From contig NC_015172.1 in the NCBI RefSeq assembly GCF_000190635.1, positions 2,852,001-2,916,000 on the forward strand: a DNA stretch of 64,000 nucleotides, read 5' to 3'. The notes under the pieces were generated by a model. The model was not told the origin of the DNA and ran no database searches. It saw only the letters and a program-made list of their open reading frames with translations. Below are positions 1 to 64,000 of the stretch, one piece after another; within the stretch, counting starts at the first letter, position 1; each line of letters starts with the position of its first letter. The DNA is from Syntrophobotulus glycolicus DSM 8271 (GTDB lineage Bacteria; Bacillota; Desulfitobacteriia; Desulfitobacteriales; Syntrophobotulaceae). Both the position numbers and the translations under genes were made by a program.

Positions 1-1564
1 TGGGATCACCGGTGCCGACCGGAAAGGTAAGCGGATCAAAAATGATATCACCTGGCTGTAGTGCATACCGTTCGGTAAGCAATTGGCAGGAACGCTCCGC
101 TACTCTGAGCTTGTCCTCTCTGGACAGGGCCATCCCTTGTTCGTCAATCAGTCCGACAACGATTGCCGCACCGTATTTGTGAATTAAAGGAACAATTTGT
201 TCAAATCTCTCCAAGCCGTTTTCCAAATTAATTGAATTGATGATGGCCTTGCCCTGGATCATTTTCAGCCCGGCTTCCACTACCTGGGCATCTGTGGAAT
301 CCAGCATTAGAGGAACTTTAACTTTTTTGACGACATAGGAGAGAAAGTTCACCATATCATGGTATTCGTCCCGGTCAGGATTAGCCACACAGATATCAAC
401 AACATGGGCGCCTTTTTTCACCTGGCCTCTGGCGACCTCAGAACCTTCTTCATAATGTTCCCCCACGATTAAATCCCGGAAAAGACGGGAGCCAATGACA
501 TTGGAACGCTCCCCGACCAGAATCGGCCTTCCCGTTTTTTCCAGCCACAGCGGTTCTATCCCGGAAACCGCGCTCTCTGCTTTTTGTTTGCCGGCTCTTG
601 GCCGACAGTCCCTGAGTTCTTCCGCCAAGGCTTTAATATGCTCCGGTGTCGTTCCGCAGCAGCCGCCGGCAATATTCAACCAGCCGTTTCGCGCGAATTC
701 AGCCTGTTTAGCGGCAAAGGCCCGCGGCTGTTCCAAATAATTCCCTTCTTCATCCGGCAGCCCCGCATTAGCGTGACAACTGACCGCGCAAGAAGCAATT
801 CCGGCCAAAGTCCGTACATGTTCCCTCATTCCATCGGCCCCTGTCCCGCAGTTTAGCCCGATTACCGCAGGGTTCAGGTGCTTAACCGAAAGATAGAAAG
901 CCTGAATGTTCTGCCCGGCAAGCATCGTTCCCGAAGGTTCTATTGTACAGGAAATCATGATAGGGATTTCTTTGCCCAATCCGTGGAAAGCCCTTCCGAT
1001 TCCAATTCCGGCTGCCTTCACATTCAAAGTATCCTGACAGGTCTCGACCAGCAAAAGATCCGCTCCACCTTTTATTAATCCTAAGGCCTGACGATAATAG
1101 GCTTCTTCCAATTCTTCAAAGGTAATCCCCGCGGATAATGTCAGCATTCTGATGGTCGGTCCCATAGATCCGGCAACGAATCTGGGCCATGCTTTTGTGG
1201 ACCTTGCATCCGCGGCTTCCCGGGCCAGACGGGCGGAAATTTCATTCAGCTCAATATCCCGGTCCGCCAACCCATATTCCTCCAGGACAACATTTGTCGC
1301 CCCGAAGGAATTGGTTTCTATGATATCCGCACCGGCATCCAAATAAGCCTCATGTATTGCCTTGATCAGGTCCGGTTGAGATAAATTCAGGATTTCGTTA
1401 CAGCCATCATATTCCGGCTGACCAAAATCATCCGGTTTTAACTGGTGACGCTGAAGCATGGTTCCCATAGCGCCGTCGAGAATCAGTATCTTTTTCTCCA
1501 GCTGTGTCTTGAATAAGTCCATCGATCTTTTTTGCCCCTCTGAACTTGGTATTTTTTCTTTCAT
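1..1564 (-). CDS. metH: Cobalamin-dependent methionine synthase MetH, N-terminal part (cut by window edge)
   Basis: About 521 residues are visible; the 3' end lies beyond position 1. Residues ~20-310 form the homocysteine S-methyltransferase barrel: the start motif LILDGAMGTMLQ, the Zn-ligand Cys in GLNCGTGAD and the paired Cys in GGCCGTTPEHI are all present. From residue ~335 (RPILVGERSNVIGS) the pterin-binding methyl-THF domain begins and continues off the edge. The enzyme transfers the methyl of 5-methyl-THF to homocysteine via B12. The ATG at 1564 has no clear ribosome site; an in-frame ATG at 1522 lies 13 nt after GAGGGG and is a real alternative. Whether the B12 and activation domains follow cannot be seen; short forms without the activation domain are common in Clostridia. 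Confidence 0.93.
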   Translation of the reverse strand, partial: MKEKIPSSEGQKRSMDLFKTQLEKKILILDGAMGTMLQRHQLKPDDFGQPEYDGCNEILNLSQPDLIKAIHEAYLDAGADIIETNSFGATNVVLEEYGLADRDIELNEISARLAREAADARSTKAWPRFVAGSMGPTIRMLTLSAGITFEELEEAYYRQALGLIKGGADLLLVETCQDTLNVKAAGIGIGRAFHGLGKEIPIMISCTIEPSGTMLAGQNIQAFYLSVKHLNPAVIGLNCGTGADGMREHVRTLAGIASCAVSCHANAGLPDEEGNYLEQPRAFAAKQAEFARNGWLNIAGGCCGTTPEHIKALAEELRDCRPRAGKQKAESAVSGIEPLWLEKTGRPILVGERSNVIGSRLFRDLIVGEHYEEGSEVARGQVKKGAHVVDICVANPDRDEYHDMVNFLSYVVKKVKVPLMLDSTDAQVVEAGLKMIQGKAIINSINLENGLERFEQIVPLIHKYGAAIVVGLIDEQGMALSREDKLRVAERSCQLLTERYALQPGDIIFDPLTFPVGTGDP

Positions 1565-1713
1565 CCAAAGTATTGCTTCATATTTTATCACAAACTTTTT
1601 TTCCGCAAAAGGAAAAGGGACTTGTCCAGCCAAATATATGACAAACTTCTATTCTCATTATGTTCCGCCAAACTGAGCCGGTGTTATTGCGGGCTAAGAC
1701 AAAAGCGGCTGAA

Positions 1714-3627
1714 TTAGCTTAGACCTAAGGCTTTTCTTTTCTCTACAATATGAGCCTCGATTCCGTCGGCCGCCTCTTGAGGGTCATCACCAAGTCCGAC
1801 TTTACCCCCGGTCAATTTTTCAACTTCTTCTGTCAGGAGTTTCACCAGTTTTGGGGCGCCCGTCATAAACGGTACCGGCGAAAGATGTGTATACGTCCCA
1901 TAAGCAACCGCAAATATCCCGTCAATTGTCGCTTTCTGCTCCATCCACTCCGGTGCTGTTACGGCAATCGGAAGCTGGGGAATATCTACTTCCAGGTGAT
2001 TTGCCAAAGCCGTGACCAGCATGGATATTCTTCCGGTATCCGTACATGTTCCAAAGCTCAAAACAGGGGGGACACCCAAAAGATTGCAGACTTGCCGCAA
2101 CCCTTCCCCAGCCATTTGTACCGCCTCTTTACTGCATAGCCCGGCCACTTCCAAGCCGTGGTTTCCACAGCCCGCACTAACAACCAGAATATCCCGGCGA
2201 ATAAGCTCTTTGGTAAGATTGATTGTATTCCAATCATGAGGGCCGTTACGCAGAGTCGAACAATTCACCAGGGCAACTACGCCTTTGATCTTTCCCTCCA
2301 TGATAACCTTCACCAGTGGATCAAGATTGTTACCAAGGGCTTGTAATACCGCTTCCGTCGAAAAACCGGCCACTGCCTTTTGAATATTCTTTGGAACCTT
2401 AGGTTTGATTACCCCAGTTCTTTTTTTGAAATTTTCGATGCCCAATTCTATCAGCCGGTCTGCCGTAGCATTGACTTGTCCCGGCTCATAGATCAAATTG
2501 TGCTTCAGTCCGGGAATACCAATAATATTGCTCACACTGACTAAGGTAATCTGATACTTTTCAGCATAATGATCAATCGCCGGCGGGGAACAATTTTCTT
2601 CCATCGCCAGAACATCAACAGTTCCTGTCGCCAATAACGGTTCTATGGCCAGCCAGTTTCCGGTTAACCCACAGAATACATCATCAACCTCATATCTTTG
2701 TAAAAGCTCCTGTCCTGTCTCAATTGATCCAACGATACGAAGTCCTTTAGCCCCGGCCTCTTTAGCCCTGTTCTGAATCTCCGGCAGTTTGGCTTTTAAT
2801 AAAGTGGCGACTCCGGCCCAAGGCTGATGGCCGTTAAAGACGATATTGACATAATCGGGGTCCATTATCCCCAAGTCAACCTGAACTTCATGCGGTTTTG
2901 GGGTTCCAAACAGAATATCCTGAACCATTTCCAGGCCAATTTGGGCGGTATAAATTGTAGCCAGACCAAGTCTCATTGCTTTTTTCGCCAGGGAAACATA
3001 GTCGCCGTCAACATTGGTCAAGCAGCTGGCGATCGCGTTCTGTTCTTCATGAACCACCCCGGAGGGATAAATCCCGAGGTCTCTCCAGACCGCTTTTCTC
3101 TTTTGGGGCGCAAAGACTTCTACCATTACACTGGGTTCTTCGGGATCTTTACCCATTTCCGCTTCTAAAAAATCTGCCAGTTGGACCGCCATTGCGTTCA
3201 ACTCCTGATGGATATTGATCCCTAATTGCTCACACATCCAGCGCAGCTTATTTTCATCAGCTATCCCAAATGGGGTTTGGCCGTTTCCGGTTGCCTTAAG
3301 GGTTCTGAAAGCTTCATAAGCATGATGGCTATATGTAGCGGCTCCCATAATGTTATGGATCAGGAAATTACGCATCGCCATCGCATCAGGACCAATACCG
3401 CAGACCCCTCTATCCTGACCGGTTCTTTCGGAAATCCGGCAAGGTCCCTGAGAACAAAGCTGGCAGCTCAATCCTTCCAAACAAAACTTACAGCGGATCT
3501 TTTCCTGAGCTGCCCATCTGTCAAAGACATTTGACATGTTATCCTCTCTGAGGCGCTCTAACATTTCCCGTACGGATGCATGATAACTGACCAGCCCTTC
3601 TGTTTTTTCCAGGATCGTCTCAGTCAT
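1714..3627 (-). CDS. cooS: Anaerobic Ni-Fe carbon monoxide dehydrogenase catalytic subunit CooS
   Basis: The 637-residue protein has the usual CooS length. It catalyses CO + H2O to CO2 + 2 e- + 2 H+ in the cytoplasm. N-terminal cysteines around residues 47-64 (CKFCLEGLSCQLCSQGPC) match the D- and B-cluster ligands; GHQPW, NCSTLRNG, SAGCGNHG and SFGTCTDTGR supply C-cluster histidine and cysteine ligands. An AGGAGG site lies just before the ATG. No ferredoxin CooF, nickel inserter CooC or acetyl-CoA synthase gene is adjacent, so this is a solitary CODH; its physiological partner cannot be read here. Proximity to metH is suggestive of one-carbon metabolism but the genes are separated and possibly independent. 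Confidence 0.96.
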   Translation of the reverse strand: MTETILEKTEGLVSYHASVREMLERLREDNMSNVFDRWAAQEKIRCKFCLEGLSCQLCSQGPCRISERTGQDRGVCGIGPDAMAMRNFLIHNIMGAATYSHHAYEAFRTLKATGNGQTPFGIADENKLRWMCEQLGINIHQELNAMAVQLADFLEAEMGKDPEEPSVMVEVFAPQKRKAVWRDLGIYPSGVVHEEQNAIASCLTNVDGDYVSLAKKAMRLGLATIYTAQIGLEMVQDILFGTPKPHEVQVDLGIMDPDYVNIVFNGHQPWAGVATLLKAKLPEIQNRAKEAGAKGLRIVGSIETGQELLQRYEVDDVFCGLTGNWLAIEPLLATGTVDVLAMEENCSPPAIDHYAEKYQITLVSVSNIIGIPGLKHNLIYEPGQVNATADRLIELGIENFKKRTGVIKPKVPKNIQKAVAGFSTEAVLQALGNNLDPLVKVIMEGKIKGVVALVNCSTLRNGPHDWNTINLTKELIRRDILVVSAGCGNHGLEVAGLCSKEAVQMAGEGLRQVCNLLGVPPVLSFGTCTDTGRISMLVTALANHLEVDIPQLPIAVTAPEWMEQKATIDGIFAVAYGTYTHLSPVPFMTGAPKLVKLLTEEVEKLTGGKVGLGDDPQEAADGIEAHIVEKRKALGLS

Positions 3628-3757
3628 TAAAAAATCCCTCCTATTAGCAAAACTTATGATTAAAGTTTGCGCTTAACAGGAGGGGCTTATTCTATTTTGT
3701 TTTATGATTTGATCTCTGATTGATCAATCTGTTTATTCTTTAATCCTATTCAATTTA

Positions 3758-4060
3758 TTATTCTGCCAGTTTGGCATTGACAGAAGCCAATTTTTCCTGC
3801 ATCGTGGCCTTTTTATCCCGGCGGTCGTCAATTTTAATCGTTGTGATGACCCGGTCAACACCTGTTTCAAATACGGCTTCCTGCATTTCTCTGATGGCCT
3901 GGATAATTTCATCCAGGTCCCCTTCCAGGGTTGTAAACATTGGTCCAAGCTCTCTCTTAATCCCAGGCCGGTTCACGATCACTTTTTCTGCGGCAGCAAC
4001 ATATTTACTGACGCTTGGTCCCATGCCAAGCGGAACCATATTGATTGCAACAATTGCCAT
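3758..4060 (-). CDS. MTH1187 family thiamine-binding protein (DUF77, YqgV-like)
   Basis: This 100-residue protein matches the small ferredoxin-fold DUF77/MTH1187 family, seen in the N-terminal pattern MAIVAINMVPLG, the central LGPMFTTLEGDLDEI and the VDRVITTIKIDDRRDK strand near the C-terminus. Family members form tetramers that bind thiamine or related ligands; the exact role is unsettled. A good GAAGGGTGA site precedes the ATG. It lies downstream of cooS with about 130 bp between and may be separately transcribed. Confidence 0.85.
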   Translation of the reverse strand: MAIVAINMVPLGMGPSVSKYVAAAEKVIVNRPGIKRELGPMFTTLEGDLDEIIQAIREMQEAVFETGVDRVITTIKIDDRRDKKATMQEKLASVNAKLAE

Positions 4061-4136
4061 AAAGCATCACCCTTCTTTTAGAAATATCCTCTGATCATTC
4101 TATTCTAATATTACTCCAAACAAAGGATTTACTCAA

Positions 4137-6011
4137 CTATTGGACTGCTCTTTCCAAAATGCTGTAGAGCCTGTTCACCATACCTCTGGGATCAACAATC
4201 AATCCTGCGGCAATCTGGGCAGTCTCCAAAATCTGGTCAGCGGCGACCGCTGCGAAGCTATCGTTCTTTTTACGCAATTCATTGAGACCTTTAATAATAG
4301 AATGCTTCGTATTCACTTCGAGGATTCCCGGAGCAGGTGCAGCGAATTCCTTATTCATCATCTGCATCATTCTCTGCATACTGTGCGTACTATAAGAACT
4401 GAGCAGAATTGCCGGACTGTCGGACAGCCTTTTGGATACTCTGACTTCTGTAACCTTGTTCCCCAATGCCTCTTTCAGCCATTCGCTCAAAGCAGCGGCT
4501 TCTTCTTCGGATAATCTGTCCGGACCGGCCGTCTCTGAGCCTTCATCAACCGAAGGCAGGTCAGAATGATCTTGTTCCGCTGCGATAACCGGCTTGCCTT
4601 CAAACTCGTTCAACCGGTCAAAAATATAATCATCGATTGGTTCATAGCAATATAAAACTTCGATTTCCTTACCTTTAAATGCTTCCAGATAAGGGCTTCC
4701 TTCTACTGTTTGCCTGTTCGGTCCGCTGACATAATAAATGCCCTTTTGATCATCTTTCATTTTGCCCACATAGTCAGCAAGTGAAATCAGTTCCCCAGGC
4801 TCCTGCAAGTTTGATTCGAAACGCAGCAGCTTAACCAGTCCGTCCTGATGGGTAAAATCTGTCGCCGCTCCTTCTTTGATAAACATCCCGAATTTTCCCC
4901 AAAATTCCTTATATGTTTCCGGATCTTCCTGAGCCTGTTCCTCCAGGAATCTCAGGAAACGACCGGTTACCACTTTATTTAATTTGGCGATAAGTGCGCT
5001 GTCCTGCAATGTTTCCCTGGAAATATTGAGAGGCAATTCTTCACTGTCAATCACTCCGCGTACAAAGCGCATCCATTCAGGGGCAATATTCTCCGACTTC
5101 TCTTGAATAAGGACCTTCTTACAAAACAGGTTTAATCCTCTCTCCATTCTGCTGATCCCATACCGTTCGAAATTTTCTCCCGGTACAAAGAGCAGGGCAT
5201 GGAGAGCTAATGGGGCATCCGAAGAAAAATGCAGAGTATATGCCGGTTCATCATAGGCATTGGCGAGGAATTTATAAAATTCCGCATATTCTTCAGGGTT
5301 GATTTCTTTTTTATTCTTCATCCAGAGCGCTTCAACCGTATTGACTTTTTCCCCGTCAACCAGGATAGGATAAGGCACGAAGCTGGAATACTGTTTAATG
5401 ATTTTTTTGATCTTTTCAGCCTTTCCGAATTCAAAAGCGCTCTCTTTCAATTCCAGGGTTATGCTTGTCCCTCTCTGTTTTTCCTCTGTTTCTTCCAGTG
5501 TATATGTTCCGCTGCCGTCGGACGACCAGCTCCAGCTTGGCTCATCGGGCTGATATGACCTCGTCTTCAGAACAACCTTATCAGCCACCATAAATGCGGC
5601 ATAGAATCCTACGCCGAACTGTCCGATCAGGTTGAGGTCAGATCCTTCTTCTGAATTTTTATCAGGCTGCTTGTTCTGGAGCAAATGCTGGATAAATTGT
5701 TTGGAGCCTGAATGGGCAATCGTTCCTAAATTTTCGATCAGTTCATCTTTGGTCATACCCACCCCATTATCCGTAATGGTTAAGGTGTGGGCCTGATCAT
5801 TCACTTCAATCCCGATTTCCAAATTTAAATCAGGGCCGGCAATCTGCTCGCCTGTAAGCTGTAAATATCTCAATTTTCCACTGGCATCAGCCGCATTGGA
5901 GATCAATTCACGTAAAAAAATTTCCTTATCGGTATAGAGTGAGTTAATGACAATATCCAATAATTGTCTGATTTCTGTCTGAAACTCTCTTGTCTCCGTC
6001 TGCCTGTTCAT
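4137..6011 (-). CDS. htpG: Chaperone HtpG (bacterial Hsp90)
   Basis: The 624-residue protein is full length for HtpG. The N-terminal Bergerat ATP-binding fold is intact: ELISNAADA near residue 36, DNGVGM near 80 and GQFGVGFYAAF near 123. The middle domain holds FVRGVIDSEELPLNISRE with the catalytic-loop arginine, and the C-terminal dimerisation region ends in LNRLYSILE-type helices. It is an ATP-dependent cytosolic chaperone. GGGAGG lies 10 nt before the ATG. It stands alone between MTH1187 and an HD-GYP gene on the same strand. Confidence 0.97.
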   Translation of the reverse strand: MNRQTETREFQTEIRQLLDIVINSLYTDKEIFLRELISNAADASGKLRYLQLTGEQIAGPDLNLEIGIEVNDQAHTLTITDNGVGMTKDELIENLGTIAHSGSKQFIQHLLQNKQPDKNSEEGSDLNLIGQFGVGFYAAFMVADKVVLKTRSYQPDEPSWSWSSDGSGTYTLEETEEKQRGTSITLELKESAFEFGKAEKIKKIIKQYSSFVPYPILVDGEKVNTVEALWMKNKKEINPEEYAEFYKFLANAYDEPAYTLHFSSDAPLALHALLFVPGENFERYGISRMERGLNLFCKKVLIQEKSENIAPEWMRFVRGVIDSEELPLNISRETLQDSALIAKLNKVVTGRFLRFLEEQAQEDPETYKEFWGKFGMFIKEGAATDFTHQDGLVKLLRFESNLQEPGELISLADYVGKMKDDQKGIYYVSGPNRQTVEGSPYLEAFKGKEIEVLYCYEPIDDYIFDRLNEFEGKPVIAAEQDHSDLPSVDEGSETAGPDRLSEEEAAALSEWLKEALGNKVTEVRVSKRLSDSPAILLSSYSTHSMQRMMQMMNKEFAAPAPGILEVNTKHSIIKGLNELRKKNDSFAAVAADQILETAQIAAGLIVDPRGMVNRLYSILERAVQ

Positions 6012-6035
6012 GATCTATAAACCTCCCTACAAATA

Positions 6036-7094
6036 TTAAATCATTTCCTCTATATCATAATGTTCATATCCGGCAAGATCAAGAATTTGATCATCAAGCT
6101 TAATTGTCGGTCTTGAAGGATTATACGGGTTGATGTAGATTACCTCGGCGATCTGTCCGGTATTTAGCCTGACCTTCACCCCAAGATAATAATTATAGAT
6201 ATTGGTCATAAACGTCAACATCACCTTTGGATCAAATTGTTCAAACCCGATTTTCTCAAACTCTTTAAAGGTTTCAAACGGAGTCTTCTTTTTCTTATAG
6301 GCCCTTTCTGAGGTCAAGGCATCATAAACATCGGCAACTGCTATGATTTTTGAATAGATGTTGATCTTCTGCCCACTGACTCCGAAAGGATACCCGTTCC
6401 CGTTCGCTCTTTCATGATGCAGCAGGATAGCCCGCCTGACTTCATCTTTGATCCCGGGAATCGCTTTGGAAAGGTCGAATCCTATTGTCGTATGTTTCTT
6501 GACCAGCTCAAACTCTTCATTGAGAAGCCTGCCTCTTTTATTCAGCAGATCAGGGGAAATCTTACATTTCCCTAGATCATGCAAAATGCCGGCCTCCACA
6601 ATATCCTTAGCCTGAGAATCGCCAAGCTTCAGCCATTTTGCCAGAAGAAGTGAATAAATGGCGACATTGAGACTATGTGTATAGGTGTATTCATCGACAT
6701 CACGAAGCTGATTCAGGCTGCTCAGAATAGAACCGAAACGGTTTATTTTAGAGTAGATCATCATGCTGACTTCATCGATCTTACTCTTATCTGTCGTCTT
6801 ACCTTTGGCAATATCATTGAGCAGGAGCTTGATTTCCCTAACATTATGAACATAGCTTTGTTTAATCAAAGCAAGAGAATGTTCATCCCGGACTGTTTTG
6901 CCATCCTCTTTTTCCGCATGATCATAAATAGGAATTCTTTGAATGTCAAACTCAGCTAACCTTTTAAGGATACATTTATTAATGACGGTATGTTGAGGAA
7001 TGATTTTCGCACCTTGATCATTATAGATATCATGGGCTATTTTTTCCCCCAATGCATGCCTTGTCAGCAATATATACTTTACCCCTGCCATCAT
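6036..7094 (-). CDS. HD-GYP domain protein, probable cyclic-di-GMP phosphodiesterase
   Basis: About 352 residues. The HD-GYP core lies at residues ~125-300: HSLNVAIYS, the metal-binding HDLGK, the HHE motif in LLHHERANGNGYP (giving the GYP signature) and VADVYDAL are all present, so the phosphodiesterase should be active. The N-terminal ~110 residues resemble the DUF3391-like module often ahead of HD-GYP. The ATG at 7094 sits 5 nt after AAGG; an upstream GTG at 7100 is less likely. No receiver or membrane domain is seen, so input must come from the N-terminal part. It starts only 24 bp upstream of htpG's start-side neighbour gap and may be independently expressed. Confidence 0.88.
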   Translation of the reverse strand: MMAGVKYILLTRHALGEKIAHDIYNDQGAKIIPQHTVINKCILKRLAEFDIQRIPIYDHAEKEDGKTVRDEHSLALIKQSYVHNVREIKLLLNDIAKGKTTDKSKIDEVSMMIYSKINRFGSILSSLNQLRDVDEYTYTHSLNVAIYSLLLAKWLKLGDSQAKDIVEAGILHDLGKCKISPDLLNKRGRLLNEEFELVKKHTTIGFDLSKAIPGIKDEVRRAILLHHERANGNGYPFGVSGQKINIYSKIIAVADVYDALTSERAYKKKKTPFETFKEFEKIGFEQFDPKVMLTFMTNIYNYYLGVKVRLNTGQIAEVIYINPYNPSRPTIKLDDQILDLAGYEHYDIEEMI

Positions 7095-7138
7095 CTTCAC
7101 CTTATTTCGAAAATCAAAAAAATATTAAAGATAAAGTT

Positions 7139-7161
7139 TTAACCACAACATTTGTGGTTAA
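7139..7161. repeat. 10-bp perfect inverted repeat upstream of the HD-GYP gene
   Basis: TTAACCACAA and its reverse complement TTGTGGTTAA are separated by CAT. It lies 45 bp upstream of the HD-GYP start and 110 bp below the end of the DedA gene. Neither side carries a clean U-tract, so an operator or a weak dedA terminator are both possible. Confidence 0.5.
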
Positions 7162-7270
7162 TCTGTCTCGGGAACAATATTGCTATATTCCAGGGAGTAA
7201 TTGTTTATTTTTTCTTTTTTGAATTTGTCCCGTCTCAGGAAAGACCCCAATAATCATTGCCTTTATTCTT

Positions 7271-7909
7271 TTAATCATTGGTCCCCGGCATCTTATTCAT
7301 CTCCGTTGGTTCATTTGTCATTTGTTTTTTTCTCAATTTGATAAAATAAAAACCTATCATTGCAATGACAATAATTATCCCAATATAGAGAAGGTTTTTA
7401 TGCAAAATTATTGCAAATTTACGCCAGTGCTCTCCCAGCAGTTTTCCCAGGGTAATAAAAAACGTGGACCATAGGACAGCCCCTAAAGCGACCAATAACA
7501 GATAACGTTTATAGCAATACCTGCTCATCCCTGAGAAATAAGCGGTAAAGTGCCTCAATCCCGGAAAAAAATACCCAATAACGATCAGCCTCTCCCCATA
7601 CTTGTTAAACCAGTATTCCGCTGTTTTTAGCCCATTCTTAATCTTAGGGCTATTCAGGCGGTGAGATAACATCTTGTCCAACTGTGTTCCAATAAAATAA
7701 CTTACATTCATTCCGATGAAACTTCCAATGGAAGAGGCGACTATTGCTTTGAAAAAGCCCAGTATCCCCAATGTAGACATAAAACCGCTGGAAATCATAA
7801 GAACTTCGTCGGGAAGAGGAATTCCGGCCAATCCTAAAGACAAGAGCAAAACCAGAGCAAAATATTTATATTGATATATCAAGCTTAACGCCAGTTGTTC
7901 AATCCCCAT
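7271..7909 (-). CDS. DedA family integral membrane protein
   Basis: The 212-residue protein is DedA/SNARE-associated type. It shows the re-entrant N-terminal region (LAGIPLPDEVLMISSGF), the conserved GSFIGMNVSYFIG glycine segment near residue 65, and YFFPGLRHFTAYFSG near 115, the arginine-containing amphipathic motif of the family. Three or more hydrophobic helices follow and the C-terminus is cytosolic and charged. DedA proteins are proton-coupled flippases or transporters, some moving undecaprenyl phosphate or phosphatidylethanolamine; the substrate here is unknown. AAGGTG lies ~11 nt before the ATG. Confidence 0.88.
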   Translation of the reverse strand: MGIEQLALSLIYQYKYFALVLLLSLGLAGIPLPDEVLMISSGFMSTLGILGFFKAIVASSIGSFIGMNVSYFIGTQLDKMLSHRLNSPKIKNGLKTAEYWFNKYGERLIVIGYFFPGLRHFTAYFSGMSRYCYKRYLLLVALGAVLWSTFFITLGKLLGEHWRKFAIILHKNLLYIGIIIVIAMIGFYFIKLRKKQMTNEPTEMNKMPGTND

Positions 7910-8008
7910 TATATGCTAGACACCTTTTTAATTGATATGAACATGCTCCATCTCTGATTATATGTTATTATACAGCTAAAGTATATTTTTAATAAAAATA
8001 AAATAAAA

Positions 8009-8031
8009 AAAAGAGCCTGATAAGCTCTTTT
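8009..8031 (-). terminator. Rho-independent terminator after the 83-aa gene
   Basis: AAAAGAGC pairs with GCTCTTTT around a 7-nt loop, and on the - strand the stem is followed by a long T-rich tract, 28 bp past the stop codon at 8060. Confidence 0.75.
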
Positions 8032-8059
8032 CTAAAGTTTTTTTGTATTGATAAGATAT

Positions 8060-8311
8060 TTAATAATAATATGGCCTGTAAGGTCTCGATCCGAAAGCAT
8101 AGCCTAAACCAAAAGCCAAAGGAGCGGTCAGGGCAAAAGCTGTTATTGCTGCAAACGGCAAGAATAGAAAGCCGGGATTGGAAGAATGAAATAGAACTCC
8201 CTCGTGTCTGACTTCTACAATCTGGCCATGCATCTCGTGTCCGTCCCAGAGACGAAGATTGGCATACTGTCCTCTATAAGGAGCAATTGTATCATAAGTT
8301 ATATCATACAT
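8060..8311 (-). CDS. Small hypothetical protein with C-terminal hydrophobic segment
   Basis: I do not recognise a named family. The 83-residue product starts at the ATG at 8311 because AAAGGAGGG lies 6 nt before it; a longer reading frame from 8398 lacks such a site. Residues ~1-50 look like a small beta barrel (ANLRLWDGHEMHGQIVEV) reminiscent of short SH3-like or Sm-like folds, residues ~52-72 are hydrophobic, and the tail ends in aromatic PYRPYYY. It might be a spore- or envelope-associated protein, but that is a guess. A terminator follows immediately, so it is a monocistronic unit. Confidence 0.6.
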   Translation of the reverse strand: MYDITYDTIAPYRGQYANLRLWDGHEMHGQIVEVRHEGVLFHSSNPGFLFLPFAAITAFALTAPLAFGLGYAFGSRPYRPYYY

Positions 8312-8476
8312 AAGCTTCCCTCCTTTACATATATTTCCATTCATCTTATGTTTGTTTTGTTCTATTTGGCATAAAACCTGAAAATTTTTTATTTGCACCC
8401 ATTAAATTCTTCAATTTTTGGGGTGATTTCATCAGCTTTAAAATTCGCCCGTTTTATCCCGTTTTCTTTTATTTTT

Positions 8477-8505
8477 TTATGATTTGATCAAACATCAGAT
8501 CATAA
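8477..8505. repeat. Imperfect palindrome upstream of the M23 peptidase gene
   Basis: TTATGAT, a mismatch, TGAT, then a 5-nt centre, ATCA, a mismatch, ATCATAA: eleven paired positions symmetric about one centre. No U-tract follows on the + strand, so an operator is more likely than a terminator. Confidence 0.45.
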
Positions 8506-8538
8506 AACAGATTTTCCCCTACCATTTCAAGAAATAAG

Positions 8539-8547
8539 TGGTATAAT
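8539..8547 (+). promoter_or_regulatory. Extended -10 promoter of the M23 peptidase gene
   Basis: TGGTATAAT is a perfect extended -10 element; no convincing -35 is seen. Transcription from it would begin near 8554, which is downstream of the first ATG (8550) of the reading frame and so bears on the choice of start. Confidence 0.6.
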
Positions 8548-8549
8548 AT

Positions 8550-9953
8550 ATGGTGCAGTTGATTTTGCTTTTGCATACAGAGGAGGGGAACTTTATTCGT
8601 ATCAAGGAGTTATTGGGAAGACAGCTTAAGAAATCCGGCAAAACGATTTTTAATATATCACAAGAGTCTTTGGCTACCTTTAGAGAACAATTTCACAACC
8701 ATTTTCAAAAAGAATTTTTAATTCGACAATCCCATCAGATGAAAAGGAATTTCATCTCCGGAATCAGACGGATTAGTTTCAAATCACCACAAACCATGTT
8801 TTGCGCCGGACTGATTATTACCTGCACTCTTGTCGGTGCGGTATTCATAAAAGGCCCTGCAAATACCGGTAATTTAAACGTTAATACTGCTTTTGCGGAT
8901 GGGAATGCTTGTGCTCTGACCGTAAATGATAAAATTTTAGCAATCATGGCCAGTCCCGGGGAGGTTGACCAGGTCTTAGCAAAATATCTCAATACGAAAA
9001 CCCAGCCATCCGAAGAGAATCTTGTTAAATCCGCCGCTTTTGTCGATAGGATTGATAAGATCAGCATTACCGCTCAGCCCGAGGAAATAAAAAGTGCGGA
9101 CGAAGTTTTGTCTCTCTTGACTCAGGGGAATGAGATCGTTACAAATTATACCATTAAAGAAAATGACAGTTTATGGTTGATTGCCCGTAACAATGATATG
9201 CTGACCAAGGAAGTATTGTCGGCAAATTCCAGTCTCACTGAGGATTCTACACTTCAACCCGGTCAAGTGATTAAGCTAGCCAAAACGCTTCCATACATCT
9301 CAATAAAGTTCGAAGGCGAAAAAACGGTTGCTCAGGTTGTCCCCTTTGATGTCCAGTCAACAATAGACAGAACCCTGAATGCAGGTGCAACCGTTATTAA
9401 ACAGGAAGGCAAGGACGGTTCTAAGACTGTTACATATTCTTATGCCCAGACAAACGATAAAATAACGGAAAAAAAGGTGATTAAAGAAGAGATCACCGCT
9501 CAGCCGGTCAAGCAAATTGTTGCTATGGGTCCTTCGAGAGTTGCCATCGCGACCATTGCTTATGAGGCCTCCCGTGGATCTGGAAGTGCCTCCGGGTTAT
9601 CAAGCCCTCTTCAGGGACCAATCAATTCTTACTATGGTTATCGCTGGGGTGGTTTTCATAACGGAGTGGATATCGGTGGTGATACCGGCCAGCCATATGC
9701 TGCCGCTGCTTCCGGAAAAGTCATTTCAGCAGGTTGGTCCGGCGGATACGGTTATATGATTTTGATCGATCATGGTGACGGTGTCGAGACAAGATACGCC
9801 CATTCCAGCAAACTGGCTGTATCAGCCGGTCAAAGTGTTAAAAAAGGTCAAGTGATCGGCTATGTTGGACGAACAGGAAATGCGACAGGTCCCCACCTTC
9901 ATTTTGAAGTGATTATCAACGGTGGGACCGTAAACCCATTGAAATATATTTAG
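8550..9953 (+). CDS. Membrane-anchored LysM-G5-M23 peptidoglycan endopeptidase
   Basis: Up to 467 residues. A membrane span sits near residues 82-100, a LysM repeat at ~199-244 (YTIKENDSLWLIARN), a G5-like region at ~250-330 and an M23 zinc peptidase at ~355-465 with NGVDIGGD and the HLHFE motif supplying metal ligands. It should cut peptide cross-links outside the membrane; such proteins act in cell separation or sporulation. The start is uncertain: the ATG at 8550 overlaps the promoter, whereas the only good ribosome site (AGAGGAGGGG, 8579-8588) lies 6 nt before an in-frame ATT at 8595. The next standard in-frame start is a TTG at 8613. Domain content is unaffected. Confidence 0.88.
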   Translation: MVQLILLLHTEEGNFIRIKELLGRQLKKSGKTIFNISQESLATFREQFHNHFQKEFLIRQSHQMKRNFISGIRRISFKSPQTMFCAGLIITCTLVGAVFIKGPANTGNLNVNTAFADGNACALTVNDKILAIMASPGEVDQVLAKYLNTKTQPSEENLVKSAAFVDRIDKISITAQPEEIKSADEVLSLLTQGNEIVTNYTIKENDSLWLIARNNDMLTKEVLSANSSLTEDSTLQPGQVIKLAKTLPYISIKFEGEKTVAQVVPFDVQSTIDRTLNAGATVIKQEGKDGSKTVTYSYAQTNDKITEKKVIKEEITAQPVKQIVAMGPSRVAIATIAYEASRGSGSASGLSSPLQGPINSYYGYRWGGFHNGVDIGGDTGQPYAAAASGKVISAGWSGGYGYMILIDHGDGVETRYAHSSKLAVSAGQSVKKGQVIGYVGRTGNATGPHLHFEVIINGGTVNPLKYI

Positions 9954-9982
9954 GCAGCGGAAAATTCTATTGCCGGTCATTG

Positions 9983-10014
9983 AGACAACAGGAATAATAA
10001 TCCACCTGTTGTCT
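9983..10014 (+). terminator. Stem-loop terminator after the M23 peptidase gene
   Basis: AGACAACAGG pairs perfectly with CCTGTTGTCT around a 12-nt loop, 29 bp after the stop, followed by TAATATTTATC. Confidence 0.65.
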
Positions 10015-10121
10015 TAATATTTATCTTCCATGACAGATATTGGTCAGTCCGCCAGAGTAAATGCTCCGTATACATGATGCTGTAGTGCTTGAACTATGGC
10101 TTCATTTTTTTACCTGATGAA

Positions 10122-10157
10122 GGCCGGTCGTTATCCGCCGGACCAGTAATTTTTTTC
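10122..10157 (+). terminator. Second possible terminator ahead of the ABC island promoter
   Basis: GGCCGG pairs with CCGGACC with one bulged A, followed by AGTAA and a run of seven or more T. It lies just before the -35 box at 10169 and would insulate the ABC operon from the peptidase gene. Confidence 0.5.
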
Positions 10158-10168
10158 TTAAAATCAGG

Positions 10169-10197
10169 TTGACAAAAGGTATAACATACTGTATATT
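10169..10197 (+). promoter_or_regulatory. Sigma-A type promoter of the ABC transporter island
   Basis: TTGACA (10169-10174), a 17-bp spacer and TATATT (10192-10197). Predicted start near 10204, about 420 nt before the first recognisable gene, leaving a long leader. Confidence 0.75.
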
Positions 10198-10254
10198 GAA
10201 TCCATATAAAACCTATGATAATAGGGGAGTAAGAAGAGAGAACGTTATTGTTTG

Positions 10255-10308
10255 TTGACCAGATGTCTGGAGGCCACGCAACCTGATGAGGGTTGTTGGC
10301 CTCCTTTT
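10255..10308 (+). promoter_or_regulatory. Leader unit 1: palindromic box fused to an intrinsic terminator
   Basis: The 18-nt box TTGACCAGATGTCTGGAG (10255-10272) contains the palindrome CCAGA-TG-TCTGG. Its last bases begin a terminator stem: GGAGGCC (10269-10275) pairs with GGCCTCC (10298-10304), an inner CAACC/GGTTG helix extends it, and TTTT follows. A hairpin formed by CCAG and CTGG would compete with the base of the terminator, as in antitermination leaders. I cannot assign it to a named riboswitch or protein-binding class. Confidence 0.55.
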
Positions 10309-10357
10309 ATGCTTTACTGGCTGTGCTTATCACCATTGGAACCTAAAAAAATACGAA

Positions 10358-10418
10358 TTGACCAGAGATCTGGAGATCATATTATTTCTTAAAGAATATA
10401 TGGTCTTGTTTTTTTTAG
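10358..10418 (+). promoter_or_regulatory. Leader unit 2: repeat of the same box with a second terminator
   Basis: TTGACCAGAGATCTGGAG (10358-10375) matches unit 1 at 16 of 18 positions; the two box centres are 103 bp apart. The end of the box again starts a stem: AGATCATAT (10374-10382) pairs with ATATGGTCT (10398-10406), followed by TGTTTTTTTT. The sequences between boxes differ, so only the box and the box-terminator arrangement are conserved. Confidence 0.55.
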
Positions 10419-10627
10419 GGAAACCATTTAAGAGGTGATGCTGGAGAAAGAGAGCCGCTTAACGACAATGACGGTGTCTTTTCTGAAACGATCAAAAGAC
10501 ATCGTAGATCACAGAGGGGAGGTATTCAAACGGTCTGAGAAAAAAATTTATCACAATCAACGGTATCACAGCAAGGAGCTACGGAAGGCATTGGGTTTCC
10601 AAGATTTAAGATTGAAGGGAGTAATTC

Positions 10628-11398
10628 ATGAAAGAAATCATAACGGGAGTTCATAACAAGCTTTTAAGTTTCTATTTATTTTTTCTGGTTTTAATTTTGT
10701 GGGAGATCGTACCGCGGTTAGGCTGGACCAGCGATGTCTTTCTACCTCCGTTTTCCCGGATTATACAGACAGGGATAGATTTGGGCTTATTCAATGTCCT
10801 GATTTATGTTGCGATTAGCTTAAAGAGAGTATTTGTAGGCTTTTTACTAGGTACCTTTCTGTCTCTGCCTCTTGGCTTTATTTTAGCGGGGGCATTGCCC
10901 TGGCTGTCCAGATTTCTCAGGCCTCTGACAGTTTTTCTGTCCAGCATCCCGCCGTTTATCCTGTTCCCGATTTTTGTCATCATTTCTGGAATTGGCGAAG
11001 GCGGCATTTATACAGTCATTTTCTGGTCGTCCTTCTGGCCTATCCTGTTTACGACAATTGTGGGTATAGAAAATGTGGATCCTCTGCTTGTGCGAGCCGC
11101 CAAGTCCATGAATGCCAGTAAGCTACAGATATTTTACAAAGTCGTGCTGCCCGGCGCCTCTCCTACCATCATTACAGGCGTTCGGACGGGTCTGACAATG
11201 AGTTTCTTTATGCTGATCGGCGCTGAGAGCATGGGGGCTGATTCCGGATTAGGCTGGGTCATTCATAATGCCCAAAACATGGGATTCGTGGAACGCATCT
11301 ACTTGGGTGCGATATTGGTTGCCGGTGTCGGTCTCCTCCTGAATTATGCACTTGAATATTTGGAGAAAACCGTTCTCTATTGGCGGGAAGCTCCGTGA
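10628..11398 (+). CDS. ABC transporter permease, TauC/SsuC (nitrate/sulfonate/taurine) family, copy 1
   Basis: 256 residues with about six membrane helices and the BPD_transp_1 coupling loop region (residues ~155-185, VRAAKSMNASKLQIFYKVVLPGASPTI, given here only in part as SMNASKLQIFYKVVLPG). AAGGGAG lies 6 nt before the ATG. It is first of six collinear transporter genes. The motif pattern matches the hydrophobic subunit of importers for sulfonates, nitrate, thiamine precursors and similar small molecules; the substrate cannot be read. A short reading frame (10435-10656) overlaps its 5' end and is probably not a gene. Confidence 0.88.
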   Translation: MKEIITGVHNKLLSFYLFFLVLILWEIVPRLGWTSDVFLPPFSRIIQTGIDLGLFNVLIYVAISLKRVFVGFLLGTFLSLPLGFILAGALPWLSRFLRPLTVFLSSIPPFILFPIFVIISGIGEGGIYTVIFWSSFWPILFTTIVGIENVDPLLVRAAKSMNASKLQIFYKVVLPGASPTIITGVRTGLTMSFFMLIGAESMGADSGLGWVIHNAQNMGFVERIYLGAILVAGVGLLLNYALEYLEKTVLYWREAP

Positions 11399-11468
11399 GG
11401 AAGAGAAGGCACTGCCGCCTGAAAATCAGGGCAAGTCTAAAATTACACAGGGGGAGGTTATCCGTTAA

Positions 11469-12245
11469 ATGAAACCTTTGACACCTAACCTGAAAAAGCT
11501 GATCCTGGGCATTATACCGATTCTTTTGTTCTTAATTTTTTGGGAGATCGGAGCGGGAATAATCCCCGAAGGAGTTATTTCCCCTGCCTCCGACGCTATA
11601 GCAGCCGTGTTCGAATCGGCGGCTTCCGGATTGTTGTGGACACAGACATTAATTAGTTTGGAACGGGTTATCCTGGGATTTCTTCTTTCTTTGCTGCTTG
11701 GTGTCCCGCTCGGTTTTTTGCTGGGAACTTTTTTCAAATCAACCGAGAAAGTCCTGCTGCCTTTTATGCGAGCATGTGAAAAATTAAATCCCTTTGCGAT
11801 TATTCCTATTTTTATGATCTTTTTTGGAATCGGTACCGCTGAAAAAGTGGTCGTCATATTTTGGTCGACATTGTGGCCCGTTCTTTTCAATACGATGGCC
11901 GGAGCGCGCAATATTGACCAAAATTTGTTAAGGATGGTTCGTTCTATGGGGGCAACCCGCTGGGAATTGTTAAGGAAGGTAATCTTTCCGTACACATTGC
12001 CCAATATCTTTATCGGAATTGAGTTTGCGGCCCAAGTTGCTTTCTTCATGATTATCGCTTCGGAGGTTATTGGGGCCAGCACAGGGCTTGGCTGGTACTA
12101 TACCAGTTCCGCTACCAAATACGATCTTCCCTTAATGTACGGTATCGTTCTCTATATTACCGTACTGGGAATTGGGGTCAATGTTATTTTCGCCCGGCTG
12201 AAAAAACATTTCCTGGTCTGGAAACAGGCTTCGGAACTCAACTAG
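11469..12245 (+). CDS. ABC transporter permease, TauC/SsuC family, copy 2
   Basis: 258 residues, same architecture as copy 1: an N-terminal helix with FWEIGAGIIPEG, then helices and the coupling-loop motif RSMGATRWELLRKVIFPYTLPN near residues 157-178 (conserved core SMGATRWELLRKVIFP). It follows copy 1 after 70 bp with its own GGGGGAGG site. Two different permeases in tandem could form a heterodimeric channel. No ATP-binding gene lies between or beside them. Confidence 0.88.
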   Translation: MKPLTPNLKKLILGIIPILLFLIFWEIGAGIIPEGVISPASDAIAAVFESAASGLLWTQTLISLERVILGFLLSLLLGVPLGFLLGTFFKSTEKVLLPFMRACEKLNPFAIIPIFMIFFGIGTAEKVVVIFWSTLWPVLFNTMAGARNIDQNLLRMVRSMGATRWELLRKVIFPYTLPNIFIGIEFAAQVAFFMIIASEVIGASTGLGWYYTSSATKYDLPLMYGIVLYITVLGIGVNVIFARLKKHFLVWKQASELN

Positions 12246-12304
12246 GCCTCATGAGCAGCAGGCCTGGAGCTGCCGGGTTAAACAAAAAAGAAGGGGTAAA
12301 AAAT

Positions 12305-13405
12305 ATGACCGGTGAAAATCAAAAAAAGAAATTTATTATTATTGGGGTCGTAGCAGCAATTCTTGTGGCAGGAATCGGAGTTGGAAGCTATTTTGGGCAA
12401 ACGAAGAAGGGAATCACAACCGGAACTGAAATTCAGGGCGCGGCAGGTTTAAAGGATTTAAAAAGTGAAGGTTATGATCCGGCCGCTTCCGGCAAGGAAG
12501 TTCTTACGATTAAGACCGATACCAAGAAAAACTGCTCGTCCACACCCTGGGTCATTGCCGAGAAAAAAGGTTTTTTTGCCGAGGAAGGCTTGAATCTTGA
12601 ATATACAGGGGAATTGACCATACCCCAACAATTACCGGCCGTGTTAAACGGCACCAATAATGTTACAACAGCGCATATCAATGCTGTGGCTACCTATATC
12701 GCCGGCGGAGCCAAGATCAAAGGGGTTACTATAGGGGGCGTTGATCCGACCCCTGATGTGGATCCCAAATACCGGCATATGCGTTTTTATGCCAATCCCA
12801 AACTGGGTGTCACTACGCTGGCGGAATTGATCAAACTGAAAAACGGCCAGCCGATTAAGATCAACGGTACGGAGCCTAATTGTACGACCTTTATCGCGGA
12901 CAATGCTTTTGATCATTCAGGCTTTAACCGGGATCAGATTCAATATGTGGTCTTTGACACGGATACGGCGGCTCTGCAGGCTGCTCAGCAGGGCAATATC
13001 GATATTGTCGGCGTGCATCCTCCCTTCTACAAACTGGCTGCCGATTCTAAGCTACCGCAGATCTTTGACACGGCCGACACCGGCCTGGGGGAAGCCGCGG
13101 GCACTACGGTTTATTACTTTACCGAACAATTTATTGCGGAAAACCCGGAGGCCATAGCCCGCTTCGTCAGAGCGATCAAGAAAGCTCACCAGTATATCGC
13201 CAACCCGGAACATGAAGAAGAAGCCATTAAATTGACCGGAGATTATATCGGGCAGCCAGTCAACGCCGTTCACTATTACTATACCGGCAAAGGCTTCAGA
13301 GACGAACTGCTTCAGCCCTGGATTGACGATCTTGTCAGAAACGGTTTTCTGAAAAAAGATCAGCTGACTGTAGATGATTTGATTACAAGAGAGTTTGACA
13401 ACTAG
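12305..13405 (+). CDS. ABC transporter substrate-binding protein, NMT1/SsuA-like, copy 1
   Basis: 366 residues from the ATG at 12305, which has GGGG 8 nt upstream; a frame open from 12251 has no site. Residues ~8-27 form an uncleaved-looking hydrophobic anchor (FIIIGVVAAILVAGIGVG) with no lipobox cysteine. The mature part is a NMT1/SsuA periplasmic-binding fold: STPWVIAEKKGFFAEEGL, then VLNGTNNVTTAHINAVATYI and DIVGVHPPFYKLA. Residue pattern NGTEPNCT near 200 is a candidate ligand loop. Together with copy 2 it presumably feeds the four flanking permeases; ligand unknown. Confidence 0.88.
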   Translation: MTGENQKKKFIIIGVVAAILVAGIGVGSYFGQTKKGITTGTEIQGAAGLKDLKSEGYDPAASGKEVLTIKTDTKKNCSSTPWVIAEKKGFFAEEGLNLEYTGELTIPQQLPAVLNGTNNVTTAHINAVATYIAGGAKIKGVTIGGVDPTPDVDPKYRHMRFYANPKLGVTTLAELIKLKNGQPIKINGTEPNCTTFIADNAFDHSGFNRDQIQYVVFDTDTAALQAAQQGNIDIVGVHPPFYKLAADSKLPQIFDTADTGLGEAAGTTVYYFTEQFIAENPEAIARFVRAIKKAHQYIANPEHEEEAIKLTGDYIGQPVNAVHYYYTGKGFRDELLQPWIDDLVRNGFLKKDQLTVDDLITREFDN

Positions 13406-13434
13406 ATCAGGACAAAGTGAGGAGGTAAAAAGAG

Positions 13435-14541
13435 ATGGCCAGCGGAATTCAAAAAAAGAAATTTATTATTATTGGGGTCGTAGCAGTAATTCTTGTGGCA
13501 GGGATCGGGGTTGGAAGCTATTTGGGGCAAACGAAGAAGGGGATCACAACTGGAACTGAGATCCAAGGCGCGGCAGGTTTAAAGGATTTAAAAAGTGAAG
13601 GTTATGATCCGGCCACTTCCGGCAAGGAAGTGATTACGCTAAAGACGGATACCAAGAAAAATTGTGGTTCCACACCCTGGGTCATTGCTGAGAAGAAAGG
13701 GTTCTTTGCAGAGGAAGGGTTAAATATTGAATATACAGGCGAACTGACTATACCTCAACGCTTGCCCGCCGTGTTAAATGGAACAAACGATATTGGAGGG
13801 GCGCATATCAACGCACTCGCTACCTATATCGCCGGTGGAGCAAAGATCAAGGGGGTCACTTTAGGCGACGTTGATCCTGATCCCAATTCAGATGTGGATC
13901 CCAAATACCGTCATATGCGTTTTTATGCCAATCCCAAACTGGGTGTCACTACGCTGGCGGAATTGATCAAACTGAAAAACGGCCAGCCGATTAAGATTAA
14001 CGGTACGGAGCCTAATTGTACGACCTTTATCGCGGATAATGCTTTTGATCATTTAGGCTTTAACCGGGATCAGATTCAATATGTGGTCTTTGACACAGAT
14101 ACGGCGGCTCTGCAAGCTGCCCAGCAGGGCAATATCGATATTGTCGGCGTGCATCCTCCCTTCTACAAGCTGGCTGCGGATTCCAAACTGCCGCAAATCT
14201 TCGACACAGCCGACACTGGTCTGGGGGCTGCAGCGGGAAGTCTGGCTTATTACTTTAGAGAAGATTTCATTAAAGAAAACCCAGAGGGAGTGGCCCGCTT
14301 CGTCAGAGCGATCAAGAAAGCGCAGGCCTGGAGCGTAAAACCGGAAAATGCAGAGGAAGCAATTCGATTGACTGCGGATTATATCGGGCAGCCGGTCAAT
14401 GCCGTCCACTATTACTATTCCGGCAAAGGCTTTCCGGATGAACTGATTCAACCCTGGATTGACGATCTTGAAAGAAACGGTTTTCTGAAAAAAGGGCAGC
14501 TGACTGTAAATGATCTGATTACAAAGGAGTTTGACAACTAG
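13435..14541 (+). CDS. ABC transporter substrate-binding protein, NMT1/SsuA-like, copy 2
   Basis: 368 residues and a clear paralogue of the preceding gene, 29 bp downstream with GAGGAGG before the ATG. The N-terminal anchor and the central third are almost identical to copy 1 at the DNA level, while residues ~95-140 and the C-terminal ~100 residues differ (for instance ANPEHEEEAIKL against KPENAEEAIRL), and a small insertion (DPNS for TP) sits before the central block. This is a tandem duplication, with the diverged parts around the putative binding cleft, so the two proteins may bind related but different ligands. Confidence 0.88.
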   Translation: MASGIQKKKFIIIGVVAVILVAGIGVGSYLGQTKKGITTGTEIQGAAGLKDLKSEGYDPATSGKEVITLKTDTKKNCGSTPWVIAEKKGFFAEEGLNIEYTGELTIPQRLPAVLNGTNDIGGAHINALATYIAGGAKIKGVTLGDVDPDPNSDVDPKYRHMRFYANPKLGVTTLAELIKLKNGQPIKINGTEPNCTTFIADNAFDHLGFNRDQIQYVVFDTDTAALQAAQQGNIDIVGVHPPFYKLAADSKLPQIFDTADTGLGAAAGSLAYYFREDFIKENPEGVARFVRAIKKAQAWSVKPENAEEAIRLTADYIGQPVNAVHYYYSGKGFPDELIQPWIDDLERNGFLKKGQLTVNDLITKEFDN

Positions 14542-14651
14542 ATCAGAACCAATCCGACAGTACGTCCGGGGAACGAACGTCATCGTTCTCCAGACACTGT
14601 CTCTATACTGCCGTGCTTGCGGGCCAGGATGAGAGGAGGCGGGATAAACCC

Positions 14652-15737
14652 GTGAAATTAAAAGAATATCCGGTCATTTTTCGAATGATGTTGCGTTTGT
14701 CTGGCATTTTTCTTGTGGCGGTGCTTTGGGAGCTGCTCCCGCGCATAGGAATTGTAAACCATACCTTTTTGCCTCCCTTGTCTGTGGTATTGCAAGAGGT
14801 GGCGCATCTGATTCTGACTCAGCACTTGTTAGGTCATGTCCTCGCTACTTTATGGCGGCTGATGGTGGGGATTGTCCTGGCTGTTTTGCTGGCCGTTCCG
14901 CTGGGAGCGGTCCTTGGCTATTGGCTGCCCGGGGCAGCGGTTGCCCTGAATCCCCTTTTTCGGATTTTGGGACAAATTAACCCCTTTTCCCTGATGACTG
15001 TCTTCTTCCTGTTTTTGGGGGTGGGAGAGAAAGCCAAATTGGTTGTCGTTACTTGGGTTGCCTTTTGGCCTTTGATCCACCATACGATTACGGGCATCCA
15101 GACGGTTGAGCCTGATTTGATCAAAGCCGCCAGAAGCATGGGGATGTCCAGGGGGCGTTTATTTCTAAATGTGCTGCTCCCGGGAACCGTCCCGGCGATC
15201 CTGCTTGGAATACGTTCTTCCGCCGTCCTGCTGCTGGCCATCCTGGTGGCGGGCGAAATGCTGGGAGGATTGGCAGGGCTTGGCTGGCTTCTGCATTGGG
15301 CAGGCAGTTACTATGTATATCCTTATGCAACCGCGCCTATATTCGCCGTGGGTTTGTGCATCTCCCTGGTCGGCGTGGGCCTGGGCGTATCCCTCCGTCA
15401 AATAGAGAAGGGACTGCTTTTCTGGAAACCCTCCGCTTCTATATGGAATGGAAAAGCGCCGGATAAAGGGAAAGTACGCGTTCCGAGCCGCGGTTTTCCT
15501 GTAGCCGTGGCGGCAGCAATGCTCGGGATTTTTCTGATAGGAAGCGTAGAGATTAGCCGGCTGCGTCACTTGAACAACAGTTTTGCCGGGGAAGAAGATA
15601 TTCCGGCAATAACCGACCACAGCGAGCATATGCAGCAGGAAGACGCAGAAAGAAAATCCGGCAGCGATTCCGGAAGTGATCATGAGAAACATTCTGTCCA
15701 TCAAAATCATTCCGGTCACTCCCCTAAAACAGATTGA
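14652..15737 (+). CDS. ABC transporter permease, TauC/SsuC family, with extra helix and His-rich tail
   Basis: 361 residues from a GTG at 14652 (AGAGGAGG 12 nt upstream); a GTG at 14613 has no site. Residues ~1-265 are a normal permease with the SMGMSRGRLFLNVLLPG coupling motif. Unlike its siblings it continues for about 95 residues: an additional membrane helix (VAVAAAMLGIFLIGSV) and then a hydrophilic tail rich in His, Asp and Ser, with HSEHM and HEKHSVHQNHSGHS. Such tails commonly bind divalent metals. This is the only hint to the island's cargo and points to a metal or metal complex, but that is inference. Confidence 0.85.
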   Translation: MKLKEYPVIFRMMLRLSGIFLVAVLWELLPRIGIVNHTFLPPLSVVLQEVAHLILTQHLLGHVLATLWRLMVGIVLAVLLAVPLGAVLGYWLPGAAVALNPLFRILGQINPFSLMTVFFLFLGVGEKAKLVVVTWVAFWPLIHHTITGIQTVEPDLIKAARSMGMSRGRLFLNVLLPGTVPAILLGIRSSAVLLLAILVAGEMLGGLAGLGWLLHWAGSYYVYPYATAPIFAVGLCISLVGVGLGVSLRQIEKGLLFWKPSASIWNGKAPDKGKVRVPSRGFPVAVAAAMLGIFLIGSVEISRLRHLNNSFAGEEDIPAITDHSEHMQQEDAERKSGSDSGSDHEKHSVHQNHSGHSPKTD

Positions 15738-15763
15738 TCCGTACCGGACAAGGAGGGAAATCA

Positions 15764-16516
15764 ATGAGTGTAGGCATCTCTTTAGCTAAACGATATGGTT
15801 CCGTACTAGCCTTTCTGGCTGTTTGGGAGCTCAGCTGCCGGCTGGGCTGGGTTGACGCGCAATTTATCCCCGCTTTTTCCCAGGTAGTGATATTCATTGG
15901 AGGCCAGATTGCGGAAGGACAGTTATTTACACATTTGGGAATCAGTCTGGGGCGTGCTGTCACAGGGTTTATCATTGCCGTACTTGTCTCCATACCCCTA
16001 GGTGTGCTATTGGCAGGCTGGTCGGAGCAGGTACGCCTGGCCGTTGAACCTGTAACGGAATGGCTGGCCTATATTAACCCGTTTGTTGTCTTCCACATTA
16101 TTATTGTATTCATGGGGGCAGGGGAAGCGACCAAGGTAACCATTATCGCCTGGGCCTGCATCTGGCCCATTATGTTCAGCACCTTATCCGGCATCCTTCA
16201 TGCCGACCAGGATATTGTAAAGTCTGCGCGCTCCCTGGGCTTAAGCCGTTTTCAACTGACTATAAAGGTGCTGCTTCCTTACGCTTTCCCTGCCATTTTG
16301 ACAGGAATACGCCTTTCTCTGGGCTACGCTCTTCTATTCCTGATCGCCGCTGAAATGATGGGGGCAAGCTCCGGACTTGGCTGGATGATCTACCGGGCAC
16401 AACGCAATTATCAAATTGTAGAAATGTTTTCTGCTGTAACCGTTATTGCCGCCCTGGCCGTAAGCATAGACGGAATCATATCCTCCATCGGCAAACGCTT
16501 ATCTTACCGGCTGTAA
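15764..16516 (+). CDS. ABC transporter permease, TauC/SsuC family, copy 4
   Basis: 250 residues from the ATG at 15764, which has AAGGAGGG 6 nt upstream. The coupling motif SLGLSRFQLTIKVLLPYAFP lies near residues 160-180. It ends the transporter island; a spacer and the typA promoter follow. Again no ATPase gene is adjacent, so the complex must borrow an ATP-binding subunit encoded elsewhere. Confidence 0.87.
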   Translation: MSVGISLAKRYGSVLAFLAVWELSCRLGWVDAQFIPAFSQVVIFIGGQIAEGQLFTHLGISLGRAVTGFIIAVLVSIPLGVLLAGWSEQVRLAVEPVTEWLAYINPFVVFHIIIVFMGAGEATKVTIIAWACIWPIMFSTLSGILHADQDIVKSARSLGLSRFQLTIKVLLPYAFPAILTGIRLSLGYALLFLIAAEMMGASSGLGWMIYRAQRNYQIVEMFSAVTVIAALAVSIDGIISSIGKRLSYRL

Positions 16517-16638
16517 CCGGATATCAGAACCGCCATTTTTTCGCTCTGTACTCTTTTATCTTACCGCCGATTACTCTAATTTATTGCACATATTATGTAG
16601 AAGCCTTTTTTGTTCACCCGGAAAACCCAAGAATTAAT

Positions 16639-16667
16639 TTGAATCCTGTTGACAAACAGTTTATAAT
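16639..16667 (+). promoter_or_regulatory. Promoter of typA
   Basis: TTGAAT (16639-16644), 17-bp spacer, TATAAT (16662-16667). A nearby TTGACA at 16649 is only 7 bp from the -10 and cannot pair with it. Predicted start near 16674. Confidence 0.65.
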
Positions 16668-16685
16668 ATTCTAGGTATGTTTCTG

Positions 16686-16712
16686 AACAGCCGTGCCAAA
16701 CGGCTGTTTTCA
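16686..16712 (+). promoter_or_regulatory. Terminator-like hairpin in the typA leader
   Basis: AACAGCCG pairs perfectly with CGGCTGTT around TGCCAAA and runs into TTTTC. It begins about 12 nt after the predicted transcript start and ends 30 nt before the typA start codon, so it may act as an attenuator or 5' stabiliser. Confidence 0.5.
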
Positions 16713-16740
16713 TTGCCTATTGAGAATTGGAGAGGAATAT

Positions 16741-18570
16741 ATGCGAGCGGAAAACTTACGGAATGTCGCGATCATCGCCCACGTCGATCACGGCAAAACA
16801 AGTCTGGTTGATGTCATGCTGAAACAGAGCGGTGTTTTCAGGGCAAATGAACAAATCGAAGAAAGAATTATGGATTCCAATGACCTGGAAAAGGAACGCG
16901 GCATTACCATATTATCCAAAAACACAGCCGTACACTGGCAGGATATTAAGATTAATATTGTTGATACCCCGGGCCATGCCGACTTTGGCGGCGAAGTTGA
17001 ACGTGTTCTTAAAATGGTTGACGGGGTATTATTGGTTGTCGATGCTTTTGAAGGCCCTATGCCCCAAACGAAATTTGTGCTGCGTAAGGCCCTGGAAATC
17101 AATCTTAAGCCGATTGTGGTGATTAATAAAATTGACCGGCCGGAAGCCCGTCCTTATGAAGTCGTCGATGAAGTATTGGATCTGTTTCTTCAGCTGGGTG
17201 CTTCAGATGAGCAGCTGGAATTTCCGGTTGTCTATGCCTCAGCCAGAGAAGGCCGTGCCGGTTATGAGCCTGATTCCATCGGCAATGACCTCGGGCCTTT
17301 ATTTGATATCATCATAAAAAACATTCCCGCTCCGGAATCCGATATCGACGGTTCCCTGCAGATGCTTGTCACTACCTTGGATTATGATGATTACCTTGGC
17401 AAGATCGCCTTAGGCCGGATATTCCGGGGAAAGCTGAATGCCAATTCTCAGGTTGCTGTCATCAAACGCGACTCATCCCTGGAAAAAGTCAAGATCGCAA
17501 AATTATTTACCTTTAACGGCTTGAAACGGGCTGATGTCTCCGAAGCCGCCGCCGGGGAAATTGTGGCCATCAGCGGGATTCCCAACATCAACATCGGAGA
17601 AACCATCACCTCCGCTTTGGAACCGGAAGCCCTGCCGACAATTGAGATTGATGAACCTACTTTAAACATGACTTTTATGATCAATACAAGCCCTTTTGCC
17701 GGGACGGAAGGAACCCATGTTACATCGCGCAAGTTAAGGGAGCGGCTCTTTAAAGAAATCGAAACAAATGTCAGCCTGAGAGTGGAAGAGACCGTAAATA
17801 CTGATTCTTTCCAGGTTTCGGGCCGGGGCGAGCTCCATCTTTCTATCCTGATTGAAAATATGCGACGTGAAGGCTTTGAGCTTCAGGTATCCAAGCCGGA
17901 AGTCATTGTTAAAGAAATAGATGGTGTGAAGTGCGAGCCTTATGAGCATCTGACCTGCGATGTCCCTGATACCGCAATGGGAAAAATCATTGAGCTCTTA
18001 GGTTCCCGAAGAGCGGATATGCAAAATATGATTACGTTAACCGGGGGGATCACCAGATTGGAATTTTTGGTGCCGGCCCGAGGTCTGATTGGTTTTCGCG
18101 GTGAGTTCCTGACAGAGACCCGTGGTGAAGGTATAATGTCCCATGTCTTTCATTCCTACCAACCATATAAAGGGGATATTCAGGGACGCAAACGCGGCGT
18201 CCTGGTCGCTTCAGATCCCGGAGAAGCAACGGCATATGCCCTGTATCAGCTGCAGGACCGCGGACTGATGTTCATCGAACCGGGCACTAAAGTCTATGAA
18301 GGCATGATCGTAGGCGAAGGTAACCGTGAGCAGGACATTGATGTTAATGTCAGCCGCAAAAAACAGTTGACAAACATGCGTTCAAGCGGAGCCGACGATT
18401 CCCTGCGCTTGGAACCCCCCAGGATCATGACTTTGGAAGAGGCCCTGGAATACATTAATGATGATGAGTATGTTGAGATTACTCCTTTAAGCATTCGTTT
18501 GAGAAAAAAATATCTGGACAAAAATTCCCGAACAAAATTTGAAAAGAAACGGGCTTTAGGACTATCTTAA
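16741..18570 (+). CDS. typA: Ribosome-associated GTPase TypA/BipA
   Basis: 609 residues from the ATG at 16741 (GGAGAGGAAT upstream). G1 AHVDHGKTS, the switch ERGITI, G3 [12 protein letters not shown] and G4 NKIDRP are all intact, followed by the EF-Tu-like domain 2, two EF-G-like domains and the TypA-specific C-terminal domain ending near [13 protein letters not shown]. TypA is a translational GTPase acting on 50S assembly and stress responses. Length matches the family. The gene stands alone between its own promoter and a stem-loop. Confidence 0.97.
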
Positions 18571-18585
18571 TGCCTGAGATTCAAA

Positions 18586-18615
18586 TGCCACCTGCTAAAA
18601 ATTAAGCAGGTGGCA
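18586..18615 (+). terminator. Stem-loop after typA
   Basis: TGCCACCTGCT pairs perfectly over 11 bp with AGCAGGTGGCA, 15 bp past the typA stop. The following bases are TAATGATTG, so the U-tract is poor; it could also serve convergent queF. Confidence 0.6.
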
Positions 18616-18677
18616 TAATGATTGAGACCATTTTTAGATGGGACGCCTCAGCTCAGCGCGATTTGTTGGCCGGCGAA

Positions 18678-19148
18678 TTATTTCCGGTACAGGCTGTATT
18701 CAAAAAATCTTTTTTCAGCAAATTCTACCCATTTTGTCTCAGGTTTGCCGTAATTGGCAAAAGGATAAATGGAAATGCCCCCTCTGGGCGCAAATTCGCC
18801 TATGACTTCAAGATATTTGGGATCAAGCAGTGCCGTCAGATCTTTTCTGATCACATTTACAACATCCTCATGAAAATCCCCGTGATCGCGGAAACTGAAA
18901 AGATACATCTTCAATGACTTGCTCTCAACCAGCTTTTGCTCCGGTACATAATGAATATAGATGACAGCAAAATCCGGTTGTCCGGTAATTGGGCAGAGAC
19001 TGGTAAACTCCGGACAATTAAAACGGACAAAATAATCTGTATCAGGATGCTTATTTTCAAATGCTTCCAGGATTTCGGAGCTGTATGCAAAAACGTACTG
19101 ATGATCAGACCCTAATCTGGTCAATCCTTCCGTATTTTTGTCCCTCAT
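18678..19148 (-). CDS. queF: NADPH-dependent 7-cyano-7-deazaguanine reductase QueF
   Basis: 156 residues, the unimodular YkvM-type length. The catalytic Cys lies in [19 protein letters not shown], with the conserved Asp a few residues later, and the QueF motif [16 protein letters not shown] (Glu-Ser-Lys-Ser-Leu-Lys) binds NADPH. It reduces preQ0 nitrile to preQ1 amine in queuosine synthesis. No other que gene is in the window and no preQ1 riboswitch was seen in the short upstream gap. Confidence 0.95.
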
Positions 19149-19230
19149 TTTTCATCCGCCTAACTTTTAATATTGCCTTTCATCCTTTTTAACGTCGCAT
19201 TGACAGCGCAAGCATAAAGGAATGAATGCT

Positions 19231-19680
19231 TTATATACAGTAATTGTCAACATGAATACTCCGTACCTTCTCTTCTTCCTCCATCAAATCCCTGAGAGAA
19301 TAGGAGTCCAGAACTTTTGTGATTGATTGTTTGAGATCCTCCCAAACTATTTTTGTCACACAGTAATTCGAACGGCTGCATTGTTCGGTATCATCATCGT
19401 TAACACAGTCTACCGGCGCTATGGGGCCTTCCAATGCCCTGATGACATCCCCTACCGAAATCTCCCGGGGCTCCTTATTGAGCAGATACCCCCCCTGAAA
19501 ACCCCGTATGCTTTTAATCAGACCTCTCTGCTTCATGACGATTAATAATTGTTCCAAATATCGTTCGGATATTTCCTGCCTTTTGGCAATACTATTGATG
19601 GTCACCGGACCTTCCTTCTCATTTAAGGCCACATCAAGAATAGCTCTGAGACCATATCTTCCTTTTGTAGAAATTTTCAT
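19231..19680 (-). CDS. Rrf2 family transcriptional regulator, IscR/CymR-like
   Basis: 149 residues from the ATG at 19680 (MKISTKGRYGLRAI); a GTG at 19692 would add four residues. The winged-helix motif with ISERYLEQLL matches Rrf2. Three cysteines at ~residues 95-110 (spaced 9 and 6) resemble those ligating an Fe-S cluster in IscR, so it may sense Fe-S or sulfur status. It lies just downstream of the nif operon terminator, not obviously part of that operon. Candidate targets in the window include metY and the nitrogenase operons, but no site was identified. Confidence 0.85.
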   Translation of the reverse strand: MKISTKGRYGLRAILDVALNEKEGPVTINSIAKRQEISERYLEQLLIVMKQRGLIKSIRGFQGGYLLNKEPREISVGDVIRALEGPIAPVDCVNDDDTEQCSRSNYCVTKIVWEDLKQSITKVLDSYSLRDLMEEEEKVRSIHVDNYCI

Positions 19681-19878
19681 AATCGGTTTCACTTCTTTCT
19701 GACTTTATTTTAAACCTGTTTTTAATCTTTATCTAACCGCATTTCATCTATTTTAAACTATCCGGCCAGTAAATTTTTATATTGTTTTGGATTGATGCTG
19801 CCCATATCGATACACATTATAACATAGCCCATAATAATAATATATCCTAATTTATATGTATTTACTAGACATTAATAC

Positions 19879-19916
19879 AAATTTATGCCGCTCTTTCACT
19901 TGAGCGGCATAAATTT
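19879..19916. terminator. Strong stem-loop at the end of the nif operon
   Basis: AAATTTATGCCGCT and AGCGGCATAAATTT form a perfect 14-bp stem with a 10-nt loop, 41 bp past the nifV stop. T-rich sequence is clearest on the + side; on the - strand the stem itself ends in ATTT. Confidence 0.65.
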
Positions 19917-19956
19917 TCTCTTTTTTATCGTCCTTTAAACCTGAGGAAAACAGGCC

Positions 19957-21111
19957 CTATCTTTCTCTTTTATCGTTGAGCAGTTCATTAAATTCTTCAT
20001 CGGTAACGATACTCTTCTCATCCGCATAACGCAGAAACAGATGATAAATATTTTCAATTTCTTTACGGTCATAGCTATGGCCTAATTTTTGCAGCTTATA
20101 TCTGACCGCACTTCTTCCTGATCTGGCATTCAAGACAATTTTGCTCTCCGGAGCTCCAATGATGCCGGGATCAAATAATTGATAAGTCTGCGCCTCTTTA
20201 ATCATTCCGTCCTGATGAATTCCCGCTGCGTGCCAAAAGGCGTTTGAACCCACAACAGGCTTATACCTTGAGATGGGAACACCTGTTATCATCGAAATAA
20301 GTTTGCTTGTCTTAAATATTTCCTTCATATTAATACTGACATCAATGGAATACAATTCTTTTTGGACATAGAGGGCCATAATGACTTCTTCCAGGGAAGC
20401 ATTCCCTGCCCTTTCACCGATACCGGTTATTGTCCCTTCAATCTGATCAGCTCCGGCCAGGATGCCGGCCAAGGAATTGGCCGTCGCCATTCCCAGATCA
20501 TTATGACAATGAATACTCAGTTTAGCCCGATCTATATTAATGACTGTGTTTTTGAGCCTGGCCACCAACTCCCCCAATTGCCAGGGCGTTGCAATCCCGA
20601 CTGTATCTGAAATCGTAACTGTTGTCGCACCCGCATTAATTACCTGTTCCAGGATCTTAACCAGAAAGTCAAATTCACTGCGCAAAGCGTCTTCGGCATA
20701 AAATTGCACCTCTCCAATGGATTTCCTGGCATATTTTACGGACTGAACAGCTTTGTCCATAGCCTGCGCGGACGTCAGTTTTAACTTTTTTTCCATATGG
20801 ATGGGGGAGACAGCCAGGCCGAGATTAATGCGGGGATTCTCGGCCCCGGACAAGGCCCTGACGCAGCAATCGATATCTTCCTGTACACACCTGGACAACC
20901 CGCAGATTGAAACCCCTTTGACCTCTTCGCTGATTTTTTGCACGGCGGCGAAATCTCCGGGAGAAGAAGCGGGGAATCCGGCTTCGATCACATTAACCCC
21001 CAGTTTGGCAATACGCTTGGCCAGCTCTAATTTCTGACAGGCATTGAGCGTTTTTTCCAGAGATTGTTCTCCGTCCCTTAACGTTGTATCAAATATATCC
21101 AGCTTGCGCAA
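19957..21111 (-). CDS. nifV: Homocitrate synthase NifV
   Basis: 384 residues, DRE-TIM metallolyase family: DTTLRDGEQ near residue 9, HCHNDLGMA with the metal-binding His pair near 200 and GERAGNASLEEV near 227. It condenses acetyl-CoA and 2-oxoglutarate to homocitrate, the organic ligand of FeMo-co and FeFe-co. The start is a TTG preceded by GGGGGGG at 6 nt. As last gene of the Mo operon it must serve both nitrogenases, since no second copy is in the window. Leucine-pathway 2-isopropylmalate synthase is the main alternative, but length and context favour NifV. Confidence 0.93.
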   Translation of the reverse strand: MRKLDIFDTTLRDGEQSLEKTLNACQKLELAKRIAKLGVNVIEAGFPASSPGDFAAVQKISEEVKGVSICGLSRCVQEDIDCCVRALSGAENPRINLGLAVSPIHMEKKLKLTSAQAMDKAVQSVKYARKSIGEVQFYAEDALRSEFDFLVKILEQVINAGATTVTISDTVGIATPWQLGELVARLKNTVINIDRAKLSIHCHNDLGMATANSLAGILAGADQIEGTITGIGERAGNASLEEVIMALYVQKELYSIDVSINMKEIFKTSKLISMITGVPISRYKPVVGSNAFWHAAGIHQDGMIKEAQTYQLFDPGIIGAPESKIVLNARSGRSAVRYKLQKLGHSYDRKEIENIYHLFLRYADEKSIVTDEEFNELLNDKRER

Positions 21112-21141
21112 ATTAATCCCCCCCGATAAAGGTTCCCGGCT

Positions 21142-21816
21142 TTACGATCCATGGGCCTGTTCTTTCGAAATCATTACTTTTACTTTGTTTGCTTCCAGCT
21201 CAGAAACTTTAAGCATCAGACTATTTAGGGTTGCCTCACCTTCCAGCCATTTAGGCAGATGGTTGCAGACCATTTCTATTGAATTAAACTTTCCCCTGCG
21301 GATAAAAGGCAAAAGCACCTGTTTTGTTGTCACCTGGGTACTGCTCTCCTGAATTTCTTTAAGAAAAATACTGTAGTTTCCCGGAGTTATTTCCACAAAA
21401 CAAGGCTTTTGAATATCCTTTGATTTCATATTATCCTTGTTTTTTGAGATATCTGCCTTAGGCGTCGCCTGTTTTTGCAGGTAAGACTCTTCCTCTTTTT
21501 GCAGAATATAATCAAGAAACTCAAAAGGTTTCCCTTCCCATTCCCAGATACTACATTTGGCCTTATCCAAAATAAAATAGGGGATACCGCTTATTGCAAA
21601 CCCTACAAACACCTTGCAATCACCCAGAAAATCCAATAATTCCTCCATTTTCAGGCGGAAATCTATCATTCCGTGGATTTGTTTCAGGGTGAATTCTTTC
21701 TCCCGGGCAATGTGCCATTTTCCTCTCTTTCTGACAAAAACAACGATTTTCCCACGGTCTGTTAATTTGGTCGTGTTCCCTTCTCTATCGACAAATACTG
21801 CAATTTCAGCGGGCAT
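21142..21816 (-). CDS. anfO: Fe-only nitrogenase accessory protein AnfO
   Basis: 224 residues from the ATG at 21816, 8 nt after GGGGAGG; an ATG at 21840 would overlap that site. The N-terminus AEIAVFVDREGNTT and the layout (N-terminal ~100-residue domain, charged linker of ~40 residues, C-terminal domain beginning CFVEITPGNYS) match the AnfO family, known from Fe-only nitrogenase clusters. Its biochemical role is not established; it supports Fe-only nitrogenase function. Notably it sits inside the Mo-nitrogenase operon between nifB and nifV rather than next to anfHDGK. Confidence 0.8.
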   Translation of the reverse strand: MPAEIAVFVDREGNTTKLTDRGKIVVFVRKRGKWHIAREKEFTLKQIHGMIDFRLKMEELLDFLGDCKVFVGFAISGIPYFILDKAKCSIWEWEGKPFEFLDYILQKEEESYLQKQATPKADISKNKDNMKSKDIQKPCFVEITPGNYSIFLKEIQESSTQVTTKQVLLPFIRRGKFNSIEMVCNHLPKWLEGEATLNSLMLKVSELEANKVKVMISKEQAHGS

Positions 21817-21858
21817 CGAGCAAACCTCCCCTCCAGTCATTTTTTGAAGCCTCCTTCT

Positions 21859-22758
21859 TTATCCGGCTTCTCTCTTACAGCTGCATTTCTTTCTTCCTTC
21901 AATAAATTCTTCCGAACAATCTTTCCCGAGCATTCCGATGGCATCGGCCCTGCATTGCTTGCAATGGGTCATCTGCCTCATATTCTCACCACATTTTTTT
22001 CTGGTTTCCGTAATTCTCTGCATACTTGTAGGCGGATGATCCTCAAACACACTGCCTTGTACCGGAATCAAAGGCATGATATTGCTTGTAAAAGCGCCAA
22101 GCTCCTTCATCTCATGAATGATTTCCGGAATGTGGTCATCATTGATGCCTTCCATCATCACAGTGTTTATTTTAACCAATACACCCTTTTCGGTTAAAAG
22201 CTTAATTCCCTGAAGCTGGTTGTCAATGAGTATTTTTGCCCCTGCACTACCACTGTAGGTTTTCCCCTGATAACTGACATTCTTATAAATCAGGGCCCCA
22301 ATTCGAGGATCAATACAATTGACTGTAACTGTTACATGATCAATTCCAAACTCTCTCATTTCATCAACATGATCAGGCAATACAAGTCCATTTGTCGATA
22401 AACAAAAAGTAATGTTCTCATCTTCTTCTCTGATCAGCTTTAAGGTCTTTTGAGTCTCGCTCCAGTTGGCCAGAGCATCACCCGGGCCGGCAATCCCTAC
22501 AACGGACAGATTTCCTAATCTTTCCCTGACCAGACAAAACCTTTCCAGTGCTTTTTCCGGTGTTAAGATTTCACTGGTCACACCCGGTCTGCTTTCATTG
22601 ACGCAGTCAAATTTTCTGTTGCAGTAATTACAGCTGATATTACATTTTGGCGCCACAGGCAGGTGCAATCTGGCATATTTATGATGAGCCTCATAGGAAT
22701 AGCAGGGATGTTTCGCTGTTTTTTCCTCCATGGACAGGTTCAGCTGTTTTGTTGTCAT
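21859..22758 (-). CDS. nifB: Nitrogenase cofactor biosynthesis radical SAM protein NifB (short form)
   Basis: 299 residues from the ATG at 22758 with AGGTGG just upstream. The radical SAM cluster motif lies in CNISCNYCNRKFDC, preceded by the NifB-specific HPCYSYEAHHKYAR, and a C-terminal CKQCRADAIG carries further cluster ligands. NifB fuses two 4Fe-4S clusters with an SAM-derived carbide to NifB-co, the precursor of all nitrogenase cofactors. The C-terminal NifX-like domain of proteobacterial NifB is absent, as usual in Firmicutes and archaea; a separate NifX is encoded upstream. Confidence 0.96.
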   Translation of the reverse strand: MTTKQLNLSMEEKTAKHPCYSYEAHHKYARLHLPVAPKCNISCNYCNRKFDCVNESRPGVTSEILTPEKALERFCLVRERLGNLSVVGIAGPGDALANWSETQKTLKLIREEDENITFCLSTNGLVLPDHVDEMREFGIDHVTVTVNCIDPRIGALIYKNVSYQGKTYSGSAGAKILIDNQLQGIKLLTEKGVLVKINTVMMEGINDDHIPEIIHEMKELGAFTSNIMPLIPVQGSVFEDHPPTSMQRITETRKKCGENMRQMTHCKQCRADAIGMLGKDCSEEFIEGRKKCSCKREAG

Positions 22759-22808
22759 TTTTTCCACCTACCTTTTTATTTATTGAATTATTCTTTGCCG
22801 GGCTGTCT

Positions 22809-24182
22809 CTAATTGGCCTGCCGGAAATAGTTATTGTAGATATTGGTGCGATAATGTTCATACTTATTTTCCAGCAAAGTATTGGTTATACGGTCCAAAA
22901 AAGCCAGGCTGCCTGAGTAACCAACTGAACGTATTCTTTGCCCGCCTACTCTGTCTGTGATAGGGAATCCCCATCTCACCAGCGGAATGTTGCTTTTTTC
23001 CTTCAGAATTTTCCCTTCAGAATGACCTATAGCGATATTCACCTTTAATCTTTGAGACTCTGTCAGAATATGAGCAAAGTCATTATCTTCCAGAATCACA
23101 CACTCCTCATCCAATTGCCCCAGCTTCACCTCCAAGAGCTGCGTCAGCTTCCTGGTCTTACTTCCGGTTGCGATCACTTTAGGGGTAACTCCGTTTTCCA
23201 GACAGAGGTTGGCTGCGGCGTGAACAAACTCCGGTTCCCCAAAGATAGCCGCCCGCCCCTGAAAATTGTGTTTATGGGCGTCAATCATGGCATCAAGCAG
23301 CCTGCCCCGTTCTTTACTGATTTCCTCGGGAATGGGCCGGCCCGTAATTTGCCGCAATGTTTCCAGAAATTCATCTGTCGCCCGGACTCCGACAGGCAAC
23401 GGGAGTTTGTATAAAGGGACGCCGTATTTTTGAGCCAGGAATTTACCGGGAGAATGGGCCTCGTCAACAGTTAACCCAAATTCAATTGTCGCCCTGGCTC
23501 CGCTCATTGCCTCAATATCCTCAAGCTTTGTCCCACCCGGCATAATCTTTTGATAGACTTCCAAATATGGTGCATCTAAGGTCTCGGTATGATCAGGCAA
23601 AAGAGTATACTCGATTGCCATCATTTGCAGGATACGCTTGAGTTCCCTGAGGTCCGCCGTACTGATATGAGGGACAATCAGATTGATTTTGTTATGGCGG
23701 GCCGTTTCTTTCGCTAAAAGCATCACTACCCTTTTCAGAGTTACGAAATAGCCTTCCGTTTGTGTCCCGCCATAGCCCGGTGTTGAGACCGCTACAATCG
23801 GAAACTCAGGAATATTCTTTTCCGCCAAATAAGCTGTTTTAATCCTTTCGATATCTTCACCAATTGTTTCGGCGAGACAAGTTGTTAAAACACCGATGAT
23901 CTTTGGATCGTAGACCTTTCGTACATTTTCCAGGCCTTTCTTCAGGTTTGCTTCCCCGCCGTAAACCGTCCCTTTTTCATTGAGAGATGTCGAAGCCACA
24001 TCCAGAGGCTCATTATAGTGCTCTGAAATTAATCTGCGCATATAGGTTGCACATCCCTGTGATCCGTGCAGAAGAGTCATGGAGCCTTCAATACCTTTCA
24101 TGGCCAGAATGCCTCCGATTGGCATGCACATATGACAAGGATTTTCATTGACATTGCGGTAATGATCGATTTGCTTTTTCAT
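22809..24182 (-). CDS. nifN: Nitrogenase FeMo-cofactor scaffold protein NifN
   Basis: 457 residues starting at the ATG at 24182 (GAGGGGG 7 nt upstream), overlapping the end of nifE by 38 bp. It belongs to the NifK/NifN side of the family: NPCHMCMPIGGILAMKG and HGSQGCATYMRR carry the cluster cysteines, and TTCLAETIGEDI follows. With NifE it forms the scaffold on which NifB-co matures with Mo and homocitrate. It lacks the extended N-terminus of NifK. Assignment as NifN over NifK rests on position after nifE and on length. Confidence 0.93.
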   Translation of the reverse strand: MKKQIDHYRNVNENPCHMCMPIGGILAMKGIEGSMTLLHGSQGCATYMRRLISEHYNEPLDVASTSLNEKGTVYGGEANLKKGLENVRKVYDPKIIGVLTTCLAETIGEDIERIKTAYLAEKNIPEFPIVAVSTPGYGGTQTEGYFVTLKRVVMLLAKETARHNKINLIVPHISTADLRELKRILQMMAIEYTLLPDHTETLDAPYLEVYQKIMPGGTKLEDIEAMSGARATIEFGLTVDEAHSPGKFLAQKYGVPLYKLPLPVGVRATDEFLETLRQITGRPIPEEISKERGRLLDAMIDAHKHNFQGRAAIFGEPEFVHAAANLCLENGVTPKVIATGSKTRKLTQLLEVKLGQLDEECVILEDNDFAHILTESQRLKVNIAIGHSEGKILKEKSNIPLVRWGFPITDRVGGQRIRSVGYSGSLAFLDRITNTLLENKYEHYRTNIYNNYFRQAN

Positions 24183-25545
24183 CGCTATCCCCCTCTTTCT
24201 CCACAAACTGCCAGACCGGAGAACAAACTGTCGAATAAACCTCCCGGGCAAAATTCACCGCACCGGCAAATCCGCTTAAGGGATGCTTGCGATCATGATT
24301 ATGATCAATAAAGGCTACACCCATTTTATAGGCCAGGGCCCGTTCTTTTACTCCTCCGACAAGCAGATGGGCCCCTTTTTCCAGCATAAACTTTTCCAGT
24401 TCGGAAGGATTGGCATCATCCAGGATCACCGTACCGTCATCAACCAATTCATTCATCGTTTCGTATTCTTCCTGGCGTCCGGATTGTGTGCCGATCATGA
24501 CGACATCAATGTCAAGCTCTTTAAATTGTTTAATCAGAGAAATCGCTTTAAACCCCCCTCCGACAAAAATGGCTGCTTTTTTCCCGGCCAGCTTCCGCCG
24601 GTAGTACTCAATTTCCGCTGCGACAGCCGCTGTCTCCTGTTCAATCAATTCTTCGGTCTTCCGGATAATTTCCGGATTATTGTAAGCCTGAGCAATCCTT
24701 CTTAACGTTTCCGAAGTATCCTGGATTCCCAGGAAAGAAACCGTCATATAGGGAATCCCATAGATATCCTGCATTTTTTTCGCCAAATATATCATCGAGC
24801 CGGCACACTGAACAATATTCAGGTAAGCCTTGGTCGCATTTTTCAAAGTTTGATAATTAGAGTCCCCGGTGAACGCTGTATTTGGTTCAATACCCATTTG
24901 TCTCAAATAATTTTTGATGATCCAGACTTCACCGGCCAGGTTAAAATCGCCCAGATAGTTGATTGTCATATCCTTCACCGGCATTGCTCCTTCCGCCGGC
25001 CTGATCAGTTTCAGGAGGGCATTACAGGCAGCCTTGTACCCGGCAGTCTTATTGCCGATAAACCCGCTGGACTGAACCGGAATAACTTCGATGCCATGTT
25101 TTTGGGAGGCCCTTTTACAGACTGCCTCGATATCATCACCAATTATTCCGACGACACATGTCGAATAGACAAAAAAGAGTTTAGGATTATATTTTTCTGC
25201 AAGCTCGTCAATCGCTTGGCTCAGTTTCTTTTCGCCCCCGAAAATTACATCCATTTCCTGTAGATCAGTAGAGAAGCTATGCCGGTAAAGCTCTTCTCCA
25301 CTGGACAGGCTGCCCCGGATATCCCAGGTATAGCTGGCGCAGCCAATGGGTCCGTGAACCAGGTGGACCGCATCTGTTATCGGATTTAGGACAACCCTCG
25401 CTCCCGAGTAAACACAAGCCCGTTGGCTTACACATCCTGCTACACTGTCCGTATCACATTTCAGCTGAGTCTTATGCTTCCCTTTGGTTTGGATAGAGCC
25501 TTTTCTTTCCTCAATTGTCGGGTCAAGCCATACGGTCTCCTGCAT
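24145..25545 (-). CDS. nifE: Nitrogenase FeMo-cofactor scaffold protein NifE
   Basis: 466 residues from the ATG at 25545, 8 nt after GGGG. NifD-like family with cysteines in GCVSQRACVYSGAR and HGPIGCASYTWD, and STCVVGIIGDDIEAV. Where NifD has the cofactor histidine within a HSWD motif, this protein has AFIDHNHDRKHPLSGFAG, typical of NifE. It is the partner of NifN. A hairpin separates it from the upstream fdx gene. Confidence 0.94.
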   Translation of the reverse strand: MQETVWLDPTIEERKGSIQTKGKHKTQLKCDTDSVAGCVSQRACVYSGARVVLNPITDAVHLVHGPIGCASYTWDIRGSLSSGEELYRHSFSTDLQEMDVIFGGEKKLSQAIDELAEKYNPKLFFVYSTCVVGIIGDDIEAVCKRASQKHGIEVIPVQSSGFIGNKTAGYKAACNALLKLIRPAEGAMPVKDMTINYLGDFNLAGEVWIIKNYLRQMGIEPNTAFTGDSNYQTLKNATKAYLNIVQCAGSMIYLAKKMQDIYGIPYMTVSFLGIQDTSETLRRIAQAYNNPEIIRKTEELIEQETAAVAAEIEYYRRKLAGKKAAIFVGGGFKAISLIKQFKELDIDVVMIGTQSGRQEEYETMNELVDDGTVILDDANPSELEKFMLEKGAHLLVGGVKERALAYKMGVAFIDHNHDRKHPLSGFAGAVNFAREVYSTVCSPVWQFVEKEGDSDEKANRSLPQCQ

Positions 25546-25570
25546 TTTAGTCACCCCTTTTGTGGTTTTC

Positions 25571-25597
25571 CTGCGCCCCCTTCAAAAGGAGGCGCAG
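25571..25597. repeat. Intercistronic hairpin between fdx and nifE
   Basis: CTGCGCC (25571-25577) and GGCGCAG (25591-25597) with inner CCTT/AAGG pairing form a strong stem. The T-run lies on the + side (25602-25611), so for the nif transcript it is not a terminator; it could be a processing or stability element or an antisense terminator. Confidence 0.5.
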
Positions 25598-25658
25598 AAT
25601 AATTTTTTTTATTAGAATGATCCCTAATTGGACTCACAGCCCTTGCTTAAACTTCAAA

Positions 25659-25925
25659 TCAAATTTCTTTAACTTCGAAACTAAAGGCTTTTTTCACACA
25701 AGTCTTGCCACAAGCCATGCAGCCAATACAATTATCTTTATTCGAAATATTTGCCTGCATTCTGTCCGCATCTTCATCATCATCTAAATTGCCGAAACCC
25801 AGTGTGCCATGAGAACATACCTTGACACAACGTCCACAGCCAATACATTTATCAGGATCGATCGCCTGAACAAACTCCGGGGTCCAGGATGACCCGCCAT
25901 AAGTTAATCCCTGGTATACTGACAT
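25659..25925 (-). CDS. 2[4Fe-4S] ferredoxin, nif-associated
   Basis: 88 residues from the ATG at 25925, which overlaps the nifX stop (TAATG) and has AAGGGGG upstream. Two clusters are ligated by CIGCGRCVKVC and CIGCMACGKTC, separated by an acidic stretch of ~25 residues (DDDEDAD). Such ferredoxins are constant companions of nifX/nifB in Clostridia and may deliver electrons to NifB or nitrogenase reductase. The long N-terminal segment (~25 residues before the first Cys) is typical of the FdxN/NifX-linked group. Confidence 0.9.
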   Translation of the reverse strand: MSVYQGLTYGGSSWTPEFVQAIDPDKCIGCGRCVKVCSHGTLGFGNLDDDEDADRMQANISNKDNCIGCMACGKTCVKKAFSFEVKEI

Positions 25926-26308
25926 TACGGTAATTCCCCCTTGTTTTCCATTTCCTCCGCCAGGCGCTTGCGCAGCCATGGCGGAGGACTTTCTCTCAAA
26001 ATCGTTTGCAATCTTTCAAGCTCAGCGATTATCGGTGTTCCCTCTTTAACTTTGAGCGGCTGAATATTCTGTTGGACCAGCCTTGCAGCTGCAGGTCCTC
26101 CGATATGATTACAATAGACTATGGTACATTCTTTCAACATGTCTGCACGTGCCTCAACCTTATCATCCTCAGAAGCCTGTTCCGGGAGACTGATTGTCTT
26201 GACGAATCTGTAATCACCGGGAGTAATCTCATATACCGCAAAAGCAGGCGCCATCCCAAAATGAGCATTTACTTTATCTTCACCTGTTGTGGCAAATGCA
26301 ACAAGCAT
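25925..26308 (-). CDS. nifX: Nitrogenase cofactor carrier protein NifX
   Basis: 127 residues if the second ATG (26308, GGGAGG 8 nt upstream) is used; 129 from the first. NifX/NafY/NifB-C-like fold: LVAFATTGEDKVNAHFGMAPAFAVYEI, then CTIVYCNHIGGPAAARLVQ with conserved His and Gly. These proteins hold NifB-co or the VK-cluster in transit between NifB and NifEN. It sits between nifK and fdx and is translationally coupled to fdx. Confidence 0.9.
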   Translation of the reverse strand: MLVAFATTGEDKVNAHFGMAPAFAVYEITPGDYRFVKTISLPEQASEDDKVEARADMLKECTIVYCNHIGGPAAARLVQQNIQPLKVKEGTPIIAELERLQTILRESPPPWLRKRLAEEMENKGELP

Positions 26309-26350
26309 TGGCATTACCTCCCTGAAGAGAATTCTTTTCTAAGGGAATTT

Positions 26351-27808
26351 TTATCTTAGAACTTCAAATCTTTCATCCGGACAATTGCGGTCGTACTCGT
26401 CAATAAACATGTTGGCTATCATGGTCACCAGATTAATGGCACCTTGATATCCGATGATCGGCTGCCTGTGCAAGTGGACACGGTCTGTCAGGAAAAAACC
26501 TATTCTGGCCAAAGGTATTTTGGCATCTTTGGCTAACCGTTTGCCGTGAGAATCTCCAATCAACATATCTACCGGATCAGTCATCAGCAGTGAGCGCAAA
26601 TGCCAGAGATCCTTACCAAGGTATACTTTGCCTTCTGTCCCAAATGGGCTGGACGCCAGCAAACGATCCATTTCCTTGTGAAAAGTTTCATTGCCGTTCG
26701 TACATACAATATGAACCGGTATCCCTCCCATTTCCAGCAGGAATCCAACCACACCCAGTAATAAATCCGGATCGCCGTATAAAGCAAACCGTTTGCCATG
26801 GATATACTGGTGAGCATCCGTGGCGGCATCGACAGCTCTGCCTCTCTCGGCCTCCAGTTCGGCCGGGATTGATTTGCCTGTCATCTTGTGCAGAGTCATC
26901 AGAAATTCATCCGTATTCCTAATCCCAACCGGCATGGTCACTGCTTCACTGTTAATCTTTTGTACATTTTTCACAAATTTCTGGGTTCCCGCAGTTGAAT
27001 ATTTCTGGGTAAACAGGAAAGCAGAAGCATTGAGGGCATCAGCCAATTCAGCCATAGGCGTACCTGGCTGGTACATTTTGTATTCGCCGGTATTGGGAGA
27101 ATCCAGGGCTTCGGTCGGATCAGGCAGCATGGTCATATAGATGCCCATCGCGGTAATCATTCGTTTGTATTCTCTCAGGTTCCCCGGATAGAGGTCAAAT
27201 CCGGGAACGACATACAATCTTCCGTTGGTCCATTTTCCCTGTCTGGTATCTGCCAGGGACTGAAGAAGCCCTTTCAGCATATTGTCATAACCAATAATAT
27301 GGGAACCTACGAAACTGGGCGTATTGCCATAAGCAATCGGAAAATCTTCCGGAACAGCCCCTTGGGTACGGGCATTGGCAATAAATGATTTCATATCATC
27401 CCCGATGACCTCCGCCATACAGCTGGAAAACATAGCGATAATAGAGGGTTTGTAGGTTGCAATCGCATTTCTCAGTCCTTCAACCAGATTGGCCTGACCT
27501 CCAAATACTGCCGCATCTTCAGTCATGGAATCTGATACGAGAGGAATAGGCTCCCTGGTATGCCTGGATAAACAGGCCCTAAAGTAAGCAGCACAACCCT
27601 GAGACCCGTGGACAAAAGGCAGACAGCCGTCAACGCCCAATGCACAAAGCATCGCTCCGTAAGGCTGGCACGCCTTGGATGGATTAATCACCAATGCCTC
27701 ACGGGCAAAATTTTTCTCTTTATACTCTTCTGTTGCCATCCAATCCAGGATTTCATTGGCATAGCTGTTTTCTTGGCATGTTGTTTGTTTGCAGTTGTCC
27801 TTGCTCAT
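26351..27808 (-). CDS. nifK: Molybdenum-iron nitrogenase beta subunit NifK
   Basis: 485 residues from the ATG at 27808 (AAGGAGGTG 5 nt upstream), overlapping nifD stop as ATGA. P-cluster cysteines lie in [21 protein letters not shown] and [12 protein letters not shown]. The N-terminal extension ([20 protein letters not shown]) is characteristic of true NifK and separates it from NifN and AnfK. It forms the alpha2-beta2 MoFe protein with NifD. Confidence 0.96.
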
Positions 27809-29265
27809 CCGCGCACCTCCTTGTCTATTTTCCAAGGTGCTTTTGTCAAGCTCCAGGTCGGACTGCTGATCGCGATATCCATATCGCGGGCAAAAATGGG
27901 GAATCCTTCAAAACCATGGTAGGGGCCGGAATAATCCCAGGAATGCATTTGCCGGAAAGGAATCCCTTGCTTCTGGAAAACGTATTTTTCTTTGACTCCT
28001 GAACCGACCAGATCCGGTCTTAACCGGTTAACAAACTGATCCAGCTCATGTTCTGTCGCATCATCGTAAATAATTGTCTGATTCTGCATTTCCGGGAAAG
28101 TACGGTCATAGTCATCCTTGTGCGCAAATTCATAACCTGTTCCGATAACCTCCATCCCCAAATCTTCATATGCTCCGATCACGTGGCGGGGACGAAGTCC
28201 ACCGATAAACAACATTACTTTTTTACCTTCGAGGCGGGGACGGTACTGATCAATGACTTTCTGCATGATCGGCTCATACTTGGCAATAACTTCTTCGCCT
28301 TTCTTCTGAATCGTTTCATCAAACTGGGCGGCAATTTTACGGATCGATTCTTTGATTTTACTCGGACCAAAGAAGTTAAACTCCAGCCAGGGAATCCCAT
28401 AGGTCTCTTCCATATGCTTGCAAATATAGTTCATACTGCGGTAGCAGTGAATCAGATTCAACTTGACTTGGTGGGCGGCCATCATTCCTTCAACGGTTCC
28501 ATCCCCGGTCCAGACATTCCGGACTCTTAAGCCCATTTCTTCAAGAATTTTTTTGGAAGACCACACATCTCCGCCAATGTTATAGTCCCCGATAAGGGAA
28601 ATATCATATGGTCCGACTTCTTCCGGACGCTCCTTTTTGCCCAATAAATAATCCCGGACGGCATCATTGGCAATATGGTGTCCTAAGGACTGACTGATTC
28701 CGCGAAACCCTTCGCAGCGTACAGGTACGATTGGGACCTCGAGCTCCTTGTTCATTCTCTTGGCGACACTTTCAATATCGTCACCAATCAGACCAACCGG
28801 GCACTCCGAGCAGATGGAAAATCCTTTGACGCTGGGGAACAGTTCCTTGGCTTCACGCAGAACCTTCTCCAGCTTTTTATCTCCCCCATAAACAATGTTG
28901 CTCTCGGAAAAATCCGATGTAAACATCATCGGGGAAAAGCTTTCCACCCCTACAACACCCCTGGTCAGATTGCGCCTTGCTCCCCAGGAATAATAACCGC
29001 AGCCGATCGGTCCGTGGGAAATATGAATCATATCTTTAATCGGTCCCCAGACGACACCTTTTGCTCCGGCATAAGCACAACCACGCGCAGTCATCAGCCC
29101 TGGGACACACTTAATATTGGATTTGATGGCACAGGTTGAACCCTCATCTTTTATGGCAATATGCTTGGCCCTTAATTTCCTTGCTTTCTCCGGATAGACA
29201 GATAACACATCTTCAACCATCTCTTCAGTTGGTCTTTCACTTACGATGTTTCTTTTTGCTTCCAC
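27805..29265 (-). CDS. nifD: Molybdenum-iron nitrogenase alpha subunit NifD
   Basis: 486 residues from a GTG at 29265 with GGAGG 8 nt upstream (a GTG at 29274 overlaps the site). P-cluster cysteines lie in [16 protein letters not shown] and [11 protein letters not shown], with [12 protein letters not shown]; the FeMo-co ligands are the Cys in [12 protein letters not shown] and the His in [14 protein letters not shown]. The [15 protein letters not shown] motif marks Mo-type NifD, unlike AnfD at 35185. Catalytic subunit for N2 reduction. Confidence 0.97.
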
Positions 29266-29337
29266 CGGGTTCACCTCCTCGTATTACGTTTAAGCAATCT
29301 TCCAGACAGCCTTCTCCTGCTGTTATCTCAAGCATAC

Positions 29338-30628
<1,291 letters not shown>

Positions 30629-30642
30629 CTGCCACCACTCCT

Positions 30643-30963
30643 TTACAGACCAGATTCGCCGGTTCTTACCGTATAGGCGGCATCCACTGACGAGATAAAG
30701 ATTTTCCCGTCACCGATATTGCCGGTCTTCCCGGATTCAATAATCACGTCAACAGCTTTTTCAACCGTCTCATCAGAAACAACAATAAGCAGCATCACTT
30801 TTGGGAACTCATCGTAGCGGATATCCCCAATCTGCAGCCCTTTGGTTTTTCCGCGACCGAACACATGCATTTTCGTCATGGAAATGATTCCGGCATCAGC
30901 TAATTTTTCAGCGATAGATTCGCTTTTTTCCGGCCGGACAATAGCTCTGATCATTTTCATCAT
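30643..30963 (-). CDS. nifI1: Nitrogenase PII-like regulator NifI1
   Basis: 106 residues from the ATG at 30963 (AAGGAG 6 nt upstream); a frame open to 31047 has no better start. PII signature NIGDGKIFISSVDAAYTVRTGESG and short T-loop FGRGKTKGLQIGDIRYDE. First gene of the Mo operon, so the ammonium switch-off pair precedes nifH, the heliobacterial arrangement, rather than lying between nifH and nifD as in methanogens. Confidence 0.93.
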   Translation of the reverse strand: MMKMIRAIVRPEKSESIAEKLADAGIISMTKMHVFGRGKTKGLQIGDIRYDEFPKVMLLIVVSDETVEKAVDVIIESGKTGNIGDGKIFISSVDAAYTVRTGESGL

Positions 30964-31119
30964 GAATTTCTCCTTTTCTTCTTTTGCACAAACCAATCCA
31001 CTTTTTGCCCGAACTAAAACAGTCAATGCTTCGACTTTTTTTGGCATAAAAACATTTTTTCACTAGGATGTTTGGCTTTCTCTTTTTTTCAGCCTGTCTC
31101 ATTTTTTCCTACTTAAATT

Positions 31120-31174
31120 GCAAAAGACGCTTTTCTGTTAACCGGTACAACCAGTTAAAAAAAAGCATCTTTGC
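31120..31174 (-). repeat. Long imperfect hairpin in the nif leader
   Basis: The two halves are near reverse complements over about 25 nt: GCAAAAGACGCTTTT with AAAAGCATCTTTGC outside and TTAACCGG with CCAGTTAA inside, closing on ACAA. It lies ~160 nt before nifI1 and has no U-tract after it on the - strand. Confidence 0.55.
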
Positions 31175-31240
31175 TTAAACGAAACCTCAATTTAAACCTA
31201 TGCCATAGAAATCGACCTGGGTTATCCTTAAAAATAATCA

Positions 31241-31287
31241 CCTCCCGGAAAAACAAAATAGCGCTTTATGCTTAAAGCATAAAGCGC
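31241..31287 (-). terminator. Terminator-like perfect hairpin in the nif leader
   Basis: GCGCTTTATGC (31261-31271) and GCATAAAGCGC (31277-31287) form an 11-bp perfect stem with a 5-nt loop. On the - strand TATTTTGTTTTT follows. Because it lies between the predicted nif promoter (31318-31346) and nifI1, it would attenuate the operon unless overcome. Confidence 0.55.
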
Positions 31288-31317
31288 CGCTGCTTTGAAA
31301 ACCATTCCAATGCCTTT

Positions 31318-31346
31318 AGTATAAATACTAAGTTTTAAAAAAACAA
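31318..31346 (-). promoter_or_regulatory. Likely promoter of the Mo-nitrogenase operon
   Basis: On the - strand TTGTTT (31341-31346), 17-bp spacer, TATACT (31318-31323). Predicted start near 31311, giving a ~350-nt leader with two hairpins. No sigma-54 -24/-12 site was seen, so a NifA-type activator is not supported. Confidence 0.5.
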
Positions 31347-31408
31347 TAGCCTTTTTAAAAAATTATGTATACTTTTTTTATGTTAACCTGTCCTCCGCTG
31401 TAATTCGC

Positions 31409-31450
31409 TAAAAAAATAGGCCGGCAAAGCAAACGTTACTCCTGCCGGCC
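31409..31450 (-). terminator. Terminator closing the anf-accessory transcript
   Basis: GGCCGGCA (31419-31426) pairs with TGCCGGCC (31443-31450) around a 16-nt loop; on the - strand TATTTTTTTAG follows. It lies 125 bp past the PPOX-like gene and separates the anf side from the nif promoter. Confidence 0.7.
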
Positions 31451-31573
31451 CTCTATATAAAAAATGAGACAGCTGGTTTAAGATTTGATCTCTTAACTGT
31501 AATTCCTCACCTTATTTTCTCTTTTCATTTTTGATAATCGTTATAAATAGACTGCTTATTCTACACCGATTTA

Positions 31574-32122
31574 TCATTCAGACGTTTGACGCTCATCCGT
31601 TAAAAACATGTGCTCAGCATCAATGGGATTTTCTTTGGCTGTCAGGTTTTCCGGACTAATGCAGTAAACAGCCGCGGCTTTATGATCAAGCCCTGAACGG
31701 TAATGATCTACAAAGCTCTTGGAAAGAGGAGCTTTGAAAAAACCAGGCAAAAATTTCTCTAGAAATTGCTTTAGCGCCAGCGTTTTTTCTTCTAAATCCT
31801 GAACGAGAACGGCTTCGCCGAAAATGACGACACTAAAATAAGCTGTATCACATTTAGCCGGCACAGGATCGGCCACAGTGCCAAATTCCTCGAATACAGT
31901 AAAACAAACAACCGGATTGGCCGCAAGGACATCATTCTTTTTACCGCTGCCCATACCATGAATATAGATTTTTCCGTTCCAATAAACATAATTGACAGGC
32001 AAAGCGTAAGGCTTGCCTTTCTGATCGCACATACTTAGCGTCCCTACTCTTTTTTCAGCCAAAAACCGGTCAATTTTTTCTTGATCATCACAAATTCTTT
32101 GGGTGTATCTGATTTGTTCCAT
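31574..32122 (-). CDS. Pyridoxamine 5'-phosphate oxidase-like flavin-binding protein (NimA-type)
   Basis: 182 residues with a split-barrel flavin fold: RVGTLSMCDQKGKPYALPVNYVYWNGKIYIHG is typical of the NimA/PPOX-like group, followed by CFTVFEEF and the SVVIFGEAVLV strand. GGGGTGAGCGA precedes the ATG, 4 bp after the amidotransferase gene. Members bind FMN, F420 or heme; the reaction here is unknown. It is last of three genes downstream of anfK on the same strand and may protect or support the anf system. Confidence 0.8.
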   Translation of the reverse strand: MEQIRYTQRICDDQEKIDRFLAEKRVGTLSMCDQKGKPYALPVNYVYWNGKIYIHGMGSGKKNDVLAANPVVCFTVFEEFGTVADPVPAKCDTAYFSVVIFGEAVLVQDLEEKTLALKQFLEKFLPGFFKAPLSKSFVDHYRSGLDHKAAAVYCISPENLTAKENPIDAEHMFLTDERQTSE

Positions 32123-32126
32123 TCGC

Positions 32127-32837
32127 TCACCCCTGTTCTATAAAATAAGCTTCAAGGCGATTAAGAAAATCTTCCATCAATGAATTGGCTGTTTTTAAAA
32201 GGCTCATTCCGGATTTGATCTGCTCTTCGTTCTGCATGTAGGTACCGCCTGTCATTTCACCGGCACAATGATCGATCAGTGCCAAAATACTGTTTTCGGT
32301 ACTCTCCAAATGAAACTGCAAACCGATAACACGCTCTTTATACATGAATGCCTGATGCTTACAGGCCTGGCTGCCGGCAATGCATACTGCTCCTTCACCA
32401 AGTGTGCTGAAGGTATCATTGTGCCATTGGAAGGCATAGAATGTTTCCGGGAAATCTTTAAAAAGAGGTGATTTCAATGCCTGGGCATTAACGGTCACAG
32501 GCAGCCAGCCGATTTCACCCTCCGGATTTTTCGTCACTTTTCCGCCTAAAACATCGGTAATGAGCTGGGCTCCCAGGCAGATGCCCAATACCACTTTTCC
32601 CTGATCTATGGCTTCTTTAATGAATTTCTTTTCATATTTGAGCCAAGAGTACTTTTTTTCTTCGTAAATATTCATCGGCCCCCCCATAATGACCAGCCAA
32701 TCAAATTGATCCATAGATGGAACGGCTTCATTATTGTATAAATGGGTCCCGGTCAGGCTATGTCCTTTTTCATTCGCCCAGTAAACAATGCCTGCAGGAT
32801 TTTCAAAAGGCACATGCTGTAAATAATGAATTCTCAT
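32127..32837 (-). CDS. Class I glutamine amidotransferase (GMP synthase GATase-like)
   Basis: 236 residues from the ATG at 32837 (GAGAGG 6 nt upstream). The nucleophile elbow GICLGAQLI and the catalytic His in GLQFHLEST, with Glu two residues on, are all present, so glutaminase-type chemistry is possible. It resembles stand-alone type 1 glutamine amidotransferases (YfeJ/GuaA-N-like). Substrate unknown. One base separates it from the upstream HEPN-like gene, so the two are co-transcribed. Confidence 0.85.
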   Translation of the reverse strand: MRIHYLQHVPFENPAGIVYWANEKGHSLTGTHLYNNEAVPSMDQFDWLVIMGGPMNIYEEKKYSWLKYEKKFIKEAIDQGKVVLGICLGAQLITDVLGGKVTKNPEGEIGWLPVTVNAQALKSPLFKDFPETFYAFQWHNDTFSTLGEGAVCIAGSQACKHQAFMYKERVIGLQFHLESTENSILALIDHCAGEMTGGTYMQNEEQIKSGMSLLKTANSLMEDFLNRLEAYFIEQG

Positions 32838-32838
32838 A

Positions 32839-33237
32839 TTAACCTCTCTTTGTCGGATCAATCAGTTTCTGAATCTGATCACACATGGAAAGAACCCTGG
32901 TCGAATCAGATAACTCAGGAGTCCCATGATAATAATTTTCCAGTGAACAAATGCCAAAGATGAAATCCAGGGACCTTATCTCCTGATTTAATTCCAAAGG
33001 AACCTCAATAACAGTTTCTACCGCATCCATGAGACAGGTATAATTGTGATTCCCCGGATCAACACCATGTAAATAGCACAGAGCGATCAGATAGTTTTCC
33101 AGTGCAACGGAAGCTACATTGAAGACCACACTGAAATGCTGTCCTCCACTTAAGAACTGCTGTGCCCTGTGATGATACATCCTGGCACTGCGATAGCTTT
33201 CTTCAAACTCTTCCAGATCCGGTTTAACCGCCATCAT
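32839..33237 (-). CDS. HEPN-like domain protein downstream of anfK
   Basis: 132 residues, mostly helical, with the HEPN-like pattern: an amphipathic helix (SYRSARMYHHRAQQFL), FNVASVALENYLIALCYLHG as the core pair of helices, and a conserved NHNYTCLMDAVE. I do not see the RxxxxH toxin RNase motif. It is unlike a toxin partner; HEPN proteins in metabolic clusters may act as scaffold or nucleotide-binding modules. It follows anfK after 126 bp that contain a stable hairpin. Specific function is unknown. Confidence 0.6.
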   Translation of the reverse strand: MMAVKPDLEEFEESYRSARMYHHRAQQFLSGGQHFSVVFNVASVALENYLIALCYLHGVDPGNHNYTCLMDAVETVIEVPLELNQEIRSLDFIFGICSLENYYHGTPELSDSTRVLSMCDQIQKLIDPTKRG

Positions 33238-33256
33238 ATCCGCACCTTCTTCTCAG

Positions 33257-33299
33257 GGATTCTGCCAGAGCCTGGTTACAACAGGATCTGACAGAATCC
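33257..33299 (-). repeat. Intercistronic hairpin after anfK
   Basis: GGATTCTG (33257-33264) pairs with CAGAATCC (33292-33299), extended inward by CAGA/TCTG and CTG/CAG with single mismatches, loop GTTACAA. No U-tract follows on the - strand; likely a 3' stabiliser or processing site separating anfHDGK from the accessory genes. Confidence 0.55.
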
Positions 33300-33363
33300 T
33301 ATAAAATACCAACCAAATCCTGAAACTCAAGACCCATAATGATGATTATCCTTCAGATCTGGT

Positions 33364-34752
33364 TTACCAAACATTAAGAATCCATTCCTTGTTTTTCTTA
33401 TACTCCATATCGGTAAACAATGTATTGGCCATCGCTTCGGCCAGCCACATCGCTCCGGCATATCCGACAATAGGGTAACGGTATAAGCCCGCCCGGTCAT
33501 AAGTGGGGAACCCAACCCGCAGCATGGGGATATTGTAATCAATGGAGATGAACCGTCCTTTAGAATGACCCAAAATCAGATCAAGCTCAAGTCCTTCGTT
33601 CTTGATCCGGTTCTCCAGTTCCCAGAGATCCGCATTCATAATAATTTCCATGTCATAATCGACATTTTCCTGAAGGGCTTTGATCCGAGGGTCGTTTGCA
33701 TAGGACTTGTTGTCATCACCTAACAGCAGCAGTACGGGCTTCATCTCCAAATCAAGGCAGAATTCCGCAAGGCCGATGACCAGGTCGGCGCTTCCATAAA
33801 TGGCAACCTTTTTGTCGGCGAGAAACAGGTGGGTCACATCGGTCAGGGCATCGAGGGCGATCCCTCTCTTTTGGACAAGCGACTGGGGAATTGGCTTGCC
33901 GGTTAACTTTTTCACATTGTGCAGGAAAGTATCTGTGTTGCGGATACCGATGGGGGCTGGTCCGATGATTGCCGGAATCCCAAATTCCCCCTCAAGAAAT
34001 TCAGCAGTTTGGCCGCCTTCATATCTGTTCAGGGCGATTGTGCCCAGGGCGTTGGCCGTATCCTTCAGATCCTCAATTGTCGTACTGCCGTGGGAGACCC
34101 AGTTTCCGTCAGGCATCAGAGGAGAATCGAAGGTTTCAATTTCAAATAGCACGGTGGCATCAACCTGCATTTCCGCCAGCAGCTGCTTGAGCTCCGTCAC
34201 ATCCCCGGGATTGGCCCATCCGGTAATCAGATTGAGTTTCCCATTTGGTTCTCCTTTTTGGGCAAAGTAACTGACAAAATCCTTGACCGCCACATCATAG
34301 CCGCTGATCATGCTCCCCTTAAAGCTGGGGGTATGGACCGGGATCAGATAAACCTCCCGACCGGGATATTTTTCTGTTAACAGCCCTTCATTCAGTTTAC
34401 GGACAACACCGTCGACATCATCACCGATGACTTCCGTGCAGCAGGTTGTAATGATCGGTACGACTTTGACATGAGGATACCGCATCAACAGTACATCCAC
34501 CGCTTCTTCAACGCGATTGAGTGCCCCAAATACCGCACCATCTTCGTGCACGGAGGAAGAGGCAAGCTCGAAGCTCTCCTTAAAATGCTGGGAGAACAGC
34601 AAGCGAACGAACATCACACATCCTTGTCCTCCATGGACAATTCCTATACAGTCCTTTATCCCGATGCTGGCATACTGGGCGCCGCAGGGCTGGCATGTAA
34701 ATATCGGATTGATGACACCGGCACGTTCTTTTTCTTTTAATTCACAAGACAT
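33364..34752 (-). CDS. anfK: Iron-only nitrogenase beta subunit AnfK
   Basis: 462 residues, the same length as described AnfK and shorter than NifK because the N-terminal extension is missing: it begins directly with the P-cluster segment INPIFTCQPCGAQYA, then HGGQGCVMFVRLLFSQHFKE and TTCCTEVIGDDVDG. AGGAG lies upstream of the ATG. Follows anfG after 67 bp. VnfK is the alternative, but AnfD next door supports the Fe-only type. Confidence 0.94.
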   Translation of the reverse strand: MSCELKEKERAGVINPIFTCQPCGAQYASIGIKDCIGIVHGGQGCVMFVRLLFSQHFKESFELASSSVHEDGAVFGALNRVEEAVDVLLMRYPHVKVVPIITTCCTEVIGDDVDGVVRKLNEGLLTEKYPGREVYLIPVHTPSFKGSMISGYDVAVKDFVSYFAQKGEPNGKLNLITGWANPGDVTELKQLLAEMQVDATVLFEIETFDSPLMPDGNWVSHGSTTIEDLKDTANALGTIALNRYEGGQTAEFLEGEFGIPAIIGPAPIGIRNTDTFLHNVKKLTGKPIPQSLVQKRGIALDALTDVTHLFLADKKVAIYGSADLVIGLAEFCLDLEMKPVLLLLGDDNKSYANDPRIKALQENVDYDMEIIMNADLWELENRIKNEGLELDLILGHSKGRFISIDYNIPMLRVGFPTYDRAGLYRYPIVGYAGAMWLAEAMANTLFTDMEYKKNKEWILNVW

Positions 34753-34819
34753 AGCACCTTTCTCCTTTTCTGTTTATTGCCCCGCACCTGTGTAATAGCA
34801 ATAGCACAGTCTTTTGCTT

Positions 34820-37145
<2,326 letters not shown>

Positions 37146-37157
37146 CGCTACACCCCC

Positions 37158-37475
37158 TTAAAGGCCTTTGATGCCGGTACGTATGGTATACGCATCGTCA
37201 ACTGAAGTGACAAAAACCTTGCCGTCGCCATAATTCCCTGTGTAAGCTTTATATTTGATAATTTTAAGCACTTCTTCTACAGATTCGTCTTCCACCACCA
37301 GCATAATCATGGTTTTCGGAAGCTCATCATAGTGGGTTGTTCCAAAGGTGATTCCTTTTTGTTTGCCCCGGCCAAAGACATTTATTTTTGTCAGTGAGAA
37401 AAAACCACCTTCCGTAAGCCCTTCCGTCACTGCGTCTGAACTCTCCGGACGTACTATCGCTCTGATCATTTTCAT
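37158..37475 (-). CDS. nifI1: PII-like regulator NifI1 of the anf operon
   Basis: 105 residues with MKMIRAIVRPESSDAV at the start, T-loop FGRGKQKGITFGTTHYDE and C-terminal NYGDGKVFVTSVDDAYTIRTG. AAGGGG precedes the ATG. Here the nifI pair lies between anfH and anfD, the order known from methanogens, whereas in the Mo operon of the same window the pair precedes nifH. Confidence 0.92.
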   Translation of the reverse strand: MKMIRAIVRPESSDAVTEGLTEGGFFSLTKINVFGRGKQKGITFGTTHYDELPKTMIMLVVEDESVEEVLKIIKYKAYTGNYGDGKVFVTSVDDAYTIRTGIKGL

Positions 37476-37515
37476 CTTTTTATTCCCCTTATTCTTTTTT
37501 TCATTAGATGTCAGA

Positions 37516-38379
<864 letters not shown>

Positions 38380-38474
38380 CTATTTTACCGGGATCTTTGT
38401 CTGCATCTTGCATCACATCACCAACTTTCAAATATCAGCAATAAAATCTTAATCCAAACAAACAACTCTTTATA

Positions 38475-38528
38475 AATAAAAAACATCGTGGCCTTTGAGA
38501 AATTGATTTCTCAAGAATACCACGATGT
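38475..38528 (-). terminator. Terminator-like hairpin in the anfH leader
   Basis: ACATCGTGG (38483-38491) pairs with CCACGATGT (38520-38528) and an inner TTGAGAAAT/ATTTCTCAA helix closes on two bases. On the - strand the stem is followed by TTTTTATTTATAAAG. It lies 140 bp before anfH and starts at about the predicted transcript start, so full-length anf mRNA must read through it. Confidence 0.6.
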
Positions 38529-38533
38529 ATTTC

Positions 38534-38562
38534 TATTTAACGATATTAGTTTTCCTCAACAA
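38534..38562 (-). promoter_or_regulatory. Possible promoter of the anf operon
   Basis: On the - strand TTGTTG (38557-38562), 17-bp spacer, TAAATA (38534-38539). Both hexamers are weak, as expected of an activator-dependent promoter, and another start further upstream is not excluded. Confidence 0.35.
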
Positions 38563-38969
38563 CAAAACGAGTGATGCTATTGGTTATTGTTGAAAAAGCA
38601 CTGCAAGTTTTCCATAACGCATTGAATTGATTTGCTTTATTCCATTCTAGCGGCGATCTTTTGCTATGTCAAGATCATTTCCGTGTATACATTAACGAAA
38701 CTAATCATAATGGAAAATCAAAGGCTGAAAATCCCCTTGTTGAAGCGGTTTGGTTTTATATTTTGTGTGAAACAGACTATTTATTCATCTGTTTATCTGT
38801 CTTTTATCAATTTGTTTCCACTACGTATAGTTATATATTGTTTGGTGAAATCCTGCTGATAAATACCAATATATCGATGAGGCTTGATGCCAATATTGGT
38901 TTGCAAACACATGGCAGAATTGTTATATTAAGATTAATTGATATCAATAGATTAGGGAATGGTAAGGTT

Positions 38970-39935
38970 ATGAGTGAAAATCAATCTTTGACTCCTCAAG
39001 AAATTGCAGGAATTTTGAAAATTTCCAAGAGCACTGTCTATGAACTGATTAAACGCAAAGAATTAAACTCATATAGGGTTGGAAAGAAATTGCGTGTTGA
39101 TTCCCTAGATGTTGAGAATTATAAAAATAAAACCAAAGAAATTAAGACGGTGCCATTACAAAGCCCACCCCAGCCCGTCAGTTTTCCTCAGCCATACTTA
39201 CCTGCCCCCGCCTACCCTTTACTCAAATCTAATTCCTTCGTGATCTGCGGACAGGATGTCGTTCTGGATATTTTATGCCGCTATCTTGACCGCCATCCTA
39301 AAGGGGTACGGGCTTTGCGCTCTTATGAAGGCAGTTATAATGGGCTTTATCAATTGTATCGGGGAGAGGTACAGGTGGCTACCGCCCATTTGTGGGACAG
39401 CAAATCAGGCGAATATAATGTTCCCTTTGTGGAACGGATGCTTCCCGGGACTCCGGCTGTCGTCATCAGACTTGCTTCCCGGATCCAAGGCTTCTATATT
39501 CTCAAAGACAATCCCAAGCGAATCAAAGGCTGGGAAGATTTAAGACGGCCCGACATTTCCATTGTCAACCGCGAAAAAGGCAGCGGTACAAGGATTCTTT
39601 TAGACGAACACTTGAAATCGCTGGGCATATACGGAAATTCCATTCAGGGCTATTCACGCGAATGCTTTTCCCACCTCGCTGTAGCCAGTGCCGTTGCCCG
39701 CGCGGGGGCCGATCTTGGCCTGGGCAATGAAAAAGGCTGCCAGCAGGTTCAGGGAATTGACTTTATTCCTCTGCAAACAGAGCAATATGATTTGGTCCTT
39801 CGCAAAGAGGATCTTTCCAAGCCTGAGTTTGAAGCAATCATTGACATTCTCCTTTCTGAGGAATTTAAAACGGAATTGACCTGGATAGGCGGCTACGATC
39901 TTACTGAGCTTGGAAAAATCATCGCTGAAACTTGA
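38970..39935 (+). CDS. HTH (excisionase/MerR-like) regulator fused to a periplasmic-binding-type ligand domain
   Basis: 321 residues from the ATG at 38970; a frame open from 38661 is upstream DNA without a ribosome site. Residues ~5-55 are a HTH_17 excisionase-type domain (SLTPQEIAGILKISKSTVYELIKRKEL), a Pro-rich linker follows, and residues ~95-315 are a PBP_like domain of the kind fused to MoeA and ModE-like proteins (VQVATAHLWD, PDISIVNREKGSGTR, GADLGLGNEKG). No signal peptide, so it acts in the cytoplasm. Divergent from anfH, it is a strong candidate for an oxyanion (molybdate/tungstate) sensor controlling anf. Ligand and target are inferred. Confidence 0.82.
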   Translation: MSENQSLTPQEIAGILKISKSTVYELIKRKELNSYRVGKKLRVDSLDVENYKNKTKEIKTVPLQSPPQPVSFPQPYLPAPAYPLLKSNSFVICGQDVVLDILCRYLDRHPKGVRALRSYEGSYNGLYQLYRGEVQVATAHLWDSKSGEYNVPFVERMLPGTPAVVIRLASRIQGFYILKDNPKRIKGWEDLRRPDISIVNREKGSGTRILLDEHLKSLGIYGNSIQGYSRECFSHLAVASAVARAGADLGLGNEKGCQQVQGIDFIPLQTEQYDLVLRKEDLSKPEFEAIIDILLSEEFKTELTWIGGYDLTELGKIIAET

Positions 39936-39960
39936 GCTGTTTACTCCTAACAATAATATA

Positions 39961-40009
39961 AAGCAAAAGAAAAAAGCTTACGGCATTTCATTGATTAGAC
40001 CGTAAGCTT
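39961..40009 (-). terminator. Terminator of the 20-residue peptide gene
   Basis: AAGCTTACGG (39974-39983) pairs perfectly with CCGTAAGCTT (40000-40009); on the - strand TTTTTTCTTTTGC follows. It could also stop the + strand regulator transcript. Confidence 0.7.
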
Positions 40010-40062
40010 CTCTATATGGATAAAACCAGGACCCTTCGGGAAGTTTACCGTCTTTCCCCGGA

Positions 40063-40125
40063 CTATCTAGGGCAGCCTTCTTTACAGTGAGCCGTTTCTC
40101 TAAGCATCCAATGTTTGGTGAACAT
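40063..40125 (-). CDS. Putative 20-residue peptide with two cysteines
   Basis: The frame encodes MFTKHWMLRETAHCKEGCPR and stops with TAG. Support is the near-perfect ribosome site AAGGAGGTGAT, 5 nt before the ATG, a plausible extended -10 (TGATATATT, ~40 nt upstream) and a strong terminator 54 nt downstream, making a compact free-standing transcription unit. I know no family for it. It could be a signalling or modified peptide, a metal-binding peptide (C-x3-C with His) or a regulatory upstream ORF. The region after the stop (40020-40062) can also fold. Confidence 0.5.
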   Translation of the reverse strand: MFTKHWMLRETAHCKEGCPR

Positions 40126-40327
40126 GAAAATCACCTCCTTGTTAACAAATATATCACAAATTTCCAAAAAATAAAGAGTTGAATTTGTAACTGTTCTAAA
40201 TAAATTCTCATTGTATAGTTCTTCGTTTGCTCCGGTCCGCCACATTTCATTTTTATGCCCTTTGCACAGGATTTATGTTTCTTGGCTTAAAGGGAAAAAA
40301 TAGAAGGAGAAAATTCAGTACACATCA

Positions 40328-40357
40328 TTGACAATTTACCTGAACCTCCTTTATACT
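40328..40357 (+). promoter_or_regulatory. Promoter of the membrane ferredoxin gene
   Basis: TTGACA (40328-40333), 18-bp spacer, TATACT (40352-40357). The predicted start near 40364 falls inside the CsoR-type palindrome. Confidence 0.7.
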
Positions 40358-40361
40358 CAGA

Positions 40362-40378
40362 ATACCCCCTATGGGTAT
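40362..40378 (+). promoter_or_regulatory. CsoR-family operator
   Basis: ATACCCCCTATGGGTAT is an inverted repeat of the ATACCC...GGGTAT type bound by CsoR/CstR/RcnR repressors. It overlaps the start of transcription, the expected place for repression. A CsoR-family gene lies at 49619-49954. Confidence 0.65.
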
Positions 40379-40403
40379 ATAAAGTGTAAAGGAGTTGTTC
40401 TTA

Positions 40404-41060
40404 ATGCCTTCAGTAAAAAAACTCGTTCACAAGTGGATCTGGACCGTTTTGCTTTCCTTTTGCCTCATCGGTCTGATCTATCCGGTGATCGGTTTGATTG
40501 CCATCATCTGTATGTCCGCTCCGATTATCGTCGCCTTATTTAAAGGGAGGATGTGGTGCGGCAGCTTCTGTCCCAGGGGCAGCTTTAATGATACGATTCT
40601 GGCAAAATTCAGCCATGGGAAAGCTTTGCCCAGTTTCTTGAAAAGCAGGCTGTTCCGTAATTTGTTTTTTATCCTGCTTATGGGCGCCTTTGCTCTTCAA
40701 CTTATTCTGGCTTGGGGAAATATCACTCATATTGGTCTGGTATTTGTCCGCATGGTTATCGTCACAACGCTAATCGCTATTGTCTTGGGCATTTCTTTTA
40801 ATCAAAGAACCTGGTGCAGGATTTGTCCAATGGGAACAATCGCCCGGTATGCCTCTCAGACCACAATTTTAAAAATCAAGCCCCACCACATCACTTTCCA
40901 AAAGCAAGGTTGTACGAATTGCAAAATATGTTCTAAAAGCTGTGTCATGGGGATTGATGTCCTAACGTATAAAAACGCGGGAAAAGTCACTGATGCAGAC
41001 TGTTTGAAATGCAGGGTGTGTGTCGACAGGTGTCCTAAAAAGTCCTTATATATTGCTTGA
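40404..41060 (+). CDS. Membrane-bound NapH/CcoG-like 4Fe-4S protein
   Basis: 218 residues from the ATG at 40404 (GGAG 9 nt upstream). Four to five membrane helices carry two Cys-x3-Cys-Pro motifs at the membrane face (WCGSFCPRG and WCRICPMG), and the C-terminus has two ferredoxin motifs, CTNCKICSKSC and CLKCRVCVDRCP. The architecture is of NapH/MauN/YccM electron carriers that pass quinol electrons to soluble or exported proteins. With a CsoR-type operator in front, expression is likely induced by a metal (Cu, Ni) or persulfide; some relatives act in copper-enzyme maturation. Confidence 0.85.
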   Translation: MPSVKKLVHKWIWTVLLSFCLIGLIYPVIGLIAIICMSAPIIVALFKGRMWCGSFCPRGSFNDTILAKFSHGKALPSFLKSRLFRNLFFILLMGAFALQLILAWGNITHIGLVFVRMVIVTTLIAIVLGISFNQRTWCRICPMGTIARYASQTTILKIKPHHITFQKQGCTNCKICSKSCVMGIDVLTYKNAGKVTDADCLKCRVCVDRCPKKSLYIA

Positions 41061-41118
41061 TTCTTCCGGAAGCAGGGAGACGGTCTCTTTTTTCCCACCT
41101 GCCGATCATCCAAATCTA

Positions 41119-41127
41119 TGCTATAAT
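41119..41127 (+). promoter_or_regulatory. Extended -10 promoter of the mqn operon
   Basis: TGCTATAAT, a perfect extended -10; no good -35. Transcription would start near 41134, about 95 nt before mqnE. Confidence 0.5.
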
Positions 41128-41228
41128 TAATGAGTTAATAACAATGATTTACTTTTTATCGGAACCCTTTTGCAACAATGATTTCATCCCATGTTCGAAT
41201 GGAATTTGCCCCGGAAAGGACAGCGAAA

Positions 41229-42338
41229 GTGAACAACCTGCTTCAACAAATTGAAAAGAAGGTTTTTGCCGGCCAACGCCTGACTAAGGAAGAAGGACTT
41301 GCCTTAATGGAATGCAAAGACCTTCTTTTCCTTGGCCGGCTGGCCCGGGAAATCAAATTGCGCCATAGCGGCCGTAAGATTTTCTTTAATGTTAATTTCC
41401 ATATCAATTTGACCAATATTTGCGTTTCTGAGTGCCGGTTTTGCGCCTTCGGCGTCCGGAAGGAAAGCGGTAAGGCCTATTTTATGACCTTAGAAGATAT
41501 CTTGCAAAAGATCGCAAAATCTTTACCGGAAAGCGCAACCGAGCTGCATATTGTCAGCGGACTGCATCCCGACCAGCCTTTTGATTATTACCTTGAAGTT
41601 ATTGATACTTTGCATAGAAGGTACCCGGGAATTCATCTGAAAGCCTTTACGGCCGTTGAAATTAATTATTTTGCTGAGATCAGCGGGCTTTCGATCCGTG
41701 AGGTTCTTCTGAAGCTGAAACATGCCGGGTTAGGTTCCATGCCGGGAGGCGGAGCAGAAGTGTTCAGCCCCCGCATCAGGGGAATGCTCTGTCCCGGGAA
41801 GGCTACCGGGGAACGTTGGCTGGAGATCATGGAAACTGCCCACGACCTTGGCATCAGGACGAATGCCACCATGCTTTTTGGTCATTTGGAAACAAATGAG
41901 GAAAGAATCGATCATTTGATCAGTCTGCGTGATCTTCAGGATAAAACCGGCGGTTTTCAATCTTTCGTTCCTTTGGCCTTTCATCCGGAAAATACCAGTT
42001 TGTCTGAAATTAAACCTGTTTCAGCATATGAAAAGTTGAAAATGATTGCTGTCTCCAGACTCATGCTGGATAATTTTGATCATATTAAAGCTTACTGGGT
42101 CATGCTTGGCGTTTCCCTTGCCCAGATTGCCCTTGAATTTGGCGCCGATGATCTGGATGGGACTGTAGTAAAAGAAAAAATTACCCATGCCGCCGGTGCC
42201 AAAACGAAAGAAGGGATCAGTATGGACGAATTGCTCGAATTGATTTTCTCTGCGGGATATCTTCCTGTAGAAAGAGATACCTTATATCACGAGCTGAAAA
42301 TTTTTAGAAAGAGGGACTGCCAATGCTGCCCAGAGTAG
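41229..42338 (+). CDS. mqnE: Aminofutalosine synthase MqnE
   Basis: 369 residues from a GTG at 41229 with GGAAAGGA upstream; ATG at 41178 lacks a site. Radical SAM enzyme with the cluster motif CVSECRFCAFG near residue 67, the GGG motif in MPGGGAEVF and the C-terminal region typical of MqnE (AYWVMLGVSLAQIALEFGADDLDGT). It joins 3-[(1-carboxyvinyl)oxy]benzoate to SAM giving aminofutalosine, step two of the futalosine menaquinone pathway. Overlaps mqnA by 16 bp. Confidence 0.95.
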   Translation: MNNLLQQIEKKVFAGQRLTKEEGLALMECKDLLFLGRLAREIKLRHSGRKIFFNVNFHINLTNICVSECRFCAFGVRKESGKAYFMTLEDILQKIAKSLPESATELHIVSGLHPDQPFDYYLEVIDTLHRRYPGIHLKAFTAVEINYFAEISGLSIREVLLKLKHAGLGSMPGGGAEVFSPRIRGMLCPGKATGERWLEIMETAHDLGIRTNATMLFGHLETNEERIDHLISLRDLQDKTGGFQSFVPLAFHPENTSLSEIKPVSAYEKLKMIAVSRLMLDNFDHIKAYWVMLGVSLAQIALEFGADDLDGTVVKEKITHAAGAKTKEGISMDELLELIFSAGYLPVERDTLYHELKIFRKRDCQCCPE

Positions 42339-43168
42339 GTCATATCCAATTTCTCAACTGTATGCCTTTATATTATGGTCTGGTTAAAAAACATGCCTTG
42401 TCCGAGGTTCATCTGATCAAAGGCACTCCTACGGAATTGAACAATATGCTGATTGAGGGACACCTGGATATCAGCCCTATTTCTGCTTTCCAGTACGGCA
42501 AACATCATCGGGAGCTTGAACTCCTGCCCGGCCTTTCAGTCAGTTCAGACGGCGAAGTACAAAGCATCTTCCTGATCAGCAAAATCCCCATCAATGAACT
42601 TGACGGCAAGAAAATTGCCTTAACGAATACTTCGGCGACCTCTCAAAACCTGATCAAAATCATTTTGCAAGAAAAGTATCATATCGAGCCGGATTATTTT
42701 GAATCCCCTCCCCTTTTAAGGAATATGCTTTTGGAAGCCGATGCCGCCTTGCTCATCGGAGACGCGGCAATCGAAGCTTGTTATCATAAACCAAGGGGAT
42801 TGTTCTTTTATGACCTGGGGGAAGAATGGAAAGCGATGACCGGCCAAAAGATGGTTTACGCCGTCTGGGCGGTCCGGCGGGAATATGCCGGAAATAACCC
42901 GGAAGCAGTTACAAAAATCATTGAGGCTTTTAACGAATCTATGGCTTATTCCGTGAAAAACGCTCCGGAAATCGCCGCTGAAATCGCCAAATATGAGAAC
43001 TATTCCGAAGAATACCTGGTCAATTATTTCCATACTCTGGAGTTTGATTTTACCCCCTGCCACCAGAATGGGTTAGCCACTTTCTTTCAAAAGCTTACCT
43101 CTCTTGATTTGCTTTCCGAACTGCCCGAGATCAAGTTTTTCAGCAGTGCTTCATCTTTCAGGGATTAA
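42323..43168 (+). CDS. mqnA: Chorismate dehydratase MqnA
   Basis: 281 residues in a periplasmic-binding-like fold without a signal peptide. MqnA pattern: GHIQFLNCMPLYYGL at the start, EGHLDISPISAFQYG near 50, TNTSATSQNL near 100 and LLIGDAAIEACY near 140. It dehydrates chorismate to 3-[(1-carboxyvinyl)oxy]benzoate. Overlaps mqnE, so the two are coupled. Confidence 0.95.
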   Translation: MLPRVGHIQFLNCMPLYYGLVKKHALSEVHLIKGTPTELNNMLIEGHLDISPISAFQYGKHHRELELLPGLSVSSDGEVQSIFLISKIPINELDGKKIALTNTSATSQNLIKIILQEKYHIEPDYFESPPLLRNMLLEADAALLIGDAAIEACYHKPRGLFFYDLGEEWKAMTGQKMVYAVWAVRREYAGNNPEAVTKIIEAFNESMAYSVKNAPEIAAEIAKYENYSEEYLVNYFHTLEFDFTPCHQNGLATFFQKLTSLDLLSELPEIKFFSSASSFRD

Positions 43169-43233
43169 CATTTTTATTGATCAATAAGAATAAATGATTC
43201 TTTAGTAACAAACTGTTTAAGGAAGTGCTTTCT

Positions 43234-44295
43234 TTGGCTGTCACAGAAATCCTGAATGCTCATAAAAATGGCCTCCGCCTCTCAACCGGGGATGCCATAG
43301 CCCTCTATCTTGACGGAGATATTTTGGAGGTTGCCCGGCTGGCGGCGGATGACGCCGCCCGCCGGCACGGAGACACCGTTACCTTTGTCATTGACCGCAA
43401 TATCAACTATACAAATATCTGCAAGGTCGGCTGCAAATTCTGCGCCTTTTATTGTGACCACGAAAATGAAAAAGCTTATGTCCTTACTCCTGAAGAAATC
43501 TTCAGCAAGGTCGAGGAGGCTTTAGCCTTAGGCGCTACTCAGATTATGCTGCAGGGCGGCCTGAACGACCGGATCAAATTTGATTATTACCTGGATATCG
43601 TAAGAGGGATTAAAGAACGCTTCAAGATTACCGTCCATTCCTTCTCGCCCCCTGAAATCGCCCATATGGCTGAATTGACCGGTCTGGGCCTGCGGGAGGT
43701 TTTAACCAGGCTCCAGGAAGCGGGACTGGATTCCCTTCCGGGCGGAGGGGCCGAGATCTTAGCCGACAGAGTCAGGCAGGAAATCAGTCCAAAAAAAATA
43801 ACCTCGGCCAAATGGCTCGAGGTCATGGAAACTGCCCATGGATTAGGAATGAAATCTACCGCGACCATGATGATGGGCAATATTGAGACATTGGCGGAAC
43901 GTTTTGCCCACCTGGAAAAGATCAGGGCTTTACAGGACCAGACAGGGGGCTTCCGGGCCTTTATCCCCTGGACCTACCAGCCTTACAATACCGAGCTTGG
44001 CGGTAAGAAAATGTCCAGCTATCACTACCTGAAATTCCTGGCTGTTTGCCGGCTTTACCTGGATAATTTTGATCATGTCCAGGGCTCATGGGTGACACAA
44101 GGGCCTGATATCGGGCAGCTTACTTTGACTTTTGGGGGCCGCGACCTGGGCAGCATCATGCTCGAAGAAAATGTCGTCAGGGCTGCCGGGGCCGAATTCC
44201 GGATGCAGCTGCAAGGCATGGTCGACCTGATTAAAAACGCCGGGTTCAAGCCGGCGCAAAGAGATACGGAGTACAGGATCATTAAACGGTATTGA
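43234..44295 (+). CDS. mqnC: Cyclic dehypoxanthinyl futalosine synthase MqnC
   Basis: 353 residues from a TTG at 43234, 10 nt after AAGGA; a GTG at 43225 is too close to the site. Radical SAM motif CKVGCKFCAFYCD near residue 65, SLPGGGAEIL and GSWVTQGPDIGQLTLTFGGRDLGS mark MqnC. It cyclises dehypoxanthine futalosine. MqnB and MqnD are not in the window. Convergent with the methyltransferase fusion gene 9 bp away. Confidence 0.95.
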   Translation: MAVTEILNAHKNGLRLSTGDAIALYLDGDILEVARLAADDAARRHGDTVTFVIDRNINYTNICKVGCKFCAFYCDHENEKAYVLTPEEIFSKVEEALALGATQIMLQGGLNDRIKFDYYLDIVRGIKERFKITVHSFSPPEIAHMAELTGLGLREVLTRLQEAGLDSLPGGGAEILADRVRQEISPKKITSAKWLEVMETAHGLGMKSTATMMMGNIETLAERFAHLEKIRALQDQTGGFRAFIPWTYQPYNTELGGKKMSSYHYLKFLAVCRLYLDNFDHVQGSWVTQGPDIGQLTLTFGGRDLGSIMLEENVVRAAGAEFRMQLQGMVDLIKNAGFKPAQRDTEYRIIKRY

Positions 44296-44303
44296 TAAAA
44301 ACA

Positions 44304-46082
44304 TTAGCCGGCCTGGCTTTGCAACATATTCTCAAGAATATCTGTCACGATATCCAGCCTTTGAAAAGGGGTGATCAGATAATATCCGTCCACATAAGCA
44401 GAGATTTCCCGGACCATACGGGTGGAAATATCTACAGCCAGGTTTCTGGCCTGTTCTTTCGAGGCATTTTCATACAGGTCCATGATCTCTGGGGAAACAT
44501 CGATCCCAGAGATTTCATTGTTCATAAAACACGCATTTTTATAGCTTACGATTGGCAGTATTCCTCCTAATATTTTGGCCGGAAGGACCCTGCTCGCTTC
44601 CTGAAGGTTTTCCAAGGCCTTTTTCGTCAAGATGGGCTGGGTAAGGAAAACGCTGACCCCATTTTCGATCTTTTTCCGGGCATGTTTTAATTGGGCCTCG
44701 AAGTTTCTGGCGTTGACATTTAAAGCGCCATAGATGGTAAAGGGCCTGGCAAACGTGTTTTCATTTAATGTCCTGATATAGTTGGCCAGAATGGCCGAGT
44801 TAAAATTAGACCTTGCTTTTACCTCGTCCCTTTGGGCGGAAGGAATGGGATCACCCGTGACAACCAGGACATTATTGACTCCTTCAATATTCAGGCCAAG
44901 AAGCAAGGCCTTGGTTGCATTAATATTTCTGTCCCTGCAGGTCATGTGCGGTATCGGTGTCACACCGAGCTCTTTTTTTAGTTTGCAGGCCAAAAGGGAG
45001 CTGTCCACTCTGGCCCGGGCGATTGGGCAATCGGCTATGGTAATCGCATCAACCTTGTTTTCTTGAAGCTTTTGAGCGCTTCTCATCAAAAAATCAATAT
45101 CTGTATTTGCCGGGGGATCAAGCTCTACCGCTATGATTTTTTCTCCCTGCCTGATTTTTTCCATTAAAGGGTTTTCTGCCTGCGCCGCTGGTTTACCCTC
45201 TGTTATCTTTATCCTTTTGACGGCAGGTTCCGGTAAAGACAGGCTTTTAATTTTGGCTGCGGTTTTTCTGATAAATTCCGGAGCTGTGCCACAGCACCCT
45301 CCCAGGATCGCAATCCCTTCCTTGGCCATTTCCAGCATCTGATCCGCGAAATACCCGGCATTATTTTCAAAAAACGTCCGATTGTCAATTACTGTCGGAT
45401 ACCCCGCATTCGGCATGATAGAGACAAATTTATCTTTGGCCTCCAGCTTTTTCGCCAATTGCAGCAGGTGATAAGGTCCGGAGATACAATTGAAACCGAT
45501 GGCATCTATGCTGTTTTCTCCTGATAGTTCCTCAAATATCTGAAAACCGGAATTGCCCTGACGGGTATACCCATCAGGCGAAACCGCAAATTCCGTGATG
45601 ATAAAAGCCTGCGGACTTTTCTCCTTGATATAGGCGGCGATTTGGGCCAGATATTCAGCGGAGCTGAAGGTTTCGAACAGAAAATTGACCGCGCCTAAAT
45701 CCAGAAATAGGTCTGCTATTTTTTGATATTCAGCAAATAGATTCTCATTATCCCTGAAGGGTATCGGCCCGATATCCGCGAAAAGATAAACACCGCTCCC
45801 CGCTACGGCCCGCCGGGCAAGCTCATACCCTTTTCTGATTACTTCTTCCACACCTTCAAAGGGACAATCCAAACAGGTTACATTGGCCCCGAATGTATTG
45901 GTCTTTATTGCCATGCATCCGGCCCTGATATATTCATGATGAATCCGGAGAATAGCCTCTTCATCATGAATATTTGCCATTTCGCATTTGACTAAAGGTT
46001 TTTTTTCTAATTGGGCATAGTAAGTCCCCATTGCCCCATCAAAAATTAAGGTATTGGTTTTTAAATATTCCCGGATATTCAT
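44304..46082 (-). CDS. Fusion of homocysteine S-methyltransferase and 5,10-methylene-THF reductase (YitJ-type)
   Basis: 592 residues from the ATG at 46082 (GAGG 6 nt upstream); a TTG at 46145 would overlap metE. Residues ~10-290 are a homocysteine methyltransferase barrel with FDGAMGT, the Cys in GFNCISGP and the zinc pair in ILGGCCGTAPEF. Residues ~315-590 are a MetF-type reductase with VELDPPANTDIDF, GDPIPSAQRDEV and LTQPILTKKAL. The same architecture is B. subtilis YitJ. It links methyl-THF supply to methionine synthesis and lies directly downstream of metE. Confidence 0.92.
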   Translation of the reverse strand: MNIREYLKTNTLIFDGAMGTYYAQLEKKPLVKCEMANIHDEEAILRIHHEYIRAGCMAIKTNTFGANVTCLDCPFEGVEEVIRKGYELARRAVAGSGVYLFADIGPIPFRDNENLFAEYQKIADLFLDLGAVNFLFETFSSAEYLAQIAAYIKEKSPQAFIITEFAVSPDGYTRQGNSGFQIFEELSGENSIDAIGFNCISGPYHLLQLAKKLEAKDKFVSIMPNAGYPTVIDNRTFFENNAGYFADQMLEMAKEGIAILGGCCGTAPEFIRKTAAKIKSLSLPEPAVKRIKITEGKPAAQAENPLMEKIRQGEKIIAVELDPPANTDIDFLMRSAQKLQENKVDAITIADCPIARARVDSSLLACKLKKELGVTPIPHMTCRDRNINATKALLLGLNIEGVNNVLVVTGDPIPSAQRDEVKARSNFNSAILANYIRTLNENTFARPFTIYGALNVNARNFEAQLKHARKKIENGVSVFLTQPILTKKALENLQEASRVLPAKILGGILPIVSYKNACFMNNEISGIDVSPEIMDLYENASKEQARNLAVDISTRMVREISAYVDGYYLITPFQRLDIVTDILENMLQSQAG

Positions 46083-46141
46083 CTCGACCTCATTTCGCTG
46101 TTCCTGTTTCGTCTTCACCTGTGTCTGATGGCTCCCTTTCT

Positions 46142-48436
46142 TCAATCCTGCCTGGCTTTGATTTCTTCTCTGATTTCAAGAACTGCCTGAACTACATTTT
46201 TCAAACTGGCTATTGTTTCGGTTTCTCCCCGGGTTTTTAACCCGCAATCGGGATTGACCCAAAGCTTGGCTTGTTCTATTTTTCCGAGCATGCCCTTCAG
46301 CGCTTTTAAGATTTCTTCCTTGCTCGGGACTCGCGGGGAGTGTATGTCATAAACACCCGGTCCGACCTCAGTTTGAAAACCTGCCTCGACTAAAGAATTC
46401 ACAATAGCAAGATTGGAGCGGGAAGCCTCGAAAGATATGACATCGGCATCCATTGCCTCAATATCCTTAATCATTTGTCCGAATTCACTGTAGCACATAT
46501 GGGTATGGATCTGGGTCTCTGGTCTGACTGAAGAATGAACGAGCCGAAAAGCTGAAATAGCCCAGTCAAGATATTCGGTGTGCCAATCTGCCCGGCGAAT
46601 GGGCAGTTTTTCTTTCAAAGCGGCTTCATCAATCTGAATCACCCGGATGCCGTGAGCTTCCAAATCCAAGACCTCATCCCGGATAGCCAGGGCGATCTGA
46701 AAAGCCGTTTCTTTATCGGAGATATCTTCTCTGGGGAACGACCAGTTTAAAATCGTGACCGGCCCTGTCAGCATCCCTTTGACGGGTTTAGCGGTCAGGC
46801 TCTGGGCGTATGTGCTGTACTTTAAAGTAATTGGATTTTTGCGTTCAATATCCGTCCAGATAATGGGCGGTTTTACGCAGCGCGTGCCGTAGGACTGAAC
46901 CCAGGCCTTCTGCGTAAAAAGAAACCCTTCCAGATTTTCACCGAAATATTCAACCATATCATTTCGCTCAAATTCGCCGTGAACGAGAACATCCAATCCG
47001 ATTTCTTCCTGCTGGGCAATGCACTGAGCAATCTTTTTCTTGATATTCTCCTCGTACTGGGCCGGAGCCAGCTCTTTCTTCTTCAGCTTTGCCCGCCAGG
47101 CCTTAACTTCTGCTGTCTGGGGGAAAGAACCTATCGTAGTCGCGGGAAGGACCGGCAGCTTGAGCTTAGCCTTTTGCAGCTTTTCCCGCTCTTCGAAGTC
47201 CGGGCATCTTTTAAAATCTTTTTCACTCAGGGCTTTGATCCTTTTTTGTATTCCCGGATTGACATCGTCTTCTTTTGTTTTCCTTAACGCGATCTGCTGA
47301 AGATATTTTTCGTTTTTCTCCTCATCCTGATCATCAAGAAGCTCCTTCAGGTCCCCCAACTCCTGGAGTTTTTCCCGGGCAAAAGCAAAATGGTTTTTAT
47401 ATTTTTGATCCATATTGTCTTCATTCTCCAGAGAATATGGGACATGGAGCAGTGAACAGGATGTATTGATCACAATATTTTCTTCTGTAATCTTTGCTGT
47501 GAATTGATTGATCATTTTCCTTGTTTTTTCATAGTTATTGCGCCATATGTTCTTGCCGTTGACCACCCCGGCGAATAACAGGGTGTTTTTGGGAAAACCG
47601 TTTTCCTCAAGGAGCTGAAGGTTTTTCTTTCCTTCCAGGAAATCAAGGCCAATTCCGTCAAAGCCAAGTTTCATGATTTCCCTGTAAACATCTCTGACAT
47701 CTCCAAAATAGGTTTGGAGAAGTACTTTTAAATCCTCTTTTCCGGTTAACAGCCCGGTATATAAATCTTTAAACAGTCCGATCTCTTCCTGCGTCAAATC
47801 CGTAACTAAGATCGGTTCATCCATCTGCAGCCATTCTGCTCCCAGGGAATGAAACTTGCTGAACACTTCCCGATAAGCGGAAATCAACGGCCCGGCAAAG
47901 TCCTCCGCCTTTTTCACCCCCCGGTAATCGGCCAGTTTCAAAAGAGTAAAGGGACCAAGCAAGACCGGCTTTGTTTTTATGCCAAGCTTCATTGCCTCCC
48001 GGTAATAGGAAAACGGTCCGTCAGTATTTAACCTTACTTCTGTGTCATCATCAAACACAGGCACAATATAATGATAGTTTGTATTAAACCATTTCCGCAT
48101 AGCCAGGGCCTTAACATCGCCTTTCTCCCCCTGGTACCCCCTGGCCATGGCAAAATAGGTATCTGTATCATGCAGCCCAAGGTCTTGATATTCCCTGGGA
48201 ATGAGATTCAAAAAACAAGCGGTGTCTAGAACCCCGTCATAAAAAGAAAAATCGTTTGATGGAATAAAATCAATGTCTTTCTGTTTCTGCCATAGCCAGT
48301 GCTGTTCCCTCAGACCGGCCGCGTTCTTATGTAATTGCGTCAGGGATAACTTCCCCGCGAAATAATCCTCGGTCCAATGCTTCAGTTCCCTTAAACTGCC
48401 GATTCTGGGGAATCCGATTACAGAACTCTTACTCAT
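46142..48436 (-). CDS. metE: Cobalamin-independent methionine synthase MetE
   Basis: 764 residues, full length, two barrels. The C-terminal catalytic barrel has HGEFERNDMVEYF, the GPVTILNWSFPRED segment, IQIDEAALKE and the zinc ligands His and Cys in HTHMCYSEF and the Cys in WVNPDCGLKTR. It methylates homocysteine from methyl-THF-polyglutamate without B12. It is thus a B12-free alternative to metH at the window start. It is upstream of and probably co-transcribed with the YitJ-type gene. Confidence 0.96.
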   Translation of the reverse strand: MSKSSVIGFPRIGSLRELKHWTEDYFAGKLSLTQLHKNAAGLREQHWLWQKQKDIDFIPSNDFSFYDGVLDTACFLNLIPREYQDLGLHDTDTYFAMARGYQGEKGDVKALAMRKWFNTNYHYIVPVFDDDTEVRLNTDGPFSYYREAMKLGIKTKPVLLGPFTLLKLADYRGVKKAEDFAGPLISAYREVFSKFHSLGAEWLQMDEPILVTDLTQEEIGLFKDLYTGLLTGKEDLKVLLQTYFGDVRDVYREIMKLGFDGIGLDFLEGKKNLQLLEENGFPKNTLLFAGVVNGKNIWRNNYEKTRKMINQFTAKITEENIVINTSCSLLHVPYSLENEDNMDQKYKNHFAFAREKLQELGDLKELLDDQDEEKNEKYLQQIALRKTKEDDVNPGIQKRIKALSEKDFKRCPDFEEREKLQKAKLKLPVLPATTIGSFPQTAEVKAWRAKLKKKELAPAQYEENIKKKIAQCIAQQEEIGLDVLVHGEFERNDMVEYFGENLEGFLFTQKAWVQSYGTRCVKPPIIWTDIERKNPITLKYSTYAQSLTAKPVKGMLTGPVTILNWSFPREDISDKETAFQIALAIRDEVLDLEAHGIRVIQIDEAALKEKLPIRRADWHTEYLDWAISAFRLVHSSVRPETQIHTHMCYSEFGQMIKDIEAMDADVISFEASRSNLAIVNSLVEAGFQTEVGPGVYDIHSPRVPSKEEILKALKGMLGKIEQAKLWVNPDCGLKTRGETETIASLKNVVQAVLEIREEIKARQD

Positions 48437-48504
48437 TTCGTCCCTTCCCTTCCTAAAATCTTAACCATAATATAGCATAGCGTTCCCGGTCATTAATAAC
48501 TCAA

Positions 48505-48553
48505 AAAAGCTATTGCCTGCTATAGGCAAATCCTATAGCAGGCAATAGCTTTT
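48505..48553. terminator. 22-bp perfect inverted repeat between lysR-type gene and metE
   Basis: AAAAGCTATTGCCTGCTATA and two further bases pair perfectly with the mirrored arm at 48532-48553 around a 5-nt loop. On the - strand TTTTTTGAG follows, making it a terminator of the LysR gene; it also lies ~70 bp upstream of metE, where an activator site would be expected. Confidence 0.7.
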
Positions 48554-48608
48554 CGCTGTCCGTTCAATTCGCAGCTTGATTTCAGAAGGAAAATCGCCGA
48601 GCAAGATC

Positions 48609-49526
48609 TCAGTCTTGATATTTTTCAGCAATGATTTTCTGAAGTACGGCCAAATACTTGGTCGCAATTTGACTTAATCGTACATCCTTATGCACAATCC
48701 AGCCCACCTCAAAGACTTCATCACTTTCCAGCGGAACGGCAATGATTCCCTGGCCGCCATTAAGGTCGTAATTTAAAAACCCTGTGCTGATGGTATACCC
48801 ATTGAGCCCGATCACAAGATTAAACAATGTCGCCCGGTCTGTTACGCGAATACTTTTTTTGTGCCTGATGGTGTTAAACAATTCTTCTGAAAAATGAAAA
48901 GAGTGATTCTCCCCCTGCTCAAAGGTCAAACAAGGATAGGGGTCCAGGTCTTCCAAGGCAACGCGTCTTTTAGCAGACAAAGGATTTTGAGAACTGATAA
49001 AAATATGAGGATTTGCCTGAAATAAGGTTGTAAATCTCAGGTCATTGTCGGCAAAGATCTTGGACATGATTTGCTCATTAAAATTGCTCAGATAAAGGAT
49101 TCCGATTTCGCTGTGCAGGTTCCTGACATCCTCAATAATTTCATAGGTCCTGGTTTCCCTCAGATTGAATTCGTATTCTTCGGTCTGTTCTTCTTTTAAT
49201 AACCGGACAAAAGCCTCTACGGCAAAAGCATAATGCTGGGCAGATATGGAAAAAAGCTGGGGTTTTCGTTTTTCTCCCAAGTATCTGCTTTCCAATAATT
49301 CTGCTTGCTCCAGAACCTGCTTGGCATAAGCGAGGAACTCCACGCCGGCAGGTGATATTCTTATCCCCCTGTTCGTCCTCATAAATATATTAATACCCAG
49401 CTCGGCTTCCAGGTCCTTGATGGCATTGGATAAGCTCGGCTGGGAAATAAACAGGCGCTTTGCCGCTTCATTGATTGAAGCGCAATTTGCGATTTCAACG
49501 GCATATCTGAGCTGCTGCAGGGTCAA
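48609..49526 (-). CDS. LysR family transcriptional regulator
   Basis: 305 residues. N-terminal winged helix (LRYAVEIANCASINEAAKRLFISQPSLSNAIKDLE region, residues 5-40) and the two-lobed effector domain (~90-295) are complete. It lies directly upstream of metE on the same strand, the position of a MetR/MtaR-like regulator of methionine genes in other bacteria, and the YwbI/CysB-like body would fit a sulfur effector. Target and effector are inferred from position only. Confidence 0.88.
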   Translation of the reverse strand: MTLQQLRYAVEIANCASINEAAKRLFISQPSLSNAIKDLEAELGINIFMRTNRGIRISPAGVEFLAYAKQVLEQAELLESRYLGEKRKPQLFSISAQHYAFAVEAFVRLLKEEQTEEYEFNLRETRTYEIIEDVRNLHSEIGILYLSNFNEQIMSKIFADNDLRFTTLFQANPHIFISSQNPLSAKRRVALEDLDPYPCLTFEQGENHSFHFSEELFNTIRHKKSIRVTDRATLFNLVIGLNGYTISTGFLNYDLNGGQGIIAVPLESDEVFEVGWIVHKDVRLSQIATKYLAVLQKIIAEKYQD

Positions 49527-49618
49527 AGTATCACCCCTCTACTCAATTCTATTCGCTGCGGTCTATAACGCTGCGATCATGTCTCTCATTACCGTGTTTG
49601 TGCACAGCGTTTATTTCT

Positions 49619-49954
49619 TTATTTCAGAAATTTGCCGATGGCATCACTGAGCTTCATAATGGCCTTCGTATCATTATTTTCATGAGCATGAATAAGACAG
49701 TGATTAATATGATCCTCCAGAATAACCTTACCCGTACTGTTGAGGGCAGAGCGGACAGCTGAGATCTGAATCAGAATATCACTGCAGTCCGTATCATCTT
49801 CAACCATCCTTTTTACCCCTTCCAGGTGCCCTATAATACGCGCTAAACGGTTGATCACGATTTTTTTGTTCGGATGATCATGATCATGCTGGTGGATATT
49901 TTGTTTCTGAATATGTTGTTCGTTCTGATCCTGCCTGTTGTTCTTCCGCTCCAC
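49619..49954 (-). CDS. csoR: CsoR family metal-sensing repressor with His-rich N-terminus
   Basis: 111 residues from a GTG at 49954 (AAGGAG 9 nt upstream). The DUF156 four-helix core starts at NRLARIIGHLEGVKRMVEDDTDC and contains the metal ligands Cys (DTDCSDIL) and His-x3-Cys (HINHC), the Cu(I)-type C-H-C set, so it is not a CstR persulfide sensor. The first ~28 residues are unusually His- and Gln-rich (HQHDHDH), as in Ni/Co-sensing relatives, so Cu or Ni are both possible. A matching operator lies at 40362-40378. No such site was seen in front of its own gene. Confidence 0.88.
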   Translation of the reverse strand: MERKNNRQDQNEQHIQKQNIHQHDHDHPNKKIVINRLARIIGHLEGVKRMVEDDTDCSDILIQISAVRSALNSTGKVILEDHINHCLIHAHENNDTKAIMKLSDAIGKFLK

Positions 49955-50196
49955 TATGAATAACTCCTTGCATTTCAGAAATCAATAAACCGATTGGCAT
50001 TGCAAGAAGCCGTCTCCGTTTCTGTCACGGGACGGCCTCAACTATCAAAATACTTGAGGGATGTGAAGAGTTGAATTATCGATGCCTGTAATCAGCCGGC
50101 ATCTTTAAGAACCTCTTACGTATTTATTATATCCTCTCTAGCTTTTTATGCAATCCTGTCCGGGGGGATATCCTCTCCCGCGAAACAGCCGGCTCC

Positions 50197-51513
<1,317 letters not shown>

Positions 51514-51578
51514 TCAGATAACGACTACCTTTTTCTTTAATAGCTATAAAATCTATGTATTTAGTAGTGATTAAAAAT

Positions 51579-51607
51579 AGAATACTCCATTCAAAATACT
51601 TTGTCAA
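51579..51607 (-). promoter_or_regulatory. Promoter of metY
   Basis: On the - strand TTGACA (51602-51607), 17-bp spacer, TATTCT (51579-51584). The -35 overlaps the 3' end of nadE. No SAM riboswitch fits in the ~85-nt leader. Confidence 0.65.
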
Positions 51608-53589
51608 TCTCTATTCTTTGCGCAATCTTTGTTTTTTTCTAATAATTCCACTTCCTTCAGCCAGATTTCTGCACTGGCATCACTCGGCATCCGCCAGTCC
51701 CCGCGGGGAGAAAGACAAACCGAGCCTACCTTGGGGCCGTCGGGAAGACAGGAACGCTTAAACTGCTGGCTGAAAAACCTCTGGTAAAACACCTTGAGCC
51801 AACGCAGAATCTCAGAAGAGTCAAATTTATCCTGAAAAGCAAGCTCTGCCAGCAAAAATATTTTCTTCGGTGAATATCCCCAGCGCATCATATGGTAGAG
51901 GAAAAAATCATGCAGGTCATAAGATCCGATTTTTTCCTCTGTCTTTTGCTCAATTTCCCCTGTCCTGTCTGCGGGAAGAAGCTCAGGACTGATCGGGGTA
52001 GCGAGGATATCTTGTAAGGTTTTTGTTACCTTCGTATTTTGCGAAGTGTCTGCATACCAGGAAACCAAATATTTGACAAGGGTCTTGGGGATACCGGCGT
52101 TGACCGCGTAATTGCTCATATGGTCTCCATTATAAGTACACCAGCCTAACGCAAGCTCGGAAAGGTCCCCTGTGCCGACAACTATTCCGCCTTCCCTGTT
52201 GGCCAGGTCCATCAGAATCTGGGTACGCTCTCTGGCCTGAACATTCTCGTAAGTAATATCCTGAATGGCCGGATCATGCCCGATTGCGGCAAAATGCTGC
52301 AGACAGGCCTCTGTTATGGGTATTTCTCTGACATCGATCCCAAGCTCCCGCATCAGGAGTTTAGCATTTTCATTGGTCCGATTGGTTGTGCCAAAGCCGG
52401 GCATTGTCACCCCAATAATATTGTCCTGAGGGTATCCTAATTTATCGAAAGCCTCTTTACAGACCAGCAGGGCTAAGGTTGAGTCCAGTCCTCCGGAAAT
52501 ACCGAGGACAGCCTTTTTGATCCCCGATTTCACCAGCCTTTGAGCCAAGCCGGTCAATTGAATGGTAAAGATCTCCTGACAGCGGATATCACGGTCTTCC
52601 CGCCTGCCCGGCACAAAAGGATAGGGGTCCACATATCTTTTCAGACAGTTCTCGGTTGTTTCCTGTTCTGTTCTCTCCGTCTTTCCCAGGTTGAAATTAA
52701 TAATTGTATAATCCAGGTCCGGCGGTCGGTTCATAAAACTGTTCATTTTTCTGCGTTCGTTCATCAGTTTTTCCATATCGATATCACAAAAGGTGATCAC
52801 AGACTCCTGAAACCTTTGTTCTTCAAGAATGGAGCCATTTTCAGCGATCAGGGTCTGGCCGCCGAACACCACATCCGTTGTTGATTCACTCTGTCCGGCA
52901 GAAACGTAAACATAAGCAGCCAGGCACTTGGCAGACTGCTGACTGACCAAAGCATCCCGGTATTCCTTTTTGCCGACGACCTCATTGCTGGCTGAGAGAT
53001 TAAGAATCAGGTTTGCTCCGTATTGCGCGTGATATGCGCTGGGAGAGATTGTCATCCAAAGGTCTTCGCAAACCTCGACCCCGATGCAGAGTTCTGAGGA
53101 ACTGTCCCGGAACAAAAGCTGTTCATGAAACGGCACTTCCTGTCCGCAGAGAATCACCCGGTCACTCAATCGATTGATTGCTGAGCTGAACCATCTCTTT
53201 TCGTAAAACTCATTATAGTTTGGAATAAAGGTCTTCGGCACCGCTCCCAGAATCTCACCCTTATACAGAATAACCGCGCAGTTAAAAAGCTGATTATCCG
53301 CCAAAATCGGCAAGCCGACCGCGATCACCATATCGATCTCTATCACTGTGTTTACTAATTTCTCCAGAGCCTCCTCTGTTTTATCCAGAAGAAGCCTTTG
53401 ATGAAACAGATCGCCACAGGTATAGCCGGTCACACATAGTTCCGGAAACACCAATACCTTGACTTTTTCTTCTGCCGCCTGATTAATCAGTTTGCTTATT
53501 TCCTCAATATTTTTCATGGGATCGCCGATTTGAACCTTCGGTACGGCCGTTCCGACCCGGATAAAACCCATTTTCTTCAGATCAAACAT
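51604..53589 (-). CDS. nadE: Glutamine-dependent NAD+ synthetase NadE
   Basis: 661 residues from the ATG at 53589. Residues ~8-280 form the nitrilase-type glutaminase with Glu in FPELCVTGY, Lys in VPKTFIPNY and Cys in IGVEVCEDLW; residues ~330-640 are the synthetase with the PP-loop GISGGLDSTLALL and GTGDLSELALGWCTYNGDHMSNY. It amidates nicotinate adenine dinucleotide to NAD. Length is that of the long glutamine-dependent type. Confidence 0.96.
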   Translation of the reverse strand: MFDLKKMGFIRVGTAVPKVQIGDPMKNIEEISKLINQAAEEKVKVLVFPELCVTGYTCGDLFHQRLLLDKTEEALEKLVNTVIEIDMVIAVGLPILADNQLFNCAVILYKGEILGAVPKTFIPNYNEFYEKRWFSSAINRLSDRVILCGQEVPFHEQLLFRDSSSELCIGVEVCEDLWMTISPSAYHAQYGANLILNLSASNEVVGKKEYRDALVSQQSAKCLAAYVYVSAGQSESTTDVVFGGQTLIAENGSILEEQRFQESVITFCDIDMEKLMNERRKMNSFMNRPPDLDYTIINFNLGKTERTEQETTENCLKRYVDPYPFVPGRREDRDIRCQEIFTIQLTGLAQRLVKSGIKKAVLGISGGLDSTLALLVCKEAFDKLGYPQDNIIGVTMPGFGTTNRTNENAKLLMRELGIDVREIPITEACLQHFAAIGHDPAIQDITYENVQARERTQILMDLANREGGIVVGTGDLSELALGWCTYNGDHMSNYAVNAGIPKTLVKYLVSWYADTSQNTKVTKTLQDILATPISPELLPADRTGEIEQKTEEKIGSYDLHDFFLYHMMRWGYSPKKIFLLAELAFQDKFDSSEILRWLKVFYQRFFSQQFKRSCLPDGPKVGSVCLSPRGDWRMPSDASAEIWLKEVELLEKNKDCAKNRD

Positions 53590-53792
53590 CAGAACCAAAT
53601 CCCCTCTCTTCACAGACAGAATGAAATCAAAAGATCCTTGTATCCGCGTTTACCATGACATAACCATCAGGCGTTACGCAATACACCATCATTATAGCTT
53701 TATTTTCACCATAAACAAACAAAATGGGCGGACAATGCCATAAATGGCCTTCATCTGATCATTCATTGCGCACTCCTCATAATCTCTAAAAC

Positions 53793-54614
53793 TCAACAGG
53801 CTCCCTGCCGGGCAAAAGCCAGTTCCTTTTTCAACCAAGCTGTCATTTCTCCGGGAAAGCCATCATTATAGCATTTCTCGTCGATCTTCTGTCCATGCAT
53901 AATGCCCATCACCGAGTTGGTGATCAATACTTCATCGGCCTCCATCAGCTCAGCCAGACCGTAATAGCCTTCCCGGCAATCAATTCCTAAGGATGCCGCT
54001 TTGCGGATCACCCATTCCCTGATTACCCCGGGCAGTAAACCGCATTGAACATTTGGTGTATGTAAGACCCCGTCCTTGACAAAGAACAGATTGCTTTTGG
54101 TTGTCTCCGTGACCTGATTCTGCGTATTTAAGAAAACAGCATCATCAAAACCCTGGCGTATCGCCGCCCGGGCAATGAAATAGTTCTCCATATAATTCGC
54201 CGTTTTATGTTTGACCAGAAGCGAAGTTTCATTGCGTTTGTGATCTGAGATCATGAGTGTACAGCCCTGATCAATTTTTTCCGGTGAATAGCTGTTGGCC
54301 CGCAGGGCAAAAAAGATTCCCGGTTTTAGCTGTTTTTCTTTATTTCCGGCACTGACTGCCACCCGCAAAATCTTATTTTGGATCTTGTTCTGCCGGATAT
54401 AAGCCAGAACTATCCCCGTAAATTCCTCCTGCGGGCAGTTTAACTCTATTTCAAAAAAAACCAGGGAATCATAGAGCCTTCGGATATGATCAGACAGCAA
54501 AAAAACCTGCCCTTTATGATCGACAAAAAAAGTTTCAAAAATACTCAGACCATAAAGGAAGCCAAAATCATCGGAGCTGAGCCTGTTTTCTTCTCCTTCG
54601 TATTCAGTGTTCAT
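53793..54614 (-). CDS. pabC: Aminodeoxychorismate lyase PabC (class IV aminotransferase)
   Basis: 273 residues. Fold-type IV PLP enzyme: YGLSIFETFFVDHKGQVFLL at the start, the PLP lysine in LLVKHKTANYMENYFIARAAI, the Glu in VTETTKSNLFFV and ITNSVMGIMHG near the end. It releases pyruvate from aminodeoxychorismate to form 4-aminobenzoate. Branched-chain or D-amino acid transaminase is the alternative, but the pabB gene in the same operon supports PabC. Confidence 0.9.
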   Translation of the reverse strand: MNTEYEGEENRLSSDDFGFLYGLSIFETFFVDHKGQVFLLSDHIRRLYDSLVFFEIELNCPQEEFTGIVLAYIRQNKIQNKILRVAVSAGNKEKQLKPGIFFALRANSYSPEKIDQGCTLMISDHKRNETSLLVKHKTANYMENYFIARAAIRQGFDDAVFLNTQNQVTETTKSNLFFVKDGVLHTPNVQCGLLPGVIREWVIRKAASLGIDCREGYYGLAELMEADEVLITNSVMGIMHGQKIDEKCYNDGFPGEMTAWLKKELAFARQGAC

Positions 54615-54632
54615 TTCATCGTCCTGCTTCCA

Positions 54633-54818
54633 TTATTTCTTTCGGCTGATTTCAGTAAGGCATTCTTTAATTTTCGTTGTCATCTCGGTGATTTCCTCCG
54701 TCAATTCAGCGGAGAATTTCATTTCAGCTTTTTCTCTGCTTAAATCAACATACCCTTTAATTACTGTCAAGTTATTCATCAAATTCTCACAGAAAAGTTG
54801 AAACTGATTATTTTTCAT
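54633..54818 (-). CDS. 61-residue protein resembling a histidine kinase dimerisation helix
   Basis: The product starts at the ATG at 54818, overlapping the stop of the HTH gene as ATGA. The segment NNLTVIKGYVDLSREKAE resembles the DHp helix of histidine kinases but lacks the phosphorylated His, and there is no ATPase domain. The rest is helical and charged. Coupling to the HTH gene suggests an antagonist or partner protein. No named family recognised. Confidence 0.6.
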   Translation of the reverse strand: MKNNQFQLFCENLMNNLTVIKGYVDLSREKAEMKFSAELTEEITEMTTKIKECLTEISRKK

Positions 54819-55015
54819 TCCTCTTCCCACAACTTTCTTAAATCTGTTTCCAGCGCATTGGCTATGATCGATAAAGTTTTTATGTGTGGTTTTTTATAAT
54901 GTCCTTTTTCGATCTTTTTTAAATAACTTAGACTGATTCCGGCTTTTTCAGCCAGCTCTTTTTGGGTTAGGCTTTTGGCTTGACGTACCTTGGCGATATT
55001 TCTCCCTATCTGTAC
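54815..55015 (-). CDS. XRE-type helix-turn-helix protein with no standard start codon
   Basis: Sixty-six codons encode a clear Cro/CI HTH: IGRNIAKVRQAKSLTQKELA then EKAGISLSYLKKIEKG and LSIIANALETDLRKLW. The frame is closed by TAA-TAG just upstream at 55025-55030. The perfect site AGGAGG lies 8 nt before a GTA codon (55015) where ATG or GTG would be expected; no ATG, GTG, TTG or CTG occurs in frame. Either a non-standard start is used (GTA, or ATA at 55009) or the gene is inactive through a start-codon change. It lies inside a pab operon between pabB and pabC. Confidence 0.65.
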   Translation of the reverse strand, partial: VQIGRNIAKVRQAKSLTQKELAEKAGISLSYLKKIEKGHYKKPHIKTLSIIANALETDLRKLWEEE

Positions 55016-55175
55016 AGATGTCGCCTCCTATTAAGAGATTAAATCATAACCCAGGTCGAAATATAAAGAATGCGGTTACTGAAAAGGGTCAATTTTTCTC
55101 TCATTTTCTACAACATTCAACCAGGTAACTTCATCTATTGATCAATTGCGGCGGACACAGGGAAACGCAATAAAA

Positions 55176-55204
55176 CCATCTGCCCATGATTCTCATGCAG
55201 ATGG
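55176..55204 (-). terminator. Terminator after pabB
   Basis: CCATCTGC pairs with GCAGATGG and an inner CATG/CATG helix closes on ATTCT; on the - strand TTTTATTG follows, 24 bp past the pabB stop. It would reduce transcription into the HTH-61aa-pabC part. Confidence 0.65.
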
Positions 55205-55227
55205 CCATTATTCCCGGGCATTATTTT

Positions 55228-56700
55228 TCAAAGAATACTACACAGGACCCGCATCATCATCTTGCCTTTATGCAGGGTTTCCTCGTATTCCTTTGCCGGT
55301 TCAGAGTCCCATACGATGCCTCCACCCACATTGTAATATGCCCGCTTAGCTTTCACAATAATTGTCCTGATCGCAATATTTAAATCGGCCTCTCCGTTAA
55401 ATCCCAAATAGCCGATCGAACCGGTATAAACTCCTCTTTTAACCGGTTCCAGTTCTTCAATGATCTCACAGGCCCTGACTTTAGGCGCCCCGGTAATCGA
55501 GCCGCCGGGAAAGGCCGCATAGAGACAATCCACCACATCTATATCCTTTCTGAGTTTGCCGCTTACCGCAGCGACCAGATGAAAGACATTGGCGTACTCC
55601 TCAACTTCCCTTAATTGCTCAACAGCCACACTGCCGATTTCGCATACTTTACCCAGATCATTTCTGGCCAGATCAACAATCATCGTCAGTTCCGCACGAT
55701 CCTTTGCACTGTTCAGCAGCTCCGCCCTGTTCAGGGCATCCTCTTCCCTGCTCCGCCCCCGGGGCCTGGTTCCCTTGATCGGCCTGGTCTCTATTGCCCG
55801 GTCCTTTATTTTGAGGAATCTTTCCGGCGATGAGCTGATAATTTTTAACTGATCGAAATTGAGATATGCTGAAAAGGGAGCCGGGGAGGCTTGGCGAAGC
55901 AGAGCATAGATTTTGGAAGGATCACTGTCTATCTCTGCCGTAAATCGTTGAGAAAGGTTGGCCTGGAAGATATCGCCGCAGCGGATGTATTCTCTTACCC
56001 GGCTGATCATCCTCCTGTATCCTCTTTCAGAAAAGTTCGCGGCAAGAAAATTGGGACTATCTTCAGCAATTCTGTGATTGATCTCACTGCCTGCAATGCT
56101 ATCGTGCCCTGCGCTTGCCCGTTCTTTGAGCTGATCATCTGAATTGCTCTTCGCGCTGCAGGCGGCCATTTCTTCATACTGTTTAAGTACTTTCTTGATC
56201 TCCTTGAGATTATCACTTGCGGCTGCTTCGACCTCTTCGGTTTCACAGCCTACCGATGTCCCGATGGCGTAGATATCGCCTTTATGATGATCCATTACCA
56301 ATATTTTATGATAAAACCCCAGTTCCAGATCATTGGCTCCGATGTCATCACGGTTCAAGGAAGGGAGATCTTCGATAAAGCGGACTAGATCATAAGAAAA
56401 ATACCCTATGCATCCGCCCAAGAAAGGAACTTCTTCCTCATGCCAGGAATTTTGATACCTCTGCAATAGTTTCCGCAGGATTTCCAGGGGATTGCCGTGC
56501 GCGTCCTCCTGTATATTTTTTCCCCGCAGGCGGCCCCGGCCGTTCTTCGACTGAAAAATCAAAAACGGATCATAACCAATGATGGTAAAACGACCAAGAC
56601 AGTCCATCGTCAATGAACTGTCCAAAATCGCGGCATAAGGGATTTGGGCAAAGAAATCCAGAATGCCTTGCTCCGTATAACTGATCTTGATTTTCTCCAT
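55228..56700 (-). CDS. pabB: Aminodeoxychorismate synthase component I PabB
   Basis: 490 residues from the ATG at 56700 (GGAAGA ~10 nt upstream). Chorismate-utilising fold with catalytic stretch IFQANLSQRF, IKGTRPRGRSREED, ELTMIVDLARNDLGKV and PGGSITGAPKVRACEII. The lysine in PIKGTRPRG replaces the Thr of anthranilate synthase PIAGTRKRG, the residue distinguishing PabB from TrpE. No pabA is adjacent; TrpG at 61226 is probably shared as the glutaminase subunit. Confidence 0.93.
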   Translation of the reverse strand: MEKIKISYTEQGILDFFAQIPYAAILDSSLTMDCLGRFTIIGYDPFLIFQSKNGRGRLRGKNIQEDAHGNPLEILRKLLQRYQNSWHEEEVPFLGGCIGYFSYDLVRFIEDLPSLNRDDIGANDLELGFYHKILVMDHHKGDIYAIGTSVGCETEEVEAAASDNLKEIKKVLKQYEEMAACSAKSNSDDQLKERASAGHDSIAGSEINHRIAEDSPNFLAANFSERGYRRMISRVREYIRCGDIFQANLSQRFTAEIDSDPSKIYALLRQASPAPFSAYLNFDQLKIISSSPERFLKIKDRAIETRPIKGTRPRGRSREEDALNRAELLNSAKDRAELTMIVDLARNDLGKVCEIGSVAVEQLREVEEYANVFHLVAAVSGKLRKDIDVVDCLYAAFPGGSITGAPKVRACEIIEELEPVKRGVYTGSIGYLGFNGEADLNIAIRTIIVKAKRAYYNVGGGIVWDSEPAKEYEETLHKGKMMMRVLCSIL

Positions 56701-56771
56701 GATATAAGTATCTTCCCGCAAAGCCAAGCTCCTCACCAATGATTGTTCAGATATGTTTATGGTTCGGTCCT

Positions 56772-57578
56772 TTATTCGTCCAAAGCCCGGCGCAGACTCC
56801 GCACAAGCTCCCCGACTGAAGCCACCGCCTCTTCCGGACCGGCCGCTGCCGCCACTTTTTTAACAATCGCACTGCCGACAATGACTCCGTCACAATACTT
56901 TTTCAGGTCCCGCACCTGCTCCGGGGTGGCGATCCCAAATCCGACCGCGGAAGGAGCACTCTTATATTGATTGATCTTACCAAAGAACCCCTCAAAATCG
57001 GTTTTAAACCCGGAACGCACTCCGGTCACGCCCAGTGAGGAAACACAGTAAAGGAACCCTTCCGCTTTAGCGGCTATGGTTTCGATCCGGTCATCTGAAG
57101 AGGGGGCCACCATCCGGATCAGTCTTACCCCTGTCCGGATATTCTCCCCGTAAATCTCGTTGCTTTCCTCATCAGGGAGATCAGGAACAATCAGACCGTC
57201 TATTCCGCTTTGGACACAGTTGTCCATAAACTTTTCTTTGCCGTATTGCAGAACACAATTGACATAAAGCAAAAAGACCAGGGGAATATTTGTCTCCTGC
57301 CGGAGCCGGGCCGCAAGCTCAAACAGCCTGTCTATACCGACATCATTTTTGAGCGCGCGCAGATTGGCTTCCTCAATTACCGGACCCTCGGCAACCGGAT
57401 CGGAGAACGGCACCCCCAGCTCGACCAGGTCGGCGCCGGCCTTTTCCATCTCCAATACCAGTTTGCGTGTGGTTTCCAGATCAGGGTCTCCTGCCGTCAC
57501 AAAGGTAATCAAGGCTTTTTTCTTTTGATCTGCCCGGCGGGCAAACATTTCGTCAATTCTGTTTTGCTCAGCGCTCAT
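56772..57578 (-). CDS. trpA: Tryptophan synthase alpha chain
   Basis: 268 residues. Catalytic Glu in [18 protein letters not shown] and Asp in [15 protein letters not shown], with the SLGVTGVR loop. It cleaves indole-3-glycerol phosphate and channels indole to TrpB. GGAGGTGGAG precedes the ATG; overlaps trpB by 11 bp. Last gene of the trp operon. Confidence 0.97.
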
Positions 57579-58767
57579 CTATCTCCACCTCCAAATATCT
57601 GGCTATCTGGTAAACATCTTTGTCCCCCCGGCCTGAAAGGTTAATGACAATGGTCTTATCCCCGTCCATCGCCGGTGCTATTTTCATGGCATAAGCAACG
57701 GCATGAGCCGATTCAATAGCCGGGATGATCCCCTCGGTTTTCGACAGCAGTTGGAACGCTTCAACCGCTTCACTATCGGTAATATTCGCATATTCGGCCC
57801 GACCGGTGGCATGCAGCCAGGCGTGTTCCGGCCCGATCCCCGGATAATCCAGGCCGGCCGAGATGGAATAGACAGGTGTGATCTGCCCTTCTTCATCCTG
57901 CAGAAAATAAGATTTCATGCCATGAAATACCCCTATGCTGCCCTTGGTAATCGTTGCCGCGTGATCAGGGGTCTCAACTCCCCGTCCGCCTGCTTCTACC
58001 CCGATCATCCGCACTTCTTTGTCTTCAATGAACGGATAGAAAAGACCCATGGCATTGCTGCCGCCGCCGACACAGGCGATCAGGCAATCAGGCAGCTTAC
58101 CGGTCTGGGCCAGCATTTGTTCCCTGACCTCACGTCCGATCACGCTTTGAAAATCGCGGACCATCATGGGATAAGGATGCGGCCCCATGACAGAGCCCAG
58201 CACATAGAAGGTATCATCCACACGAGCTGTCCATTCCCGCATAGCCTCGTTCACCGCGTCTTTGAGCGTGGCTGTCCCCGATTCCACCGCCTTAACCGAG
58301 GAACCGAGAAGGTTCATGCGGAAAACATTCAGGGCCTGTCTTTCGGTATCCTCCCGTCCCATAAAAACCTGACATTCCATGCCAAAAAGCGCTGCCGCCG
58401 TTGCGGCCGCGACTCCATGCTGTCCGGCGCCTGTTTCTGCTATGACCCTTTTCTTCCCCATTTTTTTAGCCAGAAGGGTCTGCCCCAAAACATTATTGAT
58501 CTTATGGGAGCCGGTATGGTTCAAATCTTCCCGTTTCAGATAAATCTTCGCTCCGCCCAGATGTTCGGTCAGCTTTTCGGCATAATAGAGCAGTGACGGC
58601 CTGCCGGCATATTCTCGGAGCAGCCTGTCAAATTCCTCCTGAAATTCCCGGTCATTTTGATAAAACTCGTAAGCTTTTTCCAATTCAAGCAAGGCATTCA
58701 TTAAGGTTTCCGGAACATAACGGCCGCCAAAAACCCCATAACGGCCTTCCCGCACCTGTTTATCCAT
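57568..58767 (-). CDS. trpB: Tryptophan synthase beta chain
   Basis: 399 residues, TrpB1 type with the PLP lysine in HTGSHKINN, the GGGSNAMG phosphate loop and [17 protein letters not shown] before the ATG. It condenses indole with serine. Overlaps trpF by 8 bp. Confidence 0.98.
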
Positions 58768-59425
58768 TTTTTATCCCTCCCCGGTCCTTTGATCTGACCT
58801 GACTTTTTTCATATGACCTGACTTTATTGATGAAGTCCGCAATTTTATCTTTGTCCTTGCTTCCTGCCGTTTCCACTCCCGAACTGACATCAACCCCATA
58901 GGGATTGACTGTTTCCAGCGCCCGTTCGATGTTCTCCCCATTCAGGCCGCCGGCCAGCAGGTACGGTTGTTTCACTTCCTTGAGCAGCTTCCAGTCAAAA
59001 ACCTGGCCCGTCCCGCCCATTACACCGTCATGATAAGCATCCAGCAAAAGAACATCGCTCCGAATACCTGCCAAGGCGATCAGTGCCTGCCTGTCTTTCA
59101 CCCGTACCGCTTTCATGATCACAGTTCCGGCAGGCAGTTTGTTCCTCAGACTCTCCAGATACCTCTGATCCTCATCTCCATGCAGCTGTACCGCTGCCAG
59201 ACGGCATTCCTTCACAATCTTCAACAGATCGCCTATTGCCATATTGACAAAGACACCGACAGGCTTGATTTCGGGACTCAGTTCCCTGATCAAAGCCGCC
59301 GCTTTGGCCGGTTCAATCCCGCGTCTGCTTTCTGCAAAGACAAAACCGGCATAATCAGGCTTATATTCATTAACCGCGGCAATATCCTCTCTCCTGCTTA
59401 AACCGCAGATCTTGATTATTGGCAC
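58760..59425 (-). CDS. trpF: Phosphoribosylanthranilate isomerase
   Basis: 221 residues from a GTG at 59425 behind AAGGAGGGG. Catalytic Cys in [20 protein letters not shown], and the phosphate loops [10 protein letters not shown] and [10 protein letters not shown]. The last ~20 residues are a basic tail beyond the usual end. Overlaps trpC by 10 bp. Confidence 0.96.
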
Positions 59426-60201
59426 CTGCGCCCCTCCTTAAACGCTTTAATCATTGCTCCGGGGTCTTCTGTCCGCATTAATGTTTCCCCGACCAGGATG
59501 GCATCGGCACCTGCCTGTCTCATGTATTGGGCATCACCGGAAGAAGCTATCCCGCTTTCGGCGACCGCCAGTGTTCCTGAGGGGATGAACTTGCGCAGCT
59601 GCTCAAAGGTCGCCAAATCTATCTGGAAAGTTTTTAAATTCCGGTTATTGACCCCAATGATTCTGGCTCCGCAATCTGCCGCCCGTTTAACCTCCGCTTC
59701 ATTATGGGCTTCGAAAAGACAATGCAATCCGGATTCTTGCGCAAGCTCATAGAGTTTCCGCATGGTTTTATCATCGAGAATCCCGGCGATCAACAAAATC
59801 GCATCTGCCCCGATCGCCTTGCTTTCCAGAATCTGACGCTCGTCGATCATAAAATCCTTGCGCAGAACCGGAATCTGAACCAGCTCTTTAATCTCCGCAA
59901 GGTAGGTGTCACTCCCCTGGAAGAAATGTCTTTCCGTAAGGACGGATATGGCTTCTGCTCCACCGCCATCATAGGCGGAAGCTATTTTAGCGTAATCAAA
60001 ATCCGGGGCGATTATTCCCTTGGACGGAGAGGCCTTCTTCACCTCAGCAATTACCGAAAGCCCCCCGGCGGCCAGGGCGCCGTAAAAATCCCTCGGGGCC
60101 GGCATGGAAAACGCTCTTCTTTCAATATCGTTCATCAATCCGCCCAGCAATTCATTCTCAATATCAATTCTTTTTCTGGCCAGTATCTCCTGCAGACTCA
60201 T
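59416..60201 (-). CDS. trpC: Indole-3-glycerol phosphate synthase
   Basis: 261 residues with VIAEVKKASPSKG (catalytic Lys), VLRKDFMID, IGVNNRNLKTF and VAESGI. Starts with ATG overlapping the trpD stop (ATGA). Confidence 0.97.
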   Translation of the reverse strand: MSLQEILARKRIDIENELLGGLMNDIERRAFSMPAPRDFYGALAAGGLSVIAEVKKASPSKGIIAPDFDYAKIASAYDGGGAEAISVLTERHFFQGSDTYLAEIKELVQIPVLRKDFMIDERQILESKAIGADAILLIAGILDDKTMRKLYELAQESGLHCLFEAHNEAEVKRAADCGARIIGVNNRNLKTFQIDLATFEQLRKFIPSGTLAVAESGIASSGDAQYMRQAGADAILVGETLMRTEDPGAMIKAFKEGRRCQ

Positions 60202-61229
60202 GATGACCTCTCCTTCATCCTATTGGATATTTTGCCGTATTCCTCAAGCTTGAGGGATGCCGCGCCATGATCTATTACAGCGGCTGCCAGCGCGATGCCT
60301 TCCCCGATTGTACCCGTCTTCTCCGCCGTATAAAGGGCTGCCCCCGCATTCAGTAAGACGATGTCGCGTTTGGGGCCATGGAGCTTCCCGGACAGGATGT
60401 CTTTAATGATCCCGGCATTCTCCAAGGCATCTCCCCCGCGCACATCATCAAGTGTGCCCGGTTTAAAGCCATAGTCCTGAGGATCGAGCAGATAACGGGA
60501 AAATTGCCCCCGGCGGTATTCATATACATTCGTCGGAGCGGAAACGGAGATTTCATCCAGACCTTCCTGGCTGTTAACTGTCATGATATTGCGCACCCCC
60601 AAGCCCGCGAGGGCTTTGGTCAGCGGCTCAAGCAATTGTTCGTCACAGACCCCGAGCAACTGGTTCTGCACCTTGGCCGGATTGGCAAGAGGCCCCAGAA
60701 TATTGAAGATTGTCCGCAAGCCGATTTCTTTGCGCGGTCCGGCCACATATTTCATCGATTTATGATAAGACTGGGCAAACATAAAACAAATATTGGATTT
60801 TTGCAGACATTCCGCAGCACTCTCCGGTGTAAGCGTAATATTGGTTCCGAGGGCTTCCAGCACATCGGCACTGCCGCACCTGCTGGAAACAGACCTATTG
60901 CCGTGTTTAGCTACAGGGACCCCTGCCGCCGCGACAATAAAGGCTGAACAGGTGGAAATATTAAAGGTATTGGCACAATCTCCGCCGGTCCCCACAATAT
61001 CTATGGCCTCCGCGCGATTGATCGCAACTCTGTCGGCCTTCTCCCGCATAACCCTGGCACAGCCCGTAATCTCTTCAATACTCTCCCCTTTCATCCGCAA
61101 AGCAATCAGAAAAGCTCCGATTTGGGCCTGAGTGGCTTCCCCCTCCATAATTTCGTTCATGGCTGAAGCCGCTTCCTCTGCCGTAAGATTTTCCAAGCCG
61201 GCCAGTTTGGCGATGATTTCTTTAATCAT
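60198..61229 (-). CDS. trpD: Anthranilate phosphoribosyltransferase
   Basis: 343 residues with the PRPP loop DIVGTGGDCANTFNIST, KHGNRSVSSRCGSAD and the GPKRE-type segment AGPRKEIGLRTIFNILGPL. Coupled to trpG by an ATGA overlap. Confidence 0.97.
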   Translation of the reverse strand: MIKEIIAKLAGLENLTAEEAASAMNEIMEGEATQAQIGAFLIALRMKGESIEEITGCARVMREKADRVAINRAEAIDIVGTGGDCANTFNISTCSAFIVAAAGVPVAKHGNRSVSSRCGSADVLEALGTNITLTPESAAECLQKSNICFMFAQSYHKSMKYVAGPRKEIGLRTIFNILGPLANPAKVQNQLLGVCDEQLLEPLTKALAGLGVRNIMTVNSQEGLDEISVSAPTNVYEYRRGQFSRYLLDPQDYGFKPGTLDDVRGGDALENAGIIKDILSGKLHGPKRDIVLLNAGAALYTAEKTGTIGEGIALAAAVIDHGAASLKLEEYGKISNRMKERSS

Positions 61230-61810
61230 TGTTCTCCCCCCTTACGAAAAGCTAAAAAATTCTCGATGATTTTCAGACCCTCGGGGGTGAGGACAGATTC
61301 CGGATGAAACTGCACCCCGAAGACCGGATAATGACGGTGCTGTATGGCCATGATCAAGCCTTCCTCCGTCTCCGCCGTAATCATCAGCTCTTTGGGGAGT
61401 GATTCCCTTTCCACAACCAGGGAGTGATAACGCCCCGCCTCAATCTCTTCGGGCATTGCCGCGAATAGCGGACAGCCGGGATCAAGCCTGGCCCGAGCCG
61501 TCTTTCCGTGTACCGGTTCCGGCCCATGAACGATCTTTCCCCCGTAAGCTTCCCCAATCGCCTGATGTCCCAGGCACACACCCAAAATCGGATACTCCGC
61601 TCCAAGCTTTTGCACCGTCTCGATGCTGATGCCGGCCTGCCGCGGAAATCCCGGACCGGGGGAAATAATCAAGTGTGAAGGGTTGGATTCCCGGATCTGT
61701 TCTGTCGTCATCCGGTCATTCCTTACTACGGTCACATCGGGATCGATACTGCCGACATATTGGTAAAGGTTATAGGTAAAAGAATCATAATTATCGATGA
61801 TCAGAATCAT
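61226..61810 (-). CDS. trpG: Anthranilate synthase component II (glutaminase)
   Basis: 194 residues, class I glutamine amidotransferase: oxyanion loop SPGPGFPRQAG, nucleophile in LGVCLGHQAIG, catalytic His-Glu in VQFHPES. Stand-alone and, because no pabA lies near pabB, probably amphibolic for TrpE and PabB. Overlaps trpE stop as ATGA. Confidence 0.96.
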   Translation of the reverse strand: MILIIDNYDSFTYNLYQYVGSIDPDVTVVRNDRMTTEQIRESNPSHLIISPGPGFPRQAGISIETVQKLGAEYPILGVCLGHQAIGEAYGGKIVHGPEPVHGKTARARLDPGCPLFAAMPEEIEAGRYHSLVVERESLPKELMITAETEEGLIMAIQHRHYPVFGVQFHPESVLTPEGLKIIENFLAFRKGGEQ

Positions 61811-63291
61811 ATTATTCCACCTACCTCTTGCAGAGCCTTAATCACTGCCCTGGCCTTGTTTTCCGTTTCTTCATATTCTCTCTCGGGAACGGAATCGGCC
61901 ACGACCCCGCATCCGGCCTGAACATAGGCCATCCCATCCTTGAAAAGAATGGTCCGTATGGCGATACAGCAGTCCAGACTGCCGTCAAAAGCAATAAAAC
62001 CAATTGCCCCGCCGTAAATGCTTCTTTGGGTCGTCTCCAACTCATCAATAATTTCCATGGCCCTGATTTTAGGAGCCCCGGAAAGAGTCCCGGCAGGCAG
62101 AACAGCCATCAGGGCGTCGAAAGATGTTTTATCCTCTCTCATTTCACCCCGGACAGTCGAACCGATATGCATCACCTGGGAGTACCTTAAGACCGACATA
62201 TAATCGCTCACTTCTACCGTCCCGAATTTGGCGACCTTGCCAATATCGTTGCGCCCCAGGTCAACCAGCATGATATGCTCGGCCAGCTCTTTCGGGTCTT
62301 CGAGCAGTTCCTCCTCCAGTTTCCGATCCGCTTCCTCAGTCTCTCCTCTTTTGCGGGTTCCGGCAATCGGGCAGGTTTCCACAATCCCATTTTCACAGCG
62401 CACCAGCATTTCCGGTGAAGAGCCGACAATACAATAGTCCTTGAATTTCAAAAAATACATATAAGGGGATGGATTGGATACCCGGAGATAACGATAGACA
62501 TCAAGCGGATCATGGAGAGCGGGCATCGAGAAGCGCTGTGACAGCACGATCTGAAAAATATCCCCGTTATTGATATACTCTTTAGCTTTGGCGACCAGAT
62601 CACAGAAATCCTCTTTCGAAATATTTGATTGGACTTGAGCTTTCTCCGGAGCCGTTTCCCTGTCATCATCCTTGATCCTTTGAACGGCAGCGGATTCCCG
62701 GATCGTTTGATCCATGACCTTCAGCCTTTCCACCGTACGGTCATAATTCAGTCTCAAATCACCTTTTGTGGGCATATTGACAATCAATACCAGCTTCTGT
62801 TGCAAATGGTCAAAGACAATGGTTTCATCAACCAGCATAAAATGACAGGTCGGTACATCGAGATCGTCCTTGGGAGGATTGGGCAGGTTCTCTATACTGC
62901 GGATCAGGTCATACCCGAAAAAACCGACGATACCTCCGGAAAGCCTGGGCATGCTTTCCACTTTGGCCCCTTTATAATTGCTCATGAGATCTTGCACGAT
63001 TTGATAAGGATTGCCCCGGATGTTTTCAACCCGGCCATCCCTGTACTGAATAACCGTTGTTTGATCTTTGACGCGAATGGTCAGCAAAGGATCTTTGGCA
63101 ATAAAGGAATACCTGGCCCACTTTTCGCCCCCCTCAACACTGTCCAGTAAAAAACAATAGGGGCTGGTGTCCTTGAATCTTTTAAAAACGCTGACCGGTG
63201 TTTCCATATCAGCAAAGGTTTCCATCGCAACCGGTACAAAATCCACCCCGGCCGCTTTTCTGCCTGCTTCTTCAAATGACGGGTAAACCAT
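61807..63291 (-). CDS. trpE: Anthranilate synthase component I
   Basis: 494 residues from the ATG at 63291 (AAGGAGG 10 nt upstream). The Trp feedback-site region reads FLLDSVEGGEKWARYSF near residue 40, and the catalytic PIAGTRKRGETEEAD has the Thr specific to anthranilate synthase. VDLGRNDIGKV and PAGTLSGAPKIRAMEII follow. First gene of trpEGDCFBA, under the T-box upstream. Confidence 0.97.
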   Translation of the reverse strand: MVYPSFEEAGRKAAGVDFVPVAMETFADMETPVSVFKRFKDTSPYCFLLDSVEGGEKWARYSFIAKDPLLTIRVKDQTTVIQYRDGRVENIRGNPYQIVQDLMSNYKGAKVESMPRLSGGIVGFFGYDLIRSIENLPNPPKDDLDVPTCHFMLVDETIVFDHLQQKLVLIVNMPTKGDLRLNYDRTVERLKVMDQTIRESAAVQRIKDDDRETAPEKAQVQSNISKEDFCDLVAKAKEYINNGDIFQIVLSQRFSMPALHDPLDVYRYLRVSNPSPYMYFLKFKDYCIVGSSPEMLVRCENGIVETCPIAGTRKRGETEEADRKLEEELLEDPKELAEHIMLVDLGRNDIGKVAKFGTVEVSDYMSVLRYSQVMHIGSTVRGEMREDKTSFDALMAVLPAGTLSGAPKIRAMEIIDELETTQRSIYGGAIGFIAFDGSLDCCIAIRTILFKDGMAYVQAGCGVVADSVPEREYEETENKARAVIKALQEVGGII

Positions 63292-63344
63292 TGTCCGACA
63301 TCCTCCTTCTTCGTGCAGTTTTCTTGTAAAGTGCCCAAACAAAC

Positions 63345-63673
63345 TAAAAAACGCCTATCCTCGGATAATCCAAGGACAGACGTTATATCTGCGGTGCCAC
63401 CTTGATTGACTTCGTGTTCCCTTCCTCTCTGGATAATAGTAAAAAACCAGACCTCGGAAGATCACAAGCCCAACTCATAGCAGGATGCCAACACATCCCC
63501 CGTCTTCTAACGCCAACGCCGCGTCGGGTATTACTCAGGGCATATCTTGCCGCTTTCCCCCCGCCTTCAGGAGCCCATTTGCCAGTCCGTTTCCTGCTGC
63601 GCTCCCACCGCCCGCAGCTCTCTTTGAGGACGTATACTGACGTTACTTCTCCATCAGAAGTTTAACTGTATTT
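63345..63673 (-). promoter_or_regulatory. T-box riboswitch specific for tRNA-Trp
   Basis: The T-box core AAGGTGGCACCGC (63391-63403) is followed by a terminator: arms at 63352-63382 form a ~13-bp stem with GU pairs and TTTTTT after it. The specifier loop holds TGG (63575-63577) in the context AAATGGGCTCCTGAA, and upstream AGAGAG and GGTGGGA match stem I. Uncharged tRNA-Trp would bind and permit read-through into trpE. Confidence 0.93.
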
Positions 63674-63679
63674 TTTTGC

Positions 63680-63708
63680 AATATAACACTTCAGTAACGT
63701 TTTGTCAA
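63680..63708 (-). promoter_or_regulatory. trp operon promoter
   Basis: On the - strand TTGACA (63703-63708), 17-bp spacer, TATATT (63680-63685): near consensus. Predicted start ~63673 marks the T-box 5' end. Confidence 0.8.
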
Positions 63709-63726
63709 GAATATTATTGCTCTGTG

Positions 63727-64000
63727 TTACCGCTCTGCTTTTTCTTTCTTTTTCTTTCTTAAAATCGTCGCCACAATTGTCGTCAAGGGGATGGTCAGAA
63801 TAATCCCGATGCTTCCGGCCAGAGCCCTGACCACCTCCGAGGAAATCATGTCCCAATTAATGAATTGCTGAAAAGGGATAGCATGGGCCATAAAAAGCAG
63901 GAGCAAAGGCAAGGACGCACCGACATAAGCTAAAATTAAAGTATTGGACATTGTCCCCATAACATCGCCTCCGATATTCATTCCCGCCCTGACCAGTTCT
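63727..64000 (-). CDS. YibE/F family membrane protein, C-terminal part (cut by window edge)
   Basis: The frame stays open past position 64000, so only ~90 C-terminal residues are visible. ELVRAGMNIGGDVMGTMSNTLILAYVG, two hydrophobic helices and a Lys-rich tail match the C-terminus of YibE/F-like proteins (predicted multi-pass transporters of unknown substrate). The internal ATG at 63981 is not its start. It ends within the trp promoter region. Confidence 0.85.
   Translation of the reverse strand, partial: ELVRAGMNIGGDVMGTMSNTLILAYVGASLPLLLLFMAHAIPFQQFINWDMISSEVVRALAGSIGIILTIPLTTIVATILRKKKKEKAER

Follow-up and report, generated by a model that had tools for sequence, protein, structure and literature searches.

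A hairpin-terminator leader element, present twice before an ABC operon of Syntrophobotulus glycolicus, recurs before predicted sulfur genes of Bacillota

Introduction

RAT sites, the targets of BglG, SacY and LicT, are hairpins of about 29 nt with small asymmetric internal loops which overlap the 5' arm of a terminator, and binding of the factor leads to read-through. In the Guanidine-IV (mepA) riboswitch, a small leader element of the ON type is joined to a terminator. Methionine and sulfur genes of Bacillota are subject to transcription attenuation by the S-box (SAM-I, RF00162), which occurs in multiple copies. The BglG/SacY/LicT-type antiterminator family is treated in PMC9981650 and PMC3369936, and the Guanidine-IV riboswitch in PMC7736828. 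In clostridia, the cysteine-specific T-box (RF00230) governs cysK and cysteine transport through a terminator/antiterminator switch, as for cysK in C. perfringens (PMC2940859).

Here, we analysed a stretch of 64,000 nt from the S. glycolicus genome (genome positions 2852001-2916000, called the window; positions are counted from its first letter), in which a leader with two copies of a hairpin element, each followed by an intrinsic terminator, precedes a group of ABC transporter genes. Rfam 15 gave no match in the window at the gathering threshold, one chance match in the leader at E<=5, and only tRNAs and a chance microRNA match at seven related loci. This bears out the preliminary description of the locus, in which no counterpart could be named for the element among known riboswitches and RAT, ANTAR or T-box elements. 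Sequence and loop differ from the RAT consensus, and no Rfam match was obtained; moreover, the element stands before sulfur genes and RAT sites before sugar PTS genes, and it is found in about 20 leaders per genome, whereas a RAT stands singly beside its antiterminator gene. Like the S-box, the element would attenuate transcription of methionine and sulfur genes from multiple copies in Bacillota, but it has no sequence or structural match to RF00162 and is much smaller; terminator/antiterminator control of sulfur genes would likewise be shared with the cysteine T-box, but without any T-box match. The Guanidine-IV riboswitch differs in its downstream genes, and no Rfam riboswitch was matched at the element loci. 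Unlike the targets of ANTAR-dependent antitermination, i.e. two adjacent hairpins with conserved hexanucleotide loops, the element is a single hairpin with a loop of 4-5 nt. No paper describing it was found in a literature search whose scope excluded preprint servers and most subscription journals. We rate the element as a new RNA family that would work like the known terminator/antiterminator leaders.

Results

Two hairpin-terminator units in one leader

The leader begins with a sigma-A-type promoter (Table 1) and carries two near-identical boxes, TTGACCAGATGTCTGGAG at 10255-10272 and TTGACCAGAGATCTGGAG at 10358-10375, which agree at 16 of 18 positions and start 103 bp apart. Directly after each box follows a different intrinsic terminator, so that promoter, boxes and terminators are all present as claimed in the preliminary description. 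When the box pattern was searched in the window with up to 3 mismatches, only these two sites were found, both exact, where shuffled sequences led us to expect 0.48. The covariance model R1 scored copy 1 with 59.0 bits (E 1.9e-13) and copy 2 with 63.5 bits (E 1.1e-14), both copies being part of its training set, and its other matches in the 64-kb window were at chance level. A promoter of its own was looked for and not recognised upstream of copy 2, and hence both copies lie in one leader. Each copy folds into an inner helix P1 and an outer helix P0, the latter comprising three base pairs in either copy, of which two are G-U in copy 1. Terminator 1 overlaps copy 1, sharing with it the P0 3' strand and the last part of P1, and the minimum free energy of copy 1 together with its terminator is -27.3 kcal/mol.

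The ABC island downstream (10628-16516) consists of four permease genes and two genes for near-duplicate substrate-binding proteins, with no ATPase gene among them; an SsuB-like ATPase gene that has a separate element copy lies at a distance of about 68 kb, around genome position 2794000. The ABC island is one of the operons in a predicted sulfur regulon with about 20 leaders. Further along the window, positions 19231-22767 hold genes for an Rrf2-family regulator, a homocitrate-synthase-like protein and a NifB-like radical SAM protein, and the R1 search found no element copy there.

Table 1. Features of the window leader and its operon, genes after further copies in S. glycolicus, and tandem copies.
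Feature	Sequence	Position	Strand	Details
Sigma-A-type promoter of the leader	window	10169-10197	+	-35 TTGACA 10169-10174, 17-nt spacer, -10 TATATT 10192-10197; score 11/12
Putative antiterminator hairpin, copy 1	window	10254-10276	+	P0 G10254-C10274, U10255-G10273, U10256-G10272; GA/A internal loop
P1 of copy 1	window	10259-10262 with 10267-10270	+	loop AUGU
Intrinsic terminator 1	window	10269-10308	+	arms 10269-10283 and 10290-10304, T4 10305-10308
Putative antiterminator hairpin, copy 2	window	10357-10379	+	P0 A10357-U10377, U10358-A10376, U10359-G10375
P1 of copy 2	window	10362-10365 with 10370-10373	+	loop AGAU
Intrinsic terminator 2	window	10374-10416	+	arms within 10374-10407, T8 run 10409-10416; overlaps the P0 3' strand of copy 2
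ABC permease, SsuC-like (BPD_transp_1)	window	10628-11398	+	first gene of the controlled operon
Second ABC permease (BPD_transp_1)	window	11469-12245	+	
Substrate-binding protein, NMT1/SsuA-like	window	12251-13405	+	
Second substrate-binding protein	window	13435-14541	+	near-duplicate of the first
Third ABC permease (BPD_transp_1)	window	14613-15737	+	
Fourth ABC permease (BPD_transp_1)	window	15734-16516	+	
Nitrogenase-like component 1 genes after copies	S. glycolicus genome	977195, 2771945, 2800413		
NifH-like gene after copy	S. glycolicus genome	2842692		
NifB-like gene after copy	S. glycolicus genome	2846702		followed by a MetNIQ-type transporter
SsuB/SsuC-type transporter genes after copies	S. 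glycolicus genome	1558018, 2793174, 2794192		and the window
Cystine-type ABC ATPase after copy	S. glycolicus genome	1110600		followed by gamma-glutamyltransferase
URO-D-type methyltransferase after copy	S. glycolicus genome	2822909		with corrinoid protein
Nitroreductase gene after copy	S. glycolicus genome	2764442		likely operon continuing towards cysK
Tandem copies	window			two copies 103 nt apart
Tandem copies before metK	G228			two near-identical copies 105 nt apart
Tandem copies	L283			two divergent copies 106 nt apart
Tandem copies, similar ABC island	G041			two copies 254 nt apart
Tandem copies	G454			two copies 472 nt apart

A covarying hairpin that excludes the terminator

Across all copies the element is a hairpin of about 27 nt with the consensus NNGYUGACCRG-ANAA-CYGGAGRCYNN, in which P1 (4 bp) carries an A-rich loop and is separated from P0 by a small GA/A internal loop. 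The A-rich loop has 4 nt in 85 sequences, 5 nt in 53 and 6 nt in one. In the alignment of 133 distinct sequences, 98.5% of the P1 cells (columns 16-19 with 31-34) are paired, and two-sided changes occur at 4/4 pairs, the types encountered being CCAG/CUGG, CCGG/CCGG, CUGG/CCAG, UCAG/CUGA, CUAG/CUAG and CCAU/AUGG. One-strand wobbles keep P1 paired (UG in 14/133, GU in 12/133), and G-U pairs occur in P0 as well. In P0, which has two-sided changes at 5/5 pairs, the bases preceding UGA pair with the bases that follow AG; pairing per sequence reaches 99% at 7-37 (Y-R), 92% at 6-38 (mostly G-C or A-U) and 76% at 5-41, with lower values further out, as counted in an alignment that had been fitted to P1 and the terminator model and not to P0. 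An independent permutation test likewise singled out the P0 registers (z 6 to 10). Standard pairing of U9 with G25 holds in each of the 133 sequences that have both letters, which leaves the small GA/A internal loop with its near-invariant adenines (A11 and A24 are invariant or nearly so). Readings of this loop as a K-turn or as tandem G-A pairs, tried by hand, misfit the covarying C12-G23 pair. Beyond the promoter no conservation was found 5' of P0, and the recognised element therefore measures about 27 nt.

At the terminator base (columns 35-42), 98.1% of the cells are paired, with two-sided changes at 5/6 pairs. Covariation scores for the P0-P1 hairpin and for the terminator exceeded those of 500/500 shuffles, which ignore kinship, and those of every slid control. 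The claim that only the box and its geometry are conserved thus has to be given up: the terminator base (AGRYY...RRYCU) is conserved as well, and the base 5' of the box matters as part of P0. Hairpin and terminator both covary and, as in RAT sites, they are mutually exclusive, because R26, Y27 and Y28 pair in P0 and also in the terminator. Exclusion of the terminator base had been ascribed earlier to CCAG-N4-CUGG; the exclusion itself stands, but the competing structure is mainly the outer helix P0 around P1. Taken alone, the terminator is the more stable structure in 133/134 elements (median -21.2 versus -8.4 kcal/mol), and at least 4 U are found in 126/134. An upstream promoter scoring at least 10/12 was detected for 80/134 elements versus 10/134 shuffles, its -10 box usually ending 20-75 nt before the element.

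Sporadic occurrence in Bacillota

A box search of the S. glycolicus genome returned further boxes with terminators directly after them, and covariance models were built from 9 sequences (R1) and then from 25 (R2). With the covariance model, 17 copies were found in S. glycolicus at E<=0.001, and there are about 20 leaders overall. An exact 18-mer scan of the genome contig collection gave mostly chance matches, in Pseudomonas and others; the matches with a T-run downstream were genuine only at four Bacillota loci (L025, L103, L118, L135), belonging to Clostridium, Syntrophomonas and two Cohnella, with 2 to 7 copies per genome. The element was present in 10/82 genomes of the class sample, three genomes of one family (f4) having 8-9 copies, and in 32/398 genomes and 29/266 genera of the evenly drawn phylum sample, where one genome (G172) had 11 copies. 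One weak match was obtained in a control set of 26 genomes searched with laxer filters. Since no copies were found in other sampled genomes of S. glycolicus's own family, the element is sporadic. The preliminary description had proposed a search for box and terminator in other genomes, and the pair was indeed found there, with a covariance model and a list of downstream genes as outcome.

At least 10 copies lie within about 100 kb of the S. glycolicus genome (2764442-2862415, with 10249-10415 as the part in the window), alongside many nitrogenase-like genes, which suggests an acquired organosulfur island. Matches in three genomes (G040, G049 and G037; L174-L176) were excluded because they have no P1 with a loop. 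At two of these loci (L174 in G040, L175 in G049) a leader of similar kind, TTGACCATGGAGGTC followed by a terminator, lacks a proper P1 loop; it precedes an FmdE-like gene at L174, and a gene for a metal-type substrate-binding protein lies downstream at both. These leaders may be relatives of the element or chance. At another locus (L289), divergent copies at 4683-4748 (+) and 4443-4511 (-), separated by about 170 bp, would drive transcription units in opposite directions, one of which begins with a small pyruvate-kinase C-terminal-domain-like protein.

Genes after the element

Downstream genes were evaluated by a Pfam tally of the first gene after each copy and by clustering of the neighbours by distinct genome, the cluster names being read from the sequences. 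By their predicted products the downstream genes are overwhelmingly genes of sulfur acquisition or of cysteine or methionine synthesis. In other genomes, copies are followed by cysK, sat, cysC, metY, metK (three genomes) and metN, by genes for sulfate- and cystine-binding proteins and by a putative alkanesulfonate monooxygenase gene; some of these names come from sequence reading, and the identities of cysK, sat and cysC were confirmed by curated models. The recurring neighbours, counted in distinct genomes, are SsuB-like ABC ATPases (22), SsuC (14), CysK (13), MetY/MetB (11) and SsuA (11), followed by NifDK-like proteins, NifH, NifB and URO-D methyltransferase (9 each), MetQ (6) and MetK (4). 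For much the same gene set, as it occurs in non-selenium type I MGC clusters, a role in methyl-sulfur metabolism or methionine salvage was proposed (PMC10418091), in the text of which no mention of a riboswitch or terminator was found.

Only one true S-box was found in S. glycolicus, before a MetY/MetB-type gene, so S-box and element coexist in this genome. Nine T-box matches were obtained; wherever the following gene was readable, it was an aromatic, leucine-type or tRNA-synthetase gene, and among these nine none was seen before sulfur genes. A T-box-like leader in the window (63369-63666, minus strand), which scored 72.9 bits and stayed below the Rfam gathering score, lies before an anthranilate synthase component I-like gene.

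Tandem copies

The element had been taken for a duplicated antitermination element acting at the RNA level, and copies in series within one leader agree with this; two unrelated loci likewise have tandem copies at closely similar spacing, and two more have them at wider spacing (Table 1). Two attenuators in series should leak less and respond more steeply, and the sharp on/off response put forward earlier is a plausible consequence of two serial switches. Copies repeated at constant spacing are a natural example of such an arrangement.

Discussion

The element is probably a RAT-like antiterminator in a transcription-attenuation leader, with read-through at sulfur shortage brought about by a trans-acting factor on P0-P1; this assessment is built on sequence comparison. 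RNA polymerase would start at 10169-10197 and transcribe the P0-P1 hairpin of about 27 nt. The P0 3' strand is at the same time the lower part of the 5' terminator arm that follows immediately. By default the more stable terminator would win and transcription would stop. At low supply of sulfur, cysteine or methionine the factor would bind and stabilise P0-P1, and with the terminator blocked the sulfur-acquisition genes would be transcribed. Sulfur shortage is the likely inducing condition because the genes acquire sulfur. We favour an RNA-binding protein, which would act as LicT does on a RAT site, because the conserved RNA is one small hairpin. At the SsuABC-type transporter operon, the two serial switches would demand two read-through events.

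Such a protein factor would need to be present in all element-bearing genomes, and neighbour clustering revealed no universal gene near the elements. A BglG/LicT-type protein was rejected as the regulator in most genomes, as CAT_RBD (PF03123) is absent from 26/33 element-bearing genomes including S. glycolicus (G000), positive controls having been found.

We consider it possible, though somewhat unlikely, that P0-P1 is itself a very small ON riboswitch which binds a signal of sulfur shortage, e.g. O-acetylserine or another precursor, and prevents termination with no protein involved. The distribution of the element, which can have as many as 17 copies in a genome at scattered operons and is sporadically present across many families, resembles that of S-box regulons, no regulator gene is regularly linked to it, and the A-rich loop and invariant A11 and A24 are in keeping with an aptamer; yet the conserved part is one hairpin of about 27 nt with a 2x1 internal loop and nothing upstream, which is very small for a specific aptamer. 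SAM is disfavoured as the ligand, given that the S-box coexists with the element and that the recognised state would be the ON state. If this reading were true, the element would be among the smallest riboswitch classes and would provide global attenuation of sulfur assimilation and organosulfur scavenging in Bacillota, including nitrogenase-like Mar-type enzymes.

The reverse polarity, i.e. an OFF switch in which the gene is expressed by default and a ligand or protein favours the terminator state, with P1 stacking on the terminator, appears improbable. Biosynthetic genes are often under OFF switches such as the S-box, the terminator base is itself conserved, and P1 and terminator can coexist. 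However, the covarying P0 and the conserved UGA are located outside the terminator, where only an antiterminator state gives them a role, and a terminator that is intrinsically the more stable structure in nearly all elements needs no help.

That DUF2325 (PF10087) proteins are the RNA-binding regulator we regard as very improbable. They occur in the element regions of 7 genomes by clustering, in six of them close to the element, and a subfamily scoring >100 bits is enriched in element-bearing genomes (8/32 versus 6/366 others). At this score, however, the subfamily is missing from 24/32 element-bearing genomes, including one with 8 copies (G078), and in the six genomes that have it and lack the element no copy was found even by a more sensitive search. 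DUF2325 is thus enriched and adjacent, yet neither necessary nor sufficient. The subfamily (VLIVGADRLG...HW.GR, about 90-110 aa) is found near the element at L292:5075-5404 (-), L294, L295, L296, L298 and L225, and its predicted fold has no significant relative in the PDB.

We give almost no credence to a DNA operator (CCAGA-NN-TCTGG) for a dimeric repressor with terminators adjacent by coincidence, the alternative raised in the preliminary description: the core is a perfect DNA palindrome in both window copies, but P1 keeps its RNA pairing through double changes and through G-U pairs which break the palindrome, the outer part lacks symmetry (UGA opposite AG), and the terminator is always on the same side, in fixed orientation to element and gene.

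Antitermination by a trans-acting factor remains the reading we prefer, and the element looks like a widespread sulfur-supply control system in Bacillota. Sulfur control in many anaerobic members of this phylum is poorly known, and the element is a readable sulfur-regulon tag in at least 29 sampled genera. It links nitrogenase-like Mar-type enzymes, NifB-like proteins, corrinoid methyltransferases and DUF2325 to sulfur supply, and points to a regulator in the metabolism of cysteine and methionine that is amenable to direct experiments.
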